From an uncultured Clostridia bacterium (GTDB taxonomy: Bacteria; Bacillota; Clostridia; TANB77; CAG-508): DNA of 39,764 bases. Positions 1-39,764 of the stretch are shown one piece after another. Location of the stretch: contig CALWZY010000003.1 in NCBI GenBank assembly GCA_944386155.1, positions 1 through 39,764 on the forward strand, given 5' to 3'. The position numbers and the translations under genes were made by a program. The notes below the pieces were generated by a model that was not told the DNA's origin, searched no databases, and saw only the letters and a list, made by a program, of their open reading frames with translations. Every line of letters starts with the position of its first letter. Within the stretch, counting starts at the first letter, position 1.

Positions 1-113
1 ATTTTTTTGTATAATAATTGAAGTAATAGAAAAGAATATTATTAAAATTATAAATAAAAAAAAAAATAATTTAAAATAATAAAAAAAAAATAATAATAAT
101 AATAAATAACTGT
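1..113. other. AT-only low-complexity stretch
   Basis: This stretch is almost pure A and T with A-runs and a short AAT repeat. I see no reading frame or convincing promoter in it. It is presumably the spacer downstream of whatever lies left of the window. Confidence 0.4.
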
Positions 114-153
114 AATAAATAAATGTAGCTAAATATAGCTACATTTATTTATT
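114..153. terminator. Bidirectional terminator hairpin
   Basis: A perfect 18-base-pair stem (114-131 with 136-153) carries a four-base loop, with GTAGCTA at the top of the left arm. It lies just past the stop codon of the minus-strand BofC-like gene, and T-rich sequence follows on the plus strand. It probably ends the comEC/BofC-like transcript and any transcript entering from the left. Confidence 0.65.
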
Positions 154-193
154 TCTCTCATGTCTTTTAATTTTCTTATTTAATTTATGCTTA

Positions 194-775
194 CTATTCA
201 TAATTTTCAAGAAGTGCATTTAATGAAGAATAGCCAATTACATTTATTCCTTTTGATAATTCTTCTCTATCTTCATTTGTTAAATATTCCACATCTATAT
301 CTGTTTTTTCATATAACTTTTTTTCATTATCTTCGTTTAAATTATATACTACTATATACCCATCTTCTATTTCTACTAAATAATGTTCATTGCACATTCC
401 TTCAAATTCTTTAAATAGTGACACTTCATTTTCAGAAAACTCTACTATTCTCCATCCAGGATAATTTTTTTCTATATCTTCTTTACTCATATTTACCATA
501 TCATAAGGTACTTCTACTGAAGATGTAATTGTATGATTACAATCTTTATAATATTTATTTAGTATAATAGTAGCTTTATATGATATTTTTCTTTCTTCTT
601 GAGATGTCTCTTCTAATATATTTTCGTCTACTATTTCTGTAATATTTTCTTCAATTTTATTATTAATAGATATTAAGTTATCATTTTCTTTATCTGAAAT
701 ACTAAACCTATAGATTAAAAAAATTAAAAATAAACAAATTATAAAAGTAAATAATATAACAAAAAATCTCTTCAT
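194..775 (-). CDS. Membrane-anchored BofC C-terminal-domain-like protein
   Basis: This 193-residue protein has one N-terminal membrane segment (about residues 4-23), an acidic linker, and an outer domain with two cysteines (C79 and C128). The last 70 residues fit the clostridial BofC C-terminal domain family: a CNEHY segment, then IEDGYIVVYN, then a TDIDVEYL...DREELSKG tail. In Bacillus, BofC restrains the SpoIVB protease at the sigma-K checkpoint; whether this protein does the same is inference. It follows comEC by about 100 bases on the same strand, so it may be the last gene of that operon, although a TATAAT box in the gap could be a separate promoter. A hairpin (774-810) spans its ribosome site. 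The assignment rests on the recalled motif pattern only. Confidence 0.6.
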   Translation of the reverse strand: MKRFFVILFTFIICLFLIFLIYRFSISDKENDNLISINNKIEENITEIVDENILEETSQEERKISYKATIILNKYYKDCNHTITSSVEVPYDMVNMSKEDIEKNYPGWRIVEFSENEVSLFKEFEGMCNEHYLVEIEDGYIVVYNLNEDNEKKLYEKTDIDVEYLTNEDREELSKGINVIGYSSLNALLENYE

Positions 776-810
776 AATACCAATCCTCTTTTTCTTATTA
801 TTGGTATTAT
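774..810 (-). promoter_or_regulatory. Hairpin spanning the start site of the BofC-like gene
   Basis: In the mRNA an 11-base arm (810-800) pairs perfectly with an 11-base arm (784-774) whose last two bases are the AU of the AUG start. The 15-base loop ends with the AGAGG ribosome-binding sequence, directly against the stem. Folded, it would bury the start codon. That is seen in the sequence; a regulatory role is inference. Confidence 0.45.
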
Positions 811-873
811 TTCCTGTTATTATACATTTTTATTTATATTTATGTTTTCATTTATTTTTTAAAATACCATTTT

Positions 874-3507
874 CTATTTATATTTTTCAATATCTTCAAT
901 ATCTCCATATTTATTAACCTTTATTATTATCTCTCCATCTCTATCTGTTCTATATACTCTACTATTTAATTTGTTTAGTCTATCTATAACAGATTTACTT
1001 GGATGTCCATAATTATTATTTCTTCCAACTCCAATTAGTGATATTTTTGGAGATACTAAATCTAATATATTTTGAATTGATGAAGTTTCTGCACCATGGT
1101 GCGCTACTTTTAAAACTGTAGATTTTAATATTTTTTTATTATTTTTATATTTTTCCACTAAAGCACTTTCCGCTTCATTTTCTATATCTCCAGTAAAAAG
1201 CATACTAAACTTTTTATAATTTAGTTTAAATACTAATGCATTATTATTTATCGAATTTTCTAAAACTTTTCTTTGTTTATCAGGCCATAATACATCTATA
1301 TATGTATTTTCATCTAAATATATTTTATCTTTTGCTTTTAATAATATTATTTCAGTATCACTCTTTTTAATTTTCTCTAGTAATAAGTCTAAATTATCAT
1401 ATTTTTCAAATTGGATTGGAAGAATTATTTTTTCTACTTTTATATAATCTAATAAGCTAATTATTCCCCCAACATGATCAAAATCTAAATGAGAAATAAT
1501 TATATAATCTAGTTTTTTTATCTTCCTTTTTAAGAAATATGGTTTCAAAATATTTTCTCCGATGTCATAATACTCATTTCCTCCACCATCTATTAATATT
1601 TTTTTATTATTTTCTGTATTTATAAATGTGCAATCCCCTTGTCCTACATCTAAAAAGCATATTTCTATTTTTTCTTTTTTAAAAATATTAATTTTAAAAT
1701 AACTGATAAATATAATTAATAATATAGTTATTAAAATTAGAACTTTACGAATTAATATCTTTTTATTCATATTTAGATTTTTATCTTTATTTTCATTATT
1801 ATTAAATCTTTTTAAAATATTCGAAACTTGTATCTTAATTTTTTTTAATTTATTTATTAATTGATTTTTTGAATTTTGGGTTAATAACATATAAAATAAG
1901 TAAATTATAATATAAAAAATTATTATTTCAATAATAGAGGGACTAGATGTTAAAATTGAGGAAAATGGAATTTTTGATGAATAAAAAGCTATTTTATCTA
2001 CTAAATCTAATATAAATGAAATAAAATAATTTAAGATAAAAAAGTTTGGAATAATTAAATATATAATCCCCAATATTTCTAATAAGATTACAAGAGGACC
2101 AATTAATAAATTAGGGATAATATATGTAAGAGAAATATTATTCATACTATAACTCATAACTGGAATTATCATAAGATTTGAAGAAATACTTATAATGATA
2201 GACGTTTTAATATATTCTTTTACTTTATACTTAAAGTTTTTTCCTTTTGTTTTAGAAATCAATTTTTCAATATTTGAATAAAACATGATTATTCCCATAG
2301 TAGTTAAATATGAAAGCAAAAATCCAAGATCAAATATAAAATATGGATTTATTACTAATAAAACTATTGCTGAAAATAATAAATTATTTAAAACATCACT
2401 TTTTCTAAATATTAGCTTACTTAATAGAAGTACTATTCCCATAATTACAGCTCTTGCCACAGATGCAGTAAAACCAATAATATATAAAAACATAATTAAA
2501 ATAATTATCAACATTATTTTCTTTAATCTATAATTATTTATTATTTTATCAAATATAGCTCCTATAAAAATAATAATAAAAGAAACATGTGTACCAGACA
2601 CAGCAAGTATATGAGATATACTACTTTTATTAAAATTTTCTACTACTTCCTCTTCTATCAAATCTGTATTTCCAATTAATATACCTATTAATATTCCGGG
2701 ATTAGTATCTATATTCTTAGTTACTCTTTTAATAACAAACTCTATTATTTTATATCTATAATATTTAAATTTATCATATTTGTTTTTTATAAGTATAATA
2801 TCTATACTTTTTTCTATATCTATACTTCCATAAATATTTTTCCTTTTTAAATATTCTTCATAATTGAAAATCTTAAAATTATTATATGATGATATATTAT
2901 CTATTTTTCCAATAACTCTTATATAATCTCCTGGAAATATATTTATAGTTTCATTTTTATTAATGTAACTTATAATTTTTACATTTTTATTTTTAAAAGA
3001 AATAATCTTATTATTTAGTACAATATAATCAATCTCTATTTCAAAAGAATATTTATAATCACTTTCTTTTATATTACTAGAAACTATACCATATACATTA
3101 ACATTATTAGTATTTTGAGCTACAATACTATATACTTTATCTTCTGTCTTTTCTTTATTAAAAGTAATTATATAAATATATATATTACTAACAATTATAG
3201 ATATTAAAAATACTGTAAATATTTTGTATATTTTTGTTAATCTTGATTTATTCTTTTTATCATCTAAGAATTTATTATATATCAATTTATATGTTCTATT
3301 TTTTTCTTTTATTTTCTGTTCTTCTTCATTTTTTCTATTTTCTCTATTTTCTTTATTGTCTATTTTAATAAAATAAAAGATTATTATAATTAAAATAATT
3401 GTAAAAAATAAATTTGCTAAAATTAAAAAGACTATACTTTTAATAAAGTATAGTCCTAAAATAATCCCAATAATAAATCCTGATGTTATAATTTCTAAAT
3501 TATTTAT
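874..3507 (-). CDS. comEC: ComEC-type DNA uptake channel, with a probable non-standard start
   Basis: ComEC forms the inner-membrane channel for single-stranded DNA in natural transformation. The protein has a DUF4131-like soluble region, then the multi-helix Competence domain (ISHILAVSGTHVSF near its start), then a C-terminal metallo-beta-lactamase domain (FLDVGQGDC, SHLDFDHVGG, HHGAETSS). The first ordinary start in this frame is TTG at 3285 (803 residues), but it has no ribosome site. The frame stays open upstream to 3513, and that part encodes two more membrane helices (GFIIGIILGLYF, then a second) as expected for a ComEC N-terminus. A GGAG at 3520-3517 sits nine bases before an ATA codon at 3507, giving 877 residues; that start is inferred. 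The GGAG overlaps the stop of the SH3-NlpC gene, which suggests coupling. No other competence genes are in the window. Confidence 0.85.
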   Translation of the reverse strand: MNNLEIITSGFIIGIILGLYFIKSIVFLILANLFFTIILIIIIFYFIKIDNKENRENRKNEEEQKIKEKNRTYKLIYNKFLDDKKNKSRLTKIYKIFTVFLISIIVSNIYIYIITFNKEKTEDKVYSIVAQNTNNVNVYGIVSSNIKESDYKYSFEIEIDYIVLNNKIISFKNKNVKIISYINKNETINIFPGDYIRVIGKIDNISSYNNFKIFNYEEYLKRKNIYGSIDIEKSIDIILIKNKYDKFKYYRYKIIEFVIKRVTKNIDTNPGILIGILIGNTDLIEEEVVENFNKSSISHILAVSGTHVSFIIIFIGAIFDKIINNYRLKKIMLIIILIMFLYIIGFTASVARAVIMGIVLLLSKLIFRKSDVLNNLLFSAIVLLVINPYFIFDLGFLLSYLTTMGIIMFYSNIEKLISKTKGKNFKYKVKEYIKTSIIISISSNLMIIPVMSYSMNNISLTYIIPNLLIGPLVILLEILGIIYLIIPNFFILNYFISFILDLVDKIAFYSSKIPFSSILTSSPSIIEIIIFYIIIYLFYMLLTQNSKNQLINKLKKIKIQVSNILKRFNNNENKDKNLNMNKKILIRKVLILITILLIIFISYFKINIFKKEKIEICFLDVGQGDCTFINTENNKKILIDGGGNEYYDIGENILKPYFLKRKIKKLDYIIISHLDFDHVGGIISLLDYIKVEKIILPIQFEKYDNLDLLLEKIKKSDTEIILLKAKDKIYLDENTYIDVLWPDKQRKVLENSINNNALVFKLNYKKFSMLFTGDIENEAESALVEKYKNNKKILKSTVLKVAHHGAETSSIQNILDLVSPKISLIGVGRNNNYGHPSKSVIDRLNKLNSRVYRTDRDGEIIIKVNKYGDIEDIEKYK
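3430..3455 (-). terminator. Terminator-like hairpin inside the 5' part of the comEC frame
   Basis: A perfect 11-base-pair stem (GACTATACTTT and its complement, four-base loop) is followed on the minus strand by TTTTTAATTTT. It lies about 65 bases past the SH3-NlpC stop, where that gene's terminator would be expected, yet also inside the open frame that supplies the first comEC helices. It may limit read-through into comEC. Confidence 0.5.
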
Positions 3508-3519
3508 ATATATCTACTC

Positions 3520-4833
3520 CTATTTGATAATTCTTCTTGCCTCTATATAATTTCTTACATAATAGCTATCTGATAAACTTGTTATCTTTACACCATCTGA
3601 TGGATTTGAAGCATGTATAAATTTATTGTTTCCAATATAAATTCCTACATGTCCCGTAAATATTAATAAATCTCCTACTTTTAGCTTTGATTTTGATACT
3701 TTTGTACCATTTTTTATTTGATCTGATGAAGTTCTATTTAATTTATATCCAAAATGTCCATATACGTATTTTGTAAATCCTGAACAATCAAATCCTGTTT
3801 TTGGAGATGATCCTCCACTTACATATTTATATCCTAAATATTTTTTTGCATATGCTACTAATTCTTTTCTCTTTTTGTCTGCAGAAGATGATGAGCTACT
3901 TTCTTTTTTTGGTGTTTCCTCTTTTTTATCTTCTTTCTTTTCTTCTTTAGAAGCTACTTTCTTTTCTTCAACTTTATCTAAATCAATAACTTCTATTTTT
4001 CTTTCTCCAGATCTTGATGTAGGTTTTTCATCAATAGTAACTAATGATTTTAATACATATCCTTCTAAATTATCTGAAGTTTTAACTTTATACCAACCAT
4101 CTTTTTCTTCAAGTACTGTAATAACTTCATTTTCCTTTAGACCACCTATTGATTTATAATCAGTTCCTGGTCCTTCTCTTAAATTAGCTGCACTCGCAGA
4201 TAAATATGCTGATTTATTAATTTCTTTATCTGAAGAATCTTCTTTATTATCTTCTTCAGAATTATTCTTAATTTCTAATAATTTATGATTTGGTAGCCAA
4301 CCAGCCTTATTTTTATATGTAACATAAGACCAATTAGATACTGTTCTTTCTACTTTAACTTTTGTATTCTTTTTTAATGAATCTATTTTTGAAGATGATA
4401 ATGTAGGCATTAAATATAAATTAGAATCTGAGTTTAAAGTATTTCCTATTTTAGAATCTTTCTGCTCATCAGCTTTTTTATCATTATTATCTGATTCATT
4501 ATTAGTATTTTCAGAATTGTTATCCACATTTTCTGAACTTTCTGAAGTTGTATTACTATTTTCTTCTTTTGATAAATCAACTTTTACATAATCTTTATGA
4601 ATATATCCTTCTTTACTTTCATAAGTAATTTTGTAAAAGTCTCCCTCTTCAGAGATTACTTCTACTTCAGTATTTTTTGAAACTGTTTCAACTATAGATG
4701 AATCTGTGCTTGCTTTTTCTCTAATTCTTACAGAATTTCCTGTAACTTTTCCTGTTGCAGCAAAAACTGATGAAGCACTAATCATACATAATATTGCAGT
4801 CCCGAATAAAGTCATAGTAAATTTTTTATTCAT
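3520..4833 (-). CDS. Secreted SH3-domain NlpC/P60 peptidoglycan hydrolase
   Basis: This 437-residue protein probably cuts cell-wall stem peptides outside the cell. It begins with a signal peptide (about residues 1-25, ending SVFA). Three bacterial SH3 domains follow (about 27-86, 130-188 and 207-268), separated by Ser/Asn/Glu/Lys-rich linkers. An NlpC/P60 catalytic domain closes the protein (about 320-437). The catalytic triad is visible: C350 in FDCSGF, H395 in GHVGIY and H407 in FIHAS. A TTGACA-18-TATACT promoter lies upstream. The start ATG has only GAGG about 12 bases away, a rather distant ribosome site. comEC follows immediately, with its ribosome site over this stop codon. The domain call is firm; the physiological role (growth, daughter-cell separation or sporulation) is not shown. 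Confidence 0.9.
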   Translation of the reverse strand: MNKKFTMTLFGTAILCMISASSVFAATGKVTGNSVRIREKASTDSSIVETVSKNTEVEVISEEGDFYKITYESKEGYIHKDYVKVDLSKEENSNTTSESSENVDNNSENTNNESDNNDKKADEQKDSKIGNTLNSDSNLYLMPTLSSSKIDSLKKNTKVKVERTVSNWSYVTYKNKAGWLPNHKLLEIKNNSEEDNKEDSSDKEINKSAYLSASAANLREGPGTDYKSIGGLKENEVITVLEEKDGWYKVKTSDNLEGYVLKSLVTIDEKPTSRSGERKIEVIDLDKVEEKKVASKEEKKEDKKEETPKKESSSSSSADKKRKELVAYAKKYLGYKYVSGGSSPKTGFDCSGFTKYVYGHFGYKLNRTSSDQIKNGTKVSKSKLKVGDLLIFTGHVGIYIGNNKFIHASNPSDGVKITSLSDSYYVRNYIEARRIIK

Positions 4834-4869
4834 AATTTATTAAAACCTCACTTTTTTATTAACAGGTTT

Positions 4870-4899
4870 AGTATATATTATTTCATATATCTTTGTCAA
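4870..4899 (-). promoter_or_regulatory. Sigma-A promoter of the SH3-NlpC/comEC operon
   Basis: On the minus strand the -35 is TTGACA (4899-4894) and the -10 is TATACT (4875-4870), with 18 bases between them. The -35 is a perfect consensus match, so strong vegetative expression is likely. Confidence 0.8.
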
Positions 4900-4911
4900 T
4901 CTACTTATTTT

Positions 4912-4953
4912 AGAAAACTCATAGTAATTTAGGCATATTACTATGAGTTTTCT
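4912..4953. terminator. Terminator hairpin between aspS and the SH3-NlpC gene
   Basis: A perfect 17-base-pair stem (4912-4928 with 4937-4953) carries an eight-base loop. It lies 38 bases past the aspS stop. The T-tract is clear only on the plus strand; on the minus strand the stem is followed by TAAAATAAG, so termination of aspS would depend mainly on the stem itself. Confidence 0.65.
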
Positions 4954-4990
4954 ATATTTTTTATTGATTTTTAAAGTTTATTTATTTTCT

Positions 4991-6766
4991 TTATGAATCT
5001 TGCACATCTTCTAAATCTAGTTTAATATGTACATCTTTTAGTTGTTCTTCTGTAACTTTTGAAGGAGCTCTCATTAATAAATCTCTTGCTTTTTTATTTT
5101 TTGGAAAAGCTATAACTTCTCTTATATTATCTTCTCCAGCAATAAGCATTATGATTCTATCTATTCCAGGAGCAGCTCCAGCATGTGGAGGTGTTCCATA
5201 ACTAAATGCATTATATAAAGCACCAAATCTATTTTTTACATCCTCTTCCTTATATCCAGCAATTTCAAAAGCTTTTATCATAATATCTTGATCATGATTT
5301 CTAACAGCACCAGAAGCTATTTCATATCCATTACAAACTAAATCATATTGATATGCATAAATATCTAATGGATCTTTAGTATTTAGAGCTTCTAGTCCTC
5401 CTTGTGGCATTGAAAATGGATTGTGATTAAAATCTATTGTTCCTTCGTCTGATAATTCATACATAGGAAAATCTACTATCCAACAGAATTTAAATATATC
5501 TTTTTCTATTAAATCTAACCTTTTTCCAAGTTCTATTCTAACATTTCCTGCAATCTTTTGAGCTTTTTCAAACTCATCTGCAACAAAGAATATAGCAGAA
5601 TTTTTGCCAGCATCTAAAAGATTAATTAATTTATCTTTTTGATCTTCTGAAATAAATTTAGATATACCTCCTGTTAAATTAGATTCTTCATCTACTTTAA
5701 CCCACGCTAATCCTTTGGCTCCAAATTCTTCTACTGCATATTCTGACATTTGATCAAAGAATTTTCTTGGCTTATCAGACATATTATCTGTTTTAATTAC
5801 TTTGATTGTTTTTCCTTTAAAAGCATTAAATTCTGTATCTTTAAAAATTTCTGTAGCATCTTCTATTACTAGAGGATTTCTTAAATCAGGTTTATCTGTA
5901 CCGTATTTTTCCATAGCTTCTTTAAATGGAATTCTCTTAAAAGGAGCTTCAGTAATCTTTAAAGTACTATTTTTCTTAAATACGTTTGGTATTACTCTTT
6001 CTAGCACTTCAAAAACATCTTCTTGAGTTGCAAAAGACATTTCCAAGTCTAATTGATAAAATTCACCTGGAGATCTATCAGCTCTTGGATCTTCATCTCT
6101 AAAGCATGGTGCAATTTGGTAATATTTATTAAAACCTGATATCATAAGAAGTTGTTTAAATTGTTGTGGTGCTTGTGGAAGTGCATAAAATTCTCCTGGA
6201 TGTAATCTACTTGGTACTAAAAAGTCCCTTGCACCTTCTGGAGATGAATTTGCTAAAATAGGTGTTTGTATTTCAGTAAATCCTTCTCTATCCATCTCAT
6301 CTCTCATTGTTTTTAATATTCTAGATCTAAGTAAAATATTTTTATGAATTTTATCATTTCTTAAATCTAAAAATCTATATTCTAATCTTAAATCTTCTCT
6401 TACAGAACCATCATTTTGTTTTTGATTTATTTCAAATGGCAAAACATTTCTACATTTTCCAAGTACACGTACATCTGTTGCAATAATTTCAATATCTCCT
6501 GTTGGGATATCTTTATTTTTACTACTTCTTTCTGATACTTTTCCTGAAAAAGAAACTGCACATTCTGTTGTAAGATCTTTTGTTTTTTTGTCCATTTCCT
6601 CATCATCAGAAATAATAATTTGTGTAATTCCAAACTCGTCTCTTAAATCAATAAATTTCATTTTTCCTAAGTTTCTAATTCTTTGTACCCATCCTGCAAG
6701 TCTTACTTCTTGTCCTACATTTTCAATTCTTAATTCTCCGCAATTATGTGTTCTGTATTCATTCAT
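4991..6766 (-). CDS. aspS: Aspartyl-tRNA synthetase
   Basis: AspRS attaches aspartate to tRNA-Asp. At 591 residues it has the normal length of the bacterial type. The order is an OB-fold anticodon-binding domain (VRLAGWVQRIRNLG at about 18-31), a class II catalytic core with motif 2 (FRDEDPRADR), the bacterial GAD insertion domain in the middle, and motif 3 near the end (GAAPGIDRIIML). The presence of the GAD domain fits the bacterial enzyme rather than the archaeal non-discriminating form. ATG is preceded by AGAGGA five bases away. It has its own promoter and terminator and so appears monocistronic. No T-box is visible upstream. Confidence 0.98.
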   Translation of the reverse strand: MNEYRTHNCGELRIENVGQEVRLAGWVQRIRNLGKMKFIDLRDEFGITQIIISDDEEMDKKTKDLTTECAVSFSGKVSERSSKNKDIPTGDIEIIATDVRVLGKCRNVLPFEINQKQNDGSVREDLRLEYRFLDLRNDKIHKNILLRSRILKTMRDEMDREGFTEIQTPILANSSPEGARDFLVPSRLHPGEFYALPQAPQQFKQLLMISGFNKYYQIAPCFRDEDPRADRSPGEFYQLDLEMSFATQEDVFEVLERVIPNVFKKNSTLKITEAPFKRIPFKEAMEKYGTDKPDLRNPLVIEDATEIFKDTEFNAFKGKTIKVIKTDNMSDKPRKFFDQMSEYAVEEFGAKGLAWVKVDEESNLTGGISKFISEDQKDKLINLLDAGKNSAIFFVADEFEKAQKIAGNVRIELGKRLDLIEKDIFKFCWIVDFPMYELSDEGTIDFNHNPFSMPQGGLEALNTKDPLDIYAYQYDLVCNGYEIASGAVRNHDQDIMIKAFEIAGYKEEDVKNRFGALYNAFSYGTPPHAGAAPGIDRIIMLIAGEDNIREVIAFPKNKKARDLLMRAPSKVTEEQLKDVHIKLDLEDVQDS

Positions 6767-6801
6767 AAAAATTCCTCTTTTCTACTAAAATGTTGATTAA
6801 A

Positions 6802-6830
6802 ATTATATATCAAAAATCCCAATATATCAA
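6802..6830 (-). promoter_or_regulatory. Sigma-A promoter of aspS
   Basis: On the minus strand the -35 is TTGATA (6830-6825) and the -10 is TATAAT (6807-6802), 17 bases apart. It is divergent from the Nudix promoter about 90 bases to the right. A 10-base direct repeat (ATAAACTTAT at 6838 and 6852) sits between the two promoters. Confidence 0.75.
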
Positions 6831-6916
6831 TAGTTTTATAAACTTATTATTATAAACTTATCATAATTTTCTATCTTTTAATTTTATTATACATTATGGG
6901 GATTTTATATTAAAAA

Positions 6917-6945
6917 TTGTAAATTATTTCTTTTTTTGTTATAAT
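6917..6945 (+). promoter_or_regulatory. Sigma-A promoter of the Nudix cassette
   Basis: The -35 is TTGTAA (6917-6922) and the -10 is TATAAT (6940-6945), with 17 bases between. The promoter DNA is as AT-rich as the host, unlike the gene it drives. Confidence 0.75.
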
Positions 6946-6989
6946 TAATATAGTACTGTAAGTTTTTTTATCTTAAGGAGGCATTCAAA

Positions 6990-7565
6990 ATGGAAAAGCA
7001 CTATGAGATTGTTTGTGAGGAAAGAGTATTCAAAACCCCGAGAATGGAAGGCGTACGTCGGACTCTAAGGGCTGAAGATGGTGATGAGTTCACTCACACT
7101 ATCATCAAGTCCCAGCCAAGTGTGGCAATTATCGTTCGAAAGGAAGGAAAAATTGCTTTCATAAAGCAACTTCGGTCTACGACCGGCAAGTACTATCTCG
7201 AGATTCCGGCTGGACTTCTGAATGAGGGCGAAGGCTCCATTCTTGACGCTGCAAAGCGTGAAGTCCGTGAGGAAACGGGTCTGATTGCAAAGGATGTCAA
7301 ACTCCTTGTGCACGGGCCGTCCCTTCTGGATCCGAGTAAGTCCGATGAGGACTTTGGGGTCGCCATTGCGAGTGTTTGTGGCGAAAAGAAGCAGGTGCTG
7401 GATGAAAACGAGCGCATTGATTCCCGTATCATTTGGCTTCCCGAAAACGAGGTTTTCTCTCGTCTTAAGGAGCAGATGTCCACGGGTAGGCCGTTTTTTG
7501 ACGAACTGTTTCTGTCTGGTCACACCATGTACGCGCTCCTTGCGTACAACTTTCTGCGCAACTAA
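6990..7565 (+). CDS. Nudix hydrolase, ADP-ribose pyrophosphatase-like (GC-balanced cassette)
   Basis: This 191-residue protein has a Nudix box around residues 75-98: GLLNEGE, then REVREETGL with the metal-binding glutamates E91, E94 and E95. A beta-strand context before the box (IAFIKQLR...YYLEIPAG) matches ADP-sugar pyrophosphatases, which hydrolyse ADP-ribose to AMP and ribose-5-phosphate. Between the box's first Glu (E81) and the RE pair there are eight residues instead of the usual seven, so substrate and even activity are uncertain. AAGGAGG stands eight bases before the ATG. The coding DNA has roughly balanced G+C and uses GC-ending codons, in sharp contrast with its neighbours. With its own promoter and strong terminator it forms a self-contained unit between aspS and the DUF402 gene. 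Recent transfer is inferred. Confidence 0.88.
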   Translation: MEKHYEIVCEERVFKTPRMEGVRRTLRAEDGDEFTHTIIKSQPSVAIIVRKEGKIAFIKQLRSTTGKYYLEIPAGLLNEGEGSILDAAKREVREETGLIAKDVKLLVHGPSLLDPSKSDEDFGVAIASVCGEKKQVLDENERIDSRIIWLPENEVFSRLKEQMSTGRPFFDELFLSGHTMYALLAYNFLRN

Positions 7566-7588
7566 CGCGCTGTGAGAGGAGGTCTTTA

Positions 7589-7625
7589 CGAGGCTCGGGA
7601 GTTCCCGGGCCTCGCCCCTTTTTAT
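7589..7625 (+). terminator. GC-rich intrinsic terminator of the Nudix cassette
   Basis: An 11-base-pair GC-rich stem (7589-7599 with 7604-7614, one G-U pair) is followed by CCCCTTTTT. The base composition returns to AT-rich directly after the T-tract, marking the right edge of the cassette. Confidence 0.9.
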
Positions 7626-7649
7626 TCTCAAACATAATTTATCTAAATC

Positions 7650-7715
7650 ATATATATTTTTTTATTTTTATTTTTTTATTTTTATTTTTATTTTTTCTTT
7701 TGCTTTTTTATTATT
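7650..7715. repeat. T-rich simple repeat (TTTTTA-like)
   Basis: An irregular run of T4-T7 blocks separated by A, C or G fills the gap between the converging Nudix and DUF402 genes. No gene or stable hairpin is visible in it. Confidence 0.6.
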
Positions 7716-7718
7716 TTA

Positions 7719-8258
7719 CTATAATAACTGTAAACATTCATTTAAACATTCTTTGGTAAATCTATTTAATTCTTTAAAATTTTCTTCTGAAGAATAATTT
7801 TTTATTATTTTATCTTTTACTAAATATGCCATATCATATTCTTTATCAGTTATTTCATTTTTATCTAGTGCTTCTTTTAATTCATCTTCATCTAATATTA
7901 TAAAATTATTATTTTTAGTTTGAACTACATCTAAATATAAATCTTCAGCATATGGAACATCCTCTATATAAATTCTCCTTGCAATATCAAAATACGTTTC
8001 TACAAAATTGTATTTTTCATCAAATATAGCACTTATTACGCAATTATCTTCTACTCCATATATTTGTAACCACGAATATCCATCTGCATGCATACATTCT
8101 TTTCCATTATCTCTTGGTACAAACCAACTTTTTTTTACTTTATCTGATATTACTAAATAAGCAATAATCTTTTTGTTTTTATATTCTTTTTCTATTTTTG
8201 CACATCTTTTACTTATAATATTTTTATGATTTCTATAATCTGCATATTTTATTTTCAT
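7719..8258 (-). CDS. DUF402-family protein (nucleoside phosphatase-like)
   Basis: This 179-residue protein matches the DUF402 family, whose studied members (the Ntdp and FomD types) bind two metal ions and cleave phosphoester bonds of nucleotides. The recognisable order is WFVPRDNG near residue 45, DIARRIYIEDVPYAEDLYLD at about 91-110, then VVQTKNNNFIILDEDELKEAL, with the acidic residues expected to hold metal. A helical tail ends the protein. The ribosome site is weak (AGAG, seven bases before ATG). It lies downstream of the WG-repeat gene but a terminator separates them. Substrate is not shown. Confidence 0.8.
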   Translation of the reverse strand: MKIKYADYRNHKNIISKRCAKIEKEYKNKKIIAYLVISDKVKKSWFVPRDNGKECMHADGYSWLQIYGVEDNCVISAIFDEKYNFVETYFDIARRIYIEDVPYAEDLYLDVVQTKNNNFIILDEDELKEALDKNEITDKEYDMAYLVKDKIIKNYSSEENFKELNRFTKECLNECLQLL

Positions 8259-8375
8259 ATTTTCATCTCTTTTCTAAACTTTATTAATCCTACTATTATT
8301 TATTATGACTACTATTACATTATTATTTTATTATATATTCTCTATTATTCTTATCCTATTTTACTATAAAATTAG

Positions 8376-8416
8376 ACTAAAAAATAAAGCAAGTAATATA
8401 ATTTATTACCTGCTTT
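8376..8416 (-). terminator. Intrinsic terminator of the zinc-ribbon/WG gene
   Basis: Arms at 8386-8398 and 8404-8416 form a 13-base-pair stem (one G-U pair in the RNA) followed on the minus strand by ATTTTTTAG. Confidence 0.8.
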
Positions 8417-8438
8417 AAATTTAAAATAATCCACTAAA

Positions 8439-10034
8439 CTATTCTGTGATAGTCATTATCATTCCTGCATCATCTACGTAATTATCATTATCTCTAATAG
8501 AAATTCCATCTTCATATACAGTCATTGATTCAGCATTAAATAATTTTTGTCCCTTTTCATCACAAACGTATTTATCATCTCCAGTATCATTACTGTATGA
8601 AATAAAGAATCTTCCTTCACCTAAATAAGTACATTCTTTAGCACCTCTTATTGGCTCAAATTGTTGATTTCCTTCTTTATCACATATTGTAACAAATCTT
8701 GTTCCACTATCATTTACTGTAATAACTCCATAATATCCTTCATCAGAAATAGCAGTTATTGATTCAGCATTTTTTTCTTTAACAGAAATTTGTTTTTTAC
8801 CATTTATATCATAATAACCAAAGCTTATATCATAATCTCTATTCTTTTCATTATATTTTTCAGTCTTTACTGCTAATAAATCATCATTAAATTCTCCATA
8901 AACAGCATCAACATTTTTAACAATAGTTGTTGATTTTCCTGTTTCTTCATTAATTTTAACTAATTGGTTATCATAATCTAATAATACTAAATTATCATCT
9001 TCTACTGATATTATTTTTTCAATTAATCCTTTGACTGTAACATTTTTTGCTACATCTACTAAATAAACATCATCATATTTGTCTGTAATTATATTTTCTG
9101 CAACACCTTTAGTAAATTCTTTTAATTTTTCATTATCTGCAGATAATTTTAATATCCAATTACCTTCAAAATCTATAATTCCATATTGAGTCTCTGCTTT
9201 ATCATAATCATCAATCTCTTTTTTTACAAGAGCACAATCAGCAAGAGCATCTTCAGAAAGTATTTCATCAAAAGCTCCATTATTTTCATCTGTAGTAATT
9301 ATTCTTCCTGTTTTATCTATAATTGCTTTTTTATAATTATCTTTTATAATTAACGCATATCCTTCATCAGAAAATTCTGTAACATTTGTATACTCTTCAG
9401 GTAATTTAAATACTACTTTTCCTTCAGTATTTATACATATCCATTGATTGTTTAATTTGCTCCAAGCTAAATCACTTCTAAATTCTCTTTTCTCTGTTGT
9501 AACAATAGCTTGTGGAGCTTGTTCAGTAACTGTATTTTCTGCTGAAGTATTTTCTGTTAAATTCTCTGCAAGTTCGTCTAGAGCTTCTTCAACATCTTCT
9601 TCTAATTTTTCACTCTTTTCTTTATTTTCAAAATATTCTTCAATTTCTTCTCTAAATATTAAATAAAATCCACCAGCTAATACAGCTAATATTAGAATGA
9701 TAATTATAAATATTTTGAATTTTGATTTTTTCTTTTTAGGTTTTTCTGTTTTAGGCTCTACTTTAGGTTCTGCTTTAGCTTCTACTTTTTTTTCTTCTAC
9801 TACTTTTTCTTGTTTTTCTGGTTCTTCTTTCTTTACTACTTCTTCAGCATCTTTTACTTCTTCTTGTTCTTTTACATCTTCTTTTTCAGAAGCATTTTCT
9901 ACATTTGTAGATTCTTCCATTGGCTCTTCTTTTACTTCTTCAGTTTTTTCTACTTGTTCAGATAATTTAGAGCCACAATTTGTACAAAATAAACTATTTT
10001 CAGGAACTTCTTCTCCACATTTTTTACACTTCAT
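8439..10034 (-). CDS. Zinc-ribbon membrane protein with WG-type repeats
   Basis: This 531-residue protein begins with a treble-clef zinc ribbon (C3, C6, C17, C20). A Glu/Lys/Val-rich, highly charged linker follows (about 25-103), then one membrane helix (about 106-127) and a large outer domain. The outer domain repeats an approximate unit of the WG type, a beta-hairpin with W/YG and a short strand such as YGIIDFEGNW or KKAIIDKTGRI. Repeat-by-repeat divergence is strong. Proteins with this architecture are common in Clostridia; the zinc ribbon would lie inside and the repeats outside. A function is not established. AAAGGAG stands eight bases before the ATG. The gene follows pyrG by about 100 bases and ends in its own terminator. 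Confidence 0.75.
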   Translation of the reverse strand: MKCKKCGEEVPENSLFCTNCGSKLSEQVEKTEEVKEEPMEESTNVENASEKEDVKEQEEVKDAEEVVKKEEPEKQEKVVEEKKVEAKAEPKVEPKTEKPKKKKSKFKIFIIIILILAVLAGGFYLIFREEIEEYFENKEKSEKLEEDVEEALDELAENLTENTSAENTVTEQAPQAIVTTEKREFRSDLAWSKLNNQWICINTEGKVVFKLPEEYTNVTEFSDEGYALIIKDNYKKAIIDKTGRIITTDENNGAFDEILSEDALADCALVKKEIDDYDKAETQYGIIDFEGNWILKLSADNEKLKEFTKGVAENIITDKYDDVYLVDVAKNVTVKGLIEKIISVEDDNLVLLDYDNQLVKINEETGKSTTIVKNVDAVYGEFNDDLLAVKTEKYNEKNRDYDISFGYYDINGKKQISVKEKNAESITAISDEGYYGVITVNDSGTRFVTICDKEGNQQFEPIRGAKECTYLGEGRFFISYSNDTGDDKYVCDEKGQKLFNAESMTVYEDGISIRDNDNYVDDAGMIMTITE

Positions 10035-10136
10035 ATCTCATATCTCCTTTACAAGATTTATAAATAATTTTTAATAATTATATAATAAAACTATATTAAA
10101 TTCTACTACTAAATTACTAAAATTTATTTTAAATAA

Positions 10137-11750
10137 TTATTTTTTCTTATTTCTATTATATTCTTTGCTAGCCTTAACTAATGCAACAAATAAAGGAGCT
10201 GGTCTATCTGGCCTTGATTTAAATTCTGGGTGAAATTGTCCTGCTATAAAAAATGGATGTTTTTCATATTCAACAATTTCTACTAATTCTCCATCAGGAG
10301 AAGTTCCAGAACAAATTAATCCCTCTTTTTCAAATGCTTCTTTATAATCATTATTAAATTCAAATCTATGTCTATGTCTTTCTTCTATATTTTCTGTCTT
10401 ATATATTTTATATGCTAATGAGTTTTTCTTAATTTTACATGGATATTTTCCAAGTCTCATTGTACCACCTTTTTTAGTAATTCCTTTTTGGTTTTCCATT
10501 ATATGAATAACAGGATTTTTAGTATTTTTATCAAACTCAGCAGATGATGCATCTTTTAAATTTAAGATATTTCTTGCAAACTCAATTACAGCAAGTTGCA
10601 TTCCTAAACATATTCCTAAAAAAGGTATATTATTTTCTCTTGCATATTTTATTGCTTCTATTTTTCCTTCTATACCTCTATTTCCAAATCCACCAGGAAC
10701 TAAAATTCCATCATACTTTCCAAGGATTTCTTTTACATTATCTTTATTTATTTTTCCGGAATCAACAAATCCGACTTTTACATTTACATTATTTGCGAAT
10801 CCACCATGTTTTAAACTTTCTGCAACAGATAAATAAGAATCTTCAAGTTTCATATATTTTCCAACTATAGCAATATTTATCTCATCTTTTATTTTTCTAA
10901 TTTTATTTATCATTGACTCCCACTTACTATTGTCAGGTTTTGTATTTTTTAATTTAAGTGTTCTACATATCGCGTCTCCTAAACCTTCTTTTTCTAGTAA
11001 AAGTGGTACTGCATATAAATTATCTGCAGTTAAATTTTGAATAACATTTTCTTTTTTTACATTGCAAAATAATGCTAATTTTTCTTTTATTTCTTCTGGT
11101 ATTTTTTCATCTGATCTACAAACTAAAATATCAGGTTTAATTCCCATTGATTGTAAATCTTTTACTGAATGTTGTGTTGGTTTTGATTTAATTTCTTTAG
11201 ATCCAGAAATATATGGAAGTAATGTCACATGAACATAAGCAACATCTCCATCTTCTTTTTCTAATCCTACTTGTCTTATTGCTTCTACTAAAGCTAATCC
11301 TTCAATATCTCCTATAGTTCCACCTAACTCTACTATTGAAATATCTATATCAGTTCCCTCTATTGAATAAATATTTTCTTTAATCTCATTTGTTATATGA
11401 GGTATTACTTGAATTGTTTTTCCTAAATATTTTCCTTCTCTTTCTTTATTTATAACACTTTGATAAATTTGCCCTGAACTAATTGAAGATTTTTTTGTTA
11501 AACTTTCATCAATAAATCTCTCATAATGTCCAAGATCTAAGTCTGTTTCTGCACCATCATCTGTAACAAAAACTTCTCCATGTTCATATGGGCTCATTGT
11601 CCCTGGGTCTATATTTATATAAGGATCAAATTTTTGTATTGTTACTTTGTACCCCCTATTTTTTAATAGTCTTCCAAGTGATGCTGCAGTAATACCTTTT
11701 CCAAGTCCAGATACTACTCCTCCTGTTACAAATACGTATTTTTTGTTCAT
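10137..11750 (-). CDS. pyrG: CTP synthase
   Basis: PyrG makes CTP from UTP, ATP and glutamine. The N-terminal synthetase domain opens with the P-loop-like [12 protein letters not shown]. The C-terminal class I glutaminase has its nucleophile in GICLGMQ and the catalytic His-Glu pair in FHPEFKSRP. The frame extends ten residues upstream, but the start at 11750 ([11 protein letters not shown], 537 residues) is preferred. It has AGAGGT eight bases upstream and matches the family N-terminus. A terminator-like hairpin with a long T-tract lies in the leader, which suggests attenuation as known for pyrG in other Firmicutes. Confidence 0.97.
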
Positions 11751-11772
11751 ATTGTAATACCTCTCTTTCTCC

Positions 11773-11821
11773 AAAAACAAAAAAACAGACTAAAAAAATT
11801 GGTTTTTTTTTTAATCTGTTT
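11773..11821 (-). promoter_or_regulatory. Possible attenuator in the pyrG leader
   Basis: In the leader RNA, AAACAGA pairs with UCUGUUU, extended by a run of ten A pairing with seven U. UUUUUUUGUUUUU follows directly, just before the ribosome site. Bacillus pyrG uses a leader terminator controlled by slippage at a GGGC start. I see no such GGG at the predicted start here, so the mechanism may differ. Confidence 0.55.
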
Positions 11822-11843
11822 CGCACAAAATTAATATGAATTT

Positions 11844-11872
11844 ATATTAACACTTAATTATAATTTATTCAA
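11844..11872 (-). promoter_or_regulatory. Sigma-A promoter of pyrG
   Basis: On the minus strand the -35 is TTGAAT (11872-11867) and the -10 is TAATAT (11849-11844), 17 bases apart, giving a leader of roughly 90 bases that contains the attenuator-like hairpin. Confidence 0.65.
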
Positions 11873-11917
11873 TAGTTTTATTAATTTATTTTGTAATTAA
11901 TTTATATTTAATCTAAT

Positions 11918-12544
11918 TTAATTTACTTCTAACATTGTGTTTCTATCTATTGTAAGAATCTCATTACCGTTTTTTCCAATTGAAAAAGAAATTGTAAAAG
12001 TTCCTCTGTTTTGTTCAGACTCTATTTCAGCCATATAACTTCTAATTACTTCTGCGTATTTTTCTGTTTCTTCTTTATCAGTTATCTTAGAAAACTCTAT
12101 TGCTATTATATCTCCATCTGAAGCTGTATCTGCTATATATTGTTTATAATCAGAAATTACTAATAACATTAATTGTCTTGTTATATCGTAACTAATACCT
12201 GTTCCAGAATAATTTTTTAATGCAGTTAAATCAACAGCTCTATTTTCATTTAAGACATATTCTCCACTTTCATTTGAAGTGCCATTATTTACAGTATTTG
12301 CATCATTAATATCATTTGTCAAAGTATTCTCTTCTGCTTCTCCATTTACATCATTTCCTGTAGTAACTTGACCATTTGAATTAGAAGATTGACTCTCTTC
12401 TTCAGAAGTTCCTTTTAATGAATCTATTACTTCTCCAAAAGAGTAACCTTGTACTACAATCTTAAATCCTAAAAATCCTATTATCGCTAATAGTATAATG
12501 ATTATTATTGCTAAAATTATAGTAATAATTTTGTCTTTTATCAT
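11918..12544 (-). CDS. Unknown membrane-anchored protein
   Basis: I do not recognise this 208-residue protein. A single N-terminal helix (about residues 6-28) would anchor it. A Ser/Asn/Thr/Gly-rich linker follows (about 48-100), then a compact C-terminal domain of about 100 residues containing the stretches DITRQLMLLVISDYKQYI and TFTISFSIGKNG. No cysteines and no enzyme motif are seen. The ribosome site is strong (AAGGAGG). It lies between rlmB and pyrG on the same strand, about 90 bases past rlmB. Confidence 0.7.
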   Translation of the reverse strand: MIKDKIITIILAIIIIILLAIIGFLGFKIVVQGYSFGEVIDSLKGTSEEESQSSNSNGQVTTGNDVNGEAEENTLTNDINDANTVNNGTSNESGEYVLNENRAVDLTALKNYSGTGISYDITRQLMLLVISDYKQYIADTASDGDIIAIEFSKITDKEETEKYAEVIRSYMAEIESEQNRGTFTISFSIGKNGNEILTIDRNTMLEVN

Positions 12545-12633
12545 AATTAATTCCTCCTTAAATAAATTATTAAATTTATTTTAATTTTATTTTTTAATTA
12601 TTTTCCTATTTATTTTTACTACTTAAACGATAT

Positions 12634-13530
12634 TTATCTTCTTTGTTTTACAGCTTCATAGATTATTATTCCAGCAGATACTGAAGCATTAAGCGAAGTT
12701 ATCTTTCCTTTCATTGGGATTTTAACAAGCATATCGCAATTTTCTTTTACAAGTCTACTAATTCCAAAACCTTCACTTCCTATTACTATTGCTATATTAC
12801 CTTTTAAATCTTGATTATAGTAATATGTATTAGTATTCATGTCTGTTCCAATAATCCATAAGCCATTTTCTTTTAATTTTCTTATAGCTTCATTAATATT
12901 GTTAACTCTTGCAATTTTCATATGCTCTACTGCTCCTGCTGAAACTTTGCTTACAGTACTATTTACTGTAACAGATCTTCTTTTAGGAATTATTATTCCA
13001 TGTACTCCAGCAGTCTCTGCTGTTCTTATTATAGAACCTAAATTATGAGGATCTTCTATTCCATCTAATATTAATATAAATGCGTCCTCATTTCTTTGCT
13101 CTGCTAAATCTAAAATATCTTCAATTTCACAATAATTAAATGGTGGAACTATTGCAATTACTCCTTGATGATTATTAGTTTTAGACATAAAATCTAATTT
13201 TGATTTTTCCACCTCTGTAACTACAACTTTATTTTCTTTAGCAATAGCGATTATTTTATTAATTGATCCGTGTTTTTCCCCAGCTTGTACAAATATTTTG
13301 TTTATATCTCTATCAGAATTTAGTAATTCTAAAACAGCATTTCTTCCTTCAACAATATCATCATATGAATTCTCTTCATTTTCATAATTATTTCTTTTTT
13401 CTTGAAGGCTATTGAACTCTTTTTTACTATTTTTATTATTTCTACTATTTCTATTGTTTTTATTTATTTTATTTTCTTTATTATTATATTGTTTTTTGTT
13501 CTTTTTGTCACTACTAAAATTATTTTTCAT
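12634..13530 (-). CDS. rlmB: 23S rRNA 2'-O-methyltransferase RlmB (SpoU/TrmH family)
   Basis: RlmB methylates the ribose of a guanosine in the peptidyl-transferase region of 23S rRNA, using S-adenosylmethionine. The protein has an extra N-terminal tail of about 50 residues, almost all Lys, Asn, Ser and Glu. Then comes the substrate-binding domain (VEGRNAVLELLNSD at about 61-74) and the SPOUT knot with its three motifs: NLGSIIRTAETAG, IVIGSEGFGISRL and IPMKGKITSLNASVSAGI. AGAGGT stands four bases before the ATG. It follows lepA by 20 bases, so the two are probably cotranscribed. The family also includes TrmH-like tRNA enzymes, so target site is inferred. Confidence 0.9.
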   Translation of the reverse strand: MKNNFSSDKKNKKQYNNKENKINKNNRNSRNNKNSKKEFNSLQEKRNNYENEENSYDDIVEGRNAVLELLNSDRDINKIFVQAGEKHGSINKIIAIAKENKVVVTEVEKSKLDFMSKTNNHQGVIAIVPPFNYCEIEDILDLAEQRNEDAFILILDGIEDPHNLGSIIRTAETAGVHGIIIPKRRSVTVNSTVSKVSAGAVEHMKIARVNNINEAIRKLKENGLWIIGTDMNTNTYYYNQDLKGNIAIVIGSEGFGISRLVKENCDMLVKIPMKGKITSLNASVSAGIIIYEAVKQRR

Positions 13531-13550
13531 ACATACCTCTTTATATTAAA

Positions 13551-15365
13551 TTATTGTTCATCATCATCTAATTTTAAAACTGATAAGAAAGCTTCTTGTG
13601 GTATTTCTACATTTCCTATTTGTCTCATTTTCTTCTTACCTTTTTTCTGTTTTTCTAGTAACTTTTTCTTTCTTGTAATATCTCCACCATAACATTTAGC
13701 AAGTACGTCTTTTCTCATTGCAGATAAAGTTTCTCTTGCAATTATTTTTCCACTTACAACTGCTTGAATTGGTATTTCAAATAGTTGTCTTGGAATAACT
13801 GTTTTTAACTTTTCTGCCATTTTTCTACCTCTAGTGTATGCTGAATCTTTGTGTACAATAAATGAAAGAGCATCTACTGATTCATTATTTATATAAATAT
13901 CAAGTTTTACTAGTTCAGCCCTTCTGTATTCTTTAAATTCGTAGTCTACTGAAGCATAGCCTTTTGTCTTAGATTTCAATGTATCAAAAAAGTCATATAT
14001 TATTTCATTTAATGGAAGTTCATATTCAAGAGTTACTCTGCTTGAATCTAAATACTTCATATCAATATATTTTCCTCTTCTTTTTTGGCAGATATCCATT
14101 ACATTTCCAACAAAGTCTTTTGGAAGCATTATCTCTGCTTTAACTATTGGCTCTTCAATGTAACTTATCTCTTGTGTAGGTGGAAGATCTGTTGGATTAT
14201 ATAATTCTATTACTTCTCCATTAGTCTTATGGACTTTATAAATAACTGATGGAGCTGTTGTAATTAAACCTAAATCAAATTCTCTTTCAAGTCTTTCTAT
14301 TACAATTTCTAAATGTAATAATCCTAAAAAGCCACATCTAAAGCCGAATCCAAGTGCTACAGAAGTTTCTGGTTCATATTCTAATGCAGCATCATTTAAT
14401 TTTAATTTTTCTAAAGCTGTTTTTAAATTTTCATATTCACTTCCATCTAGTGGGTACATCCCACAGTAAACCATTGAATTTGCTTTTTTATATCCTGGAA
14501 GTGGTTTATCTGCTTTATCATATTTATGTGTTATTGTATCACCAACATGAAGATCTGATACTGTTTTTACACTAGCTGCAATATAACCTACTTCTCCGGC
14601 TTTTAACTCTTTAGCAGGAATATATTCACCTGCTCCAAAATATCCAACTTCTGTAACAGTAAAAGATTTATTAGTAGCCATAAATAATATTTCGTCTCCT
14701 TCTTTTACTGTACCTTCTTTTACTCTTACATAACTTATTGCACCTTTGTAATTATCATAAAAAGAATCAAATATTAAACATTGAAGTTTGCCATTTTCAT
14801 CACCTACTGGTGGCTTTATATCTGTAACTATTTTTTCTAATACTTCTTCAACATTTAATCCAGATTTTGCAGAAATACATGGAGCATCATCAGCTGGAAT
14901 TCCTATTATATCTTCTATCTCTTTTTTTACTTCATCAGGTCTTGCATTTGGAAGATCTATCTTATTTATAACTGGTAGTATTTCTAAATTATTATCTAAA
15001 GCTAAATAGACATTTGCAAGTGTTTGAGCTTCAACACCTTGGCTACTATCTACTACTAAAATTGCTCCTTCACATGCTGCTAGACTTCTAGATACTTCAT
15101 AATTAAAATCTACATGTCCTGGAGTATCTATTAAATTTAAAATATATGTTTTACCATCTTTAGCTTTATACTCCATTCTAACTGCTTGAGATTTAATAGT
15201 AATTCCTCTTTCTTTTTCTATATCCATATTATCTAGAACTTGACTTTCCATTTCTCTTTTGGATAATACTCCTGTCATCTCTATCAATCTATCTGCTAAT
15301 GTTGATTTTCCATGATCAATATGTGCGATTATACTAAAATTTCTAATTAACTCTTGTTTGTGCAC
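13551..15365 (-). CDS. lepA: Elongation factor 4 (LepA) GTPase
   Basis: LepA is a ribosome-bound GTPase related to EF-G that acts in translation and subunit biogenesis. All parts are present in 604 residues: the G domain ([25 protein letters not shown]), domain II, and the EF-G-like domains III and V. The LepA-specific C-terminal domain ends with the basic stretch [20 protein letters not shown]. The start is GTG with AAAGGA seven bases upstream. rlmB follows after 20 bases. Confidence 0.98.
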
Positions 15366-15484
15366 GGTTTATTCCTTTCTTTATATTAAACTTTTGCAAT
15401 ATATATTTTAACACAGTATCCTTGAAAATTACAATATATAGGCAATAAATATACATAAGAAAAATTTTTTGCATTATCTAATAA

Positions 15485-15527
15485 AAAAATATTCTAATTA
15501 TAATTAATTTATAATTAGAATATTTTT
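15485..15527. terminator. Bidirectional terminator between lepA and the upstream membrane-protein gene
   Basis: A perfect 19-base-pair stem (15485-15503 with 15509-15527) with A-runs and T-runs at its base serves as a terminator on the minus strand for the gene at 15576-16148. Confidence 0.75.
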
Positions 15528-15575
15528 ATTTAATCTTATCTTACTTTTCTACTTGGTTTTATTATCTAATGAATT

Positions 15576-16148
15576 TTATATTATAAACCAAATTGCACCA
15601 CTTGGAATTGCATATAATACTATTCCTGCTGAAACAACCCATGCCCAATCTGGAATATTATATTCACCTACATCTATAGTTTTAAATCCTTTGTTTTCGT
15701 TTATAAATTCTTTAACTTTATCTATAGCATCATCTATAAAAGTTCTTTCAATAGGAGCTTCATCAGTAAAATCTACTTTATAGTTATCTATTCCATCTGC
15801 AGTAAATTTTGTTGTAAATTCTCTTGATTCTCCTGGAGCTATGTCATTTACTGTCATATATCTTGTTTGAAGTAATATATCTCCATCATAAGCTCTAACT
15901 CTTATATATTTTTTAGCAATAGTAGAAGATGAAGTATTTACTACTTTCCCTGTAAAACTACCTTGCCTTTTATTTGCTTTTACTTCTATTGTTTCGACAT
16001 TTAATCCTTCTTCTGATTTTGTAATATCTGTATTTTCTGATAAATTATTATATGAATTATTAAGGATTACATCTGCTGCAAATGTTGAGAAAAAGAAAAA
16101 CGCTATTACTATAAGAGCATATGTGCCCAACGTTTTCAATCTACTCAT
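15576..16148 (-). CDS. Unknown membrane protein with an FxLYD-like domain
   Basis: This 190-residue protein has an N-terminal signal-anchor helix (about 8-28) and a second helix at the very C-terminus (about 167-189). Between them is a beta-rich outer domain. The stretch FTGKVVNTSSSTI...YIRVRAYDGD...DIAPGESREFTTKF resembles FxLYD/DUF3426-type domains, which are Ig-like modules on extracytoplasmic proteins. Function is unknown. GGGAGG stands close to the ATG. A consensus promoter lies just upstream and a terminator just downstream, so it is a single-gene unit between addA and lepA. Confidence 0.7.
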   Translation of the reverse strand: MSRLKTLGTYALIVIAFFFFSTFAADVILNNSYNNLSENTDITKSEEGLNVETIEVKANKRQGSFTGKVVNTSSSTIAKKYIRVRAYDGDILLQTRYMTVNDIAPGESREFTTKFTADGIDNYKVDFTDEAPIERTFIDDAIDKVKEFINENKGFKTIDVGEYNIPDWAWVVSAGIVLYAIPSGAIWFII

Positions 16149-16183
16149 AAAAATTCCTCCCGATTTTTTCCAAATACTCTTTA

Positions 16184-16212
16184 ATTATAACATACTTTTA
16201 CCTTTTTTTCAA
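16184..16212 (-). promoter_or_regulatory. Sigma-A promoter of the FxLYD-like gene
   Basis: On the minus strand the -35 is TTGAAA (16212-16207) and the -10 is TATAAT (16189-16184), with 17 bases between them. Confidence 0.8.
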
Positions 16213-16273
16213 TAATACCACCTTTATATACTAGTTATTTTTTAACTATATACGTAAGTCTTATTTTTATTTT

Positions 16274-19200
16274 TTATCCTAATTCTTCTATTTTTATTTC
16301 TCTTGACTTTGAAATAGAATAGATATAAACATCTTTAATTTTTGTATGAAGTGACTCTTCAAGTGCTTCTTTATATAATTTTAATTGAATTTTGTATTTT
16401 TCAATTAATTCTTTATCATCTGTAAAATAATCAGTTTTATAATCTACTAAAACAATGTTCCCATCATTTTCCTTAAAATACAAATCAATAATACCTTGTA
16501 CCAATATATTTTCTTTTGAATCATTTTCAAATATATCAGAAGCTTTTATATATGTGTAAAAAGGCTTTTCTTTCTCTATAATTTCAGCTTTTCTAATTCT
16601 TTCTGCAAAATTAGAATTAACAAATTGATTTATTTTATCTATTTTTATTGTATCTTTTTCTTCTTCTGTAATTATTTTATCATGTACTAATTTATTTATA
16701 AAATTTTTTATTTCATCTAATGAATATTTTTTCTTTAAATCTAATTTTTGAAAACATAAATGCATCAAAGTACCTTTTTGTGCAGCTGTGATTTTAGTAT
16801 TTTGCATAAATTTAGGTTTAATCTCTGAAACTTCTTTTTCATATTTATCTATTTCTGTAGTTTCATCCTCAATTAAATTTTCTATGCTGTTTTCTAACTC
16901 TTCTTTATTTTCTAGACTTTCTTTAATAACTTGTTCTTTGTTTTTTGCATTTTTAATTTCTTTTATTTTACTAATTGATGTCTTACTTGGGATAATTGTA
17001 TCTTGAATATTTGAATATTCCCAATTTAAAAGTCTATCTACATCTTTTACATTCTTATTATCTGAAAATACTAATCTTTCTATAGACTTCTCTTCTTCTT
17101 CATCAAAACTTAAATCTTTTTCATTTATAATTTTTAAATCTATATAATCTTTAATATTTTCTTTATTATTTAAATAAACAAGTTCTATCCAATCTAAATA
17201 TGAAATATATTTTTGAATTAATAAATGATTAATTTTATTGCTATTATTTTCATTTTCATAAATATTTAATAACTCTTTTTTGTTTTCGAAATCTTTTTCA
17301 AAATCATTTTTTACACCAGTAATAATTAATTTTTCCTTTGCTCTTGTAAGTCCAACATATAATACTCTCATCTCTTCTGAAATGCTGTCTAATCTAGACT
17401 TTAATCTAATTGACTCTCTTGCTAAAGTATTATACTCTATTTTTCTTTCATAGTTTATGTATTTAGGTCCAAGTCCTATATCTTGATCTATTAGTATATT
17501 TTCATTTAAAGATCTCATATTTATTTGTTTATCACTTCTAGATAAAAATACAACTGGAAACTCTAGCCCTTTACTTTTATGAATACTCATAATTCTAACT
17601 ACATTTTCATTTTCTCCAATTAACTTTGCTGAACCCATATCACTATTTGATTTTTTTATTTTTTCTAAATATTTAATAAAATTAAATAACCCTTTAAAAC
17701 TTACTTTTTCATAATCTTTAGCTTTCTCAAATAAAAGTTTTAAGTTTGCTTGTTTTAATTCTCCATTTTTAGTAAAGCCTACATAACTATAATATCCAGT
17801 ATCTATATATATTTTCCAAATAAGTTCATTTAATTTTAAATATTTTTCCTCTTCTCTCCATTTTTTTATATTTTTTATAAAGTTGTTAATTTTTATTTTA
17901 GTAGACTCTTCAATTTTATTACTATCTAAAGCTTCTTCTAAAGAAGTATAAAAATAACAATTTCTATTTACTAATCTTATAGATGTTATTTCATCATCTG
18001 AAAAATCACATATAGGAGATCTTAGGACTGATAAAAGCGGAATATCTTGATATGGATTATCTATTATTTTTAATAGAGAAATTATTCTTTGAATCTCAAG
18101 TGACTCTAAATAATCTTCTGATGTATCACTAAACACAGGGATTCCTAAATCATATAATTCTTTTTCAAAAATATTACTTATAGAAGATGTAGCTCTTAGT
18201 AATATTACTATATCTCTATATTTTATATTTCTATATCCCTCATTTTTATCAAATATTTTATAATCACTATTTATTAATCTTTTTATTTCATATGCTACAT
18301 ACTTTGCTTCAATTTCTACTTTTTCTAACTTTCTATTTTCTGTTTTTTCATCTTCTATTATATCTTCTTTAGACTCGTTATCATCATTATCATTGTCAAT
18401 ATAAATATCATCTTCTTTTTCATTATCACTATTTTTTAAATCGATTATATGTAACTCTGCTTTTCCAGCATAATTAACTATATTTTCTGGTTCTTCAAAA
18501 TTAGCTGCATAATTAAGATATTCTTCTTCAGTATAATTAATATCTCCTAATCTTTCACTCATAATATTAGAAAAAATTAAATTTGTAATATCTAGTACTG
18601 ATTTTCTACTTCTAAAGTTTTTAAATAATTGTATTTTTGTTCCATATTCATTTGTATTTATGCTATATTTCCCATACTTATCTAAAAATAGTTCTGGTCT
18701 TGCTTGTCTAAATTTATAAATACTTTGTTTAACATCACCAACCATAAATATATTTTTACCATTAGAAATTGATGTTAATATATATTCTTGCACTAAGTTG
18801 CTATCTTGATACTCATCTATCGCAATCTCATCAAATCTATCTTTTAATTTTAGAGCCACATCACTTGGAACTCTTTTTCCATCCTCATCTTTTTTCATTA
18901 AAATGTTTAAAGCACTATGCTCAATATCTCCAAATTCCATAATGTTTTTTTCATTTTTCTTTTCTATATAAATTTTGCTAAATTTATTAATCAGCTCTCC
19001 TATTGATTTTAATGAATTATACATAGAATAAATATCTTCATAAGCTTCTCTAGACTTATAAATAAATGTCTTTCCTGTAATTTTTTTAAATTTCTCTTTA
19101 ATATGATCTCTTCTACCTTTTGCTATATCTTTTAATTCCATTACTATCTTTCTATCAGAAGGCCATGTCTTAAATTTAAAATTATTTGCAACCTCATAAG

Positions 19201-20008
19201 CTTTATCCCATGAGTCTAAAGAATTAAGTACCTCTTCTAAAGATTCTATATCATTTAAAAGAACTAATACATATTTTTCAAGTTCTGTATATTTAGAAAT
19301 TTTATTTTTAATTAATTTTAAATTATTAATTTCATCAGTAATTTCATTTTTATAATTTTCAATTAAAATTTTTCCCCATACAGATTCTTTAAAATCTTTA
19401 TCGAGTTTATCTTTTACATTAAACTCTTCTATTTTAGAAAATAACCACTCTTCAGGAAATGGATTGCTTTGTATTTGATCATAAATTCTAAGGACTATCT
19501 CTTTTAGATTTTCGTCACCTTTATAACTTGCATATGTATTTATTAAGTAAGTAAAATTCTTATCTTTATTTAAGTATAATTCTTCAAATAAATCTTCTAT
19601 AGCTTCTTGTTTTAATATTTCAAGTTCTGTATTGTCTGCTATTCTAAAATTTGGTGAGATTCCTATTTCATAAAAATTATTTTTTACAACATCTAAACAA
19701 AATGAATCTATTGTGCAAATACTTGCTTTATTTAAAAGCACAATTTGCCTTTGAAGATGTGCATCATTTGGATCTTCATCTATTTTTTTATATAAAGCAT
19801 TTAGAATTCTCTCTCTCATTTCTGATGCTGCAGCATTTGTAAAGGTAACAATTAAAAGTCTATCAATATCAATTTTATCTTTTATAATTTTCTGAATAAT
19901 TCTCTCTACAAGCACTGTAGTCTTACCGCTTCCAGCAGCAGCTGCTACTAATATGTTTGATCCTTTTTCTTGAATTGCTCTTTTTTGTTCTTTAGTCCAC
20001 TCAGGCAT
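16274..20008 (-). CDS. addA: ATP-dependent helicase/nuclease subunit A (AddA)
   Basis: AddA is the helicase-nuclease subunit that, with AddB, resects double-strand breaks for recombination. At 1244 residues it has family length. The order is a UvrD-type motor with Walker A near residue 24 (AAGSGKT), motif II (IDEYQDSN), motif III and IV regions (GDVKQSIYKFRQARP), a C-terminal helicase part (IHKSKGLEFPVVF, RVLYVGLTRAKEKL), and a RecB-type nuclease domain near the end (GIIDLYF...IVLVDYKTD...YKIQLKLYKEAL). AAGGAG stands six bases before the ATG. A small DUF3006 gene precedes it. The usual partner addB, commonly just upstream, is absent here, so it must be elsewhere or missing. Confidence 0.95.
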   Translation of the reverse strand: MPEWTKEQKRAIQEKGSNILVAAAAGSGKTTVLVERIIQKIIKDKIDIDRLLIVTFTNAAASEMRERILNALYKKIDEDPNDAHLQRQIVLLNKASICTIDSFCLDVVKNNFYEIGISPNFRIADNTELEILKQEAIEDLFEELYLNKDKNFTYLINTYASYKGDENLKEIVLRIYDQIQSNPFPEEWLFSKIEEFNVKDKLDKDFKESVWGKILIENYKNEITDEINNLKLIKNKISKYTELEKYVLVLLNDIESLEEVLNSLDSWDKAYEVANNFKFKTWPSDRKIVMELKDIAKGRRDHIKEKFKKITGKTFIYKSREAYEDIYSMYNSLKSIGELINKFSKIYIEKKNEKNIMEFGDIEHSALNILMKKDEDGKRVPSDVALKLKDRFDEIAIDEYQDSNLVQEYILTSISNGKNIFMVGDVKQSIYKFRQARPELFLDKYGKYSINTNEYGTKIQLFKNFRSRKSVLDITNLIFSNIMSERLGDINYTEEEYLNYAANFEEPENIVNYAGKAELHIIDLKNSDNEKEDDIYIDNDNDDNESKEDIIEDEKTENRKLEKVEIEAKYVAYEIKRLINSDYKIFDKNEGYRNIKYRDIVILLRATSSISNIFEKELYDLGIPVFSDTSEDYLESLEIQRIISLLKIIDNPYQDIPLLSVLRSPICDFSDDEITSIRLVNRNCYFYTSLEEALDSNKIEESTKIKINNFIKNIKKWREEEKYLKLNELIWKIYIDTGYYSYVGFTKNGELKQANLKLLFEKAKDYEKVSFKGLFNFIKYLEKIKKSNSDMGSAKLIGENENVVRIMSIHKSKGLEFPVVFLSRSDKQINMRSLNENILIDQDIGLGPKYINYERKIEYNTLARESIRLKSRLDSISEEMRVLYVGLTRAKEKLIITGVKNDFEKDFENKKELLNIYENENNSNKINHLLIQKYISYLDWIELVYLNNKENIKDYIDLKIINEKDLSFDEEEEKSIERLVFSDNKNVKDVDRLLNWEYSNIQDTIIPSKTSISKIKEIKNAKNKEQVIKESLENKEELENSIENLIEDETTEIDKYEKEVSEIKPKFMQNTKITAAQKGTLMHLCFQKLDLKKKYSLDEIKNFINKLVHDKIITEEEKDTIKIDKINQFVNSNFAERIRKAEIIEKEKPFYTYIKASDIFENDSKENILVQGIIDLYFKENDGNIVLVDYKTDYFTDDKELIEKYKIQLKLYKEALEESLHTKIKDVYIYSISKSREIKIEELG

Positions 20009-20096
20009 TTTAATCTCCTTAAATAAAATTATTTTATTTATTATAATTTTCTATAATTATTTATACTCTTTTATAATATTTCTCTTATAAAAAGCA

Positions 20097-20321
20097 TTAA
20101 TTTTTCTTTAGCATCTTTCTCAAATTTTCCATTTTTTCTTTTCTTCTTTTTGTTTCTTCTTTATCTATCGTAATTAAATTAGTATCTGAAACAATTATAA
20201 TATCTCCATCTTTTGCTTCACTTGGAAAACAACTTTTTTTCATATTTTGAATTTTTCCTGTCTCATAATCTTCCAAAACCACAAATTCGCCTTCAAATCT
20301 ATCAATAATATATCTTTTCAT
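20097..20321 (-). CDS. Small DUF3006 protein
   Basis: This 74-residue protein fits the DUF3006 family: RYIIDRFEGEFVVLED, a short beta-rich body with a DGDII turn, and a Lys/Arg/Glu-rich helical tail. The family's biochemical function is unknown; members often sit beside ComEC-like metallo-hydrolases in Clostridia. Here it lies 88 bases upstream of addA, probably in the same transcript from the promoter at 20421-20449. AAGGAG precedes the ATG. Confidence 0.8.
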   Translation of the reverse strand: MKRYIIDRFEGEFVVLEDYETGKIQNMKKSCFPSEAKDGDIIIVSDTNLITIDKEETKRRKEKMENLRKMLKKN

Positions 20322-20420
20322 AATATTTATCTCCTTACTTTATATAAGATAGTAACTAATTTTTTTATTTTATTTTTTATTTTTTTCTTTTCTCTATTTC
20401 CTTTATTTTCTTTTTTCCAC

Positions 20421-20449
20421 ATTATACTTTATTAACTTCTTTTTTTCAA
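20421..20449 (-). promoter_or_regulatory. Sigma-A promoter of the DUF3006-addA unit
   Basis: On the minus strand the -35 is TTGAAA (20449-20444) and the -10 is TATAAT (20426-20421), with 17 bases between. The rest of the gap from 20322 to 20570 is T/A-rich (on the plus strand) and shows no gene. Confidence 0.75.
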
Positions 20450-20561
20450 TTTAATATATATTTTATATTTATATATTTGTTTTGTCTGTTTATATTTGGT
20501 TTGTTTTCTCTCTTAAGGTTTCTCTTTATTTTCTTATTATAATCTTTTCTTATTCTAATTA

Positions 20562-20602
20562 GACTAAAAATTTGAAACGGGCCCCCTGACACAGGGAACC
20601 CG
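20562..20602 (-). terminator. GC-rich terminator of the HNH cassette
   Basis: Arms at 20578-20588 and 20592-20602 form an 11-base-pair stem with a three-base loop. Two pairs are G-U in the minus-strand RNA but mismatches on the plus strand, so the hairpin is built for the minus transcript. TTTCAAATTTTTAG follows. Confidence 0.85.
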
Positions 20603-20608
20603 CAAGAG

Positions 20609-21268
20609 TTAAAGCAACTCCACAAACACATTTTCCAACCTTATCACTCGGACATTCTCAATACCAAAGTCTACTGCTACCCAGTAAACGGTGTTTCCCT
20701 CTAGGAGCACACCATTTGCTGAAACAACGATTGGGTTTGGCAGATGATTATACTTTGCGACAAACTCAGTGACTCTCTTGTACTTTCTCTGACTCCTACC
20801 ATCTTCAGGAATAGGTCTTGCCACAATGTCTTTGATATTCATCTCCGAAGTCCAATTTCTTGGAAGGTCGAATCCTCTCAAATACCGGATTTTTCTCTTT
20901 TTCCGGTAAATGCTCTGTCTGTACTTCTTTCCCTCTTTTTCATTCATTGTTCTTAAAACCTTGTACTCATAGTAATTAAGATCGCTCTTTTTACTATTGC
21001 AACTTTTACATGCAGGAGTTAGGTTTATCGGAATAGATACTCCTCCAAAAACTCTCGGAAACATGTGATCTACTGTAATCCTTGTTTTTTTGAAGGATTT
21101 GCCACAGTATGTGCAGACTTTCCGTCCATGAAGCGCATAACATATATCATAAGCCACTTTTTCCCATGAGACCAAACCTTTGATATATAAGATTTTATTT
21201 CTTACATAGGCATGCCCTGACCGGTCGTTGGTATAATATATGAATTTGCTCGGTAAGTCTATTTTCAT
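20609..21268 (-). CDS. HNH nuclease with a ParB-like C-terminal domain (GC-balanced cassette)
   Basis: This 219-residue protein has a zinc-finger HNH module. C52/C55 and C87/C90 form the zinc pairs, D67-H68 in TVDHMFPRVFGG is the active-site strand, and N82 and N91 complete the fold. Such modules cut DNA in homing, restriction and phage-type nucleases. After a Lys/Arg-rich middle, residues about 172-216 (LPNPIVVSANGVLLEGN...VAVDFGIENVRVIRLEN) look like the start of a ParB/Srx-type fold, but the usual basic residue after the GN is absent. GAGGTGG stands six bases before the ATG. The coding DNA is close to balanced in G+C, with its own promoter and terminator, between the DUF3006 gene and the PAP2 gene. 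It may be a free-standing homing-type or defence nuclease; role unproven. Confidence 0.82.
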   Translation of the reverse strand: MKIDLPSKFIYYTNDRSGHAYVRNKILYIKGLVSWEKVAYDICYALHGRKVCTYCGKSFKKTRITVDHMFPRVFGGVSIPINLTPACKSCNSKKSDLNYYEYKVLRTMNEKEGKKYRQSIYRKKRKIRYLRGFDLPRNWTSEMNIKDIVARPIPEDGRSQRKYKRVTEFVAKYNHLPNPIVVSANGVLLEGNTVYWVAVDFGIENVRVIRLENVFVELL

Positions 21269-21302
21269 ACATTACCACCTCTTTCTATTTTCTTCTTTTT
21301 GA

Positions 21303-21331
21303 ATGTTATCACGTTTTTCTTCAGATTTCAA
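21303..21331 (-). promoter_or_regulatory. Sigma-A promoter of the HNH cassette
   Basis: On the minus strand the -35 is TTGAAA (21331-21326) and the -10 is TAACAT (21308-21303), with 17 bases between them. Confidence 0.65.
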
Positions 21332-21421
21332 CATTATATTTGTTAATAATTTATTTATTTTATTTTTTTCTTATAACTTATATATTTTATTTTATATTTT
21401 ATATTTTATTTTACATTTTAT

Positions 21422-21450
21422 TTGAATTTCTAAAAAAATTATAATATACT
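21422..21450 (+). promoter_or_regulatory. Sigma-A promoter of the PAP2 gene
   Basis: The -35 is TTGAAT (21422-21427) and the -10 is TATACT (21445-21450), with 17 bases between them. It diverges from the HNH promoter. Confidence 0.75.
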
Positions 21451-21482
21451 TTTATATATTTATTACGGAGGATAATTAACTA

Positions 21483-22154
21483 ATGAATAACTTTGACTTA
21501 ACAATTTATAATTTTATTTATGGATTACATAGTCCTTTTTTAACTATGTTTATGAGAATAATCTCTAGTTTAGGATCTGTTATTGTAATCATTACTGCAC
21601 TTTTGTGTATTTTTTTGCTTTTTAAAGATAAAAAAATATTCCTACAATTTTTCACTTTAACTTTTATTACTAAAGTAATTAATCATATCATCAAAATTAT
21701 CGTAAAAAGAGATAGACCTAGTGTACTTACTTCTATTTCTGTTGAATCTGGTTACAGCTTTCCTAGTGCTCATACAATGGTATCTACAGTATTTTATGGT
21801 TTTATGATTTATTTAATTATGAAAAATATTAAAAATAAAAAATTAAAAAATACTTTAGCAGTTATACTTTCATTAGTAATTCTTCTTATTGGAATAAGTA
21901 GAATTTATCTAGGTGTACATTATGCTACAGATGTAATTTTTGGATTTATTTTTGGATTAATAATCTTATTTATATTTGTTAAACTTGTATATAGAAAAAG
22001 CATAAAAAATATCTCTTTTGAAACAATAAATAATTCAAATAACTCTAGTTACGAAAAAGAACCTAAACATAATGTTAGTGAAAAAACTATAACTAAAGCA
22101 AATTCTAAAATAAAACATAGGTCAAATAAAAAAATAAGTAAAAAAATTAAGTAA
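21483..22154 (+). CDS. PAP2-family membrane phosphatase
   Basis: This 223-residue integral membrane protein carries the full phosphatase signature on its outer face. K71 to R78-P79 (KIIVKRDRP) is motif 1, P94-S95-A96-H97 (SFPSAHT) is motif 2, and S139-R140, H146 and D150 (SRIYLGVHYATD) form motif 3. Such enzymes remove phosphate from undecaprenyl pyrophosphate, phosphatidylglycerol phosphate or phosphatidic acid; which lipid applies here cannot be told. About five to six helices are visible. A Lys/Asn/Ser-rich cytoplasmic tail of about 45 residues follows (from 178), unusual for the family. CGGAGG lies 11 bases before the ATG. It converges on spoIIQ with a shared terminator. Confidence 0.92.
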   Translation: MNNFDLTIYNFIYGLHSPFLTMFMRIISSLGSVIVIITALLCIFLLFKDKKIFLQFFTLTFITKVINHIIKIIVKRDRPSVLTSISVESGYSFPSAHTMVSTVFYGFMIYLIMKNIKNKKLKNTLAVILSLVILLIGISRIYLGVHYATDVIFGFIFGLIILFIFVKLVYRKSIKNISFETINNSNNSSYEKEPKHNVSEKTITKANSKIKHRSNKKISKKIK

Positions 22155-22221
22155 AAAACAAGTAAAAAAATAAATATAAAAAATATTAAAATAAATTATA
22201 ATATAATATTAAAACAAAATA

Positions 22222-22263
22222 TTAAAAAGATTTCATTTGTTTTCTAAAATGAAATCTTTTTAA
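22222..22263. terminator. Shared terminator of the PAP2 gene and spoIIQ
   Basis: A perfect 17-base-pair stem (22222-22238 with 22247-22263) with A and T runs at its base lies between the two converging genes and can serve both strands. Confidence 0.85.
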
Positions 22264-22306
22264 TTTGCTTTTTCTTGATTTATTTTCTATACATTATTTT
22301 ATCTTT

Positions 22307-23074
22307 TTATTTCCAATAAGTTGTTGGATTAACATTTTCACTATCTAATAACATTTCAAAATGAAGATGTGGTTCATCTACTATTTCGAATGTAGCACTA
22401 CTTCCTACAGTACCTATTGTCTGTCCTTTTTTTACTGTATCACCTTGTTTTATAAACTCAGCTGATAATAAATTTGAATATACTGTTTCATATCCTTGTC
22501 CATGATCTATTGTCACAGAAAGTCCATATCTAGGATCATCTTTAATTGATTTTACAATACCTTCTTCTGATGCAGATACCGCACTTCCTTTTTCTGCTTT
22601 AATATCTACTCCATAATGCGTTGTCCATTCTTCAAGTGTTTCTGAATATATAAGATTTGTATCAGAATAATCTCTATATATTTCACCTTCAAGTGGAACT
22701 ATGAAAGAAAGTTCTTTTTTCTCATTTTTTTCTTTTTGTTCCTTATTCGCATCTTCCTTTTCATCTTCTTTATTATCTACACTTTTTTCTCCTTTTTTAC
22801 TATCTTTTTCCACATTTTGCACATCTATTATATTTTCTTTTGAGCTTACTTCATTAATTCCTTTATCATTACTAGATGTTGTGCTCTCTATCACTTCCGC
22901 TTCTATATTATTCATTTTTTGAGCTGCAATTTGCTCATCTGCTTCAATTTTATCTTGATATAAAGAAAGTACAAATACAAGCGCTATCGCTGTTATAAAT
23001 AAAGCTATTCCTGCAATATACCCAATTATTTTTAATTTATTTTTATCTTCTATATAATATCTTTTCCCGCTCAT
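22307..23074 (-). CDS. spoIIQ: SpoIIQ-like M23 peptidase, intact active site
   Basis: SpoIIQ sits in the forespore membrane and joins SpoIIIAH across the space to the mother cell during engulfment. This 255-residue protein has one N-terminal membrane helix (about 16-38), a long acidic, Lys-rich linker (about 60-120) and a LytM/M23 domain (about 125-255). The zinc ligands are present: H153 and D157 (HYGVD), and H236 and H238 (HLHFE). Bacillus SpoIIQ lost part of this site, whereas clostridial SpoIIQ usually keeps it. The ATG at 23074 is six bases after AGGAGG; a TTG just before it is less likely. It is the last gene of the sporulation block. A generic M23 hydrolase is possible, but the architecture and the position next to spoIID favour SpoIIQ. 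Confidence 0.85.
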   Translation of the reverse strand: MSGKRYYIEDKNKLKIIGYIAGIALFITAIALVFVLSLYQDKIEADEQIAAQKMNNIEAEVIESTTSSNDKGINEVSSKENIIDVQNVEKDSKKGEKSVDNKEDEKEDANKEQKEKNEKKELSFIVPLEGEIYRDYSDTNLIYSETLEEWTTHYGVDIKAEKGSAVSASEEGIVKSIKDDPRYGLSVTIDHGQGYETVYSNLLSAEFIKQGDTVKKGQTIGTVGSSATFEIVDEPHLHFEMLLDSENVNPTTYWK

Positions 23075-23152
23075 CAATATCCTCCTTATATGTTCTAATT
23101 TTAATTACAGTATTTGCTTTTTTTTATAAAATATTCAATTAATTAAATAATT

Positions 23153-24151
23153 TTAATAATTTGCACTTTGTACTTCTACTCCTGAATAAAAATGCTTAAT
23201 AATCTCTACATAACTTTTTCCTTGCTTTGCTAATGTATTACTCCCAGTTTGACTTAAACCAACACCATGTCCATATCCAATAACTTTAAATTTAATATTA
23301 CTTTTTCCAATCTCTATAGAAAAATTAGCAGACTTTAATGAAAAGATTGTTCTTACCTCAACACCGCTTAAAACTTTATTACCGATTTTTATTTGTTTTA
23401 CCCTATTTCCTTCTGTATAAGATTTTATTTTTATACAATCTTTTTCCTCAAAATCTATTTTAAAATCTTTATATTCTTTTTTTATTTTTTCTATAAATTC
23501 ATCTTTTTTCATTGTAACTTCAGATGAATATTGTTCATATGAATCTTCTGAAGAAGTCTCTACACTCTTAAGATATGGATACCCTTCTCCACCCCAAACA
23601 TAAAGTGGTCTTTCTGTTTTTCCTCCACTATTTGAATGAAAAAAAGCATTTATTACCTTACCTTTATAAGTTATTATTTTTCCCTTTGTACTATCTACCG
23701 CTTCAGTAATTTTCTTCCATTTTTCATCTTTATTTGTTTTCCAAGCTTTATACCTATCATCTTTTGAAATCCAAGCTTGACAACATCCTGAATCATCACA
23801 TATATCTGCATTTTTATGTTTTGAACCATTAATTATTTTATATAATGTATATGTTCTTGCCACTGTAGCTTGAGCTTTTAGTGCTTCTATATCATAATCT
23901 ACAGGCATTTCTGCTGATACTACATTATATAAATATTTATCTAAATCTACATTTTCAACTTTTCCAGTATCAGTATGTAACAATTTTATTTTTTTATATT
24001 TTCCATAATCGTAACTTTCATCTACAATTCCTTTTCCAAAAGCTTTATTTGATATCACTTCATCTATTTTTTCAAACCTTGATGTAAATATTACTGGAAT
24101 CAAAAAAAATAAGATTATTACAATAATCATATATATTAATAATCTTTTCAC
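23153..24151 (-). CDS. spoIID: Stage II sporulation protein D (peptidoglycan lytic transglycosylase)
   Basis: SpoIID cuts glycan strands of septal peptidoglycan to let the mother-cell membrane engulf the forespore, working with SpoIIM and SpoIIP. The 332-residue protein has an N-terminal membrane anchor (about 4-23). The catalytic glutamate is E81 in YLYNVVSAEMP, followed by ALKAQATVARTYTLY. An FFHSNSGGKTE block and the C-terminal GYGHGVGLSQTGSNTLAKQG signature follow. The start is GTG, three bases after the sigF stop, with AAGGAG inside the end of sigF. In Bacillus this gene belongs to the sigma-E regulon and is separate from spoIIA; here it appears coupled to sigF. Confidence 0.95.
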   Translation of the reverse strand: MKRLLIYMIIVIILFFLIPVIFTSRFEKIDEVISNKAFGKGIVDESYDYGKYKKIKLLHTDTGKVENVDLDKYLYNVVSAEMPVDYDIEALKAQATVARTYTLYKIINGSKHKNADICDDSGCCQAWISKDDRYKAWKTNKDEKWKKITEAVDSTKGKIITYKGKVINAFFHSNSGGKTERPLYVWGGEGYPYLKSVETSSEDSYEQYSSEVTMKKDEFIEKIKKEYKDFKIDFEEKDCIKIKSYTEGNRVKQIKIGNKVLSGVEVRTIFSLKSANFSIEIGKSNIKFKVIGYGHGVGLSQTGSNTLAKQGKSYVEIIKHFYSGVEVQSANY

Positions 24152-24154
24152 CTT

Positions 24155-24862
24155 TTAAATTATCTCCTTTATATCTTCTCTCATTTTTTGAAGTATCTTT
24201 TTTTCTAGCCTAGATACTTGTACTTGACTTATTCCATATATTTTAGCAACTTCACTTTGCGTTTTTTCTTTAAAATATCTTAATAAAATAATATTTTTTT
24301 CTTTTTCATCTAGTTTTTTTAATGCATCTTTAATCATTATCTTTTGAAGTATATTGTTTTCTGGATTTTCATTTTTCTCTACAATTATTTTTTCTTCTTT
24401 TTCCTTAGTGGAATTATCGAAACAATATTCATTAATTGATTCTATACTACTATTTATATTTTGAGCTAATATATAATCCTCTTTTGAGATTTTAAGTTCT
24501 TTAATTATTTTATCCATTTGTATAATTTCATTATTTTTTTCATACTTTTCCTCTAATATTTTTATCTTATGATTTAATTCTTTTAGTCCTCTACTTACTT
24601 TTATCATTCCATCATCTCTTAAAAATATTTTTATTTCTCCTATTATATATGGAACTGCATAAGTAGATAATTTGGTATCAAATGACCTATCAAATCTTTT
24701 TACTGCCTTAATAAAACCGATTGCTCCTATTTGAAATAAATCATCTAATTCATATCCTCTATTCTTAAATCTTTTAACAATACTCCATATAAGTGCAGAA
24801 TTTTCTGATACTAGCGTTTCTAAATCTTTTTCTGTAATATTCTTATCACTTACATTTTTCAC
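24155..24862 (-). CDS. sigF: RNA polymerase sigma-F factor
   Basis: Sigma-F is the first forespore-specific sigma factor. The 235 residues show region 2 (YELDDLFQIGAIGFIKAVKRFD, then LSTYAVPYIIGEIKIFLRDD), a region 3 with KVSRGLKELNHK, and region 4 with a helix-turn-helix (QSEVAKIYGISQVQVSRLEK). Its place directly after spoIIAA-spoIIAB separates it from sigma-G. The start is GTG with AAGGAG upstream. SpoIIAB binds and holds it until SpoIIAA releases it. Confidence 0.97.
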   Translation of the reverse strand: MKNVSDKNITEKDLETLVSENSALIWSIVKRFKNRGYELDDLFQIGAIGFIKAVKRFDRSFDTKLSTYAVPYIIGEIKIFLRDDGMIKVSRGLKELNHKIKILEEKYEKNNEIIQMDKIIKELKISKEDYILAQNINSSIESINEYCFDNSTKEKEEKIIVEKNENPENNILQKIMIKDALKKLDEKEKNIILLRYFKEKTQSEVAKIYGISQVQVSRLEKKILQKMREDIKEII

Positions 24863-24886
24863 TAGTCTCTCCTTAAAATTTTATCT

Positions 24887-25357
24887 TTATGTACATAAGT
24901 TATCGTCTTGACTAATCTCTTTATCTATTTTTGAAATTTTCTTTTTCATAGTAATTTTAGTTCCAAGACCAACTATTGATTCTATTTTTAATTCATCCAT
25001 GAAATTCTCTACTATAGTAAATCCCATTCCAGATCTTTCAAGTTCTGCTTTTGAAGTATATAAAGGTTTTCTTGCAAGTTCTATATCTTCAATTCCTTTT
25101 CCAGTATCTGAAATTTCTATTATAACAGTATCATCAATAATTTTAGATATTATCTTTATTATTCCGTCAGGTGTATCATATGCATGAATAATAGAATTTG
25201 TTACAATTTCAGATACTGATGTTTTTATATCTGAAAGTTCTTCTATAGTCGGATCTAATTGAGAAGCAAAAGCTGCAACTGTTATTCTTGCAAAAGCTTC
25301 ATTACAAGACTTACTCATAAATTCTAGTTTCATCTCATTATCATACTTGTTCTTCAC
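24887..25357 (-). CDS. spoIIAB: Anti-sigma-F factor and serine kinase SpoIIAB
   Basis: SpoIIAB binds sigma-F and also phosphorylates SpoIIAA. The 156-residue protein has a GHKL ATPase fold: N box [14 protein letters not shown]1 box [14 protein letters not shown], and G2 box [15 protein letters not shown]. The start is GTG, six bases after AAGGAGG, and it overlaps the last 17 bases of spoIIAA, which ties their synthesis together. Confidence 0.97.
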
Positions 25358-25685
25358 TACTTACCTCCTTTATATTTAAATTAGTTATTGGAATAATTTT
25401 TAAAACTCCTGTCATTTCAAAAATTCTTTTTATATTTGGTTTAACATTTATCATTTCCATTTTTGCACCTAACATCGCAGCTGTTTTATATCTTCCAATT
25501 ACCATTCCGATTCCGGCACTATCCATGAAGCTAACACTATTAAAATCAAATATAACTCTTTTAGGATTTCGTCTTTGAATTTCATAATCTGCATCCCTCC
25601 TTAATTTTTCTGCCATATGATGGTCTATTTCCTCAGTTATTTCTAAAATTAAGAGCTTGTCCTTTTCTATATATCTTTCATTCAT
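25341..25685 (-). CDS. spoIIAA: Anti-anti-sigma factor SpoIIAA
   Basis: SpoIIAA is a STAS-domain protein that, when unphosphorylated, removes SpoIIAB from sigma-F. It has 114 residues. The phospho-acceptor serine is S56 in [15 protein letters not shown], corresponding to Ser58 of the Bacillus protein; the following residue is Ala rather than Ser. The SpoIIE phosphatase that would activate it is not in the window. A GGGGG ribosome site stands six bases before the ATG. Confidence 0.97.
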
Positions 25686-25726
25686 ATTTTTCCCCCTTTA
25701 ATATTAGAAATTCTTTTATCTTTATT

Positions 25727-25752
25727 ATTCTTTTATTTACAATATTTTCCTT
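25727..25752 (-). promoter_or_regulatory. Sigma-H-type promoter of the spoIIA operon
   Basis: On the minus strand AAGGAAAAT (25752-25744) matches the sigma-H -35 consensus RnAGGAwWW. GAAT (25730-25727) matches its -10 end, at the spacing seen in known sigma-H promoters. No good sigma-A promoter is seen here. Confidence 0.75.
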
Positions 25753-25771
25753 CGGAGAAAAAATAGAAGTT

Positions 25772-25799
25772 TTGACGAATTATGAGAAGTTTTCGACAA
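25772..25799. promoter_or_regulatory. Two Spo0A boxes upstream of spoIIA
   Basis: TTGTCGAA on the minus strand (25799-25792) is a strong 0A box. TTGACGAA on the plus strand (25772-25779) matches the same consensus in seven of eight positions. They lie 20-48 bases upstream of the sigma-H -35, as expected for activation by phospho-Spo0A. Confidence 0.75.
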
Positions 25800-25818
25800 A
25801 ATATTTGATAGATAAATA

Positions 25819-25857
25819 AAAAGAGATAGAATTAACTATCTTAACTCTATCTCTTTT
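25819..25857 (-). terminator. Terminator of the valS operon
   Basis: A 12-base-pair stem (25819-25830 with 25846-25857) with further pairing in its loop is followed on the minus strand by a T-rich tail (TTTTATTTATC). Confidence 0.75.
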
Positions 25858-25885
25858 AACTTATCTAGTCTTTATTTATCTATGC

Positions 25886-28534
25886 TTATTTTAATTTTTC
25901 TAATCTTTCTTTTACTGCTTCTAACTTTTCTTTATAATTTACAAGTTTTTCTTTTTCTTCATTAACTTTAGCTTCAGGTGCTTTTGAAATAAATCCTTGA
26001 TTAGAAAGCATTTTTTCTCCTCTTAATACTTCTGCTTCAAGCTTTTTCTTTTCTCCTTCTAATCTTTCTATTTCTTCTTTAATGTCAACTAAATCTCCTG
26101 AAGGCATATATACTTCAATTCCGCTATTTACAATAGCAATAGCATTATCTGGAATATTTTCTTTTTCCTCTTTTACTTCTATTGAACTTCCAAATCCTAG
26201 CTTTAATAAAAATCCTTCTGATTCTATTATTTCATCTTTATATTCTTTAGTTACAAATATTAATTTAGCTTTTTTACTTGGATGAGCATTCATATTTGCT
26301 CTAACATTTCTAATTTCAGTAATTATGTTTTTTAGAATTTCAATTATATTTTCTTCTTTTTCGAATATGAAATCCTCTGAGTAATCAGAATAATTATCGA
26401 TCATTATACTTTCTTTTACATCATATAGTTTTGTATAAATTTCTTCTGTTATGAATGGCATAAATGGATGTAATAATTTTAAAGCAGATTTAAGTACTCT
26501 ATTTAAAGTATATTGAGCAGCATATCTAGACTCATCTTCTTTATTATATAATCTAGTTTTTACAATCTCTATATACCAATCGCAAAACTCATTCCATATA
26601 AAAGAATATATCTTATCTAAAGCTACTCCTAAATCATAATTGTCAATATTTGTTTCTATTTCTTTCATAAGTTTTGTTATTTTACTTAATATCCATTTAT
26701 CTTCAATTTTTAATTCTTTTATATTAATTTTACTTAAATTGCTAGCGTCTTCTAAATTCATCAAAACAAATTTTGAAGCATTCCATAATTTATTAGAAAA
26801 GTTTGCAGCTTGCTCTAATTTCTCTGGCATATATCTTATGTCATTTCCCATTGTAGTACCAGATAAAACTGAAAATCTTAAACTATCTGCACCATATTTA
26901 TCAATAACTTCAAGAGGATCAACTCCATTTCCTAGAGTTTTTGACATTTTTCTTCCTTGACTATCACGAATAATACCATGGATTAATACATCTTTAAATG
27001 GTTCTTTGTCTGTAAACTCTAAAGCTTGAGTCATCATTCTAGATACCCAGAAAGTAATAATATCAAATCCTGTAACTAATGTATTAGTTGGATAAAATCT
27101 CTTGTAATCTTCATTTTCTGTATTTGGCCAACCAAGAGTTGAAAATGGCCATAATGCTGAACTAAACCAAGTATCTAATGTATCTTCATCTTGTTTTAAA
27201 TGAGTACTTCCACACTTTTCACATTTTTCTGGTTTTGTTTTTGCAACATTAATATGATTACATTCTTCGCAATAATATGCAGGAATTCTATGTCCCCACC
27301 ATAATTGTCTTGATATACACCAATCTTGTATATTATCAAGCCAGTTAAAATATAGTTTTTCATATCTTTTAGGAATAAATCTTGTCTTATCCTCTCTTAC
27401 ACTATCAGCTGCTCTTTTTGCTAAATCTTTCATTTTTACAAACCATTGTGTAGATATCTTAGGTTCTATTGTATTTTTGCATCTTTCGCATTTTGCAACA
27501 TTATGTGTATACTCTTCTTCTTTTACTAGAGCTCCTATTTCTTTTAATTTTTCAACTATTTTCTCTCTTGCTTCTAATAAATCCATTCCTTTGTATTCTG
27601 GAACTAAATCACCCATTTTAAAATTATCATCAAAAACACTTACTATTTCAAGATTATGTCTTAATCCTGCTTGATAATCATTCATGTCATGTGCAGGAGT
27701 AATTTTTACACATCCTGTTCCAAAATCTTTTTCAACGAAATCATCTGCTATAATTGGAATTTCTTTATTCATTATTGGTAATATACATGTTTTTCCTACT
27801 AAATCTTCATATCTTTTATCATCTGGATGTACTGCTACTGCTGTATCGCCAAGCATAGTCTCTGGTCTTGTTGTTGCAACTACAATATACTTATCCTCAT
27901 CTTTTATCTTATATCTAATATGCCATAGATGAGATGGTTCTTCTTTATATTCAACCTCAGCATCTGATATAGATGTATTACAACTTGTACACCAATTAAC
28001 CATTCTTTTTCCTTTATAAATTAGACCTTTTTCATATAATCTTATAAATTGTTCTAATACTGCATCAGACATTCCATCATCTAAAGTAAATCTATTTCTA
28101 TCCCAATCACAAGAACATCCTAATTTCTTTTGTTGTTTTTGGATAATTCCGCCATATTCATGTGTCCAATCCCAAGCTTCTTCTAAGAATTTTTCTCTTC
28201 CTAAATCTTGCTTAGTTTTTCCTTCTTTAGCAAGTTTTTGTACAACTTTCATTTCAGTAGAAATCGCTGCATGATCTGTACCTGGAAGCCAAAGTACATC
28301 ATAGCCTTTCATTCTTTTATATCTAATTAAGATATCTTGTATAGTTCCATCTAATGCGTGTCCCATATGAAGTTTACCTGTTACATTTGGTGGTGGCATC
28401 ATTATACAATAAGGCTCTTTTGTTTTATCCATACTTGGTTTAAAATAACCTTTCTTTTCCCAATTTTCATAGATTTTGTCTTCAAAATCTTTTGGATTAA
28501 ATTTGTCATTTAACTTATGCTTGTTTTCTTCCAT
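25886..28534 (-). CDS. valS: Valyl-tRNA synthetase
   Basis: ValRS attaches valine to tRNA-Val and edits threonine. The 882 residues contain the class I signatures HMGH (56-59, after PPPNVTGKL) and KMSKT (in GRKMSKTLGNGVDP). Two zinc-binding Cys clusters (for example CERCKNTI and CEECNH...CEKCGS), the CP1 editing domain (TTRPETMLGDTAVAVHP) and the C-terminal coiled-coil arm of ValRS follow. The ribosome site GGAGG overlaps the stop of the aldose-epimerase gene just upstream. Expression is governed by the T-box leader ahead of that gene. Confidence 0.98.
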   Translation of the reverse strand: MEENKHKLNDKFNPKDFEDKIYENWEKKGYFKPSMDKTKEPYCIMMPPPNVTGKLHMGHALDGTIQDILIRYKRMKGYDVLWLPGTDHAAISTEMKVVQKLAKEGKTKQDLGREKFLEEAWDWTHEYGGIIQKQQKKLGCSCDWDRNRFTLDDGMSDAVLEQFIRLYEKGLIYKGKRMVNWCTSCNTSISDAEVEYKEEPSHLWHIRYKIKDEDKYIVVATTRPETMLGDTAVAVHPDDKRYEDLVGKTCILPIMNKEIPIIADDFVEKDFGTGCVKITPAHDMNDYQAGLRHNLEIVSVFDDNFKMGDLVPEYKGMDLLEAREKIVEKLKEIGALVKEEEYTHNVAKCERCKNTIEPKISTQWFVKMKDLAKRAADSVREDKTRFIPKRYEKLYFNWLDNIQDWCISRQLWWGHRIPAYYCEECNHINVAKTKPEKCEKCGSTHLKQDEDTLDTWFSSALWPFSTLGWPNTENEDYKRFYPTNTLVTGFDIITFWVSRMMTQALEFTDKEPFKDVLIHGIIRDSQGRKMSKTLGNGVDPLEVIDKYGADSLRFSVLSGTTMGNDIRYMPEKLEQAANFSNKLWNASKFVLMNLEDASNLSKINIKELKIEDKWILSKITKLMKEIETNIDNYDLGVALDKIYSFIWNEFCDWYIEIVKTRLYNKEDESRYAAQYTLNRVLKSALKLLHPFMPFITEEIYTKLYDVKESIMIDNYSDYSEDFIFEKEENIIEILKNIITEIRNVRANMNAHPSKKAKLIFVTKEYKDEIIESEGFLLKLGFGSSIEVKEEKENIPDNAIAIVNSGIEVYMPSGDLVDIKEEIERLEGEKKKLEAEVLRGEKMLSNQGFISKAPEAKVNEEKEKLVNYKEKLEAVKERLEKLK

Positions 28535-28544
28535 AAATAACCTC

Positions 28545-29393
28545 CTAAAATAATTTTACTTTATATTCACATCTAAAAATTTTTTCTGGTTTTAATTCTA
28601 TTAAATCTTCTTTTTCTTCAAAGATTCCATTTGAATCTATTTTATCTGCTGTATTAAACCATGGTTCAATACAGACAAATGGAGCTCCTTTTTTAGACCA
28701 TATTGCAAGATAAGGAAATCCTGTAAAATCAAATTCTAAAATCTCTTTATCTTCTTTTTTATTAATTAATTTTAATTTATTTGATTTTATATTTGTCATA
28801 ATTATTGCATCTTCATCAAAAATATCTTTTTTAAGTTCTATAATATTATTTTTTATAAAGTTTTTTGTATCTATTTCTTTATTATTTATTAATCCTTCCG
28901 TTAGTTGCTTAATAACAATATTTTCATCCTCATGCTCTTTTTCAAATTTCAAGTAATAATCTCCTGAAGAATAATCACATTTAAAAGCAGGATGTGCACC
29001 AAGTCCAAATATTATTTCTTTATCATCTATATTTTTTACTTCATAAATTGTACTAATACTATTTTCTAGATTATCTATTTTATAAATAATATTTAGTTCA
29101 AATTTAAATGGGTATCTTTTTAATGTCTCTTCATTATATTTTAAATAATATTTTACTTCGTTTTCGCTTTTTAAAACTTCTTCAAACTCCATATCTCTTG
29201 CAAAACCATGTTGTTTCATTTCATAAGTTTTTCCTAATATACTAGTCTTATTATCTTTAATCATTCCTACTATTGGGAATAATATTGGAGCATGCCTATT
29301 CCAAAACTCTTTTCCATCATGAAGATATTCTTTTCCATCTTTTTTTATAGAAATTAATTCTCCACCTTCTTTTTTTGACTCTATTTTTATCAC
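28545..29393 (-). CDS. Aldose 1-epimerase family protein, LacX-like
   Basis: This 282-residue protein belongs to the galactose-mutarotase fold, which interconverts alpha and beta sugar anomers. RHAPILFPIVG near the start and H62 in KQHGFARDMEF are typical. The catalytic histidine lies in GLGAHPAF, and a likely catalytic glutamate in CIEPWFNTAD. The pattern fits the LacX/YeaD-type branch, whose substrates are mostly unknown. The start is GTG with AAGGTGG six bases upstream. It is the first gene after a valine-specific T-box and lies ten bases before valS, so a sugar enzyme is controlled here by valine tRNA charging. I see no functional reason for that in the sequence. Confidence 0.85.
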   Translation of the reverse strand: MIKIESKKEGGELISIKKDGKEYLHDGKEFWNRHAPILFPIVGMIKDNKTSILGKTYEMKQHGFARDMEFEEVLKSENEVKYYLKYNEETLKRYPFKFELNIIYKIDNLENSISTIYEVKNIDDKEIIFGLGAHPAFKCDYSSGDYYLKFEKEHEDENIVIKQLTEGLINNKEIDTKNFIKNNIIELKKDIFDEDAIIMTNIKSNKLKLINKKEDKEILEFDFTGFPYLAIWSKKGAPFVCIEPWFNTADKIDSNGIFEEKEDLIELKPEKIFRCEYKVKLF

Positions 29394-29415
29394 TTTTTTC
29401 CCACCTTTCTACAAA

Positions 29416-29753
29416 CAAAAAACCTCACCCTTAAAATAAGGGCGAGGTCTAAATCGCGGTACCACCTTAATTATATATTTGCTATAAAACTAATATAATT
29501 AAAATTTTATATAAAAATTAATAATATCAATTTTACTTTAATATACATCTTAAATTAGATTTTAACGTATCTTACACGGATATATTTACTTTATATTTTT
29601 ATTCAATTTCAATATATCAGCTCCAAAGCTACTTCAATTTATCTTTTCTACTAGAAGCTTCCAGCGTAATCACTTCTATTCTCTATTAGATAGTGTTAAA
29701 TTTACTACTCTTTTTCTTTGCTTTTTTATTTTTAATTGTTTTTACTTTTAATA
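29416..29753 (-). promoter_or_regulatory. T-box leader, valine-specific (GUU specifier)
   Basis: T-box RNAs bind uncharged tRNA and let transcription continue into synthetase genes. The T-box sequence AAGGTGGTACCGCG lies at 29468-29455, and its UGGU fits the tRNA acceptor end with discriminator A. A terminator (29448-29422, one G-U pair, then T6) follows. Stem I begins with AGAGAATAGAAGTGATTACGC (29683-29663). Its returning strand GTGTAA is followed five bases later by GTT (29566-29564) and A, the arrangement of the specifier loop in the glyQS T-box. GUU is a valine codon, matching valS downstream. The specifier assignment rests on hand folding. Confidence 0.9.
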
Positions 29754-29759
29754 TTAATA

Positions 29760-29788
29760 TTTATAGCATATATTTATTTTCTTGTCAA
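29760..29788 (-). promoter_or_regulatory. Sigma-A promoter of the T-box-valS operon
   Basis: On the minus strand the -35 is TTGACA (29788-29783) and the -10 is TATAAA (29765-29760), with 17 bases between them. Confidence 0.8.
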
Positions 29789-29839
29789 CTTTATGTTTAC
29801 TATATTATTTTATTGTTTTATAGTTTTACTATTATTTAA

Positions 29840-29965
29840 TTTTTTATTTATTATTAATTATTTTAATTATTATTTATTATTTATTATTTATTATTTATTA
29901 TTTTTTATTTTTCTTTAATTTTACTTTTATTTTATTTTATTTTGTTTTGTTTTATTTTATTATAT
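29840..29965. repeat. AT simple repeats (TTTATTA and TTTTA/TTTTG units)
   Basis: About five TTTATTA units near 29873-29905 are followed by TTTTA and TTTTG units to about 29965. The stretch fills the gap between the valS operon promoter and the gene ending at 29967. No gene is seen; slippage makes the length likely to vary. Confidence 0.7.
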
Positions 29966-29966
29966 T

Positions 29967-30470
29967 TTATTTTAATTTAAGTATATTTTTTATCTTATTT
30001 AATATTTTAGTAATAATATTATCTTTCTTTTCTATTAATGCAAGATTTTCATCTGAACTTGTTTTCCCATTTATATATAATTCTTTACTAGAATTTATAT
30101 TATTATTATTATTATTATTATTATTGTTATTTAAATTATTTTTAAAAATAATGTCTGGGTTATATTTTTCTCTTAATTCTTTTTCATATATTATCTCATT
30201 TTCTTTTAATATATGATCATACTCTAGTTTTTTATTTTCATCACATAAATAATTTCTATAAATTATACTTAGGAAATCTTCTGCTTTTTTACTTAAACCC
30301 ATATCTTTTATATTTTTTGTATGATCTAATTTTGATTCATATGTTTTAGATGCATTTTCTAATAAGTAGTTTAAAACATTATCTGGAATTTTTATTATTA
30401 TATCTCTTTTGGAATGGCTTAAAACATCTAAAACTTCTGACATAGAATTTTTATAATTTTCATCTACCAT
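29967..30470 (-). CDS. Unknown Asn-tract protein, partner of the transglutaminase-like gene
   Basis: I do not recognise this 167-residue protein. Its start overlaps the upstream stop by one base (TAATG), so it is probably coupled to the transglutaminase-like gene. Residues 1-105 look helical and soluble, with SKRDIIIKIPDNVLNYLLENA and a basic/acidic middle. An Asn tract of about 11 residues follows (about 116-126), encoded by an AAT repeat. A Lys/Ile-rich amphipathic tail ends the protein (about 148-167). No signal peptide is present. The repeat could change length by slippage, but a whole-codon repeat would not shift the frame. Confidence 0.65.
   Translation of the reverse strand: MVDENYKNSMSEVLDVLSHSKRDIIIKIPDNVLNYLLENASKTYESKLDHTKNIKDMGLSKKAEDFLSIIYRNYLCDENKKLEYDHILKENEIIYEKELREKYNPDIIFKNNLNNNNNNNNNNNINSSKELYINGKTSSDENLALIEKKDNIITKILNKIKNILKLK
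30097..30130. repeat. Trinucleotide repeat (TAT/AAT) inside the Asn-tract gene
   Basis: Eight or nine ATT units on the plus strand, read as AAT on the coding strand, give the Asn tract. It is the longest trinucleotide repeat inside a coding region in the window. Confidence 0.75.
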
Positions 30471-31606
30471 TACTTTGTCTCCTCATTTAAATCTTTTTTG
30501 TGCTCGTCTTCTTTTGCTTTTTTAATATCTTTTTTTGCATCTTTTAAATCACTTTCTTTTTTTGTAACTGCCAAATCTTCATAAGATTCTAAATCATGTT
30601 CTCCTTGACTCCATTCGTAGCTTATTTGATCTGGTAATGATTCTGAATCTATTTGGTTTTGCATTAATCTAAAAAACTCTGGCATTGCTTGTATATCATA
30701 CCCTTTTCTTGGAAGTAATCCTGAATCAATTATTTCTACAATCTCCTCTTCTGACACTTCTCTAAATGGTTTATCTTTTTCCATTAAATATCTTTTAGTC
30801 TCTCCATTTAAATCAACACTATATACACCTTTTATATCTACTGAATCATAATCTTCTTTAGCAAAAAATGATTCTTTTATTTTTCTTCCCTCTCTTCCAA
30901 ATACTCCTTTTATCATTTGTCTTATGCCTATATATGCATCTTGTAATCCTACATCTGCTATATCTTGAGAAAATATAAAATCTAGCTTTTCTTCAAAAGG
31001 TAAATTACTAAAACTCTGCAAATATTCTTCTTCAAAGTATTTTTCATCATTTGCATATCCTAATTTCTTATCAATATCATTAAATTTACTTTGAAGTTTT
31101 TCATTCATTAATTTTGCATGAGCTCTTTCTGAATCAGTAGAATTTCTGTCTCCCATAGCCAATAATAATTCTTTAGTCATTATTCCTCTAGGCTCAAATC
31201 CCATTTTTATTCTAAATAATTCATCAAAATATACAAAATCTTGGACTAAATCACCTTCTTCTTTTGTATGAATTACCGTATAGTAATGCTTGAATGGATC
31301 TTTCCCAGTTTCTACAACTTCTGAATTAATTCCTGCTTCATTTAATAATTGTGAATATATTTCAGATAAACCTTTACATACCTGATATGGACTTACATGT
31401 TCTAAATCACTCACATCTCTATCTAATATTTTATCTCTTCTAATTTTACTCATAACAGCATATCTATCAATAGCACTATAATTCATATCGTATTTTAGAA
31501 GCTTTCCAAGTTCTATATGTATATATCTCATTTTTTCTAGTTCACTTAAACCATCTGGCATTTTATCTAAAACTAGACTTCTTACATTTATAGTATCTTG
31601 ATTCAA
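30470..31606 (-). CDS. Transglutaminase-like protein, cytoplasmic
   Basis: The N-terminal half of this 378-residue protein looks like the papain/transglutaminase core. C77 is in SPYQVCKGLSEIYSQLLNEAG, followed by GINSEVVETG, H107 in KHYYTVIHT and D123 in VQDFVYFD, the right order and spacing for a Cys-His-Asp triad. A short segment ahead of it (RYIHIELGKLLKYDMNYS) also fits that superfamily. The second half is acidic and unrecognised, and the last 40 residues are a charged Lys/Asp/Glu helix. No signal peptide or membrane helix is seen, unlike most bacterial transglutaminase-core proteins. The start is TTG, six bases after AAGGAG. Substrate and role are unknown; it could be a peptidase, an amidase, or an inactive relative. 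Confidence 0.65.
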   Translation of the reverse strand: MNQDTINVRSLVLDKMPDGLSELEKMRYIHIELGKLLKYDMNYSAIDRYAVMSKIRRDKILDRDVSDLEHVSPYQVCKGLSEIYSQLLNEAGINSEVVETGKDPFKHYYTVIHTKEEGDLVQDFVYFDELFRIKMGFEPRGIMTKELLLAMGDRNSTDSERAHAKLMNEKLQSKFNDIDKKLGYANDEKYFEEEYLQSFSNLPFEEKLDFIFSQDIADVGLQDAYIGIRQMIKGVFGREGRKIKESFFAKEDYDSVDIKGVYSVDLNGETKRYLMEKDKPFREVSEEEIVEIIDSGLLPRKGYDIQAMPEFFRLMQNQIDSESLPDQISYEWSQGEHDLESYEDLAVTKKESDLKDAKKDIKKAKEDEHKKDLNEETK

Positions 31607-31705
31607 ATTTTTCTCCTTTGTTAACTTTAAAATCTTATCTATATTTTATCTATATCTTTAAAAAAAGTAAATTAAAAAATATAATCAATTTATTTTTATT
31701 AAAAA

Positions 31706-31734
31706 AAGAAACATTCAATAACTGAATGTTTCTT
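31706..31734 (-). terminator. Terminator of the GT-C-like glycosyltransferase gene
   Basis: A 12-base-pair stem (31706-31717 with 31723-31734) carries a five-base loop. In the minus-strand RNA the end of the stem merges into a run of seven T. Confidence 0.85.
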
Positions 31735-31768
31735 ATATTTTATAAAATACTTTAATTTAAATTTTATT

Positions 31769-33487
31769 TTATTTGTAAATCCTATAAATTTTATTATTTA
31801 TGTCTTGTACTTCTCCTGGTTCCATTAAAACTTCATATTTATCAAAACCAGTATATTCTAATACTGTTTTTAATACTTCTTCATCATTTGCAGCAGTAAC
31901 TTCTACTCCTAAAATAAATTCGTCAGAATTTTTTAATTTTTCGTCATCTTTAATCCACCATAAATCTTCTTGTGCCATAAGCATTGTGTTCTCATAAGTC
32001 ATATATTCTGGTAAGAATTGAATATGATTAAATAATAAATATCCAACATAAACATAATCACAATCTTTATATTCTTCTGCAACTTCTAAATATTTATTAT
32101 ATCCTTCATATAAGTAAGAAGGCTTTTGAGTAATAAATCCATATCCAGTAAGTCCTATAACCATTGCAGCCACAAGTAATATCTCATAAGTTCTGTTATC
32201 AAACATACTTCCTACCATCATTACAACAAATATAGTTGTTATTGGAAGCACATTCATTATATATCTAAGCTCTACATATGGAGCAATTTTGGCAATTATC
32301 ATTATATAGCATACTACTGGTATTGATATTAAACAAAAGATTGGTAAATTTTCTTTTTTCTTAACAATAATTACTACAAATATTGATAATATAAGTAATG
32401 CAATTCCAATTATATTATTAGCACCAAAATTATTTAATATTAATTCTGTAAAAGCTTTTAACCTTGGTCCATATAATTCATTTGCAAAAAATCCAACTCC
32501 TCTTTCTCCAAAGAACATATGATATAGTGACATTGGGAATATTAAAAGTCCTATAATAGCAGATACTACAAATATTCCTACATATTTTGCAAGCTCTTTA
32601 TATTTTTTCCTTATTAAGAAAATTATTCCCATTATTATAACTACTAATAATGCGTAGAAACAGAAGAAATACTGAGTTAAAAAGCCTCCTACTGTTGTAA
32701 GTATCAATTCAATTATCTTCCTCTTATCTACGTGAAAATCATTTTTAACTATCTTAATATTTAAATATAAAAATACTACTGTAAAGAATGTAAGCATCAT
32801 ATACATTCTTAAAAATACTACTGTTGATATTCCTGCAATACTTAATCCATATAAAAGAACTGTAAGTATTGAAAGTTCTTTTTTATCTATTTCAATTAAT
32901 ATTTTTCTCATAAAATATGCTGTAAGTAAGAAAAATACGACATTTATTCCAAATATAATGTATTTACTACTATTATTTTGGAACACTGAAGAAACTACAT
33001 TTACTATTGCATAAAATAGAGGTGGATGTACATCACTTATTTGATTCCAATAAACAGAACTAATATTAAATGCATCTCCATTTCCAGTAACTTGCATATA
33101 GTCTATTGCTTCTTCCCTAGTTCTCCATGTGTTTTCTTGTTCATCAGCTTTTTCTCTTATAAGTCTATCTTTTTCATCTGTATTATCTATGTAATATTTT
33201 TTTACATTTCCTATAATATCAAAAATATTACCTTGCATTACATATTCATCAAAAAATACTTTTTCCGGATCTATCTTCCAATCAGAATAAAATACATTTG
33301 AATATGTTGAATTAGAAGATCCATATGAAAATATTTCATCACAATGGAAACCTTCTTTTTTATTAATAAAGAAAAGCATTACTAATATTATTAAAACTAG
33401 TGAAACACCAAACAATATTCTTTCAACTAGTACTGCTTTAGTTTTTACAGCAAGACTTTCTTCTTGCTCTTTATTTATCTCTTCCAT
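31769..33487 (-). CDS. GT-C-type membrane glycosyltransferase (ArnT/PMT-like)
   Basis: This 572-residue integral membrane protein has about ten to twelve helices, the first at about 26-44. After the first helix comes an outer loop with FHCDEIFSYG, whose acidic pair occupies the place of the catalytic Asp/Glu in GT-C enzymes. Later comes SDVHPPLFYAIVNVV, the HPPL motif typical of ArnT/PMT-type transferases that move a sugar from a polyprenyl-phosphate carrier. A soluble C-terminal part of about 120 residues follows the last helix. The acceptor, whether lipid, wall polymer or protein, is unknown. AGGAG stands six bases before the ATG. It follows dnaE by about 80 bases with no clear terminator between, so it may be read through from dnaE. 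Confidence 0.8.
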   Translation of the reverse strand: MEEINKEQEESLAVKTKAVLVERILFGVSLVLIILVMLFFINKKEGFHCDEIFSYGSSNSTYSNVFYSDWKIDPEKVFFDEYVMQGNIFDIIGNVKKYYIDNTDEKDRLIREKADEQENTWRTREEAIDYMQVTGNGDAFNISSVYWNQISDVHPPLFYAIVNVVSSVFQNNSSKYIIFGINVVFFLLTAYFMRKILIEIDKKELSILTVLLYGLSIAGISTVVFLRMYMMLTFFTVVFLYLNIKIVKNDFHVDKRKIIELILTTVGGFLTQYFFCFYALLVVIIMGIIFLIRKKYKELAKYVGIFVVSAIIGLLIFPMSLYHMFFGERGVGFFANELYGPRLKAFTELILNNFGANNIIGIALLILSIFVVIIVKKKENLPIFCLISIPVVCYIMIIAKIAPYVELRYIMNVLPITTIFVVMMVGSMFDNRTYEILLVAAMVIGLTGYGFITQKPSYLYEGYNKYLEVAEEYKDCDYVYVGYLLFNHIQFLPEYMTYENTMLMAQEDLWWIKDDEKLKNSDEFILGVEVTAANDEEVLKTVLEYTGFDKYEVLMEPGEVQDINNKIYRIYK

Positions 33488-33569
33488 CTCATTCTCCTAG
33501 CTTTTATTTTTTTGTTTATTTAAGCTTTTATATTTGTACTTTTTTATTTTACCACATATTTTAAAATAT

Positions 33570-36500
33570 TTATACTATTTCAACATTATTTTCTCCAACA
33601 ATTTCTTTAAATACGTTTACTATTTCTTCTGTTAGATAAATAGCACCACATGGTTTTACTTGAGCTTTATCTACAACTTGTACTTTAAAATTAACTCTAT
33701 CACCACTAAAGAACTTTATTGCTCCTCTTAATCTTTTCTTTACTTCTTCGTCTAATTCAGTAATATCTATTTGTAAAGTAGTATATTTTCTCTCACTATT
33801 ACTTGTTTCATTAGCATCAAATTCTCTAATATCTCTTACAACAATTTTTGCTACATCATCTTCTTTTATACTTAATCTACCTTCTACTAAAATAATATTA
33901 TCTTCTATTAGAATATTACTTACTCTATTATATACACTATCAAATATTATTATTTCAGCACTTCCATATAAATCTTCTACAGTAACAAAAGCCATTATAG
34001 TATTTTTCTTTGTATATTTTTTCTTTACTGATGTAATTGTACCTGCATATTTTACATTTTGTCCATCTTTAAAATTACTTTCTTCTTCATTATCCCCTAT
34101 TTTCTTTAAATCTAATGAATTAATATTAGTATTTTTAATAATACTTTCTCTTATTGAATCTAAAGGGTGTCCTGATATATATATTCCAAGCATTTCTTTT
34201 TCTTGTGATAATAACTCTTTTTTATCTAATTCATCTAAAACTATGTAATTATACTTAATCTCATCTGTAGCATCATTTGAAACTATATCAAACATTGTAA
34301 CTTGATTTGCAAGAGAATTTCTATTTTGATTATTTATAGTATCTAATATTCCTTCAAATGAAGCTAAAAGAGTATTTCTAGTTTGTCCCATATCATCAAA
34401 GCAACCTGCTTTAATTAAAGATTCTATACACTTTTTGTTTACATTTTCATCTTTAATTCTTTCGCAAAAATCTGTGAAACTTTTAAAATCTCCGTTTTTA
34501 TCTCTTTCACTAACAATGTTATTTACTGCTGCAACACCAACATTTTTAATACTTCCCATTCCAAATCTAATTTTTCCATCTTGTACTGTAAATTTTGTAA
34601 AACTTTTATTAATATTTGGCTTTAAAATATCAATATTTAATCTTCTACATTCATCAATATATACAGGAACTTTGTCTAGATTTCCTAAAAAACTATTTAA
34701 TGTCGCAGCCATAAATTCTGCAGGATAATAATATTTTAGATAAGCTGTTCTATATGATACTACAGAATAAGCTGCTGCATGGGATTTATTAAAAGCATAT
34801 TTTGCAAACTCTGCCATCTCATCAAATATTTTATTTGCAGAGGCTTCATCTATACCATTCCTTATGCACCCTGGGACTACAATATTTCCATTTTCATCTA
34901 CTTGTCCATGAATAAAATATTCTCTTTCTTTTGCCATTACATCTAGCTTTTTCTTACCCATAGCTCTTCTTACTAAGTCAGCTCTCCCTAAAGAATATCC
35001 TGCTAAATCTCTTACGATTTGCATAACTTGCTCTTGATATACCATACAACCATAAGTAACATTTAATATAGGTTCTAATGCTGGATGAGTATATTCGTTA
35101 TGCCCTGGATGTCTTTTCCCTTTTATATATCTTGGAATTTGATCCATTGGCCCTGGTCTATATAAAGAAACTCCAGCTATAATATCTTCTAAACAGTCTG
35201 GCTTTAATTCTTTCATAAAATTAGTCATTCCAGCACTTTCAAACTGGAATATTCCACATGTATTTCCTTCTGCCCATTGTTTATAAACATTTTGATCATT
35301 CATGTCTTTATCGAATTCAACATCTATACCTCTTGTTTGTTTAACAAGTTTTATACAATCTGATATAACAGTTAAAGTTCTTAATCCTAAAAAGTCCATT
35401 TTTAGAAGTCCAAGTTCTTCTAAAAGAGTCATTGTATATTGAGTTGAAACATTACCATCGTTTAAATAAAGTGGCACATAAGTATCTACTGGGTCTTTTG
35501 TAATAACAACTCCACAAGCATGTGTAGAAGCTTGTCTTGGAAGACCCTCTAAAGCTATTGCAATATCTATTAATTGTTTAACATTTGGATCTGAGTCATA
35601 CCATTCTTTAAATTCTCTATTTTGTTCTAATGCTTTTTGTATTGTGATATGAACTTCCATTGGAATCATTTTTGCAAGTTTATCTGTTTCAGAATATGGG
35701 AAATCTAAAACTCTACCAACATCTCTTATAACCATTCTAGCTGCCATTGTTCCAAAAGTTATAATTTGTGATACATGATCAATACCATATTTTCTTCCAA
35801 CATAATCTATAACTTCTTGTCTTCTTTCATAACAAAAATCAACATCAAAATCTGGCATGCTTATTCTTTCAGGATTTAAAAATCTCTCAAAAATTAGATT
35901 ATATTTTATAGGGTCAATGTCAGTTATTCCAATACAATATGCTGCCATAGATCCTGCACCTGATCCTCTTCCTGGCCCTACTGGGATTCCTACACTTTTA
36001 GCATAATTTATAAAATCCCAAACAATTAAGAAATAATCAACATATCCCATTTTATTAATTATTGATATTTCATATTCTAATCTATCTCTTAATTCTTTAG
36101 ATGGATTTTCTCCATATCTATTTTTAAAACCATCATTACAAAGCTTTACGAAATAGTCTAAATGAGTATCAAACTCTTCTGGTACATCATAATTTGGAAG
36201 TTTCGTAACACCAAATTCAAAGTCATAATTACATTTTTCTGCGATTTTTACTGTGTTTGATACAGCTTCTGGTATATTTTCAAAATACTCAGACATTTCT
36301 TCTTTAGATTTTATATAAAACTCATCTGTCTCAAACCTCATTCTATCTTCATCAGACATCTTTTTTCCTGTCTGAATACATAATAAAACTTCGTGATTGT
36401 AAGCATCTTCTTTTTTTAGATAATGTGCATCATTTGTTCCAACTAATGGAATATTTAATTTCCTTGCAAGTTCAATTAATTTCTGATTTACCATTACCTG

Positions 36501-37043
36501 TTCTCTTAATCCATTATTTTGAATTTCTATATAATAATCATCTTTAAATAAATTTTTATACCATAAAGCAATTTTCTCTGCTTTTTCCATATCATTTTGT
36601 ATAATAGCTTGTGGAAGTTCTCCTGCTAAACAAGCACTTAGACATACTAATCCTTCACTATACTTTTCAAGTATTTCTTTATCTATTCTAGGTTTATAAT
36701 AAAAACCTTCAACAAAAGAAAGAGATACAAGTTTTATTAAATTTTGATACCCCTTTTTATTCTTTACTAATAAAATAAGGTGATTATATCCAGCATCTAT
36801 AGAAGCTTCTTTATCAAATCTTGTTCTTCTTGCAACATATACTTCACATCCAATTATAGGCTTTACATCATTTTTCTTACATTCTTTGTAGAATTCAACT
36901 GCACCATACATTACGCCATGATCAGTAAGAGCAATAGCATCCATTCCTAATTCTTTTGCTCTTTTAGGTAAATCTTTGATTCTACTCATTCCATCTAATA
37001 AACTATATTCGCTATGGACGTGTAAATGCACAAAATTAGACAT
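33570..37043 (-). CDS. dnaE: DNA polymerase III alpha subunit (DnaE type)
   Basis: DnaE is a replicative C-family polymerase. The start at 37043 (MSNFVHLHVHSEYSLLDG, 1157 residues) is preferred over an extension of 11 residues, because AAGGAGG stands six bases before it and the family begins this way. The order is a PHP domain (HLHVHSEYS, LTDHGVMYG, GTNDAHYL), the palm with the catalytic acids (MPDFDVDFCYERR), and the fingers (RQASTHACGVVITK). The helix-hairpin-helix region follows, then an OB domain (VKYAGTITSVKKKYTKKN). There is no 3'-5' exonuclease insertion, so it is not PolC. Firmicutes usually carry both PolC and DnaE, the latter extending primers. Confidence 0.97.
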   Translation of the reverse strand: MSNFVHLHVHSEYSLLDGMSRIKDLPKRAKELGMDAIALTDHGVMYGAVEFYKECKKNDVKPIIGCEVYVARRTRFDKEASIDAGYNHLILLVKNKKGYQNLIKLVSLSFVEGFYYKPRIDKEILEKYSEGLVCLSACLAGELPQAIIQNDMEKAEKIALWYKNLFKDDYYIEIQNNGLREQVMVNQKLIELARKLNIPLVGTNDAHYLKKEDAYNHEVLLCIQTGKKMSDEDRMRFETDEFYIKSKEEMSEYFENIPEAVSNTVKIAEKCNYDFEFGVTKLPNYDVPEEFDTHLDYFVKLCNDGFKNRYGENPSKELRDRLEYEISIINKMGYVDYFLIVWDFINYAKSVGIPVGPGRGSGAGSMAAYCIGITDIDPIKYNLIFERFLNPERISMPDFDVDFCYERRQEVIDYVGRKYGIDHVSQIITFGTMAARMVIRDVGRVLDFPYSETDKLAKMIPMEVHITIQKALEQNREFKEWYDSDPNVKQLIDIAIALEGLPRQASTHACGVVITKDPVDTYVPLYLNDGNVSTQYTMTLLEELGLLKMDFLGLRTLTVISDCIKLVKQTRGIDVEFDKDMNDQNVYKQWAEGNTCGIFQFESAGMTNFMKELKPDCLEDIIAGVSLYRPGPMDQIPRYIKGKRHPGHNEYTHPALEPILNVTYGCMVYQEQVMQIVRDLAGYSLGRADLVRRAMGKKKLDVMAKEREYFIHGQVDENGNIVVPGCIRNGIDEASANKIFDEMAEFAKYAFNKSHAAAYSVVSYRTAYLKYYYPAEFMAATLNSFLGNLDKVPVYIDECRRLNIDILKPNINKSFTKFTVQDGKIRFGMGSIKNVGVAAVNNIVSERDKNGDFKSFTDFCERIKDENVNKKCIESLIKAGCFDDMGQTRNTLLASFEGILDTINNQNRNSLANQVTMFDIVSNDATDEIKYNYIVLDELDKKELLSQEKEMLGIYISGHPLDSIRESIIKNTNINSLDLKKIGDNEEESNFKDGQNVKYAGTITSVKKKYTKKNTIMAFVTVEDLYGSAEIIIFDSVYNRVSNILIEDNIILVEGRLSIKEDDVAKIVVRDIREFDANETSNSERKYTTLQIDITELDEEVKKRLRGAIKFFSGDRVNFKVQVVDKAQVKPCGAIYLTEEIVNVFKEIVGENNVEIV

Positions 37044-37066
37044 AATCTTCCTCCTTTTTTTACGTA

Positions 37067-37095
37067 AATATATCACACAATCCCCAATTTATCAA
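37067..37095 (-). promoter_or_regulatory. Sigma-A promoter of dnaE
   Basis: On the minus strand the -35 is TTGATA (37095-37090) and the -10 is TATATT (37072-37067), with 17 bases between. It diverges from the promoter of the structured RNA. Confidence 0.75.
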
Positions 37096-37129
37096 CAGAA
37101 ATTAGAAAGTTATACATACCTTATTTTTC

Positions 37130-37158
37130 TTGACAATCTATTATTTCTGTATTATACT
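37130..37158 (+). promoter_or_regulatory. Sigma-A promoter of the structured RNA
   Basis: The -35 is TTGACA (37130-37135) and the -10 is TATACT (37153-37158), with 17 bases between. It is a near-perfect promoter with no reading frame behind it. Confidence 0.85.
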
Positions 37159-37161
37159 TAA

Positions 37162-37385
37162 GCTCCAATAAGTAAGCCTTACCCCACCTTGCAAAAGGTG
37201 TTTAAATAAGGAGGCATTGCTTTTTGTAATAGATTGCTAAGCAATCCCATGCTACACCCAGCATTCTATTGCAGGTTATGTACTTTTAAAAAATATTATC
37301 CTAGTTGGATTTGTTTTTTATTATATGTAATTTGAAAAGCAATAAACCGACCTCTTGGATCTTTCCAAGAGGTCTTCCCTTTTTA
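37162..37385 (+). ncRNA. Free-standing structured non-coding RNA, family not identified
   Basis: A strong promoter and an intrinsic terminator bound about 220 bases without a credible gene. The gap as a whole (37044-37447) also holds the dnaE promoter. Visible pairing: hairpin CACCTT/AAGGTG (37185-37200) flanked by GCCTTA and GGC; a long-range helix ATTGCTTTT (37216-37224) with AAAAGCAAT (37335-37343); and a junction closed by AATAGA/TCTATT (37228-37233, 37265-37270). The junction holds a TTGC/GCAA hairpin and ATGCT/AGCAT around ACACCC. An unpaired AT-rich segment and the terminator stem (37349-37358 with 37365-37374) follow. G+C in the folded parts is well above the surroundings. Downstream genes face the other way, so it is not a leader. 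It could be a 6S-like or raiA-type RNA; I cannot assign it by eye. Confidence 0.8.
37349..37385 (+). terminator. Intrinsic terminator of the structured RNA
   Basis: A perfect 10-base-pair stem GACCTCTTGG/CCAAGAGGTC with a six-base loop is followed by TTCCCTTTTT. Confidence 0.9.
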
Positions 37386-37447
37386 TTTATTATTTATTTT
37401 CATTTATTATTCATTTTTATCTATTATTTATTATTCATTTTTATAAA

Positions 37448-37684
37448 TTATAATAATTTTATTATATCTGAAATATTTCCATTTTGAACTTTTGGAATTG
37501 ATATAATTTCAAATTTAGATAATTTATCTCCAAATTGAATTTCTACAACATCTCCAACTTTTACATCAAAACTTGGTTTAACAACTTTTCCGTTAATTGA
37601 GACTCTTCCCATATCTATAACTTCATTTGCAACACTTCTTCTTTTTATAACTCTACTCATTTTTAAAAACTTGTCTATTCTCAT
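37448..37684 (-). CDS. S4-domain RNA-binding protein, RqcP/YabO-like
   Basis: This 78-residue protein is a single S4 domain: MRIDKFLKMSRVIKRRSVANEVIDMGRVSINGK followed by VKVGDVVEIQFGDK. RqcP (YabO) of Bacillus helps the ribosome quality-control factor RqcH add alanine tails to stalled chains on 50S subunits. Size and sequence fit that group, although Hsp15-like proteins share the fold. The family often lies near mazG and divIC; here it follows truA by about 70 bases on the same strand, probably cotranscribed. Confidence 0.8.
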   Translation of the reverse strand: MRIDKFLKMSRVIKRRSVANEVIDMGRVSINGKVVKPSFDVKVGDVVEIQFGDKLSKFEIISIPKVQNGNISDIIKLL

Positions 37685-37756
37685 ACATACTCCTTTATTC
37701 TCTTAATAATAATTATTAAATAATAAATAATAAATATTTAATTTTAAATTTTAAAA

Positions 37757-38497
37757 TTAATATTCAACCTTTACTAGATATAATCCATGTGGTGGCAAAG
37801 TTTTACCTGCTCTTTTTCTATCTTTTGATTCAATAATTTCTGGAATAGATTTTTCTTCTATTTTTCCAAGTCCTACATCAACTAATGTTCCTGCTATTAT
37901 TCTTACCATATTATATAAAAATCCGCTTCCAGTTAAAGAAATTACTATTCTTTCACCATCTTTTGTAACATCAGCATCATAAATAGTTCTAACACTACTT
38001 TTGCTACTTGTTCCACTTGCTTTAAATCCTTTAAAATCATGTTCTCCTATAAAATGTTTTATTGCCTTTTTCATTTCTTCTACATTTAATTTTTGTGGTA
38101 CATGATATTCTAAAGCTCTATATATTGCAGTTCCAGTCTCTGAATTATTTATAACATATTTATATGTCTTTGATTTTACTGAATATCTGCTATGAAATCT
38201 TTCATCTACTTCTTCTGCGGATTTTATCACAATACTCTTTTTTAATTTTGAATTAATTGCTAGAGCAAATTTCTCTATCGGAATCTTGTCATTATTAGTA
38301 ATAAAATTTGCTGTTTGTCCTAAACTGTGAACACCTGCATCAGTTCTTCCAGAAGCAATTAAATTTACTTTTTCATCCCCTGTTACTTCACAAATTGCTC
38401 TTTCAATTTCTCCTTGTATATTTAATTTGTCTGGCTGTTTTTGCCAACCATTAAAATTTTTACCATCATATTCTATTATTAATTTAATATTTCTCAT
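37757..38497 (-). CDS. truA: tRNA pseudouridine(38-40) synthase
   Basis: TruA converts uridines 38-40 of the tRNA anticodon arm to pseudouridine. The 246 residues are of family length. The catalytic aspartate is D53 in ASGRTDAGVHSLGQ, preceded by the typical start IEYDGKNFNGWQKQP. GSGFLYNMVRIIAGTLVDVG near the C-terminus is also diagnostic. AAGGAT precedes the ATG. A promoter lies directly upstream, beside the right-hand cassette's hairpin. Confidence 0.97.
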   Translation of the reverse strand: MRNIKLIIEYDGKNFNGWQKQPDKLNIQGEIERAICEVTGDEKVNLIASGRTDAGVHSLGQTANFITNNDKIPIEKFALAINSKLKKSIVIKSAEEVDERFHSRYSVKSKTYKYVINNSETGTAIYRALEYHVPQKLNVEEMKKAIKHFIGEHDFKGFKASGTSSKSSVRTIYDADVTKDGERIVISLTGSGFLYNMVRIIAGTLVDVGLGKIEEKSIPEIIESKDRKRAGKTLPPHGLYLVKVEY

Positions 38498-38545
38498 AAT
38501 TATTCATCCTTTAAAACTATTTATATACACTCTATATCTTATATA

Positions 38546-38574
38546 TTTATAACATCTTTATATTATTTTGTAAA
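38546..38574 (-). promoter_or_regulatory. Sigma-A promoter of truA
   Basis: On the minus strand the -35 is TTTACA (38574-38569) and the -10 is TATAAA (38551-38546), with 17 bases between. It leaves truA independent of the cassette upstream. Confidence 0.7.
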
Positions 38575-38611
38575 ATCAAATCACATATATTTTTTATTTA
38601 TTTAAGCAGTG

Positions 38612-38640
38612 TTGAGCCACAGGATCTCCCTGTGGCTCAA
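38612..38640 (-). terminator. GC-rich hairpin closing the third cassette
   Basis: A perfect 12-base-pair stem (TTGAGCCACAGG and its complement, five-base loop) starts nine bases past the stop codon. On the minus strand it is followed by CACTGCTTAAATAA, so it lacks a proper T-tract and may protect the 3' end or terminate weakly. Confidence 0.6.
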
Positions 38641-38648
38641 TGCACCTC

Positions 38649-39062
38649 TTAGCCTTCTTCATTGTGACTAATCTTGTCAATGCTGAAATTTTCGATATCA
38701 ATGATATATTCAACATTGACCGGAACGTAAACCTTTGATTCTGCGAGAATCTTTTCATAGAATCCACCTTTTGCAGTGATCTCAAACATATTCTGATACC
38801 TGCCAAACAGCCTTTTCTTCTTCAGAAAGACTCTGTTTTGATCTGGATGCTGCATCATGTCCAAAATGCGTTTGTATGTTACCTCTTTCACAATTTTGGG
38901 TTCATTTTCGATTCGGTAATTCCAGTATGCTGTCTCCCGAGTATCGTCCATTGCTGTTGCTTTGTTCATCTCGAGAAAAGCTACATGATGCCGGCATACA
39001 ACATCTGCGAATACTATCGCAAGTTCCTCCAAGTTTTTTCCATGAAAAATCGTTTGCTTCAT
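38649..39062 (-). CDS. Unknown protein in a GC-balanced cassette
   Basis: I do not recognise this 137-residue protein. The start at 39062 (MKQTIFHGKNLEELAIVF) is chosen because GGAGGG stands seven bases before it; an ATG eight codons upstream has no such site. The sequence is soluble and mixed alpha/beta, with a basic patch (FLKKKRLFGRYQN) and an acidic C-terminus. No signal peptide, metal site or enzyme motif is visible. An N-terminal VVCRHHVAF holds a Cys and two His, of unknown meaning. The DNA is roughly balanced in G+C, unlike the flanking genes, and forms a unit with its own promoter and a GC-rich 3' hairpin. This is the same format as the Nudix and HNH units. Confidence 0.75.
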   Translation of the reverse strand: MKQTIFHGKNLEELAIVFADVVCRHHVAFLEMNKATAMDDTRETAYWNYRIENEPKIVKEVTYKRILDMMQHPDQNRVFLKKKRLFGRYQNMFEITAKGGFYEKILAESKVYVPVNVEYIIDIENFSIDKISHNEEG

Positions 39063-39105
39063 GCTTGTTCCCTCCATATTGCTCACAACTCTGTGTAACA
39101 GTTAT

Positions 39106-39134
39106 AGTATACTACATTTTCATTCAAAAATCAA
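39106..39134 (-). promoter_or_regulatory. Sigma-A promoter of the third cassette
   Basis: On the minus strand the -35 is TTGATT (39134-39129) and the -10 is TATACT (39111-39106), with 17 bases between. A small inverted repeat CTGTgtaACAG (39091-39101) lies at the expected start of transcription and could be an operator. Confidence 0.7.
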
Positions 39135-39158
39135 ATTATGTAAATCTCTTCACCTAAA

Positions 39159-39764
39159 TTATTTACTCAAAATCCAATCTATAATAACTTTTTTTATTTC
39201 ATAATATTCTTGTTCTGTAAATTGCATATTAGCAATGCAAAATCTTCTACTAGATATATGAGAACAAAACATACATTCATATAAATTATTACAGTCTTGA
39301 ATAAAATATGAATTTACTATTTTAGATGAACATATTACATTATAACTATTAGAACAAGTTGCAGAATCATCAACTCTTATACAATTTGTTGAACTTCCTG
39401 TTCTTTGAGATGCAATCATACTTTGACAATCGCCACATCCATCAGAAAAAATCATATTCTTACATTTTCTGCAATCTGTTGATCTAAATATATTTTCAGA
39501 ATCATATATTGTATCACTTTCAGATACATTTATTGAATTATATACTCTTTCTGTTGTTGTAAAATTTATTCTATCCCATATATCTATTATATCTTTTAGA
39601 GATGTTATATCTCTTTTAGAAACCATCCATCCTTTTGCTTTATCATATTTTCGCATTGTATCTTGTTTAATATATTTTTTAGAATTTTCCATTTCTGACC
39701 AAGTAATCTCTCCTGTAACACTATCTTTAACTTGTTTTGGAAGTTTTACATCAAAAGCAAATTT
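39159..39764 (-). CDS. Cys-rich repeat protein, 5' end outside the window
   Basis: The reading frame runs open to the right edge, so the N-terminus is missing. At least 201 residues are visible; an internal ATG at 39692 is unlikely to be the start. After a helical, Lys-rich part (KQDTMRKYDKAKGW), residues from about 75 on form an irregular repeat. Short Ser/Asn/Asp strands are broken by CxxC or CxC pairs (CRKC, CGDC, CMFC), with 11 cysteines in all, which suggests a beta-solenoid with clustered cysteines. The end (RRFCIANMQFTEQEYYEIKKVI) recalls the NKQY-S/T-KEEY ending of Cys-rich proteins I have seen in phages and in small-genome bacteria. That likeness is from memory. No function can be given. 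Confidence 0.7.
   Translation of the reverse strand, partial: KFAFDVKLPKQVKDSVTGEITWSEMENSKKYIKQDTMRKYDKAKGWMVSKRDITSLKDIIDIWDRINFTTTERVYNSINVSESDTIYDSENIFRSTDCRKCKNMIFSDGCGDCQSMIASQRTGSSTNCIRVDDSATCSNSYNVICSSKIVNSYFIQDCNNLYECMFCSHISSRRFCIANMQFTEQEYYEIKKVIIDWILSK

Follow-up and report, generated by a model that had tools for sequence, protein, structure and literature searches.

The window analysed here, the whole stretch of 39,764 nucleotides, carries on its plus strand, at 37130-37385, a unit that combines a promoter with some 215 nt of structured sequence and a hairpin terminator of 11 bp, the promoter-like site and the terminator hairpin being 190 bases apart. The predicted structured non-coding RNA itself is placed at 37162-37379 (+, ~215 nt), from its fold z-scores and its identity to the corresponding sequence of G012, a congeneric species. 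Its divergent neighbour is dnaE, coding for DNA polymerase III alpha (33570-37043, minus strand), and its convergent neighbour is a gene for a 78-aa S4-domain protein (37448-37684, minus strand), which resembles Hsp15/RqcP through matches below the curated cut-offs. The RNA is thus divergent from dnaE and convergent with the S4 gene, as stated in the preliminary description, both genes being on the minus strand. Within the window, 73 bases separate the S4 stop codon from the terminator stem.

Concerning the flanks, dnaE probably starts at the ATG at 37043, the listed GTG (37076) being in all probability too early; this ATG fits a DnaE start and sits behind a promoter-like site at 37095-37067. 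From the terminator up to the S4 gene (37386-37447), repeats resembling ATTTATT/ATTCATT follow one another, in a run that exceeds its G012 counterpart by 58 bases. Farther along, a Cys-rich open frame of 201 aa on the minus strand (39159-39764) is cut by the end of the window.

Signals bounding the unit

The sigma-70-type promoter TTGACA-17-TATACT (37130-37158, +) agrees with the consensus at 11 of 12 positions, and both its hexamers and its spacing are kept in G012, which bears out the near-consensus promoter first noted at this position. Transcription would be expected to start near 37162-37167. In such A+T-rich DNA, about two sites with 11/12 matches are expected by chance per strand of the window, so that the match alone is weak evidence; the weight of this putative promoter comes from its position and its conservation in G012.

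The intrinsic terminator (37349-37374, +) has an 11-bp stem and a 4-nt loop, followed by TTCCCTTTTT. Two terminator-like matches were found, both corresponding to this stem (one per strand), against 0.2 expected in shuffled sequences. It had been described as perfect: a terminator is indeed present, but the adjective is generous, as a CCC breaks the T tract. Read on the minus strand, the stem is not followed by a clean T tract. Promoter and terminator are conserved in G012 together with the RNA that they enclose.

Fold, constraint and plus-strand pairing

The segment 37164-37383, terminator included, has a folding energy of -69 kcal/mol (z = -7.25 against shuffles). When the terminator is left out, the plus strand still gives -48.8 kcal/mol (z = -4.0 against shuffles), whereas the minus strand gives a z of only -1.35. 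Furthermore, the G012 RNA, folded independently, adopts the same three arms, with a z of -8.93. In arm A (37170-37222, +), AAGUAAGCCUU pairs with AGGAGGC-A-UUGCUU in the minimum free energy fold of both genomes; this arm contains an inner hairpin, CACCUU/AAGGUG (37185-37200), and an AAGGAGG stretch that is partly paired in the predicted fold. Arm B is a hairpin (37227-37271, +) in which the AUCCCA loop (37244-37249) and the ACACCC strand (37254-37259) are exposed, both being predicted unpaired and invariant in the two genomes, the only two available for this comparison; AGCAAUCCCAUGCUACACCC of the same arm is also invariant between the window and G012. Arm C (37272-37334, +) is a long A+U-rich hairpin, the least conserved of the arms in sequence, with its helix kept.

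A long-range helix (37216-37343, +), formed by AUUGCUUUU (37216-37224) and GAAAAGCAAU (37334-37343), is an alternative incompatible with the outer portion of arm A, arms B and C being common to both folds. This 9-bp helix and a junction with two hairpins had been proposed at the outset; they are present in the first fold computed here, but an alternative using the same bases is equal in predicted energy. Indeed, for an RNA starting at 37162 in the window, closure of arm A by AAGUAA/UUGCUU and the long helix have the same predicted energy. In G012, arm A closure is better by 7 kcal/mol with the start at 37162, and slightly worse than the long helix with a start at 37165 or later. The 5′ end is therefore critical to the choice of the fold.

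The RNA is identical between the window and G012 at 190 of 215 positions (88%), with 7 gapped columns, compared with 233 of 332 four-fold sites in dnaE (70%; Fisher P = 4e-7) and 54 of 78 in truA. It is no more conserved than the dnaE promoter stretch adjoining it, which is identical at 72 of 83 positions. When the fold was predicted from the window only, 13 pairs with letters on both sides differed in G012, and 11 of these 13 still pair, through ten one-sided changes and one two-sided change, the other two being broken. Random placement of the same substitutions would keep 6.9 pairs and break 9.75 (P ~1e-4). The reverse test, with the G012 fold scored on the window, was weaker, with 11 pairs kept and 8 broken (joint P ~0.002). 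On the minus strand the excess disappeared, with 4 pairs kept and 6 broken. Ten of the 11 kept changes are one-sided, to or from G-U pairs, and such changes are meaningful on the plus strand only. With two homologues and one two-sided pair, this is pairing-consistent evolution and not full proof of covariation; as far as two homologues allow, the covariation check leaves the RNA call standing. At the level of sequence, the comparison establishes the unit, its constraint and the selection on plus-strand pairing.

None of the ORFs of at least 8 codons is conserved in full in G012, and a conserved peptide is excluded by the one- and two-base indels and the broken frame that separate the two sequences. 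The view first proposed, of a free-standing structured RNA that holds no gene, is supported by a whole transcription unit conserved in a second species, by the lack of a conserved ORF, by conservation of pairing on the plus strand only and by a constraint above that of four-fold sites.

Distribution and novelty of the RNA

In G012, the whole unit is found at the same site between dnaE and the S4 gene. A covariance model built from the window and G012 pair detected no credible copy in 12 other species of the genus, and the readable dnaE/S4 junctions in other species of the genus hold the terminator only, nothing, or unrelated elements. Relatives retrieved via the S4 gene are mostly without the RNA. 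In the family, order and class samples (385-391 genomes each, overlapping), the covariance model gave no convincing homologue: over so many genomes, chance alone would be expected to yield a match such as that of 25 bits in G112 (per-genome E = 0.006), whose alignment is unconvincing, and a 22-bit match in G884 is at chance level for the number of genomes searched. Likewise, when the 20-base motif of arm B was searched in 390 family genomes with up to 3 mismatches, the only matches elsewhere were seven scattered ones with 3 mismatches. Phages and plasmids gave short A+T-rich matches only by blastn, and exact motifs of the RNA are absent from the viral contigs. A mobile element was also considered and rejected, the RNA being single copy per genome in the model search, with no terminal repeats seen. 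The best reading of this distribution is a young RNA, restricted to a single genus, in which two species carry it at the same position.

Two other species of the genus carry different sequences upstream of dnaE. In G006 (locus L137, ~1936-2455), a different unit occupies the site: TTGACA ... TATAAT resembles a promoter, AAAGGGGGTG precedes a putative ORF of 71 codons, and AAGCCGGGTACTTGTACCCGGCTTTTTTT forms a strong terminator; the unit has no Rfam match, and its NCBIfam match lies below cut-off. In G001 (locus L144, ~1180-1450), a long inverted repeat, CTCTATATATACAAAATCAAAACAAG ... CTTGTTTTGATTTTGTGTATATGGAG, encloses part of the dnaE/S4 junction, and the enclosed sequence could be a further RNA or a mobile element of small size. 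The dnaE/S4 site is perhaps a hot spot where small insertions accumulate.

At the gathering cut-offs of Rfam, applied to the whole window, the unit matches no family, and at E<=10 both the window RNA and the G012 RNA gave chance-level matches only. One of the candidates rejected is BSnc120, at 21 bits for a cut-off of 114, a match that rests on the terminator. The preliminary description could not match the RNA to RNase P, tmRNA or SRP RNA, and we likewise obtained no covariance-model match to these at E<=10; the check it suggested against Rfam models, 6S and raiA included, gave no match at the unit and leaves the novelty standing. A riboswitch or cis-acting leader was rejected in turn: no gene follows on the same strand, the terminator being followed by the convergent S4-domain gene. 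In all likelihood we are dealing, as judged from these sequences, with a real, uncatalogued and lineage-restricted sRNA gene. Its evidence for selection on structure is strand-specific, and it adds a credible uncatalogued sRNA gene for the poorly studied small-genome Clostridia. With its range of two species, it offers a case in which the origin of a young sRNA gene could be traced at a defined intergenic site.

Possible modes of action

What could such an RNA do? Our leading reading, which we hold tentatively and which owes its place to the analogy with UCCC-type sRNAs, is an independently transcribed sRNA of ~215 nt, with its own promoter and terminator and three arms, that would act in trans by pairing. 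We infer both its transcription and this trans action by base pairing. The RNA would be transcribed from its own promoter, end at its own terminator and fold into the three arms plus the terminator. The AUCCCA loop of arm B and the ACACCC strand would then contact G-rich translation-initiation regions of mRNAs, and a second or switchable contact could come from the 5′ strand GCUCCAAUAAGUAA, which is left unpaired by one of the two near-isoenergetic folds. The target search, with as many as 3 mismatches allowed, recovered the complement of arm B nowhere but in the RNA's own gene. For the 5′ strand, nearly every complement falls within coding sequence; one exception precedes a 432-codon ORF in G012.

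The RNA could instead bind protein or serve as a scaffold, through titration of RNA polymerase as 6S RNA does or as an ornate RNA of the raiA/OLE kind, and not pair with mRNAs. We regard this as rather improbable, though it is the strongest of the competing explanations. The binding surface would be provided by the long helices and the invariant, partly paired core, and the strong fold with its three arms round a junction is consistent with this, as are the long invariant blocks, some of them partly paired, e.g. GGUGUUUAAAUAAGGAGGCAUUGC. However, the unit matches no such Rfam family, the genome's 6S RNA lies elsewhere with a score above cut-off and raiA was not found. Moreover, known scaffold RNAs of the 6S/raiA/OLE sort are widespread, whereas the distribution of this unit is very narrow.

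It is unlikely that the RNA is an antisense or local regulator, overlapping read-through of the S4 gene and tuning its mRNA, or acting on the dnaE promoter via transcription. The convergent layout, with its 73 bases from the terminator stem to the S4 stop codon, would suit such a role, and read-through into the RNA region is plausible because the stem has no clean T tract on the minus strand. However, plus-strand pairing has been kept, which antisense action alone would not require, and relatives with the same dnaE/S4 gene pair lack the RNA. We give still less credit to a bistable non-coding RNA of a new class, in which the invariant AUUGCUU would have two alternative partners, the 5′ AAGUAA and the 3′ AGCAAU; in response to a signal, the switch would expose or hide the 5′ GCUCC and the AAGGAGG, for action on ribosomes or mRNAs.

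Could the hairpins have arisen by chance in A+T-rich intergenic DNA and be retained only through the close kinship of G012? The homologues come from only two genomes, and the adjoining dnaE promoter region is equally conserved. However, the z-scores of -7.25 in the window and -8.93 in G012, an RNA identity far above that of four-fold sites and the preservation of pairing on a single strand make this improbable indeed. Least probable of all, and already largely refuted by the G012 sequence, is a short-ORF message, for instance for a small hydrophobic peptide (28 aa, ATG 37249) whose translation the fold would regulate: MLHPAFYCRLCTFKKYYPSWICFLLYVI is open in the window and an AAGGAGG lies within the unit, but a frame shift in G012 brings a stop after 12 codons, the ATG at 37249 has no ribosome-binding site in front of it, no other ORF is shared with G012, and there is no NCBIfam match.

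The RNA can finally be compared with known systems. Bacterial SRP RNA (RF01854) is similar in size and likewise free-standing, but its model gives no match at the unit, and the best match of the genome is elsewhere: it is found on contig C4 and scores 59 bits, narrowly short of the cut-off of 60. The raiA RNA (RF03072), described from Clostridium, is also structured and ~210 nt long, but its covariance model matches neither the unit nor any other place in the genome searched. 6S RNA (RF00013) resembles the unit as a free-standing, highly structured RNA of ~200 nt; however, it is absent from the E<=10 matches of the unit, and the genome's only match, its own 6S RNA, is a separate one on contig C33, with 80.2 bits, above cut-off.

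The trans-acting pairing sRNA that we favour finds its closest analogy in the UCCC-type sRNAs known from Gram-positive bacteria: RNAIII, RsaE, SprD, FsrA and LhrC make contact with ribosome-binding sites through UCCC motifs that are accessible (PMC4132741, PMC3861533). The unit has neither sequence nor model similarity to these RNAs (Rfam being negative), nor a target found; LhrC, in particular, has two stem loops and a terminator region, whereas the fold predicted here is larger, with three arms. The shortness of the UCCC motif also counts against this reading. Nevertheless, like RNAIII domains, RsaE, SprD, FsrA and LhrC (PMC4132741, PMC3861533), the unit is free-standing, has in its sequence its own promoter and intrinsic terminator, and presents a UCCC in an exposed hairpin loop, the AUCCCA of arm B, which is predicted to be accessible and is conserved in the two genomes that carry it.
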